Position numbers and translations under genes: made by a program. From the NCBI RefSeq assembly GCF_009769755.1, contig NZ_SDWJ01000001.1:1240001-1304000 (forward strand): a stretch of 64,000 nt of DNA, in the 5' to 3' direction. Below the pieces are notes generated by a model. It ran no database searches. It was given only the letters and a program-made list of their open reading frames with translations, and had not been told where the DNA came from. This document shows, piece after piece, positions 1-64,000 of this stretch. Source of the DNA: Sphingorhabdus profundilacus (lineage in GTDB: Bacteria; Pseudomonadota; Alphaproteobacteria; Sphingomonadales; Sphingomonadaceae). Every line of letters starts with the position of its first letter. Position 1 is the first letter of the stretch.

Positions 1-19
1 TCAAAAATAAACTGGTCAT
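1..19 (-). CDS. Start of a gene cut by the window edge, possibly cheW
   Basis: An ATG on the minus strand at 19-17 overlaps the cheA stop by one base (TGATG arrangement) and reads M-T-S-L-F-L before the window ends. The coupling to cheA suggests another chemotaxis protein, most simply a CheW adaptor. Six residues cannot prove this; the identity is inferred from context. Confidence 0.35.
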
Positions 20-2394
20 CACGCTGCTCCTGCTAATTTCAGCTCAATCGCCGAGAGCAGGCCGATCCGGTCATATCGGTAAATACTGGAAGACGGCATT
101 TGCGATGCGTGAACAGTGTCGCGCAAATGCAGCGTTCTGGTATCGTCTATGTCCTGCGTTCCGCTCCCCCGGCAAAGGACAATCGCCGCATTTTTCCGGT
201 CGGCGTCGTCAAAGCTGACAGCATAGCCCGACGCGGTCAACAACGGGGCTAGAATGCGCTTTTCCCATTCGGCGTCTCCCACGGTCCCGATAAAGCAAAG
301 GGCTTTGGTGTTCGATGCAAGGGCGACATCGGAACAGGTTTCGAAATAATGGTAAATGTTGACCAGTTCGACGCTTTCATCTTGCGCCATGACAACGCCT
401 TCAAAAATTTCGGGCTGTGCGCTTGGATAGATTTCGCCATCAAGTGTGAAAATATCCAGCACGTCCTCAACAGCGAGAAATTTGATATTTTGACCATCGC
501 TGAGGCGGAGCAATTTTATCTGGCCGGTATCAGCTATGCTGTCCAATTCGCATATGTCATACAGTCGATCGGCGATTTTTGCCCGCATTTTACCGCCGAC
601 AAATGTGATGTCTGCGACATCGATATCCTCAATTCGGTCGACGACATTTAACCGGATCGCCCGCTTCACCCCATTGGTTGCAATGAACAGCAGGGCCGAT
701 GGGCGCTTTATGGTCTGCTGCACAATTTCGTCGGATTTGCCGGCACCATCATCCTGGACCTGTTCGACACCTATGGCTGCCCCCAGTCCGCTGGTGTCGA
801 GCAAAAGCATGGGACGTCCATTGTCAGGCAAGGTTGTTCCGGCATAAAGACCCGTGGCCATGATGATCGGCGCGCCGGGTTTTACGACAAGTTCTTCATT
901 GTCGATCACGCTTTCGACATCAAGTACATAAGTCGCGCCAATAGCAGGCTTGATCACGATCAGTGTCCGGCTGACCGGAGATGAATCCACAACCTCCCCG
1001 ATGTCCAGCAATTCTTCCAGCCTTGCGTAAGGATAGCGTTGACCGCGTATGTGCGCCACGCTGATGCCGCCTAATTCTTCTATTTTCACATTCTTGTTTG
1101 TTGCCGACAGAATTTCCACGACAGAGCTGCGCGATACGCCAAAGAATTGATCGCCTGCCTTGATCGAAAGACCCGCTATGATGGACAGGGTTAGCGGCAA
1201 ACGCAGGGTCATTTTCAAACCCTGTCCTTCGAAATTTTCCAGATCGACGGTGCCGCCAATGACCTGAAGATTACTTCTGACGATATCCATTCCGACACCC
1301 CGACCGGAAATCGACGTAACCTGCTGTGCGGTCGATAAGCCCGGCACGAATATGGTGTTAAGCTTCGCCTTTTCGCTCCAGATTTGCCAGTCAGCCGCAG
1401 TGGCTATTTTCGCCGCAATTGCACGACTGCCGAGTTTCTCCAAATCTATGCCGCGGCCATCATCTATGATCTCAATCAGAATCTGGTTCCCCGACTGCCG
1501 CGCAACAATCTGGATTTGACCTTTTGGATTCTTTCCGGCGGCCATTCTTTCGTCGGCCGTTTCAATGCCGTGATCGACCGCATTTCGTAAGATATGCTTC
1601 AACGGATCACGCAGTGCCTCCACCATTTCGCGGTCGACTTCAACTTCGCTTCCCTCAATCCGCAATTCGACATCCTTGCCCAGTTCAATCGAAATGTCGC
1701 GCAACAGACGGGGCAAAGAGGAAAATAGCCGATCGATATTCTGCATCCGCATCAGGCCGACAGCATCGCGCATTTCCGCAACAGATGCCGACAGTCGGGC
1801 GAATGCATGATCGACCTCTGCGCCTGTTTGCGACTTTCGCAATTGCCGGGATACTTCATTTCGGGCCAGCACCATGTCCGAAACGCCGCTCATCAACCTG
1901 TCGAGCAAGTTCAAAGATACCCGGACAGTCCGCGATTTTGCAGGTCCTGCGGCGGCGAATATCCCGGCGTCGTCAGGCAATTCGGAATCAATGATGACGT
2001 CGGCACCATCCTGTGTTCGTTGCGATGGAAGAAAGCCCAGCATGGCATCAATAAGATGGGCGTCATCATCATAAAGAGCGCGGCCGGATTCCAACGCCTC
2101 GGTCAATGCGGCAATGCGATCAACGACCGCTAAAATGGCAGAAACGAGGGCCGGCGATGCTATAATCTGGCCATCGCGCGCGCAGCTTAACACATCTTCG
2201 GCGGCATGGCTGAGCCGCAGCAGGCGCGGCAGGTCGAGAAAGCCGCAGCTGCCCTTTACCGTGTGAACAAAGCGAAAGACACTGTCGATCAGTGTGCGGT
2301 CTTGGGGATTTTTTTCCCATTGAACCAATTGCCAAGCAAGTGTTTCCAGCGTTTCGCGCGTTTCAGCGATGAAATCGTCAAGCAATTCGTCCAT
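19..2394 (-). CDS. cheA: Chemotaxis histidine kinase CheA
   Basis: CheA autophosphorylates on a histidine in its HPt domain and passes phosphate to CheY/CheB, under control of chemoreceptors and CheW. The 791-residue product shows an HPt domain (about 1-105) with the phospho-histidine H44 in FRFVHTVKGS. A dimerisation segment follows (about 152-235), then an ATPase domain with N box HILRNAVDHG (267-276), G1 DDGRGI (311-316) and G2 SGRGVGMDIV (363-372). Two CheW-like regions follow (about 403-540 and 565-685). There is no clear P2 domain between HPt and the dimerisation helices. The last 95 residues (about 696-791) look like a weak receiver-type fold that lacks an obvious phospho-acceptor Asp. 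The gene lies downstream of chpT and overlaps the next gene by one base, so an operon is likely. Confidence 0.93.
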   Translation of the reverse strand: MDELLDDFIAETRETLETLAWQLVQWEKNPQDRTLIDSVFRFVHTVKGSCGFLDLPRLLRLSHAAEDVLSCARDGQIIASPALVSAILAVVDRIAALTEALESGRALYDDDAHLIDAMLGFLPSQRTQDGADVIIDSELPDDAGIFAAAGPAKSRTVRVSLNLLDRLMSGVSDMVLARNEVSRQLRKSQTGAEVDHAFARLSASVAEMRDAVGLMRMQNIDRLFSSLPRLLRDISIELGKDVELRIEGSEVEVDREMVEALRDPLKHILRNAVDHGIETADERMAAGKNPKGQIQIVARQSGNQILIEIIDDGRGIDLEKLGSRAIAAKIATAADWQIWSEKAKLNTIFVPGLSTAQQVTSISGRGVGMDIVRSNLQVIGGTVDLENFEGQGLKMTLRLPLTLSIIAGLSIKAGDQFFGVSRSSVVEILSATNKNVKIEELGGISVAHIRGQRYPYARLEELLDIGEVVDSSPVSRTLIVIKPAIGATYVLDVESVIDNEELVVKPGAPIIMATGLYAGTTLPDNGRPMLLLDTSGLGAAIGVEQVQDDGAGKSDEIVQQTIKRPSALLFIATNGVKRAIRLNVVDRIEDIDVADITFVGGKMRAKIADRLYDICELDSIADTGQIKLLRLSDGQNIKFLAVEDVLDIFTLDGEIYPSAQPEIFEGVVMAQDESVELVNIYHYFETCSDVALASNTKALCFIGTVGDAEWEKRILAPLLTASGYAVSFDDADRKNAAIVLCRGSGTQDIDDTRTLHLRDTVHASQMPSSSIYRYDRIGLLSAIELKLAGAA

Positions 2395-2439
2395 GTATCA
2401 GGCCTCGATAACCGAAGCCAAATATGTGACGTCATATGG

Positions 2440-2454
2440 TTAAGATGCCGTTTA
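2440..2454 (-). promoter_or_regulatory. CtrA-like site upstream of cheA
   Basis: The 82-bp gap between chpT and cheA contains TTAA-N7-TTTA (read on the plus strand), a 7 of 8 match to the CtrA consensus TTAA-N7-TTAA. It lies about 46-60 bp upstream of the cheA ATG. The match is seen directly; binding by CtrA is inferred. Such a site can occur by chance, so confidence is low. Confidence 0.3.
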
Positions 2455-2476
2455 CGCGGCCCCTGATGGCGATCTG

Positions 2477-3118
2477 CTAATTACGGATCAGCGCGCCGAT
2501 GATCAGATGTTCAGGGTCCGGTTCGGCAAGCTGCACCAAGCCACCACCCCGAATCGCCAAGTTGCGCGCCATCCAGGCCGCAGCCGTGCGCGAATCCACC
2601 AGCGAAGCATCAAGATTGCCGGCTAGCGTTGCCCGAATGGCATCATCCATGACGATTCTAGGCCCATTCGCCCGGATCACGATTTCATGTTCCCCGTCAC
2701 GGCTTTCGGTTCCGACAAAAAGCGTTCCGCCCCGAACCAACGAGTCATTTGCAAGCAGCACAAGATTTAGCAGAATCTTGATCGCGCGCTTTGGCATGAA
2801 TGCCGGTGGGACAGCCCATTCCAGCGTCGTGCGGCCACTGGCGGTCACCAATGGTTCGATCACAGCTTTTGCATCATTCGGATCTACTTCAGCGCCGAAC
2901 CCTCCGGCAGCACCGAAGGCGAGCCGGAAGAATTTCAACTTGTCGGCCGCAGACTTCGCACTTTCCGCCAGCAAATCCATGCAGCGTTGGCGCATTTCCG
3001 GATCATGTTCGTCGGCCAACAGTTCCAGACCATTGTTCATGGCACCAACCGGGCTCAACAAGTCATGGCACAGCCGAGAGCATAACAGGCTGGCAAGGTC
3101 TACTTCAGACTCCATCAT
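2477..3118 (-). CDS. chpT: Histidine phosphotransferase ChpT
   Basis: ChpT relays phosphate from the hybrid kinase CckA to CtrA and CpdR in the alphaproteobacterial cell-cycle and motility phosphorelay. The 213-residue protein has the family hallmark SRLCHDLLSPVGA with phospho-histidine H18, a DHp-like helical bundle, and a degenerate ATPase-like C-terminal half (GGTLFVGTESRDGEHEI, then RNLAIRGGG) without the ATP-binding boxes. Length fits the family. It starts at the first of two adjacent ATG codons. It lies 57 bp after a JAMM-protease gene and 82 bp before cheA on the same strand. This placement links the CtrA phosphorelay to chemotaxis, as is often seen in sphingomonads. Confidence 0.9.
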   Translation of the reverse strand: MMESEVDLASLLCSRLCHDLLSPVGAMNNGLELLADEHDPEMRQRCMDLLAESAKSAADKLKFFRLAFGAAGGFGAEVDPNDAKAVIEPLVTASGRTTLEWAVPPAFMPKRAIKILLNLVLLANDSLVRGGTLFVGTESRDGEHEIVIRANGPRIVMDDAIRATLAGNLDASLVDSRTAAAWMARNLAIRGGGLVQLAEPDPEHLIIGALIRN

Positions 3119-3175
3119 TGAAAAATGTCCCCAATTAGCTTGTTGCTGCGCTCATGGACGTTGTTTCCAGCGGAT

Positions 3176-3583
3176 TCAACCCTCGACTAGGATGGGAATG
3201 GATTCAAATCGGTTTACATGCGCGCCTTCGCCAAGGGGGCGCCATGCCGTCACATTGTCCCGCGCGATAATCAGCCAATAGCGCCCATCAGCCACCGCCT
3301 GCGCTGCGTCGGTTGCCGATGGCCGGGAAAGACCGTTGGGATGCGAATGATAATGGCCGATAATCGGCAACCCACCGTCACGCATCGCCTTGTGACGGGA
3401 CAACAATATTGCTGGTTCCAGCTCGAAATTCCGTTCGGGGTCCTTGGCGATATTGGCACAGGGTACAAGTTGCGTCAGGCAATCGTTCCGTCCCAAGAGA
3501 AGCCCGCAACATTCGAGATTTCCGGCCGCCGCTGCCTGTTCCAGCAGTTCGTTGAGGTGCTTCCTTGATATTCGCAGCGGCAT
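3176..3583 (-). CDS. JAB/MPN (M67) metallopeptidase-like protein
   Basis: Proteins with this fold are zinc isopeptidases or deubiquitinase-like enzymes. Some bacterial members cleave ubiquitin-like or sulfur-carrier proteins. The 135-residue product is essentially a bare domain. It has an N-terminal Glu in LECCGLLLG and the JAMM core HYHSHPNGLSRPSATD (HxH, then Ser and Asp spaced as expected). No fused rhodanese, E1 or ThiS-like domain is present and none is nearby, so the substrate is unknown. The stretch GTG-ATG allows two starts; I chose the ATG. It lies head to head with rluD across a 16-bp gap and may be the first gene of the chpT-cheA transcript. Confidence 0.8.
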   Translation of the reverse strand: MPLRISRKHLNELLEQAAAAGNLECCGLLLGRNDCLTQLVPCANIAKDPERNFELEPAILLSRHKAMRDGGLPIIGHYHSHPNGLSRPSATDAAQAVADGRYWLIIARDNVTAWRPLGEGAHVNRFESIPILVEG

Positions 3584-3599
3584 CACCCATGTCTAGGCG

Positions 3600-4541
3600 A
3601 TGCTTGGGGAAAATACCATATTTTCAGGTGTGTTAGGCGAAGGTCGCCTGGACAGTGCATTGGCCCATGCCCTGCCCCAATTTTCGCGCGCCCGTATCCA
3701 GGGCCTGATCGCGGACGATGCCCTGCGTATTGGCGGCAAGGCGACCAATGATGCCGCGTCGAAGAAATTTGCCGGACAGAGTTTCGAACTCTGCGTCCCC
3801 GCCCCGCGCCCGGACAAGGCGGAGGCGCAGGATATTGGGCTGACCGTCATTTTTGAAGACGAACATCTCATCGTCGTCGACAAGCCGGCTGGCCTTGTCG
3901 TGCATCCCGCTGCGGGCCATGCCGACGGCACTTTGGTCAATGCCCTGCTGCACCATTGCAAGGGCCAATTATCCGGAATCGGCGGGGTCGAGCGCCCCGG
4001 AATAGTCCATCGAATCGACAAGGATACTTCGGGCCTTCTGGTCGTGGCCAAGAGCAATGCCGCGCATGAGGGGCTAGCCAGGCTATTTGCCGCCCATGAT
4101 ATCGAACGCCGCTATTTCGCGGTCGTTAGCGGAGTGCCTGCACCGCCTGCCGGAACAGTCAAAACGCAGATCGGCCGATCAACAACGAACCGCAAAAAAA
4201 TGGCGGTATTGCCGGAAAACAAGGGAAAACATGCAGTTACCCATTATCGGACGGTCGAGCATTTCGCCAAAACCGCGCTGGTCGAATGCAGATTGGAAAC
4301 AGGCCGCACGCATCAGGTCCGCGTCCATATGGCGCATCTGGGACACCCGTTGATCGGTGATTCCGTTTATTCTAATCGACAAAACCCATACAGAATCGGA
4401 CAAAACCAGTCCAAATTCGATAGACAGGCATTGCACGCCGCGTCGCTGGGGTTTATTCACCCGATATCTGGAGAAACATTATTGTTCGAAAGCAGTTTAC
4501 CAGAAGATATGCAGCTTCTGTTAAGTCATCTTCGGCTATAA
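3600..4541 (+). CDS. rluD: 23S rRNA pseudouridine synthase, RluA family
   Basis: RluD converts uridines 1911/1915/1917 of helix 69 of 23S rRNA to pseudouridine. The 313-residue protein has an N-terminal S4-like RNA-binding segment (about 15-75: GRLDSALAHALPQFSRARIQGLI). The synthase domain follows with the catalytic-Asp motif HRIDKDTSG (about 140), then GRTHQVRVHMAHLGHPLIGD. Length and order match RluD better than RluC. A few residues near VYSNRQNPYRIGQNQSKFDR differ from the usual family sequence, but the frame is intact. The rluD-rpoH order is common in sphingomonads. Confidence 0.88.
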   Translation: MLGENTIFSGVLGEGRLDSALAHALPQFSRARIQGLIADDALRIGGKATNDAASKKFAGQSFELCVPAPRPDKAEAQDIGLTVIFEDEHLIVVDKPAGLVVHPAAGHADGTLVNALLHHCKGQLSGIGGVERPGIVHRIDKDTSGLLVVAKSNAAHEGLARLFAAHDIERRYFAVVSGVPAPPAGTVKTQIGRSTTNRKKMAVLPENKGKHAVTHYRTVEHFAKTALVECRLETGRTHQVRVHMAHLGHPLIGDSVYSNRQNPYRIGQNQSKFDRQALHAASLGFIHPISGETLLFESSLPEDMQLLLSHLRL

Positions 4542-4614
4542 GGTTTCGATAGGGAACGCTTGCTATCGGGTGCTTGATGAGGCCCGCGCGCAGGCAAAAC
4601 TGAAAGAGAGAAAC

Positions 4615-5520
4615 ATGTCTGATCGTAAGAATGTTCCGGCAACGATCCCTGCTCTTGGGGGGGATGCAAGCCTTAATCGTTATTTGAGTGAAATCCGGAA
4701 GTTCCCGGTCTTGAAGCCCGAGCAAGAATATATGCTTGCCAAGCGCTATCAGGAACATGGCGACCCCAAAGCTGCTGAGCAGCTGGTCACGTCACATCTG
4801 CGCCTCGTTTCGAAAATCGCAATGGGATACCGCGGCTACGGCCTGCCGGTGTCCGAGCTGATTTCCGAAGGAAATATCGGGTTGATGCAGGGCGTGAAGA
4901 AATTCGATCCCGACCGTGGTTTCCGCCTTGCGACCTACGCAATGTGGTGGATCCGCGCATCGATGCAGGAATTCATCCTTCGCAGCTGGAGCTTGGTGAA
5001 AATCGGTACCACCGCCGCGCAGAAGAAACTGTTTTTCAACCTTCGCCGGATGAAGAACAATCTGCAAGCCTTTGAAGATGGCGACTTAAATCCTGAAGCC
5101 GTTGCCAAGATCGCGACCGATCTGGGCGTATCGGAAGAAGAAGTGCACAATATGAACCGGCGCATGGCAATGGGCGGCGATACATCGCTGAACGTACCCA
5201 TGCGCGAAGACGGCGATGGACAGTGGCAGGACTGGCTTGTCGATAATGAACCATTGCAGGACGAACGTGTCGCCGACGCACAGGAAGGCGATATGCGGCA
5301 CGCCATGCTTTCCGAAGCACTGGACAGCCTGAATGACCGCGAAAAGCATATTTTGACCGAGCGTCGCCTGATCGATGAGCCCAAGACGCTCGAAGAACTG
5401 AGCCAGACCTATAATGTCAGCCGCGAGCGTGTGCGCCAGATTGAAGTACGCGCATTTGAAAAGCTGCAAAAGGCCATGATGCGAATTGCGGGCGAAAAGC
5501 GTTTAATCCTCGCTAATTAA
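4615..5520 (+). CDS. rpoH: RNA polymerase sigma-32 factor RpoH
   Basis: RpoH directs RNA polymerase to heat-shock promoters (chaperones, Clp proteases). The 301-residue protein has region 2 (LVSKIAMGYRGYGLPVSELISEGNIGLMQGVKKFD, ATYAMWWIRASMQE), the RpoH box QKKLFFNLR that separates it from other sigma-70 types, and region 4 with SRERVRQIEVRAFEKLQ. I chose the ATG at 4615, preceded by a GAAAGAGAG ribosome-binding stretch, over an in-frame ATG 45 bases upstream. An inverted repeat CGATAG/CTATCG (4547-4568) lies in the leader and could form a weak hairpin. clpP, a likely target, is in the same window. Confidence 0.95.
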   Translation: MSDRKNVPATIPALGGDASLNRYLSEIRKFPVLKPEQEYMLAKRYQEHGDPKAAEQLVTSHLRLVSKIAMGYRGYGLPVSELISEGNIGLMQGVKKFDPDRGFRLATYAMWWIRASMQEFILRSWSLVKIGTTAAQKKLFFNLRRMKNNLQAFEDGDLNPEAVAKIATDLGVSEEEVHNMNRRMAMGGDTSLNVPMREDGDGQWQDWLVDNEPLQDERVADAQEGDMRHAMLSEALDSLNDREKHILTERRLIDEPKTLEELSQTYNVSRERVRQIEVRAFEKLQKAMMRIAGEKRLILAN

Positions 5521-5573
5521 CGCAATGTGTAAAAATAGGTGACGGGCGGATTGCGCTGCGCTAGCTTTGATCC

Positions 5574-6275
5574 ATGATCAAACCGAAGCGCTCGTTTTCC
5601 GCCCGTTTCTCTCGCTTTACCTTCAAATGGTTGTTATATTTCGTAATCGGCAGCGTCGCGCTGACCGCGATTTATGCTATTGTCCCGGTACCAACCACCC
5701 TCACCATGCTGTTCGACAGCAATGGCGCGACGCGGGACTGGACGCGATTGTCCAATATCTCCCCCAATCTGGTGCGTGCGGTCATCGCGGCAGAAGACGG
5801 CAAATTCTGCATTCATGACGGATTTGACCGCGAAGCGATTGAACAGGCGTTGCAGCGCAACAAAAGCGGACGCCGCATGCGCGGTGGCTCTACAATCAGC
5901 CAGCAAACCGCCAAAAATGTCTTTCTGTGGCAAGGCAGCGGCTGGACCCGTTATCTTCGCAAAGTACCCGAAGTGTATTTCACATTTCTGATCGAAACCA
6001 TTTGGGGCAAGCGCCGGATCATGGAAGTCTATCTGAACGTCGCAGAAACAGGCATCGGCACTTATGGCGCCGAGGCAGGGGCGCACCGTTATTACAGGAA
6101 AAGCGCAAAAGACCTGACCCGGATCGAAGCGGCACGGCTGGCTGCCATATTACCCTTGCCCAAAAAGCGGGCGGTCAACGGGGTCGGCGGCTTCACCCGC
6201 CGCTATGGCAACAGCATCGCCGCCCGCATCCGCGTGGTCCAGCGCGACGGGCTGGATAGCTGTATTTATAAATGA
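5574..6275 (+). CDS. mtgA: Monofunctional peptidoglycan glycosyltransferase MtgA
   Basis: MtgA polymerises lipid II into glycan strands at the outer face of the inner membrane. The 233-residue protein has one N-terminal membrane segment (about 17-37: FKWLLYFVIGSVALTAIYAIV), then a GT51 domain. This contains the catalytic-Glu motif AAEDGKFCIHDGFD (about 73-86), RGGSTISQQTAKNVFLW, the second-glutamate region GKRRIMEVYLNVAETG, and YYRKSA. There is no transpeptidase domain, which separates it from class A PBPs. It follows rpoH by 53 bp without an obvious terminator and is closed by a bidirectional hairpin. Confidence 0.94.
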   Translation: MIKPKRSFSARFSRFTFKWLLYFVIGSVALTAIYAIVPVPTTLTMLFDSNGATRDWTRLSNISPNLVRAVIAAEDGKFCIHDGFDREAIEQALQRNKSGRRMRGGSTISQQTAKNVFLWQGSGWTRYLRKVPEVYFTFLIETIWGKRRIMEVYLNVAETGIGTYGAEAGAHRYYRKSAKDLTRIEAARLAAILPLPKKRAVNGVGGFTRRYGNSIAARIRVVQRDGLDSCIYK

Positions 6276-6278
6276 AAA

Positions 6279-6312
6279 GGGCGCGGGGATTGCTCCCCAC
6301 GCCCTTGTTTTT
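6279..6312. terminator. Bidirectional rho-independent terminator
   Basis: A GC-rich stem (GGGCGCGGGG / CCCCACGCCC around ATTGCT) is followed by TTGTTTTT on the plus strand and by TTTT on the minus strand. It lies between the convergent mtgA and TonB-receptor genes and can serve both. One pair is a C/A mismatch on plus and a G-U wobble on minus. Confidence 0.8.
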
Positions 6313-6324
6313 ATTGAATTCGGA

Positions 6325-9300
6325 TCAGAACTTATAGCTCACCCCAACCTGCATGCGCCACAATGAGGAGCTGGTTTGGATGGAGTTATTCTGCTGTTCG
6401 AACGAGTTGCTGACGATATAGCGGCCTGCGCTATCGATGCCGCTAAGGCCGACTGGGCTAACTTCAAATCCGAAACGACGGAACACATTCGCACTGTCGC
6501 TGATTAAATTCAAGAAGTTGTCAAAGTCGACAAACAAGCGGACTGAATCTTCTACACCGAACAATCGTCCTGGCCCAGGCAGTTCCTGACTAAACCGAAG
6601 GTCAAGATCGTAGAATGAATCGTTGGTACAGCTGTTGCGTGGTAAAGTCCGACCCCGGAATTTTGCTACGCAAGGATTAGCCGCCACAAACTTTTCGAGT
6701 TCGGCGACACCGGCGGCATTGGAAGTCGGCGAGAGATTGGGGTCCGTGATGCCCGTTGGAACATAGAGCAATGCATTGTCCGCACCTGAGGCTGCGTCGT
6801 TGAATACCGCTCCGTCGTTCCATGTCACGCTATATGGACGGCCTGAACGTGCAACAAAAACAAATCCGAACTGCGTGTCATAATCTCCAAAGAACTTCTC
6901 TTTGAAGTTCATCGAGAAAGTGAGATTATGCTTGTTTGCAAATTCGCTCGTCGCAACAGCCGAATTTTGGCGATCAAATGCGGCGGCAAAGTCGTAATTG
7001 GAAGTTGCCGTTGCGCTATTGTTGAAACGGTTGTTTTTTGCATCGGTAAATGCATAACCTAGGTTGAAGTTTACACTGCCACCGTCCGTAAACACACCAC
7101 TACCGAACCGTTTTGACAATACAACCGACGCAACATGGCTATCGAAAGCCGCGCCATTTGTCAGCTGTATTTCATCGTCGCGACCGGTGTTGAAACACGC
7201 CGGTGAAACGTTGGAAAACGTAAATCCAGGACCACCGGTGCCGTTCAACTTAGCCGTACATCCGGCTACGGTCGGATCGATCGCACGATAAATGGGCCGG
7301 CCATCGACCGTAAATCCATTGAGGCCTAACCGGGTATCGACCACTTGGGCGAGGTCGACAAAATCAACAGGGTTTTTGAAATGGCTGTAAATATAATCGA
7401 AGTTAAAACCCCAATTGTCAAAGAAGCCACCGTCACCTGAACCAAATTTGGTACCTATGCCGATATTGGCACGTATGACTGTGGGAACTTTAAAGTTTGG
7501 ATCAGTGGATTGCGTATCCGCCAGGCCACGCGCCGAATTCACTCCGGCATCTTTGGCGACGCAAGCCGGGAGACCGGTAAACTGGCCATTCACAACAACA
7601 TCTACACGCGCGCCATTGGCGGGGAAACAACTGGCAACACCAGTTTGACCTGCACCGGTTGCAAATCCGTCGTTCGAAAAAGCGTTAGACACAAAGACAG
7701 CCGGATCGCCGCCGGTGAACACGCCAACCCCGCCTTTGATCTGCGTCGAGCTTAAAAACCCGTCATTGCCGACATCATAAGTGAACCCTAAGCGCGGTAA
7801 AAGAACGGGATCGAATTTTCCGAACGACACTCTGTTGCTAAAGCCATAACGAGCCAGGAAATTGGGGTTGGCTTTCGGTGCATCGCCTTGATACCATTCA
7901 AGCCTGACACCAGCCAAAATGTTTAGGCTATCCGAAGCTTGCCATTTATCCTGCGCCAACACCGAAAAAGTGCGACGCTTCCAAGAAGCTGCGGCATCAT
8001 TGACGTCGCCCGTTGCGGTGAAGTTACCAAAAGCACCCGCAGCTTGAGCGGCAAGAACAGCAGCTGCGTTTGGATTGGTGTTATTTCCGCCCGACAATAT
8101 TCCGTTTCGGAAATCGTTAATGTTGGCAAAGACCAACGTTCCAGTCGAGTTTGGCGCAAACAAATTGAACACATCAAGTTCGTTAAAGTCGACTCCGAAC
8201 AAGAAATCATGGCTATTGCGCTTTAATGAAGCTTGGGCACGAACCTGTGTTATTGTTGTTGCTAGATCATTTGCTGCTCTGAAGAATCCGGGCCCGGCCT
8301 GCAAAGTCCCAACAAATGTTGTTCCGTTTACAACATTGCTGGTTCCAACGATAAAGCGCGGTATTGGATTATCAGACTGTGCTTCACCACCACCGACTGG
8401 TCCCTGCACGTCTTGTACTTCGGCGCGCGAAATACGGATCTGGGTCGAAAAATCGTCCGTCCATTGTGAATAGATGCGGCCTGAGTAGTAATTGGATTGC
8501 GTGCCTTCCTGCTCAAACGTATTCAAACCCGTAAAGTTCGTGCCCGAAAAGTCATCCGGTTCGACATTGAGTTCGTCAAGACGCTGATAGCTGAGTTCGA
8601 CCCGATGATCTTCATTGATATATGCGTCAATACGGCCGAACAAGCGGCGGTTCTTCTCAGGCAAAGTCCGGGCGATGCCGCCAGTATCTTGGCCATAAAC
8701 ATTCTTCAGCACGTCAGAAAATTCATTGAATTGAGCTTCATTGACGAATTTCAGTTCGTTGGCAAAGCCAGCGCCGACAGGACCGTCATCTTGGCTGTCA
8801 CCCGTATCGGTTTCTTCATATCCTAAAGAAAAGAACAGGCGGTCCTTGATAATCGGACCGGAAAGTGTTGCCCCCCAACGATATTCTTTGAATGGAGCTG
8901 GCGTAAAATCAGTTCCTGCAATTGAGTCACCTTGCAAGCCGTCGCTGGCAAAGGTGAAAAAGGCTGTGCCGTGAAAATCATTTTGGCCGGCCTTGGTTAC
9001 AACGTTGATCGCGCAACCGGTAAAGGCACCATATTGAACGTCAAAAGGTGCAAATTCGACTGACGTTTCCGCAATCGAATCAAATGGCAATGGCAAAGAG
9101 TTACGCGATGCGAATGGCGTTCCGTTCAGGCCAAAAACATCGGACTGAAGTATGCCGTCAACAGAAAATGCGTTCGATCGATCATTCCCGCCGAGACAAG
9201 AAATACGGTCAACTTCGTCGGTACGATCTAGGCTGACGCGCGGGTCAATGCGGATGATATCGCGGATGTCGCGGGTAATGGAAGGAAGATTTTCAAGTTC

Positions 9301-9735
9301 ATCTGCACCGAAAGACGCGCCTGGCCCGATTGCCAAACGAGTCAATTGTGCTCGGGCCCCTGAAACAACAATGGTCTCCGCATCGGCACCGCTTGCCAGC
9401 GCGAATTTGAGTTGGGAATTGCCCTGCAGGTTGATGTTTACATTTTCAACAGTCTGCCCTTCATAACCATCGGCTGTAGTCGTTACCGAATAGGGTCCGC
9501 CAGTTGTCAACGTATCGGCACGGAAAAAGCCGTTGCTGTCTGTCGTCAATGTGCGCGTGTTTCCTGTACGGGTATCGGTTACTTTAACCGAGGCGCCCGA
9601 TATCGCGGCGCCTGATGCATCGTTCACTTGGCCTTCAATACCCGATGTGATTTGCTGGGCAGAGGCAGGAACAGCAACGACAGACGCAATCGAAAGGGCC
9701 GCAGCACTGGCGGCCAAAAAATAACGAAGTTGCAT
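6325..9735 (-). CDS. Oar-type TonB-dependent outer-membrane receptor, copy 1
   Basis: The product (1136 residues) is a large outer-membrane receptor of the Oar-like family. A signal peptide (MQLRYFLAASAAALSIASVV...ASAQ, about 1-27) precedes a carboxypeptidase-regulatory-like beta-sandwich (about 30-115: SGIEGQVNDASGAAISGASVKVTD). A plug domain (about 120-260) carries SVDGI and VVTKAGQNDFHGTAF. A long beta-barrel follows and ends in WRMQVGVSYKF with the expected C-terminal Phe. Members of this family take up unidentified substrates with TonB energy. It is paralogous to the next gene, with near-identical signal peptides and matching plug motifs. A Pho-box-like element lies 105 bp upstream of the ATG. 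It ends at the terminator shared with mtgA. Substrate unknown. Confidence 0.88.
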   Translation of the reverse strand: MQLRYFLAASAAALSIASVVAVPASAQQITSGIEGQVNDASGAAISGASVKVTDTRTGNTRTLTTDSNGFFRADTLTTGGPYSVTTTADGYEGQTVENVNINLQGNSQLKFALASGADAETIVVSGARAQLTRLAIGPGASFGADELENLPSITRDIRDIIRIDPRVSLDRTDEVDRISCLGGNDRSNAFSVDGILQSDVFGLNGTPFASRNSLPLPFDSIAETSVEFAPFDVQYGAFTGCAINVVTKAGQNDFHGTAFFTFASDGLQGDSIAGTDFTPAPFKEYRWGATLSGPIIKDRLFFSLGYEETDTGDSQDDGPVGAGFANELKFVNEAQFNEFSDVLKNVYGQDTGGIARTLPEKNRRLFGRIDAYINEDHRVELSYQRLDELNVEPDDFSGTNFTGLNTFEQEGTQSNYYSGRIYSQWTDDFSTQIRISRAEVQDVQGPVGGGEAQSDNPIPRFIVGTSNVVNGTTFVGTLQAGPGFFRAANDLATTITQVRAQASLKRNSHDFLFGVDFNELDVFNLFAPNSTGTLVFANINDFRNGILSGGNNTNPNAAAVLAAQAAGAFGNFTATGDVNDAAASWKRRTFSVLAQDKWQASDSLNILAGVRLEWYQGDAPKANPNFLARYGFSNRVSFGKFDPVLLPRLGFTYDVGNDGFLSSTQIKGGVGVFTGGDPAVFVSNAFSNDGFATGAGQTGVASCFPANGARVDVVVNGQFTGLPACVAKDAGVNSARGLADTQSTDPNFKVPTVIRANIGIGTKFGSGDGGFFDNWGFNFDYIYSHFKNPVDFVDLAQVVDTRLGLNGFTVDGRPIYRAIDPTVAGCTAKLNGTGGPGFTFSNVSPACFNTGRDDEIQLTNGAAFDSHVASVVLSKRFGSGVFTDGGSVNFNLGYAFTDAKNNRFNNSATATSNYDFAAAFDRQNSAVATSEFANKHNLTFSMNFKEKFFGDYDTQFGFVFVARSGRPYSVTWNDGAVFNDAASGADNALLYVPTGITDPNLSPTSNAAGVAELEKFVAANPCVAKFRGRTLPRNSCTNDSFYDLDLRFSQELPGPGRLFGVEDSVRLFVDFDNFLNLISDSANVFRRFGFEVSPVGLSGIDSAGRYIVSNSFEQQNNSIQTSSSLWRMQVGVSYKF

Positions 9736-9839
9736 ATACTTAGATCCTCAATACTTTTGGTCTGTCGCAAGTTCCGCATCTAGCGTGACGAATCCGTGCG
9801 AATTGAGTGATCGTAACGCGCCCCCATTGGCGCTAAATA

Positions 9840-9857
9840 ATTGCAGTTATATGACAA
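9840..9857 (-). promoter_or_regulatory. Pho-box-like element upstream of TonB receptor copy 1
   Basis: Read on the minus strand the sequence is TTGTCAT-ATAA-CTGCAAT. This is two 7-base half-sites separated by 4 AT bases, as in the PhoB consensus CTGTCAT-N4-CTGTCAT (6/7 and 5/7 matches). The same element stands at the same distance from the start of receptor copy 2. The match and spacing are seen; regulation by PhoB is inferred. Confidence 0.5.
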
Positions 9858-9887
9858 AATCAAGGTCTATGCCGCAGTTGCGAACAA

Positions 9888-9917
9888 CAAAAAAAGGCGG
9901 AGCCGAAGCCCCGCCTT
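9888..9917 (-). terminator. Rho-independent terminator of TonB receptor copy 2
   Basis: On the minus strand a 10-bp stem AAGGCGGGGC/GCTCCGCCTT (one G-U pair) with a TTCG tetraloop is followed by seven T. It lies 24 bp past the receptor stop codon and just upstream of the promoter region of copy 1, so the two receptor genes are separate transcription units. Confidence 0.88.
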
Positions 9918-9940
9918 ATTATTTTTCATTGGCTTAAGAG

Positions 9941-12900
9941 TTAGAAGCTAACTTTTACACCCACGCGAATGCCATAAAGCGACTGGCGTGAAACCAGGTC
10001 AACATTGGGCGATACCACGTTAGAATAGCGATATTGCGCGCATGTCTGTGTGCTTGTTGTATTCACAACCGCAGGCAGATTGTTCGGGTTTTGGGCCGGT
10101 GTGCTGCCAATGTTTACAACGCCCGTTCCGCTTGGAACCGCGGTGCTCAGACACTGAACATTGGCGATTGTCGCAGCATAGGGGAATGCCACCTGACGCA
10201 GCGCGCCCCAATCATGGTCGATGATGTTCAAGACATTTTCGATATCCGCAAACAGCTTCAATTTGGCACCGCCGATAAACAAGGGCAATTCCTGGCTGAC
10301 GCTCAGGTCGACCTTGAAAAAGTCAGGCGATGTCTGCGAATTCTTCGGCAAGATCTTGCCGCGGAATTTCTCAAGACCAAGGCTGGTGACCAGCGAGTTA
10401 AACGCGGTTTCGGCCTGTGCTGCTGTTTGGACGACGACATTGTTCACAACATTGTCGCCAAAGGAAACCCGTGTATCGCCAATTGTCGGAACATAGAGCA
10501 AATGGCGGCTGCCTGTGCCGGTTGTTCCAAACACCGCGCTTCGTGCAGATGAGCTTGTTCCGGTGCTGTCAAATGAGGTCAGGCTGAACGGACGGCCTGA
10601 TCGATATTCACCAAACAGGCTAAAACGTGTTTCATTGTCGCCAAAGAATTCCCGCTTGAAGTTAACACCGAATTTCCATTGATCCTTGATCTCATAGATC
10701 GAGCGACCGTAAGATGCTGCATTTGGCGTGTTGAACACATTGTTGTTGTACAAGGAACCGGCTGTCGTCGATGTAATGGCATTTTCATCCTTTACATCTG
10801 ACCGCGTATAGCTGCCTTCGATACCAAGCCCGAAGTCCCATTGTTTGGAGATACGCGCCACGGCAACATAGCTGCGTCCGCGTGTGCTGTTGGTCATCAA
10901 AAGGTCCTGGTTGGGACCCGATGTGCCTGGCAAATTGCCAAAGCGCGCGCGGCCATCAGGCAATGTGCCAATCTGCACCGAACGGATGTCGGTCCATTGA
11001 TAGGCCTGCAAGACGTCGCCATAAAGGAAGTTGCCGCCAAGCAACCAGCCATCGCCCAAAGGACCAAGGTCCGCGTCATAATCGACCGACAATGTCGCCC
11101 GCAATTGACGCGCAATCTTCAAATCAGGGTCGATTGCATTGACTGGCGCATTTTGGAGCGACGAGACGTTGGTCGCAAGAAACTGGCCAACCAAACCCGG
11201 AATGGTTGAAAGCGAAACATTGTTTAACGCAGCCGCACAAATGGCCGCCACATTCGGTGTCGTTGCCGCAATATTGCACCCTGCAGCTGACGTATTACGG
11301 TCAATGGTTACAGAATTGGTAAGCTGACCCGTGTTCGAAAAGCTGTTCGACAGGAACACGTCCGGTGTACCGCCGGCAAAAATCCCAACGCCGCCCTTGA
11401 TAATCAGCCGGTCCGTCGCTTCATAGCTAAAGCCGACCCGTGGCTGAAATACGCCGCGACCATCAAAGGTTACGCGGTTTGAAAAGCCTTGGCGGGTCAC
11501 AAAATTGGGGTTCAACAGCGGCTTTTCTTCGTTCGCAAACAGGTCATAACGGGCACCGAGATTCAATAGAAGCTTATCGGTAACCTGCCAATCATCCTGC
11601 AGACCAAAGGTAAAGCTGGAGCTGCCAAATTCGGCTGCGCCGTCATTGGGATCAAGGCTTGGCACCGCATTTTGATAGATTAAGCGCCCTGCATTGCCCG
11701 CCTGAAAATCGGCGACCGAGTCAAAATAGAATACACCCAGTGAACTTGGAACAAACAAGTTGAAAACATTCGTCTGTGAATAGCCGAACAATGCCTTGAA
11801 CTGGTGATCGCCCGCATCCAGCCGTGCCGTGAAATCAATCGACAGATTGTCGGTGTTCAAAGCGTTCGCATGACGGAACTGATCGGGGCCGAAGAAGATG
11901 CGGGGAACGCCATTGGTGCACGACGTCACCGATCCTGCGGTAACGGCATCGGCGCACACAGCGATTTCGCCAAGCGTTGTCGCGCCATAAGGCGTCTGAC
12001 CACGATTATAGTCACGGTAAGAAGCGCGTAGCTCGGTCGAGAATTTTTCCGACCAGTTGCTGTTCAGTTGGAACACACCGGAATTCACTTCTTCCGACAA
12101 TTCATAGCCGGTCGAGAACAGGCCAAGCGTCGGGCTGGACGTGCTGGTCGAGGTGTTGCGCTGGTTGGCCTGTGTGCCGACGTTGCGGATATAGGTGAAT
12201 GACGCACGGTGGTCGTCATTGACGTTCCAATCGAGCTTGGCGACGATTTTCTCGTCTTCTTCAATACCGTTCAGAATAACGCCCAATGTGTCGTAGCTGT
12301 ACCGGGTTTGGGCAATCGTGCTGATTTGATCAACCAGTGCCTGGCTCACGCCCGGAATTGGCGCGGAGAATCCCTGACCTTGCGGGCCACTATCAAATGG
12401 ATCGCTTTCTTCGGTCTTTTCATATGCAATCATGAAGAACAATTTGTCCTTGATGATTGGACCCGAAAGTACGCCGCCATATTGCTTCGAATCGAAATCC
12501 AGAATGATGTCGCGGCCCTTGGTGCGCGAGCCGGTCAGATTTTCATCGGTGTAGGAATAAAAGGCGGAGCCATGGAATTTATTTCCGCCGGAACGCAGCA
12601 AGACGTTGATCGCGCCGCCCTGAAAGTCACCTTCCGAAACATCATAAGGGGCAACCTTGACCGAAAACTGTTCGATGGCATCCAGTGGTACAGGACCGCG
12701 TGATGTTGGCAAGCCACCGTTGTTGAGGCCGAAATCGTCGGAAAACTGGGCGCCATCAACCGAGAAACGGTTCAAACGGCCATTTTGCCCTGCGATTTCA
12801 ATCGTCCGGCTATTGGTAAGGTCGATGGTTGCGAACGGATCGCGGCGTGCAAGGTCGCGAATGTCGCGGTTAATTGATGCGACGCCTTCAATATCTTCAC

Positions 12901-13321
12901 GGTTCAATACGGTGATCGGACCGCTTGAACTTTCCGTAGCCCCTTGAAGTGCAGACGCGGTTACGACGATTTCCTGCTGGGATTGCAGAATGATCGGCAA
13001 GCGAAACGCCTGGCCTGCGCTCAGCGAGAGGTCGGTAATTTGCGCTGTTTCAAAACCGGCCGCGTCAACGGTTACGGTGAATGGCCCGCCGATGCGAAGG
13101 CCATTGGCGCTGAAATTGCCGTCCGCGTCAGACGTGCTGGTTGCCGTTGTACCCGATGGCTCATGCACAACCGTTACCGTCGCGCCAGCAACAGGACCTT
13201 TGTCACTCTCGATCGTCCCACGAACTGACGACGTTGTTTCCTGCGCCATAACTGGTGTGGAAACAGAAACCGCGATTGATAACGCAGCGGCACTGGCGGC
13301 TAAATAGTAGCGAATTTTCAT
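9941..13321 (-). CDS. Oar-type TonB-dependent outer-membrane receptor, copy 2
   Basis: The 1126-residue receptor has the same architecture as copy 1. It has a signal peptide (MKIRYYLAASAAALSIAVSVSTP...MAQ), a regulatory-like beta-sandwich (SSVRGTIESDKGPVAGATVTVVHE), a plug with SVDGAQFSDDFG and NVLLRSGGNKFHGSAFY, and a C-terminal barrel ending GIRVGVKVSF. I chose the ATG at 13321 because it begins the signal peptide. An in-frame ATG 99 bases upstream would add a non-signal stretch and would start only 4 bp from the Pho-like box. Plug motifs are shared with copy 1, but the barrels differ widely, which suggests an old duplication with different substrates. Terminated by a strong hairpin. Substrate unknown. 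Confidence 0.88.
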   Translation of the reverse strand: MKIRYYLAASAAALSIAVSVSTPVMAQETTSSVRGTIESDKGPVAGATVTVVHEPSGTTATSTSDADGNFSANGLRIGGPFTVTVDAAGFETAQITDLSLSAGQAFRLPIILQSQQEIVVTASALQGATESSSGPITVLNREDIEGVASINRDIRDLARRDPFATIDLTNSRTIEIAGQNGRLNRFSVDGAQFSDDFGLNNGGLPTSRGPVPLDAIEQFSVKVAPYDVSEGDFQGGAINVLLRSGGNKFHGSAFYSYTDENLTGSRTKGRDIILDFDSKQYGGVLSGPIIKDKLFFMIAYEKTEESDPFDSGPQGQGFSAPIPGVSQALVDQISTIAQTRYSYDTLGVILNGIEEDEKIVAKLDWNVNDDHRASFTYIRNVGTQANQRNTSTSTSSPTLGLFSTGYELSEEVNSGVFQLNSNWSEKFSTELRASYRDYNRGQTPYGATTLGEIAVCADAVTAGSVTSCTNGVPRIFFGPDQFRHANALNTDNLSIDFTARLDAGDHQFKALFGYSQTNVFNLFVPSSLGVFYFDSVADFQAGNAGRLIYQNAVPSLDPNDGAAEFGSSSFTFGLQDDWQVTDKLLLNLGARYDLFANEEKPLLNPNFVTRQGFSNRVTFDGRGVFQPRVGFSYEATDRLIIKGGVGIFAGGTPDVFLSNSFSNTGQLTNSVTIDRNTSAAGCNIAATTPNVAAICAAALNNVSLSTIPGLVGQFLATNVSSLQNAPVNAIDPDLKIARQLRATLSVDYDADLGPLGDGWLLGGNFLYGDVLQAYQWTDIRSVQIGTLPDGRARFGNLPGTSGPNQDLLMTNSTRGRSYVAVARISKQWDFGLGIEGSYTRSDVKDENAITSTTAGSLYNNNVFNTPNAASYGRSIYEIKDQWKFGVNFKREFFGDNETRFSLFGEYRSGRPFSLTSFDSTGTSSSARSAVFGTTGTGSRHLLYVPTIGDTRVSFGDNVVNNVVVQTAAQAETAFNSLVTSLGLEKFRGKILPKNSQTSPDFFKVDLSVSQELPLFIGGAKLKLFADIENVLNIIDHDWGALRQVAFPYAATIANVQCLSTAVPSGTGVVNIGSTPAQNPNNLPAVVNTTSTQTCAQYRYSNVVSPNVDLVSRQSLYGIRVGVKVSF

Positions 13322-13423
13322 GTGTTGGATTCCCATTATTTTATAATCCATCCGGATATTCGCATCTTGTGTGTCGAATTTAGCCGAACGGGGAGGTGAT
13401 GTTTTTCGCCATGAAAGCAAAAA

Positions 13424-13441
13424 ATTGCAGTTATGTGACAG
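13424..13441 (-). promoter_or_regulatory. Pho-box-like element upstream of TonB receptor copy 2
   Basis: The minus-strand reading is CTGTCAC-ATAA-CTGCAAT. The first half-site matches the PhoB half-site except at its last base (CTGTCAC also occurs in known Pho boxes), and the second matches 5/7. It is 103 bp upstream of the chosen ATG, almost the same offset as the copy 1 element (105 bp). The spacer ATAA and the second half-site are identical in both. Confidence 0.52.
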
Positions 13442-13600
13442 CCAAATCGACTGGTGGACGCATACGTATCAATGGTAGATAGCAAGCAAAATATTGCAGC
13501 GCACAATTTTATGCAACGCCCTAAAATTGCTTCTATTTTTGGTGCAATGTTGCGTTATTGCAACAGTGAAGGTTTATTCAGCCCACACCGGGAATTTGGC

Positions 13601-14872
13601 CTAGGCTGCGTCTTCCTTGTCTGCTTTTGCCGATTTTGCGTAGACCAGAACGGGTGTCTTGCGGCCTTCGACAACATCCTTGTCGACCACGACCTCATCC
13701 ACACCGTCAAAAGTGGGCAAATCAAACATCGTATCCAGCAGGATCGCCTCAAGGATTGACCGCAGGCCGCGCGCACCGGTCTTGCGTTCGATAGCCTTTT
13801 TGGCAACCGCCTCGAGCGCGTCATCGGTGAAGCTGAGCCCCACATCTTCCATCTCGAACAATTTGCGATATTGCTTCACCAGCGCATTTTTCGGTTCGGA
13901 CAGAATCTTGACCAAAGCAGCGATGTCGAGATCTTCAAGCGTTGCCGTCACGGGCAAACGGCCCACAAATTCAGGGATCAGGCCATATTTCAGCAAATCT
14001 TCTGGCTCAATCTGCTTCAACACCTCGCCCGTGCGGCGTTCATCAGGATCGGCGACATGCGCGCCAAAGCCGATGGACTTGCCTTCCAGCCGGTTGGAAA
14101 TAATCTTCTCCAGACCCGCAAAAGCACCGCCGCAGATGAACAGGATGTTGGTCGTGTCGACCTGTAGAAATTCCTGCTGCGGATGCTTGCGGCCGCCCTG
14201 CGGTGGAACGCTGGCCGTGGTGCCTTCCATCAACTTCAGCAAAGCCTGCTGAACGCCCTCCCCACTGACGTCGCGGGTAATGGACGGGTTTTCTGCCTTC
14301 CGGCTGATCTTGTCGATTTCATCGATATAGACAATGCCGCGCTGCGCCTTTTCGACATTATAATCGGATGCCTGCAACAGCTTCAAAATGATATTCTCGA
14401 CATCTTCACCGACATAGCCGGCTTCGGTCAATGTCGTCGCATCGGCCATCGTGAACGGCACGTCGAAAGTCTTGGCCAATGTTTGCGCCAGCAAGGTCTT
14501 GCCGCAACCGGTCGGCCCGACGAGCAGGATGTTCGACTTCGCCAGTTCGACGTCGGCACCCTTTGCCCCATGGTTCAGACGCTTATAATGATTATGCACC
14601 GCCACCGACAGAACGCGTTTTGCCTGTGGTTGGCCAATGACATAATCATCCAGAACATCGCAGATTTCCTGCGGGCTGGGCACTTCGCCTTCCTTGCGGC
14701 CGGTCAACGTCCCCTTGGTTTCTTCGCGGATGATATCATTGCACAATTCCACGCACTCATCACAAATGAATACCGTAGGCCCGGCAATAAGCTTGCGGAC
14801 TTCGTGCTGCGATTTGCCGCAGAATGAGCAATATAAGGTGCTCTTGGTGTCAGATCCGCTTAACTTCGTCAT
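13601..14872 (-). CDS. clpX: ATP-dependent Clp protease ATP-binding subunit ClpX
   Basis: ClpX is the AAA+ unfoldase that feeds proteins to ClpP, including CtrA in alphaproteobacteria. The 423-residue product has an N-terminal four-Cys zinc-binding domain ([11 protein letters not shown]...[10 protein letters not shown]), Walker A GPTGCGKT, Walker [10 protein letters not shown], and the substrate-pore loop motif GYVGEDVE. The C-terminal small domain has [14 protein letters not shown] chose the ATG preceded by AGGA, rather than a GTG 18 bases upstream. It lies 135 bp downstream of clpP on the same strand. The usual order clpP-clpX is kept. Confidence 0.96.
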
Positions 14873-15007
14873 AATTCGTCCTGCTTTCACGTCAAAGCGA
14901 CGCGAATTGTAATCAAAACGTCATCCTAAAGATGCGTTCGATTTTGGCAATAGCCCAAAAGGGGGTGTGTCTTGTTAGCAAATCTGGTGGATGAAAAGCT
15001 AACAGTA

Positions 15008-15643
15008 TCAGCCCGCCTCTGCTTCCGCATTGGCCGGGCGCTTGTCAAAAACCTCGTCCACAAGGCCGAAAGCCTTGGCTTCGTCGGCCTCAAGGAAGGT
15101 GTCACGATCCATAGCTTTTTCAATATCCTTGAGCGGCTTGCCGGTATATTTGGCATAAAGATCATTCATCCGCTTGCGAATACGCAAGATTTCATTGGCC
15201 TGAATCTGGATGTCCGACGCCATACCGCGGGCACCGCCCGAAGGCTGATGCACCATGATGCGGCTGTTGGTGAGCGCAACGCGCATGCCTGGCTCGCCCG
15301 CGGCCAAGAGGAAACTGCCCATTGATGCCGCCTGCCCGATGCACACTGTGCCAACCTTGGGACGAATATATTGCATCGTGTCGTGAATCGCCATGCCCGC
15401 AGTCACTACGCCGCCGGGCGAGTTGATGTACATCCAGATATCCTTTTTGGGATTATCCGATTCGAGGAACAGCAACTGCGCCGTAATGATCGAGGCCATG
15501 CCGTCTTCGACTTCGCCCGTCACAAATATGATGCGTTCACGCAAGAGCCTTGAGAAAATATCCCAACTGCGCTCGCCTCTGTTAGATTGCTCAATAACGA
15601 CAGGAACAAGTGCGGTTGTGGGATCGAAATAAGGATCGTGCAT
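15008..15643 (-). CDS. clpP: ATP-dependent Clp protease proteolytic subunit ClpP
   Basis: ClpP is the serine-protease chamber of ClpXP/ClpAP. The 211-residue protein carries the catalytic Ser in [11 protein letters not shown], His in MVHQPSGG and Asp in MDRDTF, with the usual short N-terminal extension ([24 protein letters not shown]). It sits between tig and clpX on the same strand. A good match to an alphaproteobacterial RpoH promoter lies just upstream, so heat-shock control is likely. Confidence 0.96.
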
Positions 15644-15676
15644 AAATACCTCTGCTTTGGCTCAATTGCCTTTGCG

Positions 15677-15708
15677 CCTACATCGGCGTCGCGCGTCAAA
15701 GTTTCAAG
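15677..15708 (-). promoter_or_regulatory. Predicted RpoH (sigma-32) promoter of clpP
   Basis: The minus strand reads CTTG-N18-CCGATGTAGG. This fits the alphaproteobacterial sigma-32 consensus CTTG-N17/18-CYTATNTNNG at every fixed position but one (G for T). The predicted start of transcription would leave a leader of about 25-30 bases before the clpP ATG. rpoH itself lies 10 kb away in this window. The element is seen; its use is inferred. Confidence 0.6.
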
Positions 15709-15751
15709 CAGGAAAAGGGTTAAGATCAGGTTCGCCCTGCCCTTGTCGCGC

Positions 15752-15781
15752 AAAAAAAAGGCCCCGGAAACGCCGGAGCCC
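15752..15781 (-). terminator. Rho-independent terminator of tig
   Basis: The minus strand has GGGCTCCGG-loop-CCGGGGCC followed by eight T, 22 bp past the trigger-factor stop codon. It separates tig from the downstream clpP promoter. Confidence 0.85.
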
Positions 15782-15802
15782 TTTTTTGCCCTTAAAGCCA
15801 AA

Positions 15803-17320
15803 TTATTTTTTAGCAGGCGCTGCCTTTTTTGCCGGTGCCTTTTTGGCAACCGCTTTTTCAGCCTTGGGTTCATCTGCGTCTTTTTTGGCAGCCGCCTTCT
15901 TGGCCGCTGGCTTGGCTTCCTTGGCAGGCGCCTCGTCCTTGGCCGCGGCCTTTTTTGCAGGTGCCTTTTTCGCGGGCGCAGGCTTTGCGTCCGGTTCGGC
16001 CTCAATGGCCGCTTCCAATACATCCTTCGTTACCGTCTTTTCAGTGACAGTCGCCTTGTCGAAGAGGAAATCCACAACCTTGTCTTCGAACAGGGGTGCC
16101 CGCAACTGCGCGGCTGCCATCGGGTTTTCCTGCAGATATTGCACGAAACGCTGACGGTCTTCGGGACGATATTGCTGGGCCGCTTGCTGGACCAGCATGT
16201 TCATTTCCTGGTTGCTGACTTCAACGCCATTTGCCTGACCGATTTCGGACAGCAACAGGCCCAAACGCACGCGGCGAACGGCGATGTCGCGATAATCTTC
16301 GCGCTCTGCTTCCATTTCCTTCTTGGCCGCTTCGGGATCTTCCTCGCGTGCAGCTTCCTGCTCGAGTTGCGCCCAGATTTGCTCGAACTCCGCTTCCACC
16401 ATCGATGGCGGAACTTCGAAATCATGTCCGGCGGCCAATTGGTCCAAAAGCTGACGCTTCATATATGTACGGGTCAGACCATTATGTTCCTGTTCGACTT
16501 GGACTTTCATCAGCTCGCGCAGCTTGTCGATACCTTCAAGACCGAACATCTTGGCCAGATTATCGTCGGCTTTCGCTTCGACCGGCTTGCGGACTTCGGC
16601 GACAACGATGTCGAAGGTCGCAGCTTTACCTTTCAGGTTCTCGGCGTTGTAATCTTCGGGGAAGGTTACGTTGATGACCTTTGCATCATTGGCTTTGACG
16701 CCGACCAACTGGTCTTCAAATCCGGGAATAAGCTGACCCGAGCCAAGCTCGACCGCCATGCCTTCGCCCTTGCCGCCGTCGAACGGGACGCCATCAACCT
16801 TGCCTTCAAAATCGATGACGACGCTGTCGCCCAGTTTGGCGGCATATTTCTTGTCGGCCGCTTCAAAGCTTTTTTGGCCAGCGGCCAGCTTCAAGATCGA
16901 TTCGTCGACAGCGGCGTCGGTGACCTCGACCGTCAAACGCTCAAGCGCAATCCCGTCAATCGAGGGGGCCGCAATCGCGGGCAGCACTTCGAGGTGAAAA
17001 TCAACAACGGCGTCTTTCCCGGGCGCATAATCATTATCGAGATGCACATGCGGTTGCGTCGCAGGGCGCAGCTTGTTGTCGCTGATCGCTTTCTGCACAC
17101 CTTCTTGAATGGAACTGTTCAGCGCGTCCTGCAACAAGGAGTCCTTGTGCATTTTCTTGACCAGATTGGCCGGAACCTTGCCGGCGCGAAAACCGGGCAT
17201 CCGCACTTGCGGCGCAATTTTCTTTACCTCGGCATCAATGCGCGATTCGACGTCTTTTGCGGTAATCGTCATCCGATATGCGCGCTTCAGGCCTTCATTC
17301 TGTGTCTCGACGGTCTGCAT
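15803..17320 (-). CDS. tig: Trigger factor, ribosome-associated chaperone
   Basis: Trigger factor binds the ribosome exit tunnel and folds nascent chains; it also has peptidyl-prolyl isomerase activity. The 505-residue protein has the N-terminal ribosome-binding domain with signature GFRAGKVPANLVKK (the usual form is GFRxGKxP), a PPIase domain (about 160-240: GDSVVIDFEGKVDGVPFDGG), and the helical C-terminal substrate domain. After about residue 440 comes a tail of about 65 residues made almost only of Ala, Lys, Pro, Glu and Asp in AKKAPAKK-type repeats, as in histone H1-like proteins. The tail makes the protein longer than the 430-450 residues usual outside this group. It lies upstream of clpP-clpX, the usual gene order. 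Confidence 0.95.
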   Translation of the reverse strand: MQTVETQNEGLKRAYRMTITAKDVESRIDAEVKKIAPQVRMPGFRAGKVPANLVKKMHKDSLLQDALNSSIQEGVQKAISDNKLRPATQPHVHLDNDYAPGKDAVVDFHLEVLPAIAAPSIDGIALERLTVEVTDAAVDESILKLAAGQKSFEAADKKYAAKLGDSVVIDFEGKVDGVPFDGGKGEGMAVELGSGQLIPGFEDQLVGVKANDAKVINVTFPEDYNAENLKGKAATFDIVVAEVRKPVEAKADDNLAKMFGLEGIDKLRELMKVQVEQEHNGLTRTYMKRQLLDQLAAGHDFEVPPSMVEAEFEQIWAQLEQEAAREEDPEAAKKEMEAEREDYRDIAVRRVRLGLLLSEIGQANGVEVSNQEMNMLVQQAAQQYRPEDRQRFVQYLQENPMAAAQLRAPLFEDKVVDFLFDKATVTEKTVTKDVLEAAIEAEPDAKPAPAKKAPAKKAAAKDEAPAKEAKPAAKKAAAKKDADEPKAEKAVAKKAPAKKAAPAKK

Positions 17321-17413
17321 GTTATCTTCTCTATCTGGGACAAGCGGTGGGCTTGCCTTAAACTGTTAAATGGCTTTCGGGTTCAACAACAGCTTGGGAA
17401 AAATCCCATTTCG

Positions 17414-17498
17414 TGGTGCGGGCGAAGGGACTCGAACCCCCACACCTTGCGATGCCAGAACCTAAATCTGGTGCGTCTACCAATTCCGCCACGCCCGC
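17414..17498 (-). tRNA. tRNA-Leu (anticodon UAG)
   Basis: The minus strand folds as a class II tRNA. It has a 7-bp acceptor stem GCGGGCG/CGCCCGC, D-arm with TGGCGGAATTGGTAGACGC, anticodon stem CCAGA/TCTGG around the loop TTTAGGT (anticodon TAG), a variable arm, T-arm GGGGGTTCGAGTCCC, discriminator A and encoded CCA. It reads CUA and, by wobble, other CUN leucine codons. It lies between gatB and tig. Confidence 0.96.
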
Positions 17499-17604
17499 TT
17501 ACGAAAAGCTGCCGTTTCACAAACGACGGGAGCCTCTAACGGGAAAGGCAAAGGAGGGCAAGGGGGTTGCGGTGATTAGCTTATCCCAATCCTGCCCGCT
17601 GCAA

Positions 17605-19071
17605 TCATCCCAAGACCTTCTTCAAAAGATCATTGATAACCTGAGGATTTGCCTTGCCTTGCATCGCCTTCATCGTTTGACCGACAAAAAAGCCGAACAG
17701 CTTGTCCTTGCCCGAGCGATATTCGGCGACCTTGTCTTCGTTCGCGGCCATGATCTTGGCGATTTCGGCTTCGATGGCGTCGGTATCATTGGTCTGCTTC
17801 AGGCCACGTTCGTCGACGATGGCTGCGGCGCCCTGCCCGGTTTCGAGCATGATTTCAAAGACCTGTTTGGCGATGCTGCCACTGATTGTGCCATCTGCCA
17901 CCAGCCCCAGCAATTCCGCGGCTTGCGCCGGATTTACCGGGCTTTCGTCCAACGACTTGCCCAATTTGTTGAGCGCACCGAACAGTTCGGACATCAGCCA
18001 GTTCGACCCCTGCTTGGCATCCACGCCATGGCCCAGCAGGTCTTCAAACCAGAACGCCGTCTCCGCCTCTGCCGTTAAAACAGCCGCATTATAAGCTGTT
18101 AGCCCCATTTCCTCATAACGCTTGCGCTTAGCATCGGGCAGTTCGGGCAAGCTCGCCCGGCACTCCTCCAGAAACGCATCGTCCAGTTCGACGGGCAATA
18201 GGTCGGGGTCCGGGAAATAGCGGTAATCATGCGCGTCTTCCTTGGAACGCATGGACCGGGTTTCCATTTTATTGGGGTCAAACAGGCGCGTTTCCTGCAC
18301 GACAGCGCCACCGCCTTCGATCAGATCGACCTGACGCTGCGCCTCATATTCAATCGCTTGCATCATGAAGCGGATCGAGTTTACATTCTTCGTCTCGGTC
18401 CGTGTGCCGAGTTCACCGCCCGGCTTGCGGACCGATACGTTGACGTCGGCGCGCATGGAGCCCTGTTCCATATTGCCGTCGCACGACCCCACATAACGCA
18501 GGATCGACCGCAGCTTTTTCAGATACGCCCCTGCCTCTTGCGGCGAACTCATGTCCGGCCGCGAGACGATTTCCATCAAAGCGACTCCCGAACGGTTGAG
18601 GTCGACAAAGGACATCGTCGGATGCTGGTCGTGCATCAGCTTACCGGCGTCCTGCTCGACATGGATCCGTTCGATGCCGATTCTCTTGGTCGGGCTATCG
18701 GGATCTTTCTCGTTCAGCGTCACCTCGATTTCGCCCTCGCCCACGATCGGGTGGTATAACTGCGAAATCTGGTAGCCCTGCGGCAAATCGGCGTAGAAAT
18801 AATTCTTGCGGTCAAAACGCGACCAGCGGTTAATCTGCGCGTTGATCGCCATGCCGGTACGCACAGCTTGACGTAGGCATTCGCGGTTCGGCACCGGCAA
18901 CATCCCCGGCATCGCGGCATCGACCAGCGACACATGGCTGTTCGGCTCCCCGCCGAAAGCTGCGGAAGCACCCGAAAAGAGCTTGGCATTGGACGTCACC
19001 TGCGCGTGAACTTCAAGGCCAATCACGACCTCCCATTCGCCTGTGTTTCCTTGGATACGGTATTCACTCAT
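17605..19071 (-). CDS. gatB: Asp-tRNA(Asn)/Glu-tRNA(Gln) amidotransferase subunit B
   Basis: GatB binds mischarged Glu-tRNA(Gln) or Asp-tRNA(Asn) and phosphorylates the acyl group before amide transfer from GatA. The 488-residue product has VIGLEVHAQ near the start, the [13 protein letters not shown] signature, [12 protein letters not shown], and the C-terminal YqeY/tRNA-binding tail (about 340-488) ending [15 protein letters not shown] chose the ATG at 19071, one base after the gatA stop, rather than an upstream start 48 bases earlier inside gatA. Confidence 0.95.
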
Positions 19072-19072
19072 A

Positions 19073-20557
19073 TTACCACCACTCTCCGGCTTCCGCCGTA
19101 AATCCTGACCGCTCCTCAATTGCCAGACCCGCGTTCAGCACGGCTTGCTCATCGAGCGCCTTGCCGATGATTTGCAAGCCAAGCGGCAATCCATCTTTGC
19201 TGAGGCCGCCGGGGACCGACATGGCGGGAAGACCTGCCAAGGATGCGGGTACGGCAAATACGTCGTTGAGGTACATTGACAATGGGTCGCTGGTTTTCTC
19301 GCCTAGACCGAAGGCTGCGCTCGGCGCGGTGGGTGCGAGGATCAGGTCGCAGCTTGCCCATGCCTGTTCGAAATCGCGGGCGATCAGCGCGCGGACCTTT
19401 TGCGCCTGCGTATAGTAGGCGTCATAGAAACCGGCGGACAGCACATAGGTACCGATCATGATGCGGCGGCGGACTTCTTCGCCGAAACCGGCGGCGCGGG
19501 TCGCGGCGTACATGTCCTGCAGCCCCGAACCTTCGGGCAAGTCACGCAGGCCGAAACGGACACCGTCATAGCGCGCCAGATTGGACGATGCCTCGGCAGG
19601 CGCGATGATATAATAGGCCGGTAAGGCATATTTGGTGTGCGGCAGGCTGACGTCGACGACTTCGGCGCCAGCGTCTTTCAGCCAGGCAATGCCATTGTCC
19701 CACATGGCGGCGATGTCATCGTCAATGCCGTCGAGGCGATATTCGCGGGGGATACCGATCCGCTTGCCCTTCAAATCGCTGTTCAGACCAGCCTCCCATG
19801 CAGGCACGGGCAAATCGAGCGACGTCGAATCCTTGGGATCAAATCCCGCCATCGCCTCCAGCATGATCGCGCAATCGCGCACATCGCGCGCCATCGGGCC
19901 TGCCTGGTCGAGCGAGCTTGCAAACGCGACAATGCCCCAGCGTGAGCAGCGGCCATAGGTCGGCTTGATCCCGCTAATGCCGGTGAACGCGGCAGGCTGG
20001 CGGATCGAGCCGCCGGTGTCGGTTCCGGTTGCCGCGGGGCATAAACGCGCGGCGATGGCGGTGGATGATCCCCCCGAGGAACCGCCGGGCGCAAGTGCGG
20101 CGTTGCCACCGTCGTTGCGCCGCCAAGGCGAGATGACATTGCCGAAATAGCTGGTTTCGTTGGACGACCCCATGGCGAACTGGTCGAGGTTGAGCTTACC
20201 CAGCATCCCGGCGCCCGCTTTCCACAAATTGGCAGACACGGTCGATTCGTAGGTCGGCACAAAGCCTTCGAGAATGTGGCTCGCCGCTGTGGTCTGCACG
20301 CCTTCGGTGCAGAACAGATCTTTCATGCCGATCGGCACACCCGCCATCTTGCCAAGCGGCTTGCCTGCGGCGCGGTCAGCGTCAACGGCCGCCGCGGCCT
20401 CAAGCGCCTTTTCCGGCGTTTCGACGATGAAGGCATTCAGCGCCTTGGCATTGGCGACGCGGGTGTTCAGGGCTTCGGCAACTTCGACGGCCTTGAATTC
20501 GCCATTGGCCACGCCGTCGCGGATGGCGGCAACGCCCAGTTTTGAAAAATCGGTCAT
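19073..20557 (-). CDS. gatA: Asp-tRNA(Asn)/Glu-tRNA(Gln) amidotransferase subunit A
   Basis: GatA is the amidase subunit that releases ammonia from glutamine. The 494-residue protein has the Ser-cisSer-Lys triad region: Lys in [13 protein letters not shown] and the Ser residues in the amidase signature [24 protein letters not shown]-terminal motifs [17 protein letters not shown] and [11 protein letters not shown] are intact. It lies downstream of gatC with a 124-bp gap that holds a long inverted repeat, and its stop is one base from the gatB start. Confidence 0.95.
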
Positions 20558-20566
20558 TTCACCGCT

Positions 20567-20657
20567 CCGTCACCCTGAACTTGTTTCAGGGTCCATTTAT
20601 CCGTTCCTGCTCCGGTTAAGCTGCACGATAGACCCTGAAACAAGTTCAGAGTGACGG
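20567..20657. repeat. Palindromic repeat family 1, paired copies between gatC and gatA
   Basis: Two 27-base arms (20567-20593 and 20631-20657) are inverted copies matching at 26 of 27 bases, separated by 37 bases. Each arm is itself near-palindromic (CCCTGAA-CTTGT-TTCAGGG). The same unit recurs at 39101-39246 and 46701-46731. It resembles the REP-like repeats common in sphingomonad genomes. It lies inside the gatCAB gene run. Confidence 0.8.
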
Positions 20658-20681
20658 CTGTGTGGAGAGATAATCTACCCA

Positions 20682-20969
20682 TCATTCAATCACCTTTGGC
20701 ACGCCAAAAAAGCTGCCTTCACGCGCCGGGGCGTTGGCAAGGACCTTTTCGCGCACATCGCCATCGGTGACGACGTCGTCGCGCAGGCGCAGCTTGTTGG
20801 CGATGACGGCAGTCATCGGCTCTACGCCGGTGACGTCCACCTCGCCCAATTGCTCTACCCAGGCCAGAATGCCATTGAGCTCGCCGACCATTTTGTCAGC
20901 CTCTGCATCGCTGATCGCGATGCGCGAAAGCCGTGCGATTTTGTTCACGGTATCTTTATCTACAGACAT
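20682..20969 (-). CDS. gatC: Asp-tRNA(Asn)/Glu-tRNA(Gln) amidotransferase subunit C
   Basis: GatC is the small helical belt protein that stabilises the GatA-GatB interface. The 95-residue product has the typical [20 protein letters not shown] helix, the [19 protein letters not shown] segment and the C-terminal [10 protein letters not shown] chose the ATG at 20969, which gives the usual family length; the reading frame is open 36 bases further. It is divergent from the DUF3089 gene. Confidence 0.93.
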
Positions 20970-21113
20970 AGCAGCGCCGCTAGCATTGCGTATGGCTCGC
21001 TTCAACGGAAAAGCGGCGCTTGTCAGGCCACATTCAATTTTGCGATGCTATTTTCGCCAAATAGACTAAATGCGCTGGCTGTTTCAGCCGCACGATTATC
21101 GGGAATTACAACT

Positions 21114-22235
21114 TTGGCTCGCAAATTTCTCTATCTGTTCGCTTGCCTGATCGTATTGGTCATTGCTGGCGGGTTTGTCTTACGCATCTATCAGGACGAG
21201 TTGACCGACTTTGCGATTGGCCAGTTGGAACCCACGGTAAAGTTCGAAAAACAGGCGGCGCTGGCCACCAATGTCTATGAAGATCCCGCCATGTGGTTTT
21301 CGCGGGCCGGGCAAAAAGACAATAACCCGACTCTATGGGAACCTGTCGGTGCGCCAAAGGCCGAAATGCCGGGTTCGGCTGCGATCTTCTTTATCCATCC
21401 CACATCGTTCATGGCCCGCACCCATTGGAACGCACCATTGGATGATCAGGAATCGCAAGCAAGGGCGCGGTTATTCCTACGCGGGTTGGCAACACCCTTT
21501 GCCGCATCGGGCGAAATCTGGGCACCGCGCTACCGTCAGGCCGGGATTGGTGCGTTTCTGACGACCAAGCCCGAAGGGGCGCAGGCGCTGAACGATGCCT
21601 ATCAGGATATCCTGCTTGCCTTCGACCATTTTGTAAAAACGGTGCAAAAAGACCGGCCGATCATCCTAGCGGGCCACAGCCAGGGCGCGCTGCATTTGAC
21701 GCATTTGCTGAAAGACCGGATCGCGGGCAAGCCTATCGCGAGGCGCATCGTTGCGGCCTATGTCGTCGGCTGGCCAGTGTCGGTTACGACCGACATTCCG
21801 GAAATGGGCCTTCCGATATGTACGTCGCCCGATGACATAGGCTGTATCATGGGCTGGGAAAGCTATGCCGAGCCAGCGAGATATAGCAAAATCCTCGAAC
21901 TTTATAACGCCACGACGGGGTTTAATGGCGAACCGCGCAAGGACACGCCGATTCTGTGCACCAATCCCCTCAATGGCGGGGCACAGGCCAAGGCGCTGGC
22001 CGAGGCCAATCTGGGGACGCTTAAGCCATCGGGCGATATGAGCACTGGCGAACTGATCCCGACCACCGTCCCTGCCCGCTGCGATGAAAAGGGCTTTTTA
22101 CTGATCGGTGATCCGGTCGATATGGGCCCCTATGTGTTGCCCGGTAACAATTATCATGTGTATGATTACCCGCTGTTCTGGGCCAATATCCGCGCCGATG
22201 CGCTGTGGCGGGTACGGAAATATCTGGCCAGATGA
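21114..22235 (+). CDS. DUF3089 (lipase-like alpha/beta hydrolase) protein
   Basis: The 373-residue product begins with one membrane segment ([21 protein letters not shown]), so it is probably anchored with the catalytic part in the periplasm. The hydrolase motif GHSQGALHL (nucleophile Ser) and IFFIHPTSF fit the DUF3089 family, whose substrates are not established. The start is uncertain. I chose TTG at 21114 (GGGAA about 10 bases upstream), because it puts M-ARKFLYLF at the N-terminus as in similar proteins. An in-frame ATG lies at about 21045 and another at 20850 inside the gatC antisense region. The stop overlaps the ruvX start (ATGA). Confidence 0.75.
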
Positions 22236-22690
22236 TTTTTGAAAAAGTCTCTGATTTTCGGGACGCCTTGCCGGATGGGGGTGTGCTGATCGGCCTGGAT
22301 GTCGGCAGCAAGACGATTGGCACCGCCTTTTGCGACGCAGGATGGACCTTCGCTTCGCCTGCCGACCTTATCAAGCGGAGCAAGTTTTCGAAGGATAAGG
22401 TGGCACTGATCGGTGCGATCGCCACTCGCCCGACCAAGGGGATCGTCATCGGCCTGCCCCTGAACATGGACGGCAGCGAAAGTCCGCGCAGCCAGTCGAG
22501 TCGCGCCTTTGCCCGCAACATTGCCGATATCGGGCTACCCATCCTGCTGCGCGATGAACGGTGGTCAACGCAGGCGGTCGAGCGTGATATGATAGCGGCC
22601 GATATGAGTCGCGCCAAAAGAGCCGAAAAGATCGACAGCGGCGCGGCAGCATTCATCCTGCAGGGTGCGATTGACGCGTTGACCGCGTGA
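22232..22690 (+). CDS. ruvX: Putative pre-16S rRNase / Holliday junction resolvase-like YqgF (RuvX)
   Basis: YqgF/RuvX proteins have an RNase H-like fold and take part in 16S rRNA 5'-end maturation; a Holliday resolvase role has been proposed. The 152-residue protein has the first catalytic-Asp strand [14 protein letters not shown], then [13 protein letters not shown] and the [28 protein letters not shown] motifs with the later acidic residues. I chose the ATG at 22232, which overlaps the upstream stop codon (ATGA). A GTG 27 bases upstream is possible. Confidence 0.9.
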
Positions 22691-22732
22691 AGCTTGCTAA
22701 GTATCTGCTTTCCCTCTAAGGGCATCGCTTTA

Positions 22733-23728
22733 ATGACATGGACACAGAATTTTACCGCCGACGCTTTCCCAGCCGGATCGGATGCTTTTCAGCATAAACA
22801 TTTGCTGGGCATATCCGGACTTCAGAAATGGGAAATTCTCTACATTTTGAAAGAGGCCGAACATTGGGTCGCGTTGAACCGGTCCGGCCCTGCAAAACAT
22901 GATGACCGATTGTCGGGCATGACCATCATCAACGCCTTTTTTGAAAATTCGACCCGGACGCTACTTTCTTTTGAAATTGCCGGGAAAAGGCTGGGCGCCG
23001 ATGTCGTCAACATGCACGCCGCGCAGTCCAGCGTGAAAAAAGGCGAAACACTGATCGACACGGCTATGACGCTGAACGCCATGCGCGCCGACGCGATCGT
23101 CATCCGCCATGCCAGTTCGGGCGCAGTCCAGCTCATTTCTAGCAAGGTGGATTGCCCCGTTTTGAACGCAGGCGATGGCAGCCATGAACACCCCACTCAG
23201 GCATTGCTCGACGCGCTGACCATCATGCGGCGCAGGGGCAGTGTGGAAGGCCAAACGGTGGTTATTTGTGGCGACGTTCTGCATAGCCGGGTCGCCCGAT
23301 CCAACCTGTTTTGCTTAAAAAGCCTGGGGGCCGAGGTCCGCGTTGTTGCCCCGCCCGCATTGATGCCGCATGCAATAGAGGCTTTCGGTGCCAAGGCCTT
23401 CAGCAATTTTGACGAGGCCTTGTCCGGGGCCGATGTTGTTATGATGTTGCGCTTGCAAAATGAACGGATGCAGGGTGATTTCATCCCGTCACCACGTGAA
23501 TATTATCATTTATACGGCCTTGACGAAAGGCGATTGTCCCTTGCCAAAACCGACGCGCTGGTGATGCATCCCGGGCCGATGAACCGTGGTGTCGAAATTG
23601 CCAGCAATGTCGCCGACCATATTGAACGATCGGCCATTACCGAACAGGTCGAAATGGGGGTTGCGGTCCGCATGGCATGTCTGGACATCCTGACACGAAA
23701 GGCACGTGCTGTGGAGGGTTGGGCATGA
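22733..23728 (+). CDS. pyrB: Aspartate carbamoyltransferase catalytic subunit
   Basis: PyrB joins carbamoyl phosphate and aspartate in pyrimidine synthesis. The 331-residue product has the carbamoyl-phosphate-binding motif [13 protein letters not shown], the conserved [16 protein letters not shown] and the C-terminal aspartate loop region [10 protein letters not shown]. There is no pyrI regulatory subunit nearby. Instead the next gene (ATGA overlap) is a dihydroorotase-like protein without metal ligands, the arrangement known for class A ATCases that need a DHOase-like partner. I chose the ATG at 22733; a TTG 39 bases upstream is possible. Confidence 0.95.
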
Positions 23729-24948
23729 CCGCGATCAGTATTTTAAACGGCCACGCCCTGCTGCCCGGCACCGATAAAGCCGAGGCTATGCCGCTGCAAA
23801 TTCAAGATGGTAAAATTGCTTCATTCGGCGATTCCACCGGAAAACCTGTGCAGCTTGACGCCACCAATCTTTTGATAGCGCCGGGCATTATCGACTTTGG
23901 CGTGTTCAAAACCGACAAGCCTGCCTTTCGTTTCGGCGGGATAACGCGCGCGGCGTTGATGCCGGACCAATCACCGGTTCATGATGACCCGGCAACGGTC
24001 CGTTATGCCGCACTGAAGGGCAAACCCGACCTATGGGTCCATCCCCTCGCAGCCGCCACGCAAGGATTGGCTGGTTTGCAGATGGCAGAAATCGCCCTGA
24101 TGAAAGAGGCGGGGGCGGTGGGCGTTGCCACGGGCCGAAAATGGATTGGCGATAGCGGCATCATGCTGCGGATCATGCGCTATTGCGCCGCACTTGATCT
24201 GCCCGTGATTGTGCACAGTGAAGATGCGGCTTTGGCCGGTAATGCAGTGGCAACCGAAAGCGAAACTGCCACATTATTGGGGCTTTCCAGCGCATCGCCA
24301 ATAACCGAAACCTTGGCAATTGCGCGCGATTTGATGCTTGCGGAAGAAAGCGGCGCACATGTGCATTTCCGGCAGGTCACGACCGCACGCAGCCTGGACC
24401 TGATTCGGGAAGGCAAAGCCAGGGGGCTGAAAATCAGCTGCGGAATAACGCCGGGGCATCTGTTTTTGTCGAACAATGCGATTTTCGATTTTCGGACCTT
24501 CGCCCGACTTTCGCCGCCTTTAAGGGACGAAAGCGATCGGCTGGCCTGCATCGCGGCCATAGCCGACGGCACCATTGATGTGATTGCATCAGGGCACGAT
24601 CCGCGCGGCCCCGAAGACAAGCGACTGCCATTTTCAGAAGCGGCACCCGGTATGGCCGGTGCGGAAACGCTTCTGGCCCTGACGCTTAATCTGGTGCGTG
24701 ATGAAATCATCACGACGGGACGGCTGTTTGAGCTTTTGGCAACCAATCCGGCACGCATATTGGGCCTGAATAGCGGACAGATTTCCATCGGATATGAAGC
24801 GGACCTGATCCTTATCGACCCATATGCGCCGTGGCAGGTCGATAGTAACCGGATGACCGCGCTGGCGGGCAATACGCCTTTTGACAAACTGCCGGTTCAA
24901 GGACGAGTGCGGCACATGCTAAAGGGCGGCAAGATTATTGCAGCCTAG
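23725..24948 (+). CDS. pyrX: Dihydroorotase-like protein without metal ligands (PyrX type)
   Basis: The 407-residue protein has the dihydroorotase/amidohydrolase barrel. It contains an N-terminal composite sandwich ([25 protein letters not shown]), [10 protein letters not shown], and the closing [25 protein letters not shown]. It lacks the first-strand H-x-H pair: IIDFGVFK (55-62) stands where active enzymes have ID-hydrophobic-H-x-H. The late Asp of the TDHAP motif is also changed, to IASGHDP. In class A aspartate carbamoyltransferases such inactive PyrX/PyrC' proteins are structural partners of PyrB. The ATGA overlap with pyrB supports that role. An active dihydroorotase must be encoded elsewhere. 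It is sometimes annotated as pyrC. Confidence 0.85.
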
Positions 24949-24978
24949 GGTCAGGAACCTAGGTGGTGTTGACCCTAG
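24945..24978. terminator. Inverted repeat at the pyrX 3' end, possible terminator
   Basis: Perfect 9-base arms CTAGGGTCA and TGACCCTAG flank a 16-base loop that itself contains CCTAGG. The left arm overlaps the pyrX stop codon. It lies between convergent pyrX and the SPOR gene. No long T-run follows on either strand, so termination efficiency is doubtful. Confidence 0.4.
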
Positions 24979-24993
24979 TTAATTTCGCCTATT

Positions 24994-26334
24994 TTAGCGC
25001 GCTGCAATCCGGCGGCTTTTGGCAATGGCCATGCGAACCGGCTTGTCAGCGGCCATATTGCGGACCAGACATGCACCGCCTTGCGACTTTATCTGTTCAC
25101 ACGCGGCTTTGGCCGTTGAACCATTGGCAAATCCCATGGCTGCCAGACGCACCAGTTTTTTGCCATTGACGGTCACCGTCGAACTGGCGGAGTTCTTGCC
25201 GCTCAACGCTTTGTAATTTTTGCTATATTTTGCCCAGGCAGCGGCGGCGTTGGCTGTGTTTGAAAATGCGCCAAGTTGCACAATAAAGCCTGACGAAGCC
25301 ATGCTGGACGTCGATGATGGCACATCAGCGATGGCCAGCTTGACCGGTGCCTTCGTCATTTCGGTCTTCATCGGGCCGACCTGTGCTTTTATCAGTTCGG
25401 CGTCCGAGATTTTCAGAACAGGTGCAGGCTCACTGGTCTGGACCGCAGCTTCGACGGCAGCAAAGCCGACGCTGTCGGCGGCTGGTGCAGGTCCGATGGC
25501 GGCAAGTTCTGTTTCAGCGACAACGGGTGCGATTTCAGCGGCGGACGAAGCTGTGTCAACCATCGCCAATCCCGGATTCTGGCCGGAATTCAGTGCCAGA
25601 CGGACCGGCTGACCGGTATCGGCCAAATTCGGGCGGACTTTCAACAGACCTGCCACACGCAGGGTATAGGCTTCGGGGCGGGCGAATTGGGCCCATTCGG
25701 CGATACGGTCATTGACCGCTGTTTGCGCCATATCCTGCGACGCCATGACCCGCGCATCGCGCCACCGCCCGTCGAGCGCATAGGCAAGAGCGAGATTTTG
25801 CCGTGTCCGTGCGTTGGCACCATCCATGCGGATCGCATCGGTCAAAATAGTGATGGCGTCGCCCGAGCGTCCGGCGAGTGCAAGTGTTAGACCATAGTCG
25901 CTCACCGGAACAATCGCGCGGTTCGCCTCGACCAGCATCACTGCGGAATCCACATTGCCCTGCGCGATGCGCGACAGGGCCAGGCTGATGACCGTGCGTG
26001 GATCAACCTGCCCCAGTTCCATGACGTCCATCAAGGTGCGTTCGGCGGAGACAAAGCGTCCCTGTGCCATGTAAATCCGGGCGAGAAGCCCACGATAATT
26101 GCGATTTTGCAGGTCCGCTTCGACAGCAAGCTCAGCAAAGGTCAGTGCGCGTTCGGTCTTGCCTTTTGCAAGCGCCTTTTCGGCTTTTTTCGCCCAGGCA
26201 TAAGCTTTTTCAGGTCCTGCCTTTTTGGCCGAGACGTTTTCGGTGCTACCGAAACCGGCGGTCGAGGTTGTCATCGCAGGAACCGCCACAAAGGCAGTTG
26301 ATAGTGCGAGCTTTACAACAAAATTGCTATTCAT
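24994..26334 (-). CDS. TPR and SPOR-domain protein, periplasmic
   Basis: The 446-residue protein has a signal-peptide-like N-terminus (MNSNFVVKLALSTAFVAVPAMTTSTAG). Tetratricopeptide-like helical repeats follow (about 40-215: AEKALAKGKTERALTFAELAVEADLQNRNYRGLLARIYMAQGR and onward), then a low-complexity Ala/Pro/Val linker. A C-terminal SPOR domain (about 345-430) is marked by GFIVQLGAFSNTANAAAAWAKYSKNY and ending ACLVRNM. SPOR domains bind septal peptidoglycan stripped of stem peptides. It lies 30 bp downstream of the RHH gene and in the same orientation as parA, so the three may form an operon. Precise function unknown. Confidence 0.75.
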   Translation of the reverse strand: MNSNFVVKLALSTAFVAVPAMTTSTAGFGSTENVSAKKAGPEKAYAWAKKAEKALAKGKTERALTFAELAVEADLQNRNYRGLLARIYMAQGRFVSAERTLMDVMELGQVDPRTVISLALSRIAQGNVDSAVMLVEANRAIVPVSDYGLTLALAGRSGDAITILTDAIRMDGANARTRQNLALAYALDGRWRDARVMASQDMAQTAVNDRIAEWAQFARPEAYTLRVAGLLKVRPNLADTGQPVRLALNSGQNPGLAMVDTASSAAEIAPVVAETELAAIGPAPAADSVGFAAVEAAVQTSEPAPVLKISDAELIKAQVGPMKTEMTKAPVKLAIADVPSSTSSMASSGFIVQLGAFSNTANAAAAWAKYSKNYKALSGKNSASSTVTVNGKKLVRLAAMGFANGSTAKAACEQIKSQGGACLVRNMAADKPVRMAIAKSRRIAAR

Positions 26335-26364
26335 GGTGTCACCTCAAAAAAGCTCAACTCGGGT

Positions 26365-26982
26365 TCAATGTTTCTTGGTCGGCACATGCGCCGCCAAATG
26401 ACCAATTTCCGGCATGGATTCGAGAAATGCGTCCAGCGCATCGGTCACCAGATTTTGGGCCGACTGATGGCGGACCGCGCATGCCAGACGCAGCTTCAGA
26501 TGCCGCTCGCCGTCAAGGCGCAGCGTGAATGCTGCCTTTTCTTTCAGTCCCGGCTTTGACCGGGCCCTTGACCGGGGCGCATCTGTTTTGCCGCGTCGAG
26601 AAATCGGCTGAACGGGTGGTTCAGGGATCATGCTGACAACGGTTAACGTAGGCTCAACTTCGGGGTCCGCCGCGCCAAGGCTTTCAAAACCGGCGCCAAA
26701 ATCGGATTCAAATTCTCCGAAAATGCGGTCCTGCTGGTTTTTCACTTCGGGCACAGCGCCGGCCAGAGGATTTTGTCCATGGAAGCCATGTTCATAATCC
26801 ATCGGTGTATTGGGATCGGGATCGACATCATAGCCCATGTCGTTCCAGCCGAGATCATCCTGCGACAAGGCCGCATTCCCGTTGCTGCCGAGCATCGAAG
26901 GCCGACGCATTGCGGGACGTGCCAGTCCCTTGCGCGCCAGCAAAATTCCCGAAAGTGATGCAATTGGTTTTGGTTCGCCCAT
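26365..26982 (-). CDS. Uncharacterised protein with C-terminal ribbon-helix-helix-like segment
   Basis: I do not recognise the family by name. The 205-residue protein has an N-terminal half rich in Gly, Asp, Asn and Pro that is probably disordered. A basic linker follows (about 125-147: SRRGKTDAPRSRARSKPGLKEK). The C-terminal segment of about 58 residues fits a ribbon-helix-helix pattern: strand AAFTLRLD, helix GERHLKLRLACAVRH, turn, helix QNLVTDALDAFLESM. It lies 23 bp downstream of an orphan parA on the same strand. By analogy with ParA partners it may be a DNA-binding or ParA-stimulating partner; this is inference. Confidence 0.6.
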   Translation of the reverse strand: MGEPKPIASLSGILLARKGLARPAMRRPSMLGSNGNAALSQDDLGWNDMGYDVDPDPNTPMDYEHGFHGQNPLAGAVPEVKNQQDRIFGEFESDFGAGFESLGAADPEVEPTLTVVSMIPEPPVQPISRRGKTDAPRSRARSKPGLKEKAAFTLRLDGERHLKLRLACAVRHQSAQNLVTDALDAFLESMPEIGHLAAHVPTKKH

Positions 26983-27005
26983 TTTAGTTGCCCCTTATCC
27001 TGCGT

Positions 27006-27725
27006 TTAACCAACAACCCGGCGACCAAAGCCGCCCATTGGTCTGGCGGTGGCAGCTTGCGGATTGGCCGCGGCGGCAGGGGCGCTGAATACAGTGCGGC
27101 GGAAATTCTTTTCCAGACGATCGGAAATATACGCCCAAAGCTGGATCACTTCTTGTGAGGAACGGCCATTGGGGTCGATTTCCATCACGGTGCGCCCGTC
27201 GATCATGGATGCTGCAAAATCTGTGCGGTGATGCAGGGTGATGGGTGCGACCGTGCCATGTTGCGAAAGCGCAACGGCGGCTTCGGATGTAATCTTGGCC
27301 TTGGGGGTCGCTGCGTTGACCACAAAGATCAAGGGCTTGCCAGCGCGTTCGCACAAATCAACCGTCGCCCCCACAGCACGCAGATCATGCGGACTTGGCC
27401 GGGTTGGCACGACGATCAGTTCCGACACTGAAATAACGCTTTGAATGGCCATGGTGATGGCAGGCGGGGTGTCAATGACAGCCAGTTTGAAACCCTGTTG
27501 CCGAAGAACCGCCAGATCCGCCGCGAGGCGTGCGACCGTGGTCTGTGCAAAAGCGGGAAGTTCAGCCTCACGTTCATTCCACCAATCGGCGAGGGAACCT
27601 TGCGGATCGATATCGATCAATACGACTGGTCCGGCACCGGCAAGTTGCGCCTGAACCGCCAAGTGGCCAGACAGCGTGGTTTTGCCCGACCCGCCCTTCT
27701 GTGATGCTAATGCGAGAACCCTCAC
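27006..27725 (-). CDS. Orphan ParA-family ATPase
   Basis: The 239-residue product is a deviant Walker A ATPase. It has KGGSGKTT at residues 10-17, DIDPQGSLADWW, and switch region VIDTPPA. ParA proteins position plasmids, chromosomes or protein clusters by gradients on the nucleoid or membrane. No ParB or parS-like partner is adjacent; instead an RHH-like protein and a TPR-SPOR protein follow. It lacks long extensions, unlike MipZ. The start is GTG at 27725 with an AAGGGGA ribosome-binding site, which is itself one arm of a hairpin. A two-codon ATG-ATG-TGA reading overlaps the start. Confidence 0.85.
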   Translation of the reverse strand: MRVLALASQKGGSGKTTLSGHLAVQAQLAGAGPVVLIDIDPQGSLADWWNEREAELPAFAQTTVARLAADLAVLRQQGFKLAVIDTPPAITMAIQSVISVSELIVVPTRPSPHDLRAVGATVDLCERAGKPLIFVVNAATPKAKITSEAAVALSQHGTVAPITLHHRTDFAASMIDGRTVMEIDPNGRSSQEVIQLWAYISDRLEKNFRRTVFSAPAAAANPQAATARPMGGFGRRVVG

Positions 27726-27730
27726 ATCAT

Positions 27731-27758
27731 TCCCCTTTGTAAATGTTTCAAAAGGGGA
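27731..27758 (-). promoter_or_regulatory. Hairpin that could mask the parA ribosome-binding site
   Basis: Perfect 8-base arms TCCCCTTT and AAAGGGGA with a 12-base loop lie 6-33 bases upstream of the parA GTG. The 3' arm on the transcript contains the AAGGGGA Shine-Dalgarno sequence, so the fold would hide it. Alternatively it may be a protein operator. Confidence 0.4.
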
Positions 27759-27928
27759 TGTGACAGAACAGGGCTAAAAATCCGTTAACGCTGCGGGGGA
27801 TTTCAATGCGCTAAAATTGGCTGGCACCGCCTGACTCTTAAATTTTATAGCAACCAAGCCTGTTTTGCTTTGGATATTGCCCGCGATATTGGATATGGGA
27901 CATATAAAGTCGAATTCGGAGGAAACCA

Positions 27929-28894
27929 ATGAAGATAGGGTCGCACCTTTCAAAGTTTTTGATCACCGCCATGGCATGTTCCATCGCCGCAGCACCCGTT
28001 GCCGCTGACGTCAAGTCAGGCGTTGATGCATGGAGCCGTGGGGATTATGAAGCAGCCGTCAAAGAATGGCGTGAACCTGCCTTAAAGGGCGATCCCGACG
28101 CCCAGTTTAACATGGGGCAAGCCTATAAAACCGGACGCGGTGTCCAAACCGATCTGAACATTGCCCTGGAATGGTATAAAAAGGCCGCCGCGCAGGGTCA
28201 TTTGAAAGCGACGGACAGTTACGGCCATCTCCTTCATTATCAAGGGAAAGTTGCTGAAGCTTTGCCTATTTTGCAAGCGTCTTCTGACCGGGGCGACCCG
28301 CGCGCGCGCTATTTGCTCGCAACGGAATTGTTCAACGGAACCCATATCGCCAAGGATTGGGTTAGCGCCTATGCGTTAATGTCGCTGGCTTCTTCGGCCG
28401 GAATGACACCCGCATCGGAAAGCCTTGCCCAAATGGACAAATATATTCCGTTGGAACAGCGGCAGGCAGCAAGCGTTCTGGCCGGAAATCTGGAACAGAG
28501 CGCAACCCGCAATGCGGCCCAGCAAGCCGATGCCTTTCCGATCAACACGCAACCACCTGTAAAAACAACCAAGCAGGTTGCCGTGCCGCCTGCGCCTCAA
28601 CCACAACCAAAGCCAAAGCCTGTTCCTGTCAAAGCGGCACCCACCGTCGCAACCAATAGTGCAAGCCCGTGGCGTATTCAGCTCGGTGCCTTTGGCGAAG
28701 AAGCAAATGCGAAGAAACTATGGTCTTCGTTGAAAAGCGGCATGACCGAAATGGCCGCGCTTCAGCCTATCTATAAAAGCGCCGGAAATATAACGCGGTT
28801 GCAAGCCGGTCCTTTTGCCAGCAAATCGGCGGCGGACGCGATGTGCGCCAAGTTAAAAGCCGCTGGCAAGGCATGTCTGGTCGTTCCGGCCTAG
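27929..28894 (+). CDS. Sel1-repeat and SPOR-domain protein, periplasmic
   Basis: The 321-residue protein has a signal peptide (MKIGSHLSKFLITAMACSIAAAPVAAD). Sel1-like repeats follow (about 30-150: GDYEAAVKEWREPALKGDPDAQFNMGQAYKTGRGV, then LEWYKKAAAQGHLKAT), then a Pro/Lys-rich spacer (PQPQPKPKPVP). The C-terminal SPOR domain (about 247-321) has WRIQLGAFGEEANAKKLW and ends ACLVVPA. A GGAGG ribosome-binding site precedes the ATG. It is divergent from parA. With the TPR-SPOR gene this makes two septal-peptidoglycan-binding candidates flanking parA. Confidence 0.75.
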   Translation: MKIGSHLSKFLITAMACSIAAAPVAADVKSGVDAWSRGDYEAAVKEWREPALKGDPDAQFNMGQAYKTGRGVQTDLNIALEWYKKAAAQGHLKATDSYGHLLHYQGKVAEALPILQASSDRGDPRARYLLATELFNGTHIAKDWVSAYALMSLASSAGMTPASESLAQMDKYIPLEQRQAASVLAGNLEQSATRNAAQQADAFPINTQPPVKTTKQVAVPPAPQPQPKPKPVPVKAAPTVATNSASPWRIQLGAFGEEANAKKLWSSLKSGMTEMAALQPIYKSAGNITRLQAGPFASKSAADAMCAKLKAAGKACLVVPA

Positions 28895-28918
28895 GCCGTG
28901 CGTTCGCGGCATAAAGTC

Positions 28919-29446
28919 CTAATCGCAAAGGCGCTCGATTTCGCGTCCTAGCGTTCCGCGTGCAGCCTCATTTCCCGGCTGGACCATGAAATAATGGGTG
29001 CCTGACAGACTCGCTTTGTCCGAACAATAGGCCGTGCATCCATTTTCAACTACCCCGGGAAAGCGCAATTCTGTGCCGTCATAACGCGCGTCAAATGCAC
29101 ATTGCCCCTTGCCGGTAAAAACCAGATGGACATTCTCGCCTTTGACAGAAGCCGTCCCCACCGCTTCACATTTGCTTTCATCGCCAAAAACGGCCAAAAA
29201 TCCGATGTCATATTGTCCCGAGCCATTGGACACCGCACAAAATTTATCCGTGCCCAATTCACTGCGGGTTTCATAACGACCGGCAAATTCCATATCTTTG
29301 GGGTCCGGTAATAGGCCCGCGTCGATCGCCTGCAAATCGAGCGCATTACCGGCACTTGAACCACCCTTGGGGCTGGTAGTTTCGGTTTTGCCGCAGGCGG
29401 ACAGCAGCAGCGCCGCGATAGTTGCGATGACGAGTGGTCTTTTCAA
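28919..29446 (-). CDS. Small lipoprotein, function unknown
   Basis: The 175-residue product begins [20 protein letters not shown], a lipoprotein signal with the lipobox LSAC, so it is probably anchored to a membrane facing the periplasm. The rest has several Cys residues and no domain I recognise. The start is TTG at 29446, which overlaps the hisI stop (TTGA) and so is probably translated by coupling. A longer in-frame start inside hisI would bury the lipoprotein signal. No link to histidine synthesis is evident. Confidence 0.7.
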
Positions 29447-29802
29447 ATGCTTTCCAGTTTTCCGTTGACGATCCGCCGGTAGAAACAACTGCGCGCGCCT
29501 GTATGGCAGGTCGGACCTTCGGGTTTTGCGATGATCCATATGGCGTCCTGATCGCAGTCAACCCGCATTTCCACGATATGAAGAAAATGTCCGCTGGTTT
29601 CGCCCTTTTGCCACAATTGCTGACGGCTGCGGGAAAAAAAGACCACCGTCCCGCTTTCCTGACTTTTTGCCAGTGAATCGGCGTTCATATGCCCGACCAT
29701 CAATAAAGTACCGTCGGTTGAATCGGTGACGACCGCCGTCAACAGTCCATCGCCATCAAATTTCGGATCGAGCGCCAAGCCTGTTTCACGTAAGTTGGTC
29801 AT
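29443..29802 (-). CDS. hisI: Phosphoribosyl-AMP cyclohydrolase
   Basis: HisI opens the purine ring of phosphoribosyl-AMP, the third step of histidine synthesis. The 119-residue stand-alone enzyme has [30 protein letters not shown] and the metal-binding VDCDQDA...[11 protein letters not shown]. No fused HisE domain is present, and no other his gene is in the window. It is divergent from purF across about 130 bp. Confidence 0.95.
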
Positions 29803-29932
29803 GAAAATGCGATTAAACCATGCAAAAAATCTGCGCCAACAATTTCTTTATGACACTATCACGACAAGGGGGAAGACAATCAGGCGAAGCATGCCTATAT
29901 GCAGCCAGCGCAGCGCAGCGGGATTCGATAAA

Positions 29933-31390
29933 ATGCTGACCACCGACCCTTTTGATGACGACAAACTTCGGGAGGAGTGCGGGATTTTCGGCGTCTATGA
30001 CACCGAAGGCGCTTCCGCCATGGTGGCGCTCGGCCTCCATGCCCTTCAGCATCGCGGTCAGGAAGCGGCTGGTATCACCAGCTATGATGACCATGATTTT
30101 CATACCCACCGGGCAATGGGGCATGTTGCCGGAAATTTCGACCGTGAAGAAATTATCGGCGGATTGGTCGGGCGTTGCGCGATCGGTCATGTGCGATATT
30201 CGACGACCGGCGAAACTTCGCTTCGCAATGTGCAGCCGCTATATGCGGACCTTGCAACCGGCGGGTTCGCAATCGCGCATAATGGCAATATTTCCAATGC
30301 GATGGCAGTTCGCAAAGATCTGGTACGCCGTGGTTCGATATTCCAGTCAACGTCCGATACCGAAGTCATCATCCATCTCGTCGCAACATCAGGTTATCGA
30401 ACATTACTCGACCGTTTGATCGACGCGTTGAAACGGGTTGAGGGCGCCTATTCGCTGATCTGCCTCACCACAGAAGGGATGATCGCCTGCCGCGACCCGC
30501 TGGGCATTCGCCCATTGGTTATGGGCAAGCTTGGCGATACGATTATTTTTGCGTCGGAAACCGTTGCGCTGGATATTGTTGGCGCAGAATATATCCGTTC
30601 CGTCGAACCGGGCGAACTGATCGTCGTCCGCAATGGCGAGATTCATTCACACAAACCCTTCATTCCGGTCGCCCAGCGCCCGTGCATATTTGAACATGTC
30701 TATTTTTCCCGCCCGGACTCGATTGTCGAAGGCATCAGCGTTTATTCGGTGCGTAAGGCCATTGGTGCCGAATTGGCGCGCGAAAACGGGATTGATGTCG
30801 ATTATGTCATTCCTGTCCCCGATAGCGGAACACCCGCCGCCATCGGCTATGCCGAAGCGGCAGGCATCCCCTTTGAACTGGGGATCATCCGGTCGCATTA
30901 TGTCGGTCGCACCTTCATTCAGCCCGGCGACGGCGTGCGCCATTTAGGTGTGAAGTTGAAGCATAATGCGAACAAGAATCTTGTCGCGGGCAAGAAAATT
31001 GTCCTCATTGACGATTCGATCGTGCGCGGCACGACGTCGCTGAAAATCGTGCAGATGATGCGCGAAGCAGGCGCCGCAGAGGTGCATATGCGGATCGCCA
31101 GCCCGCCCACGATGAACAGTTGCTTTTACGGCGTCGACACGCCCGAACGGTCCAAATTGCTCGCCAGCCGGATGGATGTCGAAGAAATGCGGAACTTTAT
31201 TCAGGCCGACAGTTTGGCATTTCTGTCGATAGACGGACTGTATCGTGCCTTGGGTGAAGACGCGCGGAACAATGGCAAGCCGCAATATTGCGATGCATGT
31301 TTCACCGGCGATTATCCCACAAGCCTGACCGACCATGAAGAGGCAGAAGCTGGTGACCTCATCATGCTTGGCGAAAGAAAGCTTGCCTGA
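29933..31390 (+). CDS. purF: Amidophosphoribosyltransferase PurF
   Basis: PurF makes phosphoribosylamine from PRPP and glutamine, the first committed step of purine synthesis. I chose the ATG at 29933, which leaves a 15-residue propeptide before the catalytic Cys of CGIFGVYD; in-frame starts further upstream run antisense into hisI. The 485-residue product has an N-terminal glutaminase domain (ALGLHALQHRGQEAAGI, HNGNISNA) and a PRTase domain with the PRPP loop VLIDDSIVRGTTS and RIASPP. It is followed at 3 bp by an SDR gene, so probably co-transcribed. Confidence 0.95.
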   Translation: MLTTDPFDDDKLREECGIFGVYDTEGASAMVALGLHALQHRGQEAAGITSYDDHDFHTHRAMGHVAGNFDREEIIGGLVGRCAIGHVRYSTTGETSLRNVQPLYADLATGGFAIAHNGNISNAMAVRKDLVRRGSIFQSTSDTEVIIHLVATSGYRTLLDRLIDALKRVEGAYSLICLTTEGMIACRDPLGIRPLVMGKLGDTIIFASETVALDIVGAEYIRSVEPGELIVVRNGEIHSHKPFIPVAQRPCIFEHVYFSRPDSIVEGISVYSVRKAIGAELARENGIDVDYVIPVPDSGTPAAIGYAEAAGIPFELGIIRSHYVGRTFIQPGDGVRHLGVKLKHNANKNLVAGKKIVLIDDSIVRGTTSLKIVQMMREAGAAEVHMRIASPPTMNSCFYGVDTPERSKLLASRMDVEEMRNFIQADSLAFLSIDGLYRALGEDARNNGKPQYCDACFTGDYPTSLTDHEEAEAGDLIMLGERKLA

Positions 31391-31393
31391 TTC

Positions 31394-32104
31394 ATGAGCG
31401 GTATTTTTGAAGACAAGGTCGCACTGGTGACCGGTGCCAGCCGGGGGATCGGTGCCGCAACGGCAAAGGCGCTGGCCGCGCAAGGCGCGCATGTGATCAT
31501 CACGGCGCGTACCGCAAAAGATCTGGAAGCCGTTGAGGACGAAATTTTTGAAGCCGGTGGCAGCGCAACCATCGCACCGCTGGATCTAACCGACGGTGAC
31601 AGCATCGCCCGCCTTGCCGCCGCAGTGACCGAGCGTTGGGGCAAGCTTGATCATCTGGTGCTCAATGCCGCGATGCTCGGAACTTTGGCCCCTGTGCCGG
31701 CCATTGACGGGGCGGAATTTGCCCGGCTGTTCACATTGAACGTCACTGCACAGCAGGTATTGATCGCATCTTTTGACGCCTTGCTTCGCAAGAGCGAGGC
31801 GGGACGCCTGATCGCCCTCACCTCGTCCGTAGGCGCAACACCGCGCGCATTTTGGGGCGCTTATGGCGCGTCCAAGGCTGCGCTAGAAACATTGGTACGC
31901 AGCTATGGCGAAGAGGTGAAGAATATCTCCGCCGTCCGCGTGGCTATTATCGACCCCGGCAAAACCCGCACCAAAATGCGTGCCGCCGCCTATCCCGGCG
32001 AGGACCCGTCCACCCTGAAGGAACCGTCGGTCGTTGCACATGCCATAGTGGATATGTTGCAGCATGCGTGTGAAACGGGCACACGCATCGCCGTCGACGG
32101 GTAA
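31394..32104 (+). CDS. Short-chain dehydrogenase/reductase
   Basis: The 236-residue product is a classical SDR. It has the nucleotide-binding TGASRGIGAATAKAL at the N-terminus, LVLNAAMLG in place of NNAG, catalytic Ser in LTSSVGATPRAFWG and the YGASK Tyr-x-x-x-Lys pair (A-YGASKAALE). The substrate cannot be read from sequence. It is directly downstream of purF, in an arrangement that sphingomonads often keep; no functional link is known to me. Confidence 0.88.
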   Translation: MSGIFEDKVALVTGASRGIGAATAKALAAQGAHVIITARTAKDLEAVEDEIFEAGGSATIAPLDLTDGDSIARLAAAVTERWGKLDHLVLNAAMLGTLAPVPAIDGAEFARLFTLNVTAQQVLIASFDALLRKSEAGRLIALTSSVGATPRAFWGAYGASKAALETLVRSYGEEVKNISAVRVAIIDPGKTRTKMRAAAYPGEDPSTLKEPSVVAHAIVDMLQHACETGTRIAVDG

Positions 32105-32110
32105 TTCAAC

Positions 32111-33508
32111 TCAGCCTTTCGTACCCGCAAAAGCCCCCAAGGCCCGCTCACGCGCCTGTTTATGCCCGATCAATTTGCGCGGATAGCCTTTTGGCCGGAC
32201 CCCATGTTCTTCAGGGTCGTGGATATAAGGTTCGCCCAAATCGGATAGCTCAGGCACCCAATGCCGGATATAGTGCGCCGCATCGAATTTTTCGGACTGC
32301 GATAGCGGTGCCATGATGCGGACGAACATATTGCTGTCGACACCGGACCCCGCCGTCCATTGCCAGTTCACGGCGTTCGATCCATAGTCGGCATCGACAA
32401 GTGTGTCCCAAAACCACTTTTCCCCTGCCCGCCAATCAATGAGCAAATGCTTGATCAGAAAAGACGCAGCAATCATCCGCACGCGATTGTGCATCCAGCC
32501 TGTTGCCCACAACTGACGCATCCCTGCGTCGACAATGGGATATCCCGTCTGCCCTTTTGTCCAGGCGGTATAATCGGCCTTTACCGCCGGATCATCAAGG
32601 TCACGCCACGGCATCCGGTCAAAGGCGTCGCGCGCATTCCTGCCGCCATATTCGGGAAACTGGCAGATGACATTTTGGGCATAATCCCGCCACACCAGCT
32701 CTTTCAGAAAAACATCGACCGATCCGCCGGCCGCCATGGTGGCATGCCAGCAACTCGCGGCCGATATTTCGCCAAAATGCAGGTGCGGCGATAAAAAGGA
32801 AGAACCCGCAATAGAAGGCAGATTGCGCTTTTCGTCATAGAATTTCGCCTTGTCGGCAAAGGCTTCCAACCGCGCTTTTGCGCTCTGTTCGCCGGGCGTC
32901 CACAGCTGCTGCATGCCACCCGCCCAATCGGGTTTAACCGGAAGCAATCCCCAATCCGAAAGGGCATCGCTGGTGGGCCAATGGGCAAGCGCGGTCAGTT
33001 TTTCAGGCGCTGGTACAGGCTTGGCCGGGGGCATATGCTGCCACAATGCCCGCATGAACGGCGTGTAAATCTTATACTGCCCGCCGCTGCCTGTGGTGAC
33101 ACTGCCCGGGGGAAGCAGATAATTGCCATCATGGCATTCAAGGTCGCAACCTGCGGGCAACGCCTTTGCCAACGATTTTTCGGCATTTCGCCACCATGGT
33201 TCATAGTGTTTGATAAAATGGATTGCCGAAGCGCCCGTTTCTTTGGCAAGCAGAGATAATATATCATCGGACTTTCCGCGGCGCAAAATCAGGCGCGCGC
33301 CGATTGATTGCAAATCGGCGTCCAGCGATGCGAGACTGTGGTGCAACCACCAGCGCGATGCGCCGCCCATCTTGCGATGCCTGGGTGTTTCGTCGTCGAG
33401 GATATAGACGGGTATGACGGGCGCGCCGCTCGCAACCGCAGCCGCCAACGCCGGTTGATCGGCAAGGCGTAAATCGCGACGAAACCAAAGGATGACGGGC
33501 CGGGTCAT
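32111..33508 (-). CDS. phrB: Deoxyribodipyrimidine photolyase
   Basis: The enzyme uses blue light and FAD to split cyclobutane pyrimidine dimers. The 465-residue protein has the N-terminal Rossmann domain (ILWFRRDLRLADQPAL...VIPVYILDDE). The FAD-binding C-terminal half has SSFLSPHLHFGEIS, FLKELVWRDYAQ, TGYPIVDAGMRQLWATGWMHNRVRM and NAVNWQWTAGSGVD. This fits class I CPD photolyases. It overlaps the upstream YdjM-like gene by four bases (ATGA), so they form one transcript. Confidence 0.93.
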   Translation of the reverse strand: MTRPVILWFRRDLRLADQPALAAAVASGAPVIPVYILDDETPRHRKMGGASRWWLHHSLASLDADLQSIGARLILRRGKSDDILSLLAKETGASAIHFIKHYEPWWRNAEKSLAKALPAGCDLECHDGNYLLPPGSVTTGSGGQYKIYTPFMRALWQHMPPAKPVPAPEKLTALAHWPTSDALSDWGLLPVKPDWAGGMQQLWTPGEQSAKARLEAFADKAKFYDEKRNLPSIAGSSFLSPHLHFGEISAASCWHATMAAGGSVDVFLKELVWRDYAQNVICQFPEYGGRNARDAFDRMPWRDLDDPAVKADYTAWTKGQTGYPIVDAGMRQLWATGWMHNRVRMIAASFLIKHLLIDWRAGEKWFWDTLVDADYGSNAVNWQWTAGSGVDSNMFVRIMAPLSQSEKFDAAHYIRHWVPELSDLGEPYIHDPEEHGVRPKGYPRKLIGHKQARERALGAFAGTKG

Positions 33509-34467
33509 TGTGCAGTGCGGGGCGCGGGTACCTCGACCCTGAAACGGTCTTGCACCATCGGATTGCCAAAACGCTGGTCGGTCAGGATTCGCACCTTGGA
33601 CGATCCACGCTGTTCCTCGCGCAGTATCGGCATGCGTGACCAGAACAGATAGGCCTTGGCGTTTTTGTCCCGGGACATTTCAGCTAGGGCAGACACATCG
33701 GTCATGCGGTGCTGGCCAATTTTGGGATCGAGCATAACAGCATCGGGTGCCGAGAAGGTGCCTTGTCCGTAATGATTTGAATCACGCCACAGCATTTCTC
33801 GTTTCCAGAACTGCACAGGCACCGGATTAGCAACTACCATGGCAGGAACGATACCAAATTGGCTCTGCACAGCTTTGCCAGTCAGTTGCTCCGCCCGACC
33901 GGTGATCAATCCATTGGCGGCGATATATAGGAAAATGGCGAACATGCTCATAAGCGCGGGCATGCGCCAATTCGGCGTTCCGCGCCGTTCCCCCCGAAGC
34001 GACAGCCAAACGCCTGCAACCAAGGCGATCCACAACCAGATATCGATGATAAAAATCGTGTCGCCATAAAACCACTGGCTGGAAAAAGGTTCGAGCAAGC
34101 GGATGCCATAGCTGTTGAACCAGTCGAACAGCGGATGGCTTAGGCACCCGATATAGGCGAGCGCCAACAGCCATTTTGCATGGACGGGCAACCGCTTTTC
34201 CGGACGCGTGCCCCGCATGCTTTGCCAACGGTCAAACCATAGCATGATGCCCCAAAGCAACAGCGGCAGCAGCAACATGGCGACCGGACCATGGGTCAAC
34301 CCGCGCCGAAGTGCCAAATGCTGGTCCCCGCCAAGCAGCACCGCGACCGCGTCGATATCGGGTATATTGGCAGCGATAATGAGGGTCGGCATCGCCAAAC
34401 CGGTTTTGCGCTTCAATCCTGCCTGCCCCAGCAATGCGCCGACCAGGCTATGCGTAAGATTATCCAT
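33505..34467 (-). CDS. YdjM-like membrane-bound metal-dependent hydrolase
   Basis: The 320-residue protein starts MDNLTHSLVGALLGQAG and has several membrane segments (about 60-85, 110-130, 145-165, 185-205). Conserved His/Asp patches are DNLTHS, NIPDIDA, RRGLTHG and SHPLFDWFNSYG, typical of the YdjM/DUF457 family of inner-membrane proteins. The long C-terminal part after about residue 210 is soluble. It overlaps phrB. YdjM of E. coli is an SOS gene, but I see no alphaproteobacterial LexA box in the 60 bp upstream. Confidence 0.8.
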   Translation of the reverse strand: MDNLTHSLVGALLGQAGLKRKTGLAMPTLIIAANIPDIDAVAVLLGGDQHLALRRGLTHGPVAMLLLPLLLWGIMLWFDRWQSMRGTRPEKRLPVHAKWLLALAYIGCLSHPLFDWFNSYGIRLLEPFSSQWFYGDTIFIIDIWLWIALVAGVWLSLRGERRGTPNWRMPALMSMFAIFLYIAANGLITGRAEQLTGKAVQSQFGIVPAMVVANPVPVQFWKREMLWRDSNHYGQGTFSAPDAVMLDPKIGQHRMTDVSALAEMSRDKNAKAYLFWSRMPILREEQRGSSKVRILTDQRFGNPMVQDRFRVEVPAPRTAQ

Positions 34468-34526
34468 AACATTGTGCTGGCGCAGGTATCCACCGATTGC
34501 AATACGGCTTCATGTCGGCACCGGCG

Positions 34527-35561
34527 TCAGACTTCCGGATGCCCGTCTGCCACGGTCCAGGTCTGTCCCTTGGCCAGAAGCTTTCCAAGGTCGGCTGTCT
34601 TGCCAACGCTGGCGGAGGCATTTTGCGCGATGACCGCGTCGTTGAAGGTCGGACGCGGATCGTCATACAGGACGCCCAAGGCCATTGGAAATTCGCCAAA
34701 GGGCATTTCCACCAGCATATGCGCCACCGAACGGTTGGTCACATCATGAACGATGACGCCTGCCGATTGCCAGTCGCCGTCAACCACATCGACAACTTTC
34801 AGGTTCAGGGCCTCTGCGTCGAGCGCGATGCCCTTGGTGCCTTTGGCAAAGATCATCGGCTCGCCATTGTGCAACCACAGTTGATGGTCCTCCGCCCCCT
34901 TGGGCGCGGCAAAATCTTCGAACACATCCTTGTTATACACAATGCAGTTCTGGAAAATTTCGATGAAGGCCGCGCCGCGGTGGGCGTGGGCGGCTTTCAA
35001 CACTTCGGGCAGATTCTTGGAGACGTCAAACCCGCGGGCAACAAATCGCGCGCCAGAGCCCAAGGCAAAAGCGCATGGTGTCGCAGGACGGTCGACGGAA
35101 CCATAAGGCGTCGAGGGGCTTGTGGTCCCGACACGGCTCGTGGGCGAATATTGCCCCTTGGTCAGGCCGTAAATCTCGTTATTGAACAGCATGATCTGGC
35201 AGTCCAGATTGCGGCGCAGCAGGTGCATGGTGTGGTTGCCGCCGATGGACAGGGCATCGCCGTCACCAGTGATAATCCAGACGTCAAGGTCGGGATTGGC
35301 AAGCTTCACGCCCGTCGCTACGGCCGGTGCGCGGCCGTGGATTGTGTGGAATCCATAGGTTTCCATATAATAGGGAAATCGCGACGAACAGCCGATGCCG
35401 CTGATGAAAACGGTATTTTCGGGCGTGCTGCCCAATTCGGGCATCGTGCGCTGCACCGCCTTCAATATGGCATAGTCGCCGCAGCCGGGGCACCAGCGGA
35501 CTTCCTGATCGGTTTCCCAATCCTTGGGGCTTGTCGCTTTGACAGGGGTCATGTCGTTCAT
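34527..35561 (-). CDS. korB: 2-oxoacid:ferredoxin oxidoreductase, beta subunit
   Basis: The beta subunit binds thiamine diphosphate and a 4Fe-4S cluster and decarboxylates a 2-oxoacid, most likely 2-oxoglutarate. The 344-residue product has WCPGCGDY (cluster/TPP region), GIGCSSRFPYY, HTIHGRAPAVATG, and the TPP-binding ITGDGDALSIGGNH with NNEIYGLTKGQYSPTS. It lies 35 bp downstream of the alpha subunit. Confidence 0.92.
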   Translation of the reverse strand: MNDMTPVKATSPKDWETDQEVRWCPGCGDYAILKAVQRTMPELGSTPENTVFISGIGCSSRFPYYMETYGFHTIHGRAPAVATGVKLANPDLDVWIITGDGDALSIGGNHTMHLLRRNLDCQIMLFNNEIYGLTKGQYSPTSRVGTTSPSTPYGSVDRPATPCAFALGSGARFVARGFDVSKNLPEVLKAAHAHRGAAFIEIFQNCIVYNKDVFEDFAAPKGAEDHQLWLHNGEPMIFAKGTKGIALDAEALNLKVVDVVDGDWQSAGVIVHDVTNRSVAHMLVEMPFGEFPMALGVLYDDPRPTFNDAVIAQNASASVGKTADLGKLLAKGQTWTVADGHPEV

Positions 35562-35596
35562 GGGCGTTTCCTTAATGGGGCAGCAACGCGTGCGCG

Positions 35597-37468
35597 TCAG
35601 CCCAATGCACTCTCGATCGCGGCTTCGATTTCGGCGATGGTAAAAGGTTGTCCGGAGACCTTGTTGACCGGTTTGGCATCGACAAGAAACTGGTCGCGCA
35701 GCACCGTTTTCAACTGGCCCGTATTCATTTCCGGCACGATGACCTTGTCAAAACTCTTCAGCAACGCGCCCATATTCTTGGGCATTGGCCAGATATGACG
35801 GATATGGATATGGGCAACATCAACGCCCTCCGCGCGCTTGCGGCGGACCGCCTGCTTGATCGGCCCATAGGTCGAGCCCCAACCGACGACCGCCAGTTTA
35901 GCGCCTGCGCCGCCCTGTTCCACGATCTGGTCAGGGATGCTGTCCGCAACGCCGTTTACCTTTGCCGAACGGATGTCCGTCATCGCCTGATGGTTTGCTG
36001 GCCCATAATTGATATGGCCAGTATCGACTTCCTTTTCGATCCCGCCGATACGGTGGAGCAGACCCGGCGTACCGGGCTTGACCCAGGGCCGTTTCAGCTT
36101 GTGGTCGCGCGAATAAGGTTTAAAACCATCTTCCGGCGCACTTTCCAGAAACGCGACGGGGAACGGCGTATAGCTGTCCAGATCGGGCACCAGCCAGGGT
36201 TCCGCCGCATTGGCGATATACCCATCGGTCAGCAACATCACCGGGGTCATATATTCCACGGCAATCCGAACCGCTTCAACGGCGCAATCGAACGCATCGA
36301 CGGGCGAGCGTGCGGCGATGACCGGCATTGGCGCGTCGCCATTGCGGCCATAGACCGCCTGATACAGGTCGGACTGTTCCGTCTTCGTAGGAAGACCGGT
36401 CGATGGCCCCCCGCGCTGGCTGTTGACGATAACCAACGGCAACTCGGTCATGATCGCAAGGCCCATCGCCTCACCTTTCAGCGCAATTCCTGGGCCGGAC
36501 GAACTGGTCACACCCAACTGCCCGGCATAGCTTGCGCCGATAGCCGAACAGATCGCTGCAATCTCGTCCTCTGCCTGGAATGTGGTGATGCCATATTCCT
36601 TCAACCGGCTTAGATGGTGCAAGATCGCCGATGCAGGCGTAATCGGATACCCACCGAAAAACATTTTCAGACCAGCCAGCTGCGCGCCAGCGACCAGACC
36701 ATAAGAAATCGACTCGGCACCGGTTACTGTTCGATACAGACCGGCAACCGCTGGCGCTGCATCGACATGATATTGCTTCAAAGGCCCCGCAAGCTCGGCG
36801 GTTTCGCCATAAGCATGCCCTGCATTCAGCGCGGCGACATTGGCGTCGGCCAGAACCTGGTTCTTGGCGAATTTTGCATTGAGCCAGTCGATAATCGGCT
36901 GACGGTCACGGTCGAACATCCACAGCGCCAGACCCAGCGTCCACATATTCTTGCAGCGCAAAGCATCCTTGTTACCCATGCCGAACGGTTTGACCGCCTC
37001 CAGAGTCAAGGCGCTGATGTCAAACGCCAACACCTGCCATTTGGCGAGGCTGCCATCTTCGAACGGGTTACTGCTATATTTGGCCTTATCTAGGTTCCGC
37101 TGATTAAACTCACCGGTGTCCGCGATAATCAGCCCGCCTTCGCGCAAGGCACCGACATTGGTTTTCAATGCCGCAGGGTTCATCGCAATCAACACATCAG
37201 GCTGATCGCCAGCTGTATCGATGGCCGACGATCCAAAATTGATCTGGAAAGCCGAAACGCCGAACAATGTCCCTATCGGTGCCCGGATTTCCGCCGGGAA
37301 ATCGGGAAATGTCGCAAAGTCATTGCCTGCCAGAGCCGCAGACAGCGTGAACTGCCCGCCGGTCAATTGCATGCCGTCGCCGCTATCACCTGCAAAGCGC
37401 ACGACAACCGCATCGCTATGGACAGGCGTATGCGCGCCTGTATGCTCTTCTTTGAATGCCGTAGCCAT
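35597..37468 (-). CDS. korA: 2-oxoacid:ferredoxin oxidoreductase, fused gamma-alpha subunit
   Basis: The 623-residue product carries the gamma domain first (about 20-200: VVVRFAGDSGDGMQLTGGQFTLSAALAGNDF). The pyruvate-flavodoxin-reductase-type alpha domain follows (GLVAGAQLAGLKMFFGGYPITPASAILHHLSR, SSGPGIALKGEAMGLA, QRGGPSTGLPTKTEQSDLY). This KorA-type fusion with KorB serves as a CoA-dependent 2-oxoglutarate (or related) synthase, using ferredoxin. I chose the ATG at 37468; the frame is open upstream but the extra 84 residues look non-coding. No ferredoxin gene is adjacent. Substrate choice is inferred from family. Confidence 0.9.
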   Translation of the reverse strand: MATAFKEEHTGAHTPVHSDAVVVRFAGDSGDGMQLTGGQFTLSAALAGNDFATFPDFPAEIRAPIGTLFGVSAFQINFGSSAIDTAGDQPDVLIAMNPAALKTNVGALREGGLIIADTGEFNQRNLDKAKYSSNPFEDGSLAKWQVLAFDISALTLEAVKPFGMGNKDALRCKNMWTLGLALWMFDRDRQPIIDWLNAKFAKNQVLADANVAALNAGHAYGETAELAGPLKQYHVDAAPAVAGLYRTVTGAESISYGLVAGAQLAGLKMFFGGYPITPASAILHHLSRLKEYGITTFQAEDEIAAICSAIGASYAGQLGVTSSSGPGIALKGEAMGLAIMTELPLVIVNSQRGGPSTGLPTKTEQSDLYQAVYGRNGDAPMPVIAARSPVDAFDCAVEAVRIAVEYMTPVMLLTDGYIANAAEPWLVPDLDSYTPFPVAFLESAPEDGFKPYSRDHKLKRPWVKPGTPGLLHRIGGIEKEVDTGHINYGPANHQAMTDIRSAKVNGVADSIPDQIVEQGGAGAKLAVVGWGSTYGPIKQAVRRKRAEGVDVAHIHIRHIWPMPKNMGALLKSFDKVIVPEMNTGQLKTVLRDQFLVDAKPVNKVSGQPFTIAEIEAAIESALG

Positions 37469-37614
37469 TCGTTCCAGCCCGTCTAAAATTGCTTGTCTAT
37501 TGGCAGTTTGCCTAATCCCATTATGACGACACTGCAATGTTAGAAAATCTATGTACGGATATGCTAGACCTGTCTGGCACGGCACCGTATCACAGGTGGC
37601 AGAGGGAGAATAAG

Positions 37615-38574
37615 ATGAGCGATACCAAACCCTATGTGCGGCCCGATGTCGCCCTGTTCCTGCAATTTCTGAATGCAGTGCCCGGTCCGAAATTTTGGGA
37701 AGTGCCAGCGGACGACGCACGGGCCATGACCGCGGCGATGCGCGACGTCGCCGACGCTCCTGTTGGCGAATTGGCGGTTATTCGCGATATTTCCATTCCA
37801 GGTCCGGCGGGCCCTATCCCTGCCCGCATATATAACAAGCGGGCGGACCGAAGCGCGGGACCGGTCATGGTCTTTTACCATGGCGGCGGCTTTGTCATCG
37901 GCAGTCTTTACACCTATGAACCCTATTGCGCCGAAGTTGCGCGTCTGCTCGATCTGCCGGTTATTTCCATTGACTACCGCCTGTCGCCCGAACACCCTTT
38001 CCCCGCCCCTGCCGAGGATTGTGAAACCGCGACCCGCTGGATTGCCAGCAGTCCGGCAGAATTGGGATTGACCGTAACCGGGCTTATTACATCGGGCGAT
38101 AGCGCGGGGGGGAATTTGGCAATTGTGACAACGATGGCGCTGCGCGACAATCCCGCTGCTGTTCCGGTTCTTGTTCAGCATCCCATTTATCCGGTCGTCA
38201 CGCTGGATGCCGACTGGCCGAGCATGCGGGAATTTGCGACTGGCTATTTGCTGACCGACGAAGCCATGGCATATTTCGGTGAAGGCCATGCGGCAACAGC
38301 CGGTGATTATCGCGCAGAGCCGCTCAACTTCGATCAGCGCGGCATGCCGCCCAGCCTTGTCACCACGGCCAGCCTTGATCCATTGCGGGACCAAGGCATT
38401 GCCTATGTTGAAAAGCTGAAGCAGGCCGGTGTCCGGGTCGAACATCGCAGCGCCGAAGGCACGATTCATGGCCATATCAACATCCGTCAGGCCATCCCTT
38501 CCACCCAGCAAGATGTGGAGGGCAATATTGATGCCTTGAAATCCATGCTCGCAGAGGTCATGGCCATCGCATGA
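37615..38574 (+). CDS. Alpha/beta hydrolase, hormone-sensitive lipase type
   Basis: The 319-residue esterase has the oxyanion motif YHGGGFVIG, the nucleophile GDSAGGN, an Asp region DPLRDQG and His in TIHGHINI, all in HSL-family order. It has no signal peptide, so is probably cytoplasmic, acting on short acyl esters. I chose the ATG at 37615, preceded by AGGGAG. It is divergent from korA and overlaps rppH by four bases (ATGA). Confidence 0.87.
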   Translation: MSDTKPYVRPDVALFLQFLNAVPGPKFWEVPADDARAMTAAMRDVADAPVGELAVIRDISIPGPAGPIPARIYNKRADRSAGPVMVFYHGGGFVIGSLYTYEPYCAEVARLLDLPVISIDYRLSPEHPFPAPAEDCETATRWIASSPAELGLTVTGLITSGDSAGGNLAIVTTMALRDNPAAVPVLVQHPIYPVVTLDADWPSMREFATGYLLTDEAMAYFGEGHAATAGDYRAEPLNFDQRGMPPSLVTTASLDPLRDQGIAYVEKLKQAGVRVEHRSAEGTIHGHINIRQAIPSTQQDVEGNIDALKSMLAEVMAIA

Positions 38575-39056
38575 ACCCGAAATTAGACGATTTACCTTAC
38601 CGCCCCTGTGCGGGAATCATGCTTGCCAATACCGAAGGAAAGGTCTTTGTCGGGCAACGCATCGATAAAGCCCCCGAAGGCGACGCCTGGCAAATGCCCC
38701 AAGGCGGCATAGATGATGGCGAGGACGCCGAACAGGCCGCATTGCGGGAACTGACCGAAGAAACCGGCATTTCGCCCGAACTTGTCGATGTCATCGCCCG
38801 CAGCCGGAACGAACATTTCTATGACTTACCCGATGAATTGCTGGGTAAAATCTGGAAAGGCAAATATCGCGGCCAGCGCCAATGGTGGTTCCTGATGCGT
38901 TTCAAAGGTACGGATAGCGAGATTGATATCCAAACCGACCACCCCGAATTTTCCCGCTGGCAATGGGTCACGCCGGACCGGCTGCCGCAATTGATCGTCC
39001 CGTTCAAGCGAAGGCTGTATGAAAGTCTGGTCACGGAATTTGGCGAATTGATCTGA
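38571..39056 (+). CDS. rppH: RNA 5'-pyrophosphohydrolase RppH
   Basis: RppH removes pyrophosphate from triphosphorylated mRNA 5' ends and so starts 5'-dependent decay. The 161-residue Nudix protein opens with YRPCAGIMLANTEGKVFVGQR. It has the Nudix box GGIDDGEDAEQAALRELTEETGI and WWFLMRFKG, and follows the alphaproteobacterial RppH/IalA pattern. It is translationally coupled to the esterase gene (ATGA) and is followed by a 313-bp gap rich in repeats. Confidence 0.92.
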   Translation: MNPKLDDLPYRPCAGIMLANTEGKVFVGQRIDKAPEGDAWQMPQGGIDDGEDAEQAALRELTEETGISPELVDVIARSRNEHFYDLPDELLGKIWKGKYRGQRQWWFLMRFKGTDSEIDIQTDHPEFSRWQWVTPDRLPQLIVPFKRRLYESLVTEFGELI

Positions 39057-39369
39057 CGGATCGATATTTCCAACATATCGTCACCCTGAACCCCCAACTA
39101 CCGTCACCCTGAACTTGGTTCAGGGTCCATCGTGCAGCGGTTCCCTTTGCGTGAGAAGAAACCCGACCGCGCGTCGCTGTTTGGCGAACAACAACACGGC
39201 AGGAACAACCTGACAAATAGACCCTGAACTCGTTTCAGGGTGACGGGCTTGGGGTGGGGTTATGTGTTGCGTTAACTTTCACCGAGGGAGGGTTCACGCA
39301 AAGGCGCGAGCCATCCCCTATACCCTTCAGCGCAGAGACGCGCAGCGACCGGGTGGTAGGCGTTAAAAA
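39057..39369. other. Intergenic region with palindromic repeats, no gene seen
   Basis: This 313-bp gap separates convergent rppH and a TPR gene. It holds a family 1 repeat pair (39101-39246), preceded by a partial unit (TCACCCTGAA at about 39081). About 40 bp later is a degenerate stretch with GGTTCACGC and GCGCAGAGACGCGC that resembles repeat family 2. I see no convincing coding frame. Confidence 0.65.
39101..39246. repeat. Palindromic repeat family 1, paired copies after rppH
   Basis: The left arm at 39101-39127 and the inverted right arm at 39220-39246 each contain CCGTCACCCTGAA and TTCAGGGTC with a short variable centre. Arms are separated by about 92 bp. The bases just upstream of the left arm resemble those upstream of the copy at 46701, so the flank is also part of the repeat. 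Confidence 0.75.
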
Positions 39370-39894
39370 TTATGGCTTTGATTCCGGTACGTCGCCAACG
39401 CTTGGCTTAATTTCGACGGCGCTGGCCTGCATTTGCGATTTTTCGCTGGCCTTTGTTGCGGCAATCGCCAGCTTGTCCACATCTGCACATTCGCTGCGGC
39501 ACAGCATTTTCAGGCGCGCAATATTTTTCCGCGCCGGTTCGATCGCGCCTTTCGCAATCATGGCCTCGGCCTGGCCACCCAACGCCATTTGGTCATTGGG
39601 CTCTATTTCAAGCGCCTCTTTATAAAAGCGAATGGCTTTGCCATTCAAACCCTGTTTTCTGACTGCCCCGGCCATGGCGACATAGGCCGCACGATTGCGG
39701 GGATCGACGGCCAGTGCCGTTTCATACCATCCAATGGCATCCTCGACCTGACCGGCCTTCAGTGCATCATTGCCCGATTGGAGCAGCGCGATCGACTGAG
39801 GATCTATATCATCGTCGGCGCGGCCGCTGATACCAGCGCTCGAAATCATGGCAAGGGTCAGGGAAAGGGCAATAGCAGCCGGAGAAAAACGCAT
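39370..39894 (-). CDS. Exported TPR-repeat protein
   Basis: The 174-residue product has a signal peptide (MRFSPAAIALSLTLAMISSAG) and two to three tetratricopeptide repeats (ALLQSGNDALKAGQVEDAIGWYETALAVDPRNRAAYVAMAGAVRKQG and so on). A Cys pair follows in LKMLCRSECAD. This is a small periplasmic scaffold of unknown partner. I chose the ATG that begins the signal peptide; an upstream start overlaps the RsmB-like gene. It follows that gene by 35 bp. Confidence 0.75.
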   Translation of the reverse strand: MRFSPAAIALSLTLAMISSAGISGRADDDIDPQSIALLQSGNDALKAGQVEDAIGWYETALAVDPRNRAAYVAMAGAVRKQGLNGKAIRFYKEALEIEPNDQMALGGQAEAMIAKGAIEPARKNIARLKMLCRSECADVDKLAIAATKASEKSQMQASAVEIKPSVGDVPESKP

Positions 39895-39929
39895 AATCAA
39901 TATCCAAATTTGTTTAAGTTGCATCACTA

Positions 39930-41111
39930 TCACGGCTTTGCCAGTTTCGCGAAGAAAAATCCATCGCTGCCGTCATGATAGGGCGTCACGATTATACCGT
40001 CGCCTTCCGGACGTCCGGCACCAACACCGGGTTCGACGGCGCGCCAGCCAATGTGCGACTTTAGAAAATTGGACACTTGGCCCCTGCCCTCATTCGCGAT
40101 GATCGAGCAGACCGCATAAACCAAATGTCCGCCCGGCGCGACCATATGTGCGCCGATGTTCAACAGCTTTTCCTGTTCCCTCAACACGCGGTCAAGACGC
40201 ACGGGATTAAGCCGCCACCGGGTTTCCGGGTTACGCCGCCACGTCCCGCTGCCCGAACAGGGCGCATCGATCAGCACAACATCGCAATGGCCTACCAAGT
40301 CGGAGAGCATGTCGATTTCCCGGCCCGGATTCAGTAACCGGGTTTCCACAATGGTCGCCCCTGCCCTGTTTGCCCTTGGCTTTAACTGGTCGAGCCGGTT
40401 CCGGTTCGTATCGCTGGCGATCAGATGGCCGTCATTCTTCATGGCCGCGGCCAACCCCAGCGTTTTGCCGCCTGCCCCCGCGCATAAATCGAGCACGGTC
40501 ATGCCGGGCCGGACAGTGCAGGCATCGACGATAAGCTGACTGCCCAAGTCCTGAATTTCGACAAGACCATCGAGAAGCAATGGGTGATTTTCAACCTGAT
40601 AGCCCGTTGGCAATCGTAACGCATGGGATGTTTGCACCAGCACGTCCGCATCGGGCAACTGGGCGGCTACATCCTCGCGGTTCGTTTTAAGCGCATTGGC
40701 CCGCAGGTCCAGCGGCGCCCGATCAAGCAATGCGGGCCGCTCATGCGTTTCGATCAGGTCGCTGAGATGCGGGATAATCCATAAAGGAAGCGGCCCGCCC
40801 CTGGCGCGGGGTTCATCGGCACCCATTGTTGCTGGACCATAGTCGCTTCCATCAAACAGATTGGCCAGTTCCACATCTTCTTCAGCCAGTGCAACAAAGG
40901 CAGATCGGGCGCTTTCGGGGCGTTCACCGAAACGTCGTATCGCCTGCCAGGCCAGCTCGCGCACGGCTCTTCGGTCCTTCGAACCTGCATATCGCCGCTG
41001 GGCAAAAAAGGCTTTCGCAAGCTGATCGGCCGACGCCCCACCCTCTTTCGCCGCGACCAGTATCGCGTCGAGCAACTCGATTGCCGATTGCAGACGTGCC
41101 GATGGCGTCAT
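39930..41111 (-). CDS. RsmB/NOP-family RNA cytosine-C5 methyltransferase
   Basis: The 393-residue protein has an N-terminal NusB-like helical region (about 1-80) and a SAM-binding domain with VLDLCAGAGGKTLGLAAAM. The two family cysteines lie in IDAPCSGSGTWRRNP and VYAVCSII. This fits RsmB-type enzymes that methylate 16S rRNA C967. The exact target is inferred. It starts 3 bp after guaB stops and is probably co-transcribed with it. Confidence 0.88.
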   Translation of the reverse strand: MTPSARLQSAIELLDAILVAAKEGGASADQLAKAFFAQRRYAGSKDRRAVRELAWQAIRRFGERPESARSAFVALAEEDVELANLFDGSDYGPATMGADEPRARGGPLPLWIIPHLSDLIETHERPALLDRAPLDLRANALKTNREDVAAQLPDADVLVQTSHALRLPTGYQVENHPLLLDGLVEIQDLGSQLIVDACTVRPGMTVLDLCAGAGGKTLGLAAAMKNDGHLIASDTNRNRLDQLKPRANRAGATIVETRLLNPGREIDMLSDLVGHCDVVLIDAPCSGSGTWRRNPETRWRLNPVRLDRVLREQEKLLNIGAHMVAPGGHLVYAVCSIIANEGRGQVSNFLKSHIGWRAVEPGVGAGRPEGDGIIVTPYHDGSDGFFFAKLAKP

Positions 41112-41114
41112 GGA

Positions 41115-42590
<1,476 letters not shown>

Positions 42591-42641
42591 TCATTCGCGT
42601 TATCGTTCGATTCGTGGCGGCCCATGTAAACAGTAAGCCTT

Positions 42642-44126
42642 TTATTCGCCAGCCTTCGTCGATTTATATTTTCGGGTATCGGCAAAATATTGCCCGAGCG
42701 CGATGTGCAGATCCGCATCTTCGGCGGCACCGCCCAGTTCGGTCTTGTCCGTCAGCTCGTCATTGGGGCCATGATAGTCGCTGCCCAGAAACTTCTGCAT
42801 CAGGTCAAGATCGGCGAACGAACCACCGACCATCAACGCAGGCACACCCTTTTGCGCCAGCGCCCATCCGTCCTGCCGCTGGATAAAATCATTCGCGTCG
42901 GTCGAGCTTTCGATCGCCCGCCCCGTCTTTCGCGCCACCGCCTCCACCGTCGCATCCAGCGGGGTCGTCCCCCGGCCGATGATGGCAACTTTCGAATTGC
43001 GTTTCGCAATCGCGATCGTATCGATGTTGAGCGAAATGACGATATCCTCCAACGGGAAGACCGGTTTGTCCGCATAGGCATAGGCGCCCAAAAGGCCGCT
43101 TTCCTCAGCGGTGGTGGCGATAAAGTAGATATCGCGATCATGGCGTTTCCGGGCCAGCCGCTGCGCGACCTCGGTCAACACCGCAATGCCGCTCGCATTA
43201 TCGACTGCGCCATTGCAAATCCGGTCGGTCGCATCTTCAGGGCCGCACAAGCCCAGATGGTCCCAATGCCCCATAAAAAGCACGGCCCCGCTGCCCTTTT
43301 TCCGGCCCGTCAGCTTGCCGATGACATTGGAGCTGTTAAAACGGTAGATATCCGTGCTGACATTGAAATCGGCATCCACGCCCAAGGCTTCGCCGGTATA
43401 ATCAGCGCCCTTGGCGTGCGCCCGCAATTTGTCCCAGTCGCGTCCCGCCGCAGTGACCAGAGCAACTGCGAACTCTGTGCTCATCGCGCCTTCGAGCTCT
43501 GCCCGTTTCTCCCGGCTTTCCAAGCCTATCGGGCGCGACAAAAGCTGCCGCCGGAGTGTCGGCCAATTGCCCTGACTGTCGCCAACAAAAATGACAGCTT
43601 CCGCCCCGGCTGCAATCAACGCCTCGCGCCGCGCGCGCGGGGATTTCATTTTTGGCGGGGCATTGTCCGCTTCAAATAGCACCAGCGCAAGCTTTCCTGC
43701 GACATCGGCGGCAACACCGCCATCCGCCGTAACCCCGATGCCGACAAAAACCACCGGCAAGCCGGTTTTGGCATATTGGGCGTCTTTTCCGATCAAGATG
43801 ATTTCGTCCGAAACAATCCGCAATTTTCGACCGCCGGAATGAAAAACAAAGGTCGCATCCCCCCGGCCACGCTGGATAAGGGGAACCGGTTCAAACCAGC
43901 CGTGGTCCGACGCGGCGGGTTTCAAGCCTGCTTTTGCCCATTGCTCCGCGATATATTTGACGGTCTTCGCCTCGCCCGGCGTACCGGGCTTGCGGCCTTC
44001 AAATTCATCACTTGCCAGCACGGCAATATGTTCGCGCAGCTCGATTTCGCTGACGCCCTTTGCCACCGCAGGCGCCGTCACCAAAAAGGTGAAGGTTGCA
44101 AAAACCGCTAATTTAAAAAGTCGCAT
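42642..44126 (-). CDS. Exported M28-family zinc aminopeptidase
   Basis: The 494-residue protein has a signal peptide (MRLFKLAVFATFTFLVTAPAVA), a protease-associated (PA) domain (about 125-260) and a C-terminal M28 peptidase. The zinc ligands are in MGHWDHLGLCG, NGAVDNASGIAVL and TAEESGLLG, with a distal Asp in NIDT and His in DYHGPNDE. Family members remove N-terminal residues from peptides in the periplasm or outside the cell. I chose the ATG that begins the signal peptide. The next upstream gene is a CitE-like lyase on the same strand. Confidence 0.87.
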   Translation of the reverse strand: MRLFKLAVFATFTFLVTAPAVAKGVSEIELREHIAVLASDEFEGRKPGTPGEAKTVKYIAEQWAKAGLKPAASDHGWFEPVPLIQRGRGDATFVFHSGGRKLRIVSDEIILIGKDAQYAKTGLPVVFVGIGVTADGGVAADVAGKLALVLFEADNAPPKMKSPRARREALIAAGAEAVIFVGDSQGNWPTLRRQLLSRPIGLESREKRAELEGAMSTEFAVALVTAAGRDWDKLRAHAKGADYTGEALGVDADFNVSTDIYRFNSSNVIGKLTGRKKGSGAVLFMGHWDHLGLCGPEDATDRICNGAVDNASGIAVLTEVAQRLARKRHDRDIYFIATTAEESGLLGAYAYADKPVFPLEDIVISLNIDTIAIAKRNSKVAIIGRGTTPLDATVEAVARKTGRAIESSTDANDFIQRQDGWALAQKGVPALMVGGSFADLDLMQKFLGSDYHGPNDELTDKTELGGAAEDADLHIALGQYFADTRKYKSTKAGE

Positions 44127-44151
44127 TCCATTCCACTCCAGATAGAATGAT

Positions 44152-44973
44152 TCAGCCGTCACCCATCGTATGCCGGGAACGTTCTATCGTTAATTTTGCC
44201 TCCTCTACATGCATCGATTCAATCATGCGACCCTTAAAACGCTGCGCCCCTCCCTGACTTGCGGCGACAAGTTCCAACGCTTCTGCAATTTCCGCTTCGC
44301 CGGGGCCAAAAGCTGCATTTGCGATGGCGATTTGGTTCGGGTGGATCACTGTTTTTCCGGTAAAACCAAATGTGGCCCCCTGTCGGCATTCAAAATCGAA
44401 GCCATCCATGTCATCAAGCCGGTTGCACACCCCATCAAAGCGCGGCTTGCCCGATGCCGATGCCGCAAGGACAATCATCTGTAGCGAAAGTTCCAACCCT
44501 TCCCGATGCGGCCCGGGACATATTCCTGTTTCCGCCGCGATATCGTTTGTTCCCGCGATCAAACCAGCCACAGCGGATTGGGCCGCGATCTCGCGGGCGG
44601 CATATAGCCCTTTTGGCGTTTCGATCATGGCCAGCACAGGCCGGTTAAACCCATTTACATCCGAAATATCCTCAACCTTGGGCAATATAAGCAGATTGGC
44701 GGCACAGCCCGCCAGCGCCGCCATATCCGCCTGGTGATCCGGACTATCGATACCATTTACCCTGATCGCCAAAAGCTTGCCACCTGCACCTGCCGCCACA
44801 AATGCTATCGCTGCTGCGCGCGCGCCTGCCTTGGCTTCTCCGGCAACAGAATCCTCAAGATCGATAATCAGCATGTCGGCATCCAGTCCCCGCGCTTTTT
44901 CAAGCGCACGGGCGTTTGATCCGGGTACGTACAGCGCCGAACGAACGAACCTTAACATGTTTGCGACATCCAT
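44152..44973 (-). CDS. HpcH/HpaI-family CoA ester lyase (CitE-like)
   Basis: The 273-residue TIM-barrel protein has RSALYVPGSNARALEKA, the metal-ligand region DMLIIDLEDSVA, LPKVEDISD, AMIETPKGLYAA and GFTGKTVIHPNQI, typical of CitE-like malyl-CoA, citramalyl-CoA or beta-methylmalyl-CoA lyases and thioesterases. No citrate lyase alpha or gamma subunit is nearby, so it is a stand-alone member. Substrate not decidable from sequence. A GGAG lies 9 bases before the ATG. Confidence 0.82.
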   Translation of the reverse strand: MDVANMLRFVRSALYVPGSNARALEKARGLDADMLIIDLEDSVAGEAKAGARAAAIAFVAAGAGGKLLAIRVNGIDSPDHQADMAALAGCAANLLILPKVEDISDVNGFNRPVLAMIETPKGLYAAREIAAQSAVAGLIAGTNDIAAETGICPGPHREGLELSLQMIVLAASASGKPRFDGVCNRLDDMDGFDFECRQGATFGFTGKTVIHPNQIAIANAAFGPGEAEIAEALELVAASQGGAQRFKGRMIESMHVEEAKLTIERSRHTMGDG

Positions 44974-45115
44974 AAGAGAAACTCCATATCCCGCTAAAGT
45001 CCAAAGCGGGTGGCGGGACGAAAATGACGATTATTCGCATGCCCGTTCCGATTTTCCTTGGCAAGTCGTCCCATATTTACGACAGGTATAGCGACGTCAA
45101 ACGGAGGGGTTTTCT

Positions 45116-46033
45116 ATGGAATATTTTTTCGGTCTGCTGGTGCTGATCGTCATCATTTTCGTGATGATGGGTGTCACCGTCGTTCAGCAGGGATTTGTAT
45201 ATACCATCGAAAGATTCGGTCGCTTCACCCATGCGGCACAACCTGGCCTGACGATCATCATACCCTTTTTTGACCGGGTCGGGCGAAAAGTGAATGTGAT
45301 GGAACAGGTGCTGGACATTCCCGGGCAAGAAATCATCACCAAGGACAACGCCATGGTTGGCGTCGATGCGGTAGTGTTCTTTCAGGTGCTCGACGCCGCC
45401 AAGGCCGCCTATGAGGTCAGCGACCTATATGTCGCCATCATGCAGATTACGACGACCAATCTTCGCACCGTCATGGGCAGCATGGATCTTGATGAAACCT
45501 TGTCGAAACGCGACGATATCAACGGCCGCCTGTTGTCCGTAGTGGATCATGCGACCAGCCCGTGGGGCGTGAAAATTACGCGCGTAGAGGTCAAGGATAT
45601 CCGTCCGCCCGCCGACATCAGCAATGCGATGGCGCGTCAAATGAAGGCAGAGCGTGAAAAGCGCGCACAAATTCTGGAAGCCGAAGGGATGCGTGCTGCT
45701 GAAATCTTGCGCGCAGAGGGTGAAAAACAGGGCGCGATCCTGCAGGCCGAAGGCCGCAAGGAAGCCGCCTTCCGCGACGCCGAAGCGCGCGAGCGCGAAG
45801 CAGAGGCCGAGGCCAAGGCAACGGTGATGGTTTCTGAATCCATTGCCTCTTCGGGAACACAGGCCCTGAATTACTTCATCGCCCAAAAATACACCGAAGC
45901 CATAAGCCAGTTTGCGACATCGCCCAACGCCAAAACAATCCTGTTCCCGGTTGAAGCAACGCAATTGATCGGGTCCCTTGGTGGAATTGGTGAATTGACC
46001 AAGTCCATGCTGGCCGATCAGGAAAAGAAATAA
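45116..46033 (+). CDS. SPFH/band 7 membrane protein, QmcA/paraslipin type
   Basis: The 305-residue protein has one N-terminal membrane segment (about 3-24: YFFGLLVLIVIIFVMMGVTVV). An SPFH domain follows (about 25-190: GFVYTIERFGRFTHAAQPGLTIIIPF), then an Ala/Glu/Arg-rich coiled coil (about 185-250). SPFH proteins assemble large cages or microdomains and modulate membrane proteases such as FtsH. The next gene is NfeD, the usual partner. A GGAGG ribosome-binding site precedes the ATG. Confidence 0.9.
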   Translation: MEYFFGLLVLIVIIFVMMGVTVVQQGFVYTIERFGRFTHAAQPGLTIIIPFFDRVGRKVNVMEQVLDIPGQEIITKDNAMVGVDAVVFFQVLDAAKAAYEVSDLYVAIMQITTTNLRTVMGSMDLDETLSKRDDINGRLLSVVDHATSPWGVKITRVEVKDIRPPADISNAMARQMKAEREKRAQILEAEGMRAAEILRAEGEKQGAILQAEGRKEAAFRDAEAREREAEAEAKATVMVSESIASSGTQALNYFIAQKYTEAISQFATSPNAKTILFPVEATQLIGSLGGIGELTKSMLADQEKK

Positions 46034-46146
46034 CTGATCCCAAATGCCGGATAATCCGCCAAGCCTCATTCCTCCACATGCGGGCCTAAACATGCGGAAA
46101 TGCCAAAATTCGGTCATGTTAAAACCGAACAGAAAAGGACAGCAAA

Positions 46147-46593
46147 ATGGCCGAATGGCTCGATAGCATTTCGACACATTGGTTCTGGCTTTCGCTGGGC
46201 CTGATCCTCGGCGCAGCCGAAATGGTCGCACCGGGATTTTTCCTGATGTGGCTGGGCCTTGCTGCCATCATCGTCGGGGTTCTCGATTATTTCTTGCCAA
46301 TCACCGTCGCCTATCAGGTCGCAATGTTTGCCACATTATCGGTGTTGACCGTTTTTGCCGGCAAGAAATTCCTCGCCGACAACCCGATTGAAACCGACGA
46401 CCCGAATTTGAACAACCGGGGCGCGCGGCTGACCGGGGAAATTGTGTCGGTGGTTGAGGCGATTGCCGACGGCCAAGGGCGCGTCAAGGTTGGCGATACC
46501 GTCTGGGCGGCGCGCGGCACGGATGCAGACGTCGGCGCACGGGTCCGTGTAACAGGCGCGGACGGCGCGGTTTTGCTGGTGGAAAAAGTATAG
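46147..46593 (+). CDS. NfeD-family membrane protein
   Basis: The 148-residue short NfeD has two to three N-terminal membrane segments (about 12-80: WFWLSLGLILGAAEMVAPGFFLMWLGLAAIIVGVL) and a C-terminal OB-fold (about 90-148: GARLTGEIVSVVEAIADGQGRVKVGDTVWAARG). It lacks the N-terminal ClpP-like protease of long NfeD proteins. It pairs with the SPFH gene 113 bp upstream; short NfeD proteins are adaptors for SPFH cages. Confidence 0.88.
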   Translation: MAEWLDSISTHWFWLSLGLILGAAEMVAPGFFLMWLGLAAIIVGVLDYFLPITVAYQVAMFATLSVLTVFAGKKFLADNPIETDDPNLNNRGARLTGEIVSVVEAIADGQGRVKVGDTVWAARGTDADVGARVRVTGADGAVLLVEKV

Positions 46594-46700
46594 GCGGCAA
46601 ACCTCTCCTCTTTGCGGGACGAAACGGTTGGGGACAGTCCCCTTGCCCCCTGCACGAACCAATCCCCCATCCCCACACCGTCCCACTGAACACCCAATTA

Positions 46701-46731
46701 CCGTCACCCTGAACTTGTTTCAGGGTGACGG
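46701..46731. repeat. Palindromic repeat family 1, single copy
   Basis: A perfect hairpin with 13-base arms (CCGTCACCCTGAA / TTCAGGGTGACGG) and a 5-base loop CTTGT lies between the convergent nfeD-like gene and an unknown gene. It is the compact form of the unit seen at 20567 and 39101 and could stall or stop transcription from either side. Confidence 0.8.
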
Positions 46732-46783
46732 ATTCGATGGGAAGGGAACTAAAGTTCGGGATGAAGTCTATCTCCTCCGCGCT

Positions 46784-46846
46784 CTCCGCGCACTCCGCGT
46801 GAACCAAAAAACGCCGCGCTAGTGGGTTCACGCGGAGTGCGCGGAG
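46784..46846. repeat. Inverted repeat family 2, 22-base perfect arms
   Basis: Arms at 46784-46805 and 46825-46846 are perfect inverted copies built on CGCGGAGTGCGCGGAG and GGTTCACGC, separated by 19 bases. A further partial CTCCGCGCTCTCCGCG stretch lies immediately upstream. A degenerate relative seems to lie at about 39293-39345. It is a tandem-and-inverted array of a CGCGGAG-type motif, in non-coding DNA. Confidence 0.7.
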
Positions 46847-46867
46847 AATTTAGCATAGCAGCTTCGC

Positions 46868-47320
46868 CTAAATGGCGGATAGTGGTGCGATATCGGGTGC
46901 GACAAAACCCCGCCGCGCCGGAACCGAAAACAGCAATTCTTTCGAATAGAAATGTAAAGCCAGATCGCGGCGGCCGCGCGGAGACAGCAGCAGAGTATTC
47001 ACCGCCTCCCGCAATGGAGTTCCGTCGGGCGTTTCAGACAAATGCGCTTTTACACCCGCAATATAAACCTGCGTAATTGTTTCATGATAGCCTTGGTGAT
47101 CGTCATTCACGCCACCTGCCGCTTCGTTATAACCCGAAATGATGGCCGCCATGTCCCGTTCCGGCGCGATATCGGCACGATCGCGTACTATCCATAGGCA
47201 CGCGGCCAGATGTGCCTCATGCGTCCAAGCTTCGCGGGGCAGCGTGCGGGCAAGCAAGCCCTCGCCTATCGCAATGATTGCGGCATCATCTTGGAACAGG
47301 CGGACTTCAAATTCGGACAT
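46868..47320 (-). CDS. Conserved-looking protein of unknown function with WTHEAHLAA motif
   Basis: I cannot name this 150-residue family. It is predicted all-helical and soluble. Visible motifs are REAWTHEAHLAACLWIV, YNEAAGGVNDDHQGYHETIT and SKELLFSVPARRGFVAPDIAPL. The three His-rich helices (THEAH, DDHQGYHE) could bind a metal as in DinB-like four-helix bundles; that is inference. Codon use is like the neighbours, and a clear stop and start bound it. It lies 38 bp downstream of pckA on the same strand but may have its own transcript. Confidence 0.6.
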   Translation of the reverse strand: MSEFEVRLFQDDAAIIAIGEGLLARTLPREAWTHEAHLAACLWIVRDRADIAPERDMAAIISGYNEAAGGVNDDHQGYHETITQVYIAGVKAHLSETPDGTPLREAVNTLLLSPRGRRDLALHFYSKELLFSVPARRGFVAPDIAPLSAI

Positions 47321-47358
47321 TTCCGGGCTTTCACTTGGGCCCGGAAATGTCCGGGCGA

Positions 47359-48960
47359 TTACGCTGCTTTTGGTGCGGACTGCCTTACACCTTCATCGAC
47401 ATGATCGGCAAATTGCGCGAAATTATCAATGAATTGCTGGACCAGATTGCGGGCCGTTGCATCATAATCCGCTTTGTCAGCCCAGGCTTCGCGCGGATTG
47501 AGGATGGCGCTGTCGACGCCGGGAACCGCTACGGGGAATTCGAAACCGAAATTCGGATCCTTCTGGAATTCCGCATTGTTCAGGCTGCCGTCAAGCGCGG
47601 CATTCAACAGGGCGCGCGTTGCTTTGATGGGCATGCGGCTGATGCCGGGCATCGTCGCTTTGCCGCCGGTCCAGCCGGTGTTGACCAGCCAGCATTGCAC
47701 GGCGCCCTTGGCAATCCGCTCTTTCAGAAGATTGCCATATATGCTGGGGTGACGCGGCATGAAGGGCGCGCCAAAACAGGTCGAAAAGGTTGCTTCGGGC
47801 TCGGTCACGCCGATTTCCGTACCCGCGACGCGTGCGGTGTAGCCTGACAGGAAATGGTACATCGCCTGTTCCGGTGTCAATTTCGCGATGGGAGGCAGGA
47901 CGCCATAGGCATCGGCGGTCAGCATGATGATATTCTTGGGCACAGGGCCCATATTCTTTTCCGACGCATTCGGGATGAACTCGATCGGGTAAGACCCACG
48001 GCTGTTTTCGGCCAGGGTCGCATCGTCAAAGTCGAGTTCGCGCGTTTCGGGGTCCATGACAACATTTTCCAGCACGGTGCCGAAACGCTTTGTCGTCGCG
48101 AAGATTTCTGGCTCGGCTTCTTCGGACAGGCGGATCATCTTGGCGTAGCAGCCGCCTTCGAAATTGAATACGGCCGTGTCGGACCAGCCATGTTCATCAT
48201 CGCCGATCAAAGTGCGGCTGGCATCAGCGGACAATGTCGTCTTGCCGGTACCTGATAGACCGAAAAACACCGCCGTATCGCCCTTTGGCCCGATATTGGC
48301 GGAACAGTGCATCGGCATGACACCCTTTACCGGCAACAAATAGTTGAGAATACCGAATACCGATTTTTTCATTTCGCCGGCATAGGCCGTGCCGCCAATC
48401 AGGATCAGCTTTTCGGTAAAATTGACCGCAATCACCGTTTCGCTGCGGCAGCCGTGGCGCGCAGGGTCAGCCCGGAAACTGGGCAGATCAATGATGGTAT
48501 ATTCGGGAATGAAGGTCGCCAATTCGGCATGTGTTGGCCGAACCAGCAATGTGCGGATGAACAGATTGTGCCAAGCCAGTTCATTGATGACGCGCACGTT
48601 GACGCGGTGTTCGGGTTGCGAGCCGCCAAAAAGATCGGCCACATACAGCTTTTCCTTGCCACCAAGAGCCGCAAGAAAATCTTCCTTCAGCGCAGCAAAA
48701 TGGGCAGGATCCATCGCCACATTTGTCTTGCCCCACCAGATGCTCTGTTCCGTTTCGGCATCACGAACAATGAACTTGTCCTTGGCGGAACGGCCCGTGT
48801 GCGTGCCTGTTTTTACAACCAGCGGGCCATTTTTGGCCAAATGGCCCTCACCATTTTGAAGTGCGGCCTCCACCAGAGGGGCGGTGCCCAAGTTTGAAAG
48901 CACATTCGCAGTGGTTGCAATGCCTTGCTGTTCAAGTGAGATATTCAAAGCCACGGACAT
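47359..48960 (-). CDS. pckA: Phosphoenolpyruvate carboxykinase (ATP)
   Basis: PckA converts oxaloacetate to PEP in gluconeogenesis. The 533-residue product has [16 protein letters not shown], the kinase P-loop [24 protein letters not shown] and the C-terminal [11 protein letters not shown] chose the ATG at 48960; an in-frame start 87 bases upstream adds an unlikely extension. It is divergent from chvI, the conserved arrangement in many alphaproteobacteria, where ChvI affects pckA transcription. Confidence 0.96.
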
Positions 48961-49105
48961 CACAAAACTCCCCAGTCGGAAAATAGCAGATCGCGAATCT
49001 AGGGCATACGTATGCACTAGATGTTGCGGCGCCGGTAGCCGAGACAAAAGAAAACGTCAAATGCAATGGATTGAACCTGCGCCCGGACGGCCCTATAGCC
49101 ATCCT

Positions 49106-49813
49106 ATGAGCGCAACAATCGCCCTTGTGGATGATGACCGAAATATCCTGACATCCGTCTCAATCGCGATGCAGGCCGAAGGATATGTGACCCGGCTTTA
49201 TCCGGATGGGGAAAGCGCGTTAAAGGCGATCATCGATAATCCTGCGGATCTTGGTATATTCGATATCAAGATGCCGCGCATGGACGGCCTCGAACTGCTC
49301 CGCAGGTTGCGTGAAAAAAGTGATATGCCGGTGATTTTTCTGACCTCGAAAGACGAAGAATTGGACGAGGCGCTGGGGCTTGCGATGGGCGCCGACGATT
49401 ATATCACCAAACCATTTTCGCAACGTTTGTTGATCGCGCGGGTGAAGGCCATATTGCGGCGCGCCACATATGATCGGCCCACGGCCAGCGGCGAACCTAC
49501 CGAGGAACCCGAACCGATGGTGCGTGGCCGATTGGAAATGGACCCTGCGCGGCACCACGTGAAGTGGGACGGAAAATCACTGACCCTGACCGTGACCGAA
49601 TTCATGATTTTGGAGGCGCTGGCCAACCGGCCCGGTGTGGTCCGCACGCGCGATCAATTGATGGATGCGGCGTATCAGGACGATGTCTATGTCGATGATC
49701 GCACGATCGACAGCCATATCAAACGCTTACGACGCAAGTTCCGGGAAGTAGACCCTGATTTTGCCGCTATCGACACATTATATGGGGCCGGTTATCGCTT
49801 CGCCGATAGTTGA
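49106..49813 (+). CDS. chvI: Two-component response regulator ChvI
   Basis: ChvI is the OmpR-type regulator of the ChvG-ChvI acid/envelope-stress system. The 235-residue protein has a receiver domain ([11 protein letters not shown], phospho-acceptor Asp in [15 protein letters not shown], Lys in DDYITKPFS). A winged-helix output domain follows ([48 protein letters not shown]). I chose the ATG beginning [11 protein letters not shown]. The end overlaps the chvG reading frame by about 30 bases. Confidence 0.93.
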
Positions 49814-51362
49814 GCCCGCTGATTTGCAGTTGGGTTGGAGCCGGGGGTTATCGTTGACCGCCCGTATTCTGGCCGTGAATCTGTTTGTTCTGGCCTTGCT
49901 TGGTGCCGGGCTGTTCTTTCTGGACAGCTATCGGGTCAGGTTGATTGAAGAGCGTCAATCCGCCGCGCGAACCCAAACCGAATTTCTGGTGCGAAGCCTG
50001 CCGCTGGTTCCTGTCGAAAAAAGGGGTGTATATGTTGCAGCATTCGGCGCGAAAAACATGTCGCGAATCCGGATTTATGACGGATCCGGACGCAAGCTGC
50101 TGGATAGTTTCGAGCTGGGTGAACCCACTTATGTTTTCCGGGATCCCGAAAAGGAACCGGTAAGGAAAATTGCGGCGCGCTTTATTGATCGGGTATTCGA
50201 TTTCCTCGTTCTTTCTCCGGAGCTGGACGCCTTTATCGAACCGAAAATCGACACCGCGCGCGCCTGGCCTGAACTCCGGCAGGGCAAGGCCGGGGTTGCA
50301 CACTCCTCGGCAAGATTTGCGCCGGATCTTACCCATGTAATTAGCGCAGGGGCCGCAGCGCCCAGCGGCAATTTTAGCGTACTTAGCACGGCCAATGAAC
50401 GGGATATCCGCCTGTTTGTGCGGGCAGAGCGCTTCAAAATCGGTATGTTTTTCCTGCTTGCATTGGGTATCGGGATATTGCTGTCGATGTTTTTGGCCCG
50501 CACGATTGTCCGGCCGTTGCGGCATCTTGCCCGGGCGGCGGTCAAGGTGCGGCTGGGCCGGGCGCAAGAGGTAACCGTTCCGCGATTGCCTTCGCGCCGT
50601 GATGAAATCGGCATGCTGGCGCGGGCATTGTCGGATATGAGCATAGCGTTGCGGCAGCGCATTGACGCTACCGAAGCTTTTGCCGCGGATGTGGCGCACG
50701 AAATCAAAAACCCGCTGGCATCGCTCAGATCGGCACTTGACGGGGCAGAACGGATCGAAGACCCTGCACTTCGCAAACAATTGATGGATGTGGCAAAAGC
50801 GGATGTGCTGCGGATGGATCGGCTGATTAGTGACATTTCAGATGCCAGCCGCGTGGACTCTCAATTGGCAAAGGCCAAGTTCGAACCTATTGATCTGGGC
50901 GACATGATCGAACAATTGCTCCAGGCCCGCGAACACAGGGATAGTGATGGCGATGTTAACATAGCCTATGCCCGCCCCCACAAAACAATCGCGACGGTTA
51001 TGGGTGAAGACGTGCGGCTGGAACGTATGCTGACGAATTTGATCGACAATGCGGTTTCTTTTTCTCCACGCGGTTCAGTTGTTGAAATTTCAGCCACTCT
51101 AGCAGAAGATGAAGTCATTATACGCGTTAGCGATGAAGGCCCCGGAGTTCCAGAGCAAGACCGCGAGGCGATATTCCGCCGATTTCATAGCGAACGACCA
51201 GCTTCTGAAAATTTTGGCAAACATAGCGGGCTAGGCCTCGCAATTGCACGAACAATTGTCGAAGGACATCATGGCCGTATTTCGGTTAGAGATCGAGTCG
51301 ATGGCAAACAAGGCGCCTGCTTTGAAATTGCCCTGCCTTGTGCCTCATCATCGAGCCAATGA
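49782..51362 (+). CDS. chvG: Sensor histidine kinase ChvG
   Basis: ChvG senses periplasmic signals and phosphorylates ChvI. The product of about 526 residues has an N-terminal membrane segment ([23 protein letters not shown]), a periplasmic sensor domain, a second membrane segment ([20 protein letters not shown]), and HAMP ([17 protein letters not shown]). HisKA has the phospho-His in [17 protein letters not shown], and the ATPase boxes are [18 protein letters not shown] and GLGLAI. The start is uncertain: ATG at 49782 (used here) overlaps chvI; TTG codons at 49824 and 49830 are alternatives. Third-position GC falls sharply from about 51050 to the end. The stop overlaps hprK (ATGA). Confidence 0.9.
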
Positions 51363-51835
51363 AACGCGAGTTGGTTCATGCTACCGCAGTCGCTGTGAAC
51401 GGCCATGGTGTTTTGTTGATTGGCCCGTCCGGTTCTGGAAAGTCCGATCTTGCCCTCCGTCTCATTGATCGCGGTGCTGTTTTAATAAGTGACGATGTCG
51501 TGCTGGTCGAAACTGGCAAGCGCGCGCCTTCAATCGGTATCGCGCCCAATATTGAAGGCCAAATCGAGTTGAGAGGTGTTGGAATCGTCCAAGTCAGCCA
51601 TATCCAAAGCGCCAGTTTGCGAATCATAGCCCAAATGGTACCCAGTGTAGAGCGCATGCCACCAAGTGAACTTAAAACCGAATTGGCTGGCTATATTGTC
51701 CCACTTTTAAAAGTAACTCCATTTGAAGCCAGCGCACCTTTGAAAGTCGAGTATGCTTTACGTTCGGTCATTGACGATGACATATGGCCAATGGCACTGT
51801 CCTCTAATCGACCTTCCGAAAGCCCGTTCCATTGA
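51359..51835 (+). CDS. hprK: HPr kinase/phosphorylase, short form
   Basis: HprK phosphorylates HPr on Ser46 and so tunes PTS signalling. The 158-residue protein has only the catalytic C-terminal domain, as usual in alphaproteobacteria: Walker A LIGPSGSGKSDLALRL, VLISDDVVLVE and the ELRGVGIVQV signature. It lacks the N-terminal domain of Firmicute enzymes. ATGA overlap with chvG and TTGA overlap with rapZ point to one coupled transcript. Confidence 0.9.
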   Translation: MKRELVHATAVAVNGHGVLLIGPSGSGKSDLALRLIDRGAVLISDDVVLVETGKRAPSIGIAPNIEGQIELRGVGIVQVSHIQSASLRIIAQMVPSVERMPPSELKTELAGYIVPLLKVTPFEASAPLKVEYALRSVIDDDIWPMALSSNRPSESPFH

Positions 51836-52797
51836 CCCGAAAATCCAGCCATAAAGTGCAAACTATATTACTGGTGACCGGTCTGTCGGGAGCTGGAAAA
51901 ACCACTGTTTTGAAAACGTTAGAGGATTTGGGATGGGAAGCTGTCGATAACTTCCCTATTCGTCTCGCGGGTGCGTTGCTCGACATACCGGCATCTGGCG
52001 GGCGTTCAAATCCATCAATCCCGTTAGCTCTTGGGTTTGATAGTCGCACCCGCGGTTTCAAGGCAGACGCCCTTATACGACAGATAATGCAGCTTCAAAA
52101 GCGCGCAGAACTTAACATCATGACGCTTTTTCTGGATTGTTCCGGTGCGGAAATCGAACGGCGTTACACAGAGACACGCCGCCGTCACCCTATGGCCCTC
52201 GACCGGCCTGCAATGGACGGGATTGCCCAAGAACGCATGATGATGGAGCCACTGCGCCGCTGGGCCGAAACGGTCGTCGACACTAGCAAAATGTCCGCCA
52301 ATGAACTGCAAAACGATATTCGGACTCGCTTTTCAAACAATGCAAATTTGCATTCGACAATATCAATCACCAGTTTCGGCTTTTCCCGCGGTGTGCCGCA
52401 TAATGTTGATCTGGTATTTGATTTGAGATTTCTCAGGAATCCACATTGGGACAATGCGCTTCGTCCGTTGACTGGAATGGATCCGGAAGTGGCCCAATAT
52501 GTCGAATCCGACCCGGCATATGCAGAGGCCATGTTCAAGATTAGAGAGTTACTGAGATTCCTTTTGCCGCTTTATGACGCGCAAGGAAAAGCTTATGTCA
52601 ACATCGCATTTGGCTGCACTGGTGGGCGTCACAGGTCGGTACATGTTGCAGAGCAATTCGGCAAATGGTTGCGTGATGACGGTTTTTCGCCCACGGTTGT
52701 TCATCGTAATCTGACGTCAAGACCGATTGACGCACTGGAGGGGCCTGCTAACGGCGCCAATAACAAAAAGGCTAAACGGGGTAGCGAACGCAAATGA
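51832..52797 (+). CDS. rapZ: RNase adapter / nucleotide-binding protein RapZ
   Basis: RapZ-family proteins bind nucleotides and, in E. coli, sRNAs that control amino-sugar synthesis. The role in alphaproteobacteria is less clear. The 321-residue product has Walker A VTGLSGAGKTTVLKTLED, the conserved DNFP, LALGFDSRTRG, and the C-terminal FGCTGGRHRSVHVAE motif. It starts with TTG overlapping the hprK stop. By my hand count only 34 of its first 74 codons end in G or C, low for this window. Confidence 0.9.
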   Translation: MTRKSSHKVQTILLVTGLSGAGKTTVLKTLEDLGWEAVDNFPIRLAGALLDIPASGGRSNPSIPLALGFDSRTRGFKADALIRQIMQLQKRAELNIMTLFLDCSGAEIERRYTETRRRHPMALDRPAMDGIAQERMMMEPLRRWAETVVDTSKMSANELQNDIRTRFSNNANLHSTISITSFGFSRGVPHNVDLVFDLRFLRNPHWDNALRPLTGMDPEVAQYVESDPAYAEAMFKIRELLRFLLPLYDAQGKAYVNIAFGCTGGRHRSVHVAEQFGKWLRDDGFSPTVVHRNLTSRPIDALEGPANGANNKKAKRGSERK

Positions 52798-53207
52798 TCG
52801 GGTTGATTTTGGTAACGCATGGCAGATTGGCGGAAGAATTTCTTGTGGCGCTCGAACATGTCGTGGGCCCTCAACAAAACATTGCAACTGTGTGCATAGG
52901 GCCACGCGATGATATGGAGGGACGGCGTAAAGAAATCGCCGCCGCGATTAAGCAGGTCGAAATCGGCGATGGCGTCATCATTCTCACCGACCTTTTTGGA
53001 GGAACACCCTCCAACCTATCCATCTCTCTTTTGGATGCAGGGCGGGTTGAGGTTATTGCGGGTGTCAACCTGCCAATGCTAATCAGGCTGGACAGTGCAC
53101 GCAAGAATATGAACGTGCGTGAAGCGGTTGCTGCTGCGCGTGAGGCTGGCCGGAAATATATCAGCGTCGCCTCCGAAGTTTTGGAGGCATCGCGTGAGCA
53201 GGCTTAG
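52794..53207 (+). CDS. PTS EIIA component, mannose (EIIA-Man) type
   Basis: The 137-residue protein has the phospho-acceptor His in GLILVTHGRLAEEF and the DLFGGTPSNLSISLL motif of the mannose-family EIIA. In this operon type it lacks EIIB/C/D partners and serves as a phosphoryl-sink or regulatory protein of the nitrogen/carbon PTS. It overlaps rapZ (ATGA) and HPr (14 bases). Confidence 0.9.
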   Translation: MIGLILVTHGRLAEEFLVALEHVVGPQQNIATVCIGPRDDMEGRRKEIAAAIKQVEIGDGVIILTDLFGGTPSNLSISLLDAGRVEVIAGVNLPMLIRLDSARKNMNVREAVAAAREAGRKYISVASEVLEASREQA

Positions 53208-53472
53208 CGGTCAGGTCACTATCGTAAATCAAAAGGGCCTGCACGCCCGTGCCAGCGCCAAATTCGTCACTTTTGTCAGCCGCCTGCCGGACGGAATCAA
53301 GGTCGAGGTGGAAAAAGACGGGCAAAGTGTCACCGGAACCTCGATCATGGGCCTCATGATGCTGGGCGCCGCCAAAGGCAGTGAAATCACCATATATGTC
53401 GAAGGCGAACAAGCCGAATTGGCTTTGGGCAAACTGGTCGGTTTGGTCGTAGATGGTTTTGGCGAAGACTGA
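53194..53472 (+). CDS. Phosphocarrier protein HPr
   Basis: The 92-residue HPr has active-site His in GLHARASAKFV and the regulatory Ser region TGTSIMGLMMLGA, the target of the HprK encoded upstream. The GTG start at 53194 lies 14 bases inside the EIIA gene; a longer in-frame start would run further into EIIA. Enzyme I is not in the window. The stop overlaps the next gene by one base. Confidence 0.92.
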   Translation: MSRLSGQVTIVNQKGLHARASAKFVTFVSRLPDGIKVEVEKDGQSVTGTSIMGLMMLGAAKGSEITIYVEGEQAELALGKLVGLVVDGFGED

Positions 53473-54278
53473 TGCGCCGTGAAATCACGGGATTTTCCAA
53501 CCCCCTATTAAAGGAAATTCGCGGGTTACGGGAAAAAAAGCTACGCAAACGCGCCGGCCTTTTTCTGGCCGAAGGCTTGCGGATCATGACAGAAGCGCGC
53601 GACGCAGGTTTCTTGCCCGAAATGCTGTTCCGGGTAAAAGACCGCGACGTCCACGCATTGGAAATCGCGCTTGAAACCGCGGTATTAGCTGCCGGCGGTG
53701 ACGTGATCGAAACCAGTCCCGACATCTTGGCGAAATTGTCGGGCAAGGAAAATGCCCAAATAATCATGGGTGTGTACAAGGACCATCCCACCGCTTTGGA
53801 AGATATTGACCGCGAACAAGCGCCAATCTGGCTGGTCGCACACGCGATGCGGGACCCCGGAAATCTTGGTACAATGCTGCGGACGGGTGATGCCGTCGGC
53901 GCAGGTGGCTTGATTTTGATCGATGATTGCACCGACCCGTTTTCAGTCGAATCGGTCCGTGCCAGCATGGGCGCGATTTTTACACAGAAAGTGGTTCAAT
54001 GCCGGTGGGACAATTTCCTGCCCTGGTTGCGCGCCGGCAAGGGCCAATTGGTCGGCACCAGCCTTCAGACCAGTGTCGACTATCAAGCCGCGGCCTACAC
54101 CGCGCCTTGCTTCATCCTTACCGGTAATGAAGCCCAGGGATTGCCTGACGATTATGAATCCCAGTGCGACCTGCGCGTAAAAATGCCGATGTGCGGCAAA
54201 GCCGACAGCCTGAACGCCGCCGTTGCAACTGCGGTCATGGCCTATGAGGTGTTGAACCAGTTTCGGCGGCCAAGCTAA
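53472..54278 (+). CDS. TrmH/SpoU-family RNA 2'-O-methyltransferase
   Basis: The 268-residue protein has an N-terminal L30e-like substrate-binding region (PLLKEIRGLREKKLRKRAGLFLAEGLRIM) and a knotted SPOUT domain with HAMRDPGNLGTMLRT, FILTGNEAQGL and the closing MPMCGKADSLNAAVATAVMAYE. It probably methylates ribose in tRNA or rRNA; the target is unknown. It overlaps the HPr stop by one base (TGATG) and is convergent with rmuC. Confidence 0.88.
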   Translation: MRREITGFSNPLLKEIRGLREKKLRKRAGLFLAEGLRIMTEARDAGFLPEMLFRVKDRDVHALEIALETAVLAAGGDVIETSPDILAKLSGKENAQIIMGVYKDHPTALEDIDREQAPIWLVAHAMRDPGNLGTMLRTGDAVGAGGLILIDDCTDPFSVESVRASMGAIFTQKVVQCRWDNFLPWLRAGKGQLVGTSLQTSVDYQAAAYTAPCFILTGNEAQGLPDDYESQCDLRVKMPMCGKADSLNAAVATAVMAYEVLNQFRRPS

Positions 54279-54287
54279 AGTTCATCG

Positions 54288-55628
54288 CTATTCCGCTGCG
54301 TCCCGCTGGTCATCGATCAATGCTTTGGGAAGATCGTCATTGTACCGCGGCAACGCCTCCACCGCATGAACGTCATCAAGTTCACGCTTCCCGGTTTCGA
54401 TGTTCAATTCCGCGAATTTTCGGCCGGTCGAAAGGACATTCCTTTCAAAACTTCCGACAAAGTCATTATATTGCCCAACGGTTCGGCCCAAACTTGAGCC
54501 CACTTTTTTCAGATGTTCCGCCGCGACGGCCAATCGGTCGTACATTTCTTTACCCAATGCACCAATTTGTCGCGCTTCATCACTCAATTTTTTCTGACGC
54601 CACATCCCTGCGATTGTTTTTGCCAACGGAAAAAAGGTGGCAGGGCCGGATACGATGACCCTGTTTCGTGCGGCCCGTTCCCACAAATCAAGATCATGCT
54701 CCAACGCAGCCGAAAGGAAATTGTCTCCGGGAATATAAAGGACAACATAATCGGGGGCTTTTTCAAACTGGCTCCAATACGCTTTTGATGCCAGGGATTG
54801 GACATGTCCGCTAACCGCATTTGCATGCCGCTTCATATGAACTAGCCGGCCATCGGCTTCTGATTCGTCGACGGCCGCCAAATATGCGTCGAGCGGACAT
54901 TTGATGTCGACGATCAGCGTCTGGTCACCGGGTAAGTTTATAACGAAATCAGGACGGAAAACACCGTCCTGCGTTGTAACACTGACTTCCTTTCGATAGT
55001 CGATCCCATTTTTCAAGCCCGCAATTTCAAGTAAATTTTCAAATTGTTGCTCGCCCCATCTGCCGCTTGCTTTTGGCGCGGAGCGGAGCGAATTTACAAT
55101 CTTGGCCGCTTCGGTTGTTACACGCTCCTGGCCCTGCCTCATCTCTCCAAGCAGACCTTTGAGATCACCGAATGCAGCAGAACGTTCCTTTTCTATGCGT
55201 TCAACCTGTTCTTCATATGCTTTAAGCTTATCCCCCACAGGTGTCAGCAATTGCTTGATTTTGGCTTCATTCTTCTCACCGGCTTGATCAAAACGCTCAT
55301 TGGCCCGTTGCAGGAATGTGGTTTGCGCTTCTTGAAGCAATTTTTGGCTTATTTCGGAAAATTGTCCAGCGAGCGAATTCTTTGCATCCGCCAAGATCGC
55401 CAATTGCGCCTCAAAAGCATGCTCGCGTTCTTTTAATGCTGTTTCGGCTTGGATAAGCCTCATCTTCGCCTCGTCCCGTTCCTCGACAACGCCATCCAGA
55501 CTCAACCGCATGGAAGCAACGGTGTCGGCCCCGTCATTGATACTGCGGCGGCCGGCAAACCAGCCCATGGCTAACCCCAGAAGCAGGGCACCAATGGCGG
55601 CAAAGGTGATCAATAAAGGCTCCAACAT
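54288..55628 (-). CDS. rmuC: DNA recombination protein RmuC
   Basis: RmuC is a membrane-anchored nuclease-like protein that limits recombination at inverted repeats in E. coli. The 446-residue protein has an N-terminal membrane segment (LLITFAAIGALLLGLAMGWFAG), a long coiled coil (about 40-170) and the RmuC domain (SGRWGEQQFENLLEIAGLKNGIDY, RPDFVINLPGDQTLIVDIKCPLDAY, YVVLYIPGDNFLSAAL). No anomaly. Confidence 0.92.
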   Translation of the reverse strand: MLEPLLITFAAIGALLLGLAMGWFAGRRSINDGADTVASMRLSLDGVVEERDEAKMRLIQAETALKEREHAFEAQLAILADAKNSLAGQFSEISQKLLQEAQTTFLQRANERFDQAGEKNEAKIKQLLTPVGDKLKAYEEQVERIEKERSAAFGDLKGLLGEMRQGQERVTTEAAKIVNSLRSAPKASGRWGEQQFENLLEIAGLKNGIDYRKEVSVTTQDGVFRPDFVINLPGDQTLIVDIKCPLDAYLAAVDESEADGRLVHMKRHANAVSGHVQSLASKAYWSQFEKAPDYVVLYIPGDNFLSAALEHDLDLWERAARNRVIVSGPATFFPLAKTIAGMWRQKKLSDEARQIGALGKEMYDRLAVAAEHLKKVGSSLGRTVGQYNDFVGSFERNVLSTGRKFAELNIETGKRELDDVHAVEALPRYNDDLPKALIDDQRDAAE

Positions 55629-55679
55629 GCATCTCCGGGAACAGAACGAAAATGGAACATAGTCCGTTGGAAAACGAGG

Positions 55680-56447
55680 TCAAGTTTCTAAAACCGGTTC
55701 CTTACGCGCACGCTTTACCTTTGCGTAGCTGAATATGCTGAAAGGCAAAAGCCCGACATAAACTATACTCGCCCCGATTAACGCAACCCAAGGGGCTGCG
55801 ACCAGAGTCGCGCCAAAGAGGCCAACCCCTGCCAGAGCAAGAAAGCGGAAGCTTCGCCGCACCTTTATCGACGACCAGCTAAATGTCGCTACGTTGGAAA
55901 TCATCAGCACAGCCACGATGAGCAGCCAAGGGGCGATAAAGCGATAATCCCGCACCCAATCCTGGCCGGTTTCAAACCAGACCAGCATCGGAAGCAGCGC
56001 CAACCCGGCGCCTGGCGGGGATGGTACGCCTGTATTGAAACCCGCAGATTTATGAGGCTGGTCATCTGTATCTATCCGGGCATTAAACCGCGCCAGACGC
56101 AACGCGGCACAAAGCACGAAAAACACAGAAATCGTCCACCCGAACCGTGGCATATCCTGCATCACCCAGATATAGATGATTAAAGCAGGCGTAGCGCCAA
56201 ATGCAATCACATCGGACAGGGAATCCAATTCCGCACCAAAACGGCTTTCCCCCTTGAGCATCCTTGCGATACGCCCGTCCATCGCATCCAGAACGCCCGC
56301 GACAACAATCGCGGCGACCGCATTTTCCCATCGACCCTGCAACGCAAACCATGCACCGGACAAGCCCGTACAAAGCGCAATCGCGGTCACAGCGTTCGGC
56401 GCAAGGGCCCGCAATGAAATGCCGGGTAAGGACGTGCCTTTACGCAT
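55680..56447 (-). CDS. pssA: CDP-diacylglycerol-serine O-phosphatidyltransferase
   Basis: PssA makes phosphatidylserine. The 255-residue integral membrane protein has the CDP-alcohol phosphotransferase motif DAMDGRIARMLKGESRFGAELDSLSDVIAFG, six or more membrane segments, and type II (Bacillus-like) architecture. It starts by a one-base overlap with the psd stop (TGATG), so both enzymes of phosphatidylethanolamine synthesis are coupled. Confidence 0.94.
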   Translation of the reverse strand: MRKGTSLPGISLRALAPNAVTAIALCTGLSGAWFALQGRWENAVAAIVVAGVLDAMDGRIARMLKGESRFGAELDSLSDVIAFGATPALIIYIWVMQDMPRFGWTISVFFVLCAALRLARFNARIDTDDQPHKSAGFNTGVPSPPGAGLALLPMLVWFETGQDWVRDYRFIAPWLLIVAVLMISNVATFSWSSIKVRRSFRFLALAGVGLFGATLVAAPWVALIGASIVYVGLLPFSIFSYAKVKRARKEPVLET

Positions 56448-57181
56448 CAGTGTGCAACAGCGATCAGATCTTGGTCAACGCCAAGCTCCGCAATAACGGT
56501 TTCCCCGGCGATGCACCTTTGGCCCTTTATGACCCGTGAAGCTGTGCCTTGCGGGAGATATACGTCGACGCGGCTACCAAAACGGATAAGCCCCACGCGT
56601 TGCCCGTTGGCAACGCTATCGCCCTCTTTCACAAATGCGACGATCCTGCGGGCGACCAACCCGGCAATTTGCGTAAAGCCAATACGCACACCATCACTGC
56701 GTTCGACAAGGAAATGCTGACGTTCATTTTCTTCACTGGCTTTGTCCAGATCGGCATTCAGGAATTTGCCGGCAATATAGACCACAAGCTTTATCGTTCC
56801 GCGAATTGGGGTCCGGTTGATATGAACGTCAAACACACTCATAAATATGGAAACCCGGGTCAAAGGTTGATCGCCTAGTCCGTCCGGACCGGACAGTTCA
56901 GCAGGCGGCGGGACACGTTCAATCAACGTCACCAGGCCATCGGCTGGCGATACTACAAACCGGTCATCAATAGGCGTTGCGCGCACGGGATCGCGGAAAA
57001 ATGCCAATGTCCAGATCGTGACCGCAGCCATAGGCCATGCAAGGGTTTCCCACGCCATGATGGCGAAGAATAAAGTTAATCCCCCAGCAATCAGACCGAA
57101 TTTCCGGCCTTCTGGATGAACGGGAGGAAACGACCATTTTGCGACCCCGGTTCCCCGGTTCGTCAGTTCTTGTCTGCTCAT
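56447..57181 (-). CDS. psd: Phosphatidylserine decarboxylase proenzyme
   Basis: Psd self-cleaves to form a pyruvoyl group and decarboxylates phosphatidylserine to phosphatidylethanolamine. The 244-residue short form has two N-terminal hydrophobic segments (about 27-58), [30 protein letters not shown] and the autocleavage site in [13 protein letters not shown] (Gly-Ser bond). Its length fits the PSD-A (short) family. First gene of the psd-pssA pair and divergent from icd. Confidence 0.94.
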
Positions 57182-57324
57182 AGGCCCTAGCTAGGGGATG
57201 GCGTGCGATGTTACAACCATTTCCGCCAAATGCCGCGCTTGTGATAGCGCAGTTGAACATATGGCAGACTTTGCTATGGCACCGCTCAAAGATCCAATCA
57301 TCCCAATGGAAAGCGCGTCCCGTC

Positions 57325-58545
57325 ATGGCCAAAATCAAGGTGAAAAATCCAGTCGTCGAACTAGATGGCGACGAAATGACCCGCATCATCTGGGAATGGA
57401 TTCGCGAACGCCTCATTCTCCCATATCTTGATATAGATCTTAAATATTACGATCTTGGCGTCGAAAAGCGTGACGAAACCGATGACCGCATCACGGTTGA
57501 TTCGGCCAATGCCATCCGTGAATATGGCGTAGGCGTCAAATGCGCGACGATTACACCGGACGAGGCGCGCGTTGAAGAATTTGGCCTTAAAAAAATGTGG
57601 AAGTCACCCAATGGCACTATCCGCAACATATTGGGCGGCGTTGTTTTTCGTGAACCTATTGTCATTCAAAATGTTCCCCGCCTAATTCCCGGCTGGACCG
57701 ACCCCATTGTTGTCGGCCGTCACGCCTTTGGCGACCAATATCGCGCAACCGATTTCCTTGTTCCCGGACCGGGCACATTGCGCCTTGTATGGGATGGTGA
57801 CGATGGCCGGACTATCGACGAAGAAGTGTTCCGTTATCCGTCATCGGGCGTTGCAATGGCGATGTACAATCTTGACGATTCGATCCGCGATTTTGCCCGC
57901 GCCTCGCTGAATTATGGTGTGGGTCGACAATGGCCGGTATATCTGTCGACAAAAAACACAATATTGAAGGCCTATGACGGCCGGTTCAAAGATATTTTTC
58001 AAGATGTATATGAAAATGAATTTGAGGCGAAGTTCAAGGAACTGGGCATTGTTTACGAACATCGCCTGATTGACGACATGGTTGCATCGGCCTTGAAATG
58101 GTCGGGCAAGTTCATTTGGGCCTGTAAGAATTATGACGGTGATGTGCAGTCGGACCAGGTTGCCCAAGGCTTTGGCTCACTCGGCTTGATGACTTCAATC
58201 TTGATGACACCAGACGGTAAAACCGTCGAAGCAGAGGCCGCACATGGCACGGTAACCCGCCATTTCCGCCAGCATCAGCAAGGAAAGGCAACGTCCACCA
58301 ACCCGATTGCCTCGATCTTTGCATGGACAGGTGGATTGAAATTCCGTGGTAAATTCGACGAAACTCCCGACGTTACCCGCTTTGCCGAAACCTTGGAAGA
58401 AGTGTGCATTCAAACGGTTGAAAACGGCCATATGACCAAGGATCTCGCCATATTGATCGGACCAGATCAGGCATGGATGACCACTGAACAGTTTTTCGAA
58501 CAGGTACGTTTGAACCTCGAAAACAAAATGGGCAGCTGGCAATAA
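57325..58545 (+). CDS. icd: Isocitrate dehydrogenase (NADP)
   Basis: The enzyme oxidises isocitrate to 2-oxoglutarate. The 406-residue product is the homodimeric eukaryote-like type: [16 protein letters not shown], the substrate-binding [38 protein letters not shown] and the NADP-site [18 protein letters not shown] chose the ATG at 57325; the frame is open 117 bases upstream but starts in a low-quality region. A strong terminator follows. Confidence 0.95.
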
Positions 58546-58571
58546 ACGCCGCCTGTTAACAGCGACAATCG

Positions 58572-58601
58572 AAGCGCGGGGCGTTTGTCCCGCGCTTTTT
58601 T
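58572..58601 (+). terminator. Rho-independent terminator of icd
   Basis: Perfect 9-base arms AAGCGCGGG / CCCGCGCTT with an 8-base loop are followed by a T-run, 27 bp past the icd stop. Confidence 0.88.
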
Positions 58602-58649
58602 GTTGGCACCGCCCTTCCCTTTACATCATGCTTGTGCGTAAAAAGCACA

Positions 58650-60419
58650 ATGGCAGGCGAACTCCAGACAGAAGGCCTCAGCAACGCGCTGGTGATATTA
58701 GGCGCCGCCGGAGTTGTCATTCCGGCATTTGCCCGGGTGCGTATCAACCCGATTGTCGGATTTCTCCTTGTCGGGCTATTGGTTGGTCCCTTTGGCCTTG
58801 GGTCTTTGGCTGACAGTTTCCCGTGGCTTCGCTGGATTACCATTTCTGATATCGAAGAAATTAGTCCGCTGGGCGATTATGGAATCATCCTGCTTTTGTT
58901 CACTATCGGTCTGGAATTGTCGTTCCGTCGGCTGTGGAAAATGCGAAGGACGGTTTTTGGTTTAGGCCCGGCGCAGCTTTTTGGCGGTGGCCTGCTGATT
59001 GCATTCGGGCTGTCATTTCTCGATTATAGTGCGGCAAGTGCCGTTGGTTTAGGGCTGGCACTGGCACTTTCGTCGACGGCGTTGGTCGTTCCTATCGCAG
59101 GCACCCAATCCGCCGTTGGCCAACGCGCACTCGGTATGCTCTTATTTGAAGATCTGGCGATTGTACCGATCATCTTTTTCCTGGGGGCATTGGCTCCAAA
59201 AGCGGCCAGCGGGTCTTTCGACGGGTTGGTTACGGTCATCATGGAAGGTGCATTGGTTGTTGGCATCATGCTGGTACTTGGCCGGTTTTTGCTGCCATAT
59301 CTATTCGGACAGGCAGCGCGCACCAAAAGCCCGGAACTATTTTTGGCGGCCAGTTTGCTGGTGGTCATCATTGCCAGTCTGGCAACCAGCGCCGTTGGCC
59401 TGTCGCCCATTTTCGGCGCGTTGATTGCAGGCTTACTGATCGCCGAAACCGATTACCGGCATGAAGTGGAAGTCATCACAGCGCCGTTCAAGGGCCTCGC
59501 CTTGGGGGTGTTTCTGATCACCATAGGGATGCAAATCGATCTGAACTTCATTCGCCAAAACTGGACTTTATTGGTGGCGGCTGTGTCGGGCATCATCATT
59601 GTGAAGTCGCTGGTAACCGGTGGGTTGCTGAAAATTGCCGGTGCGCGGACTGGCACTGCGACAGAAACAGGTCTTTTAATGTCCAGTCCGTCCGAGACAA
59701 CTCTGATCGTGCTGGCCGCCGCGAGTGCGGCGCAATTGATCGACCCCGATACCGCCACTTTCTGGCAAGCGACCACGGCCATCGGGTTGACAATCACACC
59801 CATTCTAGCGCGGATCGGCCATGATATGGCGAAGCGGATTGAATTGCGGGAAAGCGAACCGCTGCGTCTGGTAACAGTACCAGATGGTGAGCGTGCGATC
59901 ATTGTGGGTTTTGGACGTGTTGGTATGTTGATTGCCGATATGCTGTCTAAACATGACCAGCCCTATATTGCCGTGGAGGCGAACGTTGATGCGGTCACGT
60001 CGGCGCGGCGGCGGGGTTATGATGTCATGTTTGGCGACGTGTCGCGGCACGAAGTGCTGGAAAGGATCGACATCGCCAAGGCCAAGGCGCTTATATTGAC
60101 GATGGATGAGCCGGTTCTGACGGCCCGGATTGTCAAGCGCATCAGGTCTGAATTTCCTGACCTGACCATCATCTCCCGCGCGCGGGACGCCGATCATGCG
60201 GCGGAATTATACCGGGCCGGGGTGACCGATGCGGTGCCCGAAACGCTCGAAAGTTCGCTCCAATTATCAGAGGCCGTACTGGTCGATCTTGGCATACCGA
60301 TGGGCTTTGTCATCGCCTCCATCCATGAAAAACGCGACGAATTCCGCCGTATCATCATGGAACAAGGCGGGTTGGACGAAGCGCCAAAATTGAAGTTGCG
60401 AACAACCGAAAGAAGTTAG
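58650..60419 (+). CDS. CPA2-family cation:proton antiporter with TrkA-N domain
   Basis: The 589-residue protein has about 12 membrane segments (about 10-385) with FLLVGLLVGPFGLG and IILLLFTIGLELSFRRLWKMR. A C-terminal RCK/TrkA-N domain follows (about 410-520) with the nucleotide-binding AIIVGFGRVGMLIADML and VEANVDAV. This resembles KefB/KefC and YbaL, exchanging K+ or Na+ for H+ at the inner membrane. No KefF/KefG partner gene is adjacent. I chose the ATG of MAGELQTEG; a TTG 18 bases upstream is possible. Confidence 0.88.
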   Translation: MAGELQTEGLSNALVILGAAGVVIPAFARVRINPIVGFLLVGLLVGPFGLGSLADSFPWLRWITISDIEEISPLGDYGIILLLFTIGLELSFRRLWKMRRTVFGLGPAQLFGGGLLIAFGLSFLDYSAASAVGLGLALALSSTALVVPIAGTQSAVGQRALGMLLFEDLAIVPIIFFLGALAPKAASGSFDGLVTVIMEGALVVGIMLVLGRFLLPYLFGQAARTKSPELFLAASLLVVIIASLATSAVGLSPIFGALIAGLLIAETDYRHEVEVITAPFKGLALGVFLITIGMQIDLNFIRQNWTLLVAAVSGIIIVKSLVTGGLLKIAGARTGTATETGLLMSSPSETTLIVLAAASAAQLIDPDTATFWQATTAIGLTITPILARIGHDMAKRIELRESEPLRLVTVPDGERAIIVGFGRVGMLIADMLSKHDQPYIAVEANVDAVTSARRRGYDVMFGDVSRHEVLERIDIAKAKALILTMDEPVLTARIVKRIRSEFPDLTIISRARDADHAAELYRAGVTDAVPETLESSLQLSEAVLVDLGIPMGFVIASIHEKRDEFRRIIMEQGGLDEAPKLKLRTTERS

Positions 60420-60544
60420 CTCTTTATAGGCGTAATTGACCCCATTGGCCCCTGATCTTTACCAAAGACTGGTCATCAATTCGTCATACGCGACGCGCAA
60501 CATTTGCGGAAATCTGCCCTGCTCCTGCAAAGAAAGCATTCATA

Positions 60545-61327
60545 ATGTCGAAATTGAAACCGCCGCACATGGTCCGGCACCTGATGACTAAAGGGTGCAT
60601 GGGTGAATTCGCGTCTGGTACAAGCGCATTCAATCCCGATGAGAGTGTTGCATTGGTGCGCTACTTCGCCCGGCTGGCAGCAGAGCGCACACCGGACACA
60701 AACGACCAACTCGTCGAAATCTATCGCGCGATCGGCGACGTCAGCATGGCGCGGCACAAACCTTCGCAAAAACTCGCATGCAGCAAAGGTTGCGAAAGCT
60801 GTTGTTATCAACAAGTGTCCGTCAACGGGGTGGAAGTGTTCTACATTGCCCGCCGTCTTCGCCGTGCAAAATTGATCGGCGAACATGAGGCGCGGATTGC
60901 CAAGAAGCTGGCGAGTGCCGACCGCGATTCCGGCAGGTTACTCGACCCGGCCAACCCTTGCGCCTTCCTGGTTGATGGTGTGTGTAGTATCCATGTCGAC
61001 CGACCTTTTGCATGTCGAGCCATGGTGTCCCTCGACCTATCGGCCTGCCTTCGCCGATTTGAAAGCGGTACAGGTCTTATTCCTTACCCGATTGCAAACG
61101 AACCGATCAAGCAATGGCTCAATGTTTCATTGTGGACAGCATTGAGAGTGAATGGTTTCCCGCCGCACAGTTACGAATTGACCGCCGCCATTGATGCTGT
61201 GCTGCGCGATCCCACAATTGAACGCGACTGGTATGCGGGCGATGATCGTATGGCGGCAGCTATTGACGACCGTGTCCCCGATCACTTCCCGCCATCGGAT
61301 GCGCTGAGGGCGTTGGCGCGAATTTGA
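60545..61327 (+). CDS. YkgJ-like cysteine-cluster protein
   Basis: The 260-residue soluble protein has the cysteine cluster CSKGCESCC (about 79-87), then CAFLVDGVCSIHVDRPFACR and LDLSAC, as in the YkgJ/UPF0153 family, which is thought to bind zinc or an iron-sulfur cluster. The flanking helices have no assigned activity. It is convergent with alaS across 18 bp. Function unknown. Confidence 0.78.
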   Translation: MSKLKPPHMVRHLMTKGCMGEFASGTSAFNPDESVALVRYFARLAAERTPDTNDQLVEIYRAIGDVSMARHKPSQKLACSKGCESCCYQQVSVNGVEVFYIARRLRRAKLIGEHEARIAKKLASADRDSGRLLDPANPCAFLVDGVCSIHVDRPFACRAMVSLDLSACLRRFESGTGLIPYPIANEPIKQWLNVSLWTALRVNGFPPHSYELTAAIDAVLRDPTIERDWYAGDDRMAAAIDDRVPDHFPPSDALRALARI

Positions 61328-61345
61328 TACTATTGTATCCGTTCT

Positions 61346-63988
61346 TTAATCCGCCATTGCCCTCTTAACCGCATCAATCGCAGCCTGCGCCTGTTCTGCG
61401 CCTGCCAGGCCGCCACCCTGCGCCATATCAGGCCGACCACCACCGCCCTGCCCGCCCATTGCCGCCGTTGCGGCGCGGACGAGGTCGGGTGCGGTGACTT
61501 TTCCGTGCAGCTCGGCAGAAACTGCGACGACGATCGTGTTGCTCGCTTCGTTCGCCGCGACAATTGCGACCACGCCGGTGCCAATCACCTTCATTTGGTC
61601 ATCAGCAAGGCCGCGCAGCGCCTTGGGTTCGATGCCGTTTATGACCTGGCCCAGGAAGGCTGTGCCATTGACATCTTCTGCCTCGGCCTTCGGGCCAGAG
61701 CCGCCCGAAAGCGCCAATGCCGTCTTGGCGTCGCCCAGCTCCTTTTCGAGCCGTTTGCGTTCCGCAAGCAAGGTTTCCACACGCGCCGCAACCTCATCAG
61801 GTGCGGTTTTCAGCATCGCGGCGATTTCTTTCAACTGGTTTTCGCGACCTGACAGATATTGACGCGCCGCCTCACCGGTCAGGGCCTCTATACGGCGAAT
61901 GCCACTGGCCACGGCGCCCTCGGAAATCACCGTGAACAGGGCGATATCACCCAGTGCATTGACATGCGTGCCGCCACACAGTTCGACCGAATAATTCACC
62001 CCGTCCGCATCGCCCATACTCAGCACCCGCACTTCGTCACCATATTTTTCGCCAAATAAAGCGAGCGCGCCGGCTGCGACAGCATCGTCCGGGGTCATCA
62101 GCCGCGTCGAAACCAAACGATTGCCGCGGATTTGCGCGTTCACATCGGCTTCAATCTGCGCCATATCATCGGCGCTGACGGCCTGATTATGCGAGAAGTC
62201 AAAGCGCAAGCGATCTGGCGCAACAAGGCTGCCCTTTTGGGTCACATGGCCGCCCAACCTGTTCCGCAACGCCGCGTGCAGCAGGTGGGTCGCGCTATGG
62301 TTCGCGCGCAGGGCATCGCGGCGTTTAGTGTCTATTTTCAACGTGACGACATCGCCAACCTTGATCTCGCCGCTTTGCAGCGTGACCTGATGCGCGTGCA
62401 ATCGTCCGAGAGGCTTGGCAGTGTCGGTCACTTCACCCCGCATGGACGCGCTGGTGATTGCGCCCGCATCGCCCATCTGCCCGCCACTTTCGCCGTAAAA
62501 TGGGGTCTGGTTGGTAATCACCGTCACCGTGTCATTCGCGACAGCAGATTGCACCTCGACACCGTCATTGACGAGGGCCAGCACCTGACCTTCACCCTCA
62601 CTGGCGGAATAACCGGTAAATTCGGTCGAACCGACGCGTTCGGCAATATCGAACCACACATCATCCGAAGCCTTGGCGCCCGATCCTTTCCACGCCGCCC
62701 GCGCGCGTTCTTTTTGCGCCGTCATTGCCGCGTCAAAGCCAGCGGCATCAATGCCAAATCCTTGCGCGCGCAAGGCATCTTCGGTCAAATCATAGGGAAA
62801 GCCGAACGTGTCATAAAGCTTGAATGCGGTCTCACCGGCAAGCGTATCGCCCACCTTCATGCCCGCCGTTGCTTCATCCAGAAGCTTCAGTCCCTTGTCC
62901 AAGGTGCGACGAAACTGGGTCTCTTCCTGATTGAGGGTCGCCTCGATCAACTGTTGCGCGCGCACCAATTCGGGATAAGCGGCCCCCATTTCCGACACCA
63001 GATTGCCCACAAGGCGGTGCATCAAGGGTTCTTTCGCCCCCAGGATATGGGCATGGCGCATAGCGCGGCGCATGATGCGGCGCAGAACATAGCCGCGCCC
63101 TTCATTGGACGGCATGACCCCGTCGGCCAACAGGAAGCTGGTCGAACGCAAATGATCGGCAATGACCCGGTGGCTGGCCATCTGTTCGCCTTTGGCCTTG
63201 GTTCCCGTCAATTCCTGCGACGCAGCAATCAGGGATTTGAACGTGTCGGTATCGTAATTGTCGTGCACACCCTGCAACACCGCCGCGATGCGTTCCAGAC
63301 CCATGCCGGTGTCGATCGACGGTTTGGGCAAAGCGGTCTGCGAGCCATCATCATGCCGTTCAAACTGCATGAAGACCAAGTTCCAGATTTCAACAAAGCG
63401 GTCGCCATCTTCATCCGGGCTTCCGGGAGGGCCGCCAAAAATATGGTCGCCATGATCGTAGAAAATTTCGCTGCATGGGCCGCATGGGCCGGTGTCACCC
63501 ATGGACCAGAAATTGTCATTGGTCGCAATCCGGATGATCCGTTCTTCAGGAAGTCCGGCGATCTTGCGCCACAGGTCGAACGCTTCGTCATCGGTATGAT
63601 AAACAGTGGTCGTCAGCCGGTGGGGATCAAGCCCCCAGACTTTCGTTAGCAATGTCCATGCATGAACAATCGCCTCTTCCTTGAAATAATCGCCGAACGA
63701 GAAATTGCCCAGCATTTCAAAGAAAGTATGGTGCCGCGCGGTATAGCCGACATTATCAAGGTCATTATGCTTGCCACCGGCGCGCACGCATTTCTGGCTC
63801 GACGTCGCGCGCGGAATCTCCCGGCTTTCAAGGCCCGTGAAGACATTTTTGAACGGCACCATCCCTGCGTTGACGAACATCAACGTCGGGTCATTATAGG
63901 GAACGAGCGGGGCAGACTGCACCACATCATGGCTGGCATTGCCGAAATAGTCGAGAAAACCGCGGCGGATATCATTTGTTGAGGTCAT
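61346..63988 (-). CDS. alaS: Alanyl-tRNA synthetase
   Basis: AlaS charges tRNA-Ala and hydrolyses Ser- and Gly-tRNA-Ala. The 880-residue class II enzyme has motif 1/2 regions [13 protein letters not shown] and [18 protein letters not shown], and motif 3 [12 protein letters not shown]. The editing domain has [12 protein letters not shown] and [11 protein letters not shown], with the C-terminal DHHA1 domain ending [16 protein letters not shown]. The start at 63988 is complete within the window; 12 bases remain upstream. Confidence 0.96.
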
Positions 63989-64000
63989 AGCGTGTGCGAC

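Follow-up and report, generated by a model that had tools for sequence, protein, structure and literature searches.

What controls the tandem pair of Oar-type TonB-dependent receptors that follows clpX in Sphingorhabdus profundilacus, and does the 18-bp element repeated before both genes place them under PhoB? We analysed a 64-kb stretch (the window) of this 2.9-Mb genome, which is assembled in three contigs. The receptors, termed R1 and R2, and the elements first needed here are:

9941..13321, minus strand: R1, Oar-type TonB-dependent receptor, 1126 aa (Pfam PF13620 and PF25183)
6325..9735, minus strand: R2, Oar-type TonB-dependent receptor, 1136 aa (Pfam PF13620 and PF25183)
13424..13441, minus strand: Pho box of R1, CTGTCACATAACTGCAAT, 22.3 bits (pstS-trained matrix)
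9840..9857, minus strand: Pho box of R2, TTGTCATATAACTGCAAT, 21.9 bits (pstS-trained matrix)
9894..9917, minus strand: strong intrinsic terminator between R1 and R2, 10-bp stem and T tail

Both proteins exceed the cut-offs for PF13620 and PF25183, representing an N-terminal carboxypeptidase-regulatory-like domain and an Oar-like barrel (OMP_b-brl_4), and they are about 35% identical to each other. R1 comprises a signal peptide, the carboxypeptidase-regulatory-like domain, a TonB-box-like EIVVTA and the beta-barrel, the peptide and the motif having been recognised by reading the sequence; the same reading of translated R2 finds ETIVVSG, so that a TonB box, one mark of Oar-type receptors, can be read in both. 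All PF25183 matches in the genome fall inside R1 and R2, so at this threshold it has no other Oar-type receptor. The named relatives of R1 belong for the most part to the Sphingomonadales, Sphingorhabdus among them, and a sequence search against solved structures returned no R1 relative. The terminator between the two genes implies that R2 probably needs its own promoter.

Both receptor genes carry a Pho box of the pstS type

The first-pass annotation had described the two 18-mers as minus-strand elements with the 7-4-7 layout of PhoB sites, and the sequence bears this out: half-sites CTGTCAC and CTGCAAT (R1) or TTGTCAT and CTGCAAT (R2) flank the linker ATAA, giving two 7-bp half-sites in 11-bp phase with an 11-bp core identical in both boxes. 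The offsets of 105 bp (R2) and 103 bp (R1) it had reported hold as coordinate differences from the ATGs at 9735 and 13321; the bases lying between box and ATG number 104 and 102, respectively. Escherichia coli Pho promoters carry CTGTCAT-N4-CTGTMAY, with half-sites 11 bp apart, the box replacing the -35 element and a -10 element about 10 bp downstream. A genome search with the E. coli-type consensus CTGTCAYAWAWCTGTMAY ranks the R1 box above every other site, at 1 mismatch; the R2 box is one of three sites with 2 mismatches, and one of the other two precedes a calcineurin-like phosphoesterase gene. The pattern TGTCAYATAACTGCAAT, at up to 3 mismatches, finds these two sites only in the window (0.31 expected), and the two boxes are the sole perfect matches to TGTCAYANNANTGYMAY in the whole genome. 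Allowing 1 mismatch raises the count to 12, against none for TGTCAYANNANTGYMAY reversed as a control.

These genome-wide counts are pattern searches; for the window and promoter regions we used an 18-position matrix, obtained by expectation maximisation on the DNA upstream of pstS in 68 other genomes of the Sphingomonadales. Training started from the E. coli consensus, left out the receptor promoters and converged to CTGTCATAAAACTGTAAC. Both receptor boxes score above the pstS median of 20.6 bits and above the genome's own pstS box (18.8 bits), compared to a best score of 10.5 and a median of -2.0 bits among 91 control upstream regions. They thus match the boxes of bona fide Pho genes in the same lineage, and within the window they rank first and second. 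The third-best score in the window, 17.6 bits at 29850-29867 on the minus strand, lies within the start of an ORF (29726-31390) and is probably due to chance. The second half-site, CTGCAAT, is one base off CTGTAAT, although pstS boxes too can contain TGCAAT.

The box had been expected to be enriched at pst/pho promoters, and the genome-wide pattern does recover pstS twice as well as an elpS-like/type II secretion (T2SS) cluster. The ten 1-mismatch sites of TGTCAYANNANTGYMAY include two overlapping sites before pstS, one before a 523-aa lipoprotein gene that has a TonB receptor gene and the T2SS genes C, D, E, F, G, J and K behind it, one before the gene of a small TPR protein adjoining the elpS-like cluster, and one (C2:379144, 21.3 bits) upstream of a PmtA/OlsG-related methyltransferase gene, suggesting possible phosphate-controlled lipid remodelling. 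This row of genes, with the Pho box in front of it, lies at C1:31637 and C1:33000-45100; the label elpS-like refers to lipobox, size and gene order, not to an alignment with ElpS. The genome also encodes the regulatory machinery, as phoR-pstSCAB-phoU-phoB: PhoB lies above the TIGR02154 cut-off, and phoR, pstS, ORFs read as pstCAB, and phoU adjoin it. A gene of the phosphate-selective porin O/P family (L095:10193-11704) is situated directly after the pst operon and convergent to phoB.

Promoter anatomy suggests two separate PhoB-activated promoters

Downstream of the boxes, four further elements were placed:

13408..13413, minus strand: CATGGC, inferred -10 hexamer of R1, separated from the box by exactly 10 bp
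9824..9829, minus strand: CAATGG, inferred -10 hexamer of R2, separated from the box by exactly 10 bp
13361..13379, minus strand: second block of R1, ATTCGACACACAAGATGCG (local alignment)
9775..9793, minus strand: second block of R2, ATTCGTCACGCTAGATGCG (local alignment)

Alignment on the box of 13 receptor promoters, namely the two in the window and those of congeners in the genus, revealed that TGTCA and, in the second half-site, TG are kept in 13/13 and that an invariant CA follows exactly 10 bp after the box, within hexamers such as CAATGG, CATGGC and CAAGGG. The congeners' pstS promoters have TA exactly 10 bp after the proximal box in 25/25 cases, for the most part as TAATGG; all 25 contain four half-sites in 11-bp phase, and they use the same half-sites as the receptors, e.g. 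CCGTCACATAACTGTAAC and ATGCAAT. A box followed by a 10-bp spacer is the layout expected where PhoB replaces the -35 element. The -10-like hexamers are poor sigma70 matches, a simple promoter scan detecting no promoter there, and such a departure from TATAAT is as expected for activator-dependent promoters. From this arrangement we infer start sites near 13401 (R1) and 9817 (R2), with leaders of about 80 nt.

The promoter DNA around the boxes had been judged otherwise not alike. Downstream of the box the two promoters are indeed only 27% identical, but that judgement fails in one respect, as a second common block, ATTCGnCACnCnAGATGCG, lies 44 and 46 bp downstream of the R1 and R2 boxes, with a local alignment score of 31 that was reached by 0/1000 shuffles. 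ATTCG-type sequences related to this block occur near the same distance in several congeners.

The PhoB-site reading had already been put forward in the first-pass annotation and is strengthened both by the pstS-only matrix, on which the two boxes exceed the pstS median, and by a succession of box, 10-bp spacer and -10-like hexamer as in pstS. Judging from these sequence features, it is very likely that both 18-bp elements are the PhoB sites of two separate PhoB-activated, sigma70-type promoters. Under phosphate limitation, PhoR would phosphorylate PhoB, a PhoB dimer would bind the two half-sites in place of a -35 element, and RNA polymerase would be recruited to the weak -10 downstream, with transcription starting about 80 nt before each receptor ATG. 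R1 and R2 would be induced separately, the R1 transcript ending at the terminator before R2. Both receptors are thus very probably switched on in phosphate shortage, where the extra receptor would most likely serve TonB-driven transport of a phosphorus-bearing compound.

The box is kept in orthologues and accompanied by a candidate second operator

The box scores higher in the promoters of R1 and R2 orthologues than in controls (Mann-Whitney p of 4e-8 for R1 and 4e-10 for R2, indicative values that overstate independence because the promoters are related). The box is kept with few weak exceptions, namely some R2-type orthologues with boxes of 6-10 bits. Boxes of 19-21 bits precede the Oar-type genes of Hyphomonas relatives and Paraferrimonas, and boxes of 19 bits stand before Oar-type genes in an alphaproteobacterial family further removed; several other distant homologues lack the box. 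This pattern points to a conserved extension of predicted PhoB control to the Oar-type subfamily. It is possible, if doubtful, that such control is old and widespread among the Oar-type receptors of Alphaproteobacteria (Sphingomonadales, Hyphomonas and others) and marks an undescribed outer-membrane transport route of phosphate starvation, perhaps a secretory one as in Myxococcus.

A further conserved element lies upstream of the R1 box:

13548..13565, unstranded: palindrome TGTTGCAATAACGCAACA, TGTTGC-N6-GCAACA, 0 mismatches, 106 bp upstream of the R1 Pho box

The palindrome has 23 sites in the genome when up to 1 mismatch is allowed, compared to 3 for the control; 5 of the 23, R1's included, precede TonB-dependent receptor genes, and one of these five lies beside a lacI-type gene. 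Furthermore, it stands before many Oar-type orthologues, where its spacing to the Pho box is constant: about 105 bp among members of this genus and about 67 bp for several other genera. Being over-represented and kept at a fixed distance, it suggests that R1 is probably under double control and makes TGTTGC-N6-GCAACA a candidate sphingomonad TonB-receptor operator. A literature search for the palindrome gave no match. As a factor for it we considered PhaR/AniA, whose core YGCRNYGCR (PMC12542648) fits many of the orthologous sites but not that of R1; the feature common to the sites is therefore the outer dyad.

Import, export and the identity of the regulator

Import of a phosphorus compound by R1 and R2 is plausible by analogy and is favoured by Caulobacter, where PhoB controls several TonB receptors presumed to import alternative donors of phosphate (PMC11208175). 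The receptors could instead be PhoB-controlled and yet, like Oar, help to export an enzyme such as a phosphatase in phosphate starvation, without importing phosphorus. We consider this a serious, though less likely, alternative. The Oar-type architecture common to R1 and R2 speaks for it, since in Myxococcus xanthus the protease PopC needs Oar for its TonB-powered secretion, also when the system is rebuilt in E. coli (PMC6434023). Protein secretion is, moreover, prominent among the genes that PhoB regulates in Caulobacter, which include the T2SS (PMC11208175). On the other hand, TonB receptors mostly import, no cargo gene was noticed beside the two receptors, and the box before the elpS-like gene already ties phosphate starvation to type II secretion in this genome. 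Gene neighbourhood adds little to the choice: R1 orthologues in several Sphingomonadaceae adjoin clpX or clpP, those of Hyphomonas adjoin apparent agmatine-deiminase-type genes (by eye), and the elpS-like protein had no match when searched against the orthologue flanks. Beside the orthologues looked at, no phosphorus-metabolism genes were noticed, so the neighbourhood does not decide between import and export.

Members of the OmpR/PhoB family recognise similar direct repeats. Given this similarity, and with five full-length OmpR-type regulators in the genome, the boxes might be bound by another member of the family, e.g. a ChvI-like one, in place of PhoB. One strong PhoB homologue (OmpR-type, 182 bits) is even encoded in the window, at about 49106-49801. 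Against such a regulator, a matrix built from pstS sites only scores the receptor boxes above most pstS sites themselves, and on inspection neither 18-mer contains the published ChvI motifs, TTGC-N3-GCAA in Caulobacter or GCC-N8-GCC in Sinorhizobium (PMC9731502); we therefore regard binding by a regulator other than PhoB as improbable and retain PhoB as the predicted activator. At 48884-53207 this OmpR-type regulator is followed by consecutive ORFs that, judged by size and order, may form the chvI-chvG-hprK region, the regulator's identity being the one assigned by profile. The last explanation, that the motif recurs by chance or survives from the duplication which gave rise to R1 and R2, could draw on the identical core and the tandem paralogues, but it is refuted at the sequence level and barely credible, since an unselected 18-mer would have decayed at such protein and promoter divergence, base composition predicts about 0.1-0.5 sites this good per genome, and orthologues in other genomes keep the box.

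PhoB control of R1 and R2 would have practical consequences. Sphingomonads have dozens of TonB receptors of unknown substrate, and assigning a conserved receptor subfamily to the regulon of phosphate starvation leaves fewer candidates for what it carries. Phosphate starvation also offers a simple condition for telling apart two roles of Oar proteins, uptake of phosphorus compounds and export of enzymes.

Comparison with known systems

The receptor boxes resemble the E. coli Pho box in their two 7-bp half-sites and 11-bp phase, at 1-2 mismatches from consensus, and differ from it in the second half-site CTGCAAT and in a -10 of the form YAWnGG. R1 and R2 share with Myxococcus xanthus Oar the carboxypeptidase-regulatory-like domain, the TonB box and the barrel; in contrast to the predicted control of R1 and R2, Oar is tied to PopC secretion (PMC6434023) and is not known to be under phosphate control. 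In Flavobacterium, the SusCD-like PusCD, a TonB-type system of the outer membrane, is reported to be linked to phosphorus acquisition (PMC8115612); PusCD is a SusC/SusD pair of Bacteroidetes, whereas R1 and R2 are Oar-type.

The closest parallel is the PhoB regulon of Caulobacter crescentus, with which this genome shares PhoR-PhoB and PstSCAB, and TonB receptors that are predicted to be PhoB-controlled here and are PhoB-dependent there. The order elpS, TonB receptor, T2SS also recurs: in Caulobacter, ElpS is made in phosphate starvation (PMC2996285), and here a Pho box precedes the elpS-like gene. The boxes described here precede a tandem Oar-type pair near clpX. The control of R1 and R2 is accordingly an extension of a known regulation, that of PhoB-regulated TonB receptors, and not a new kind.
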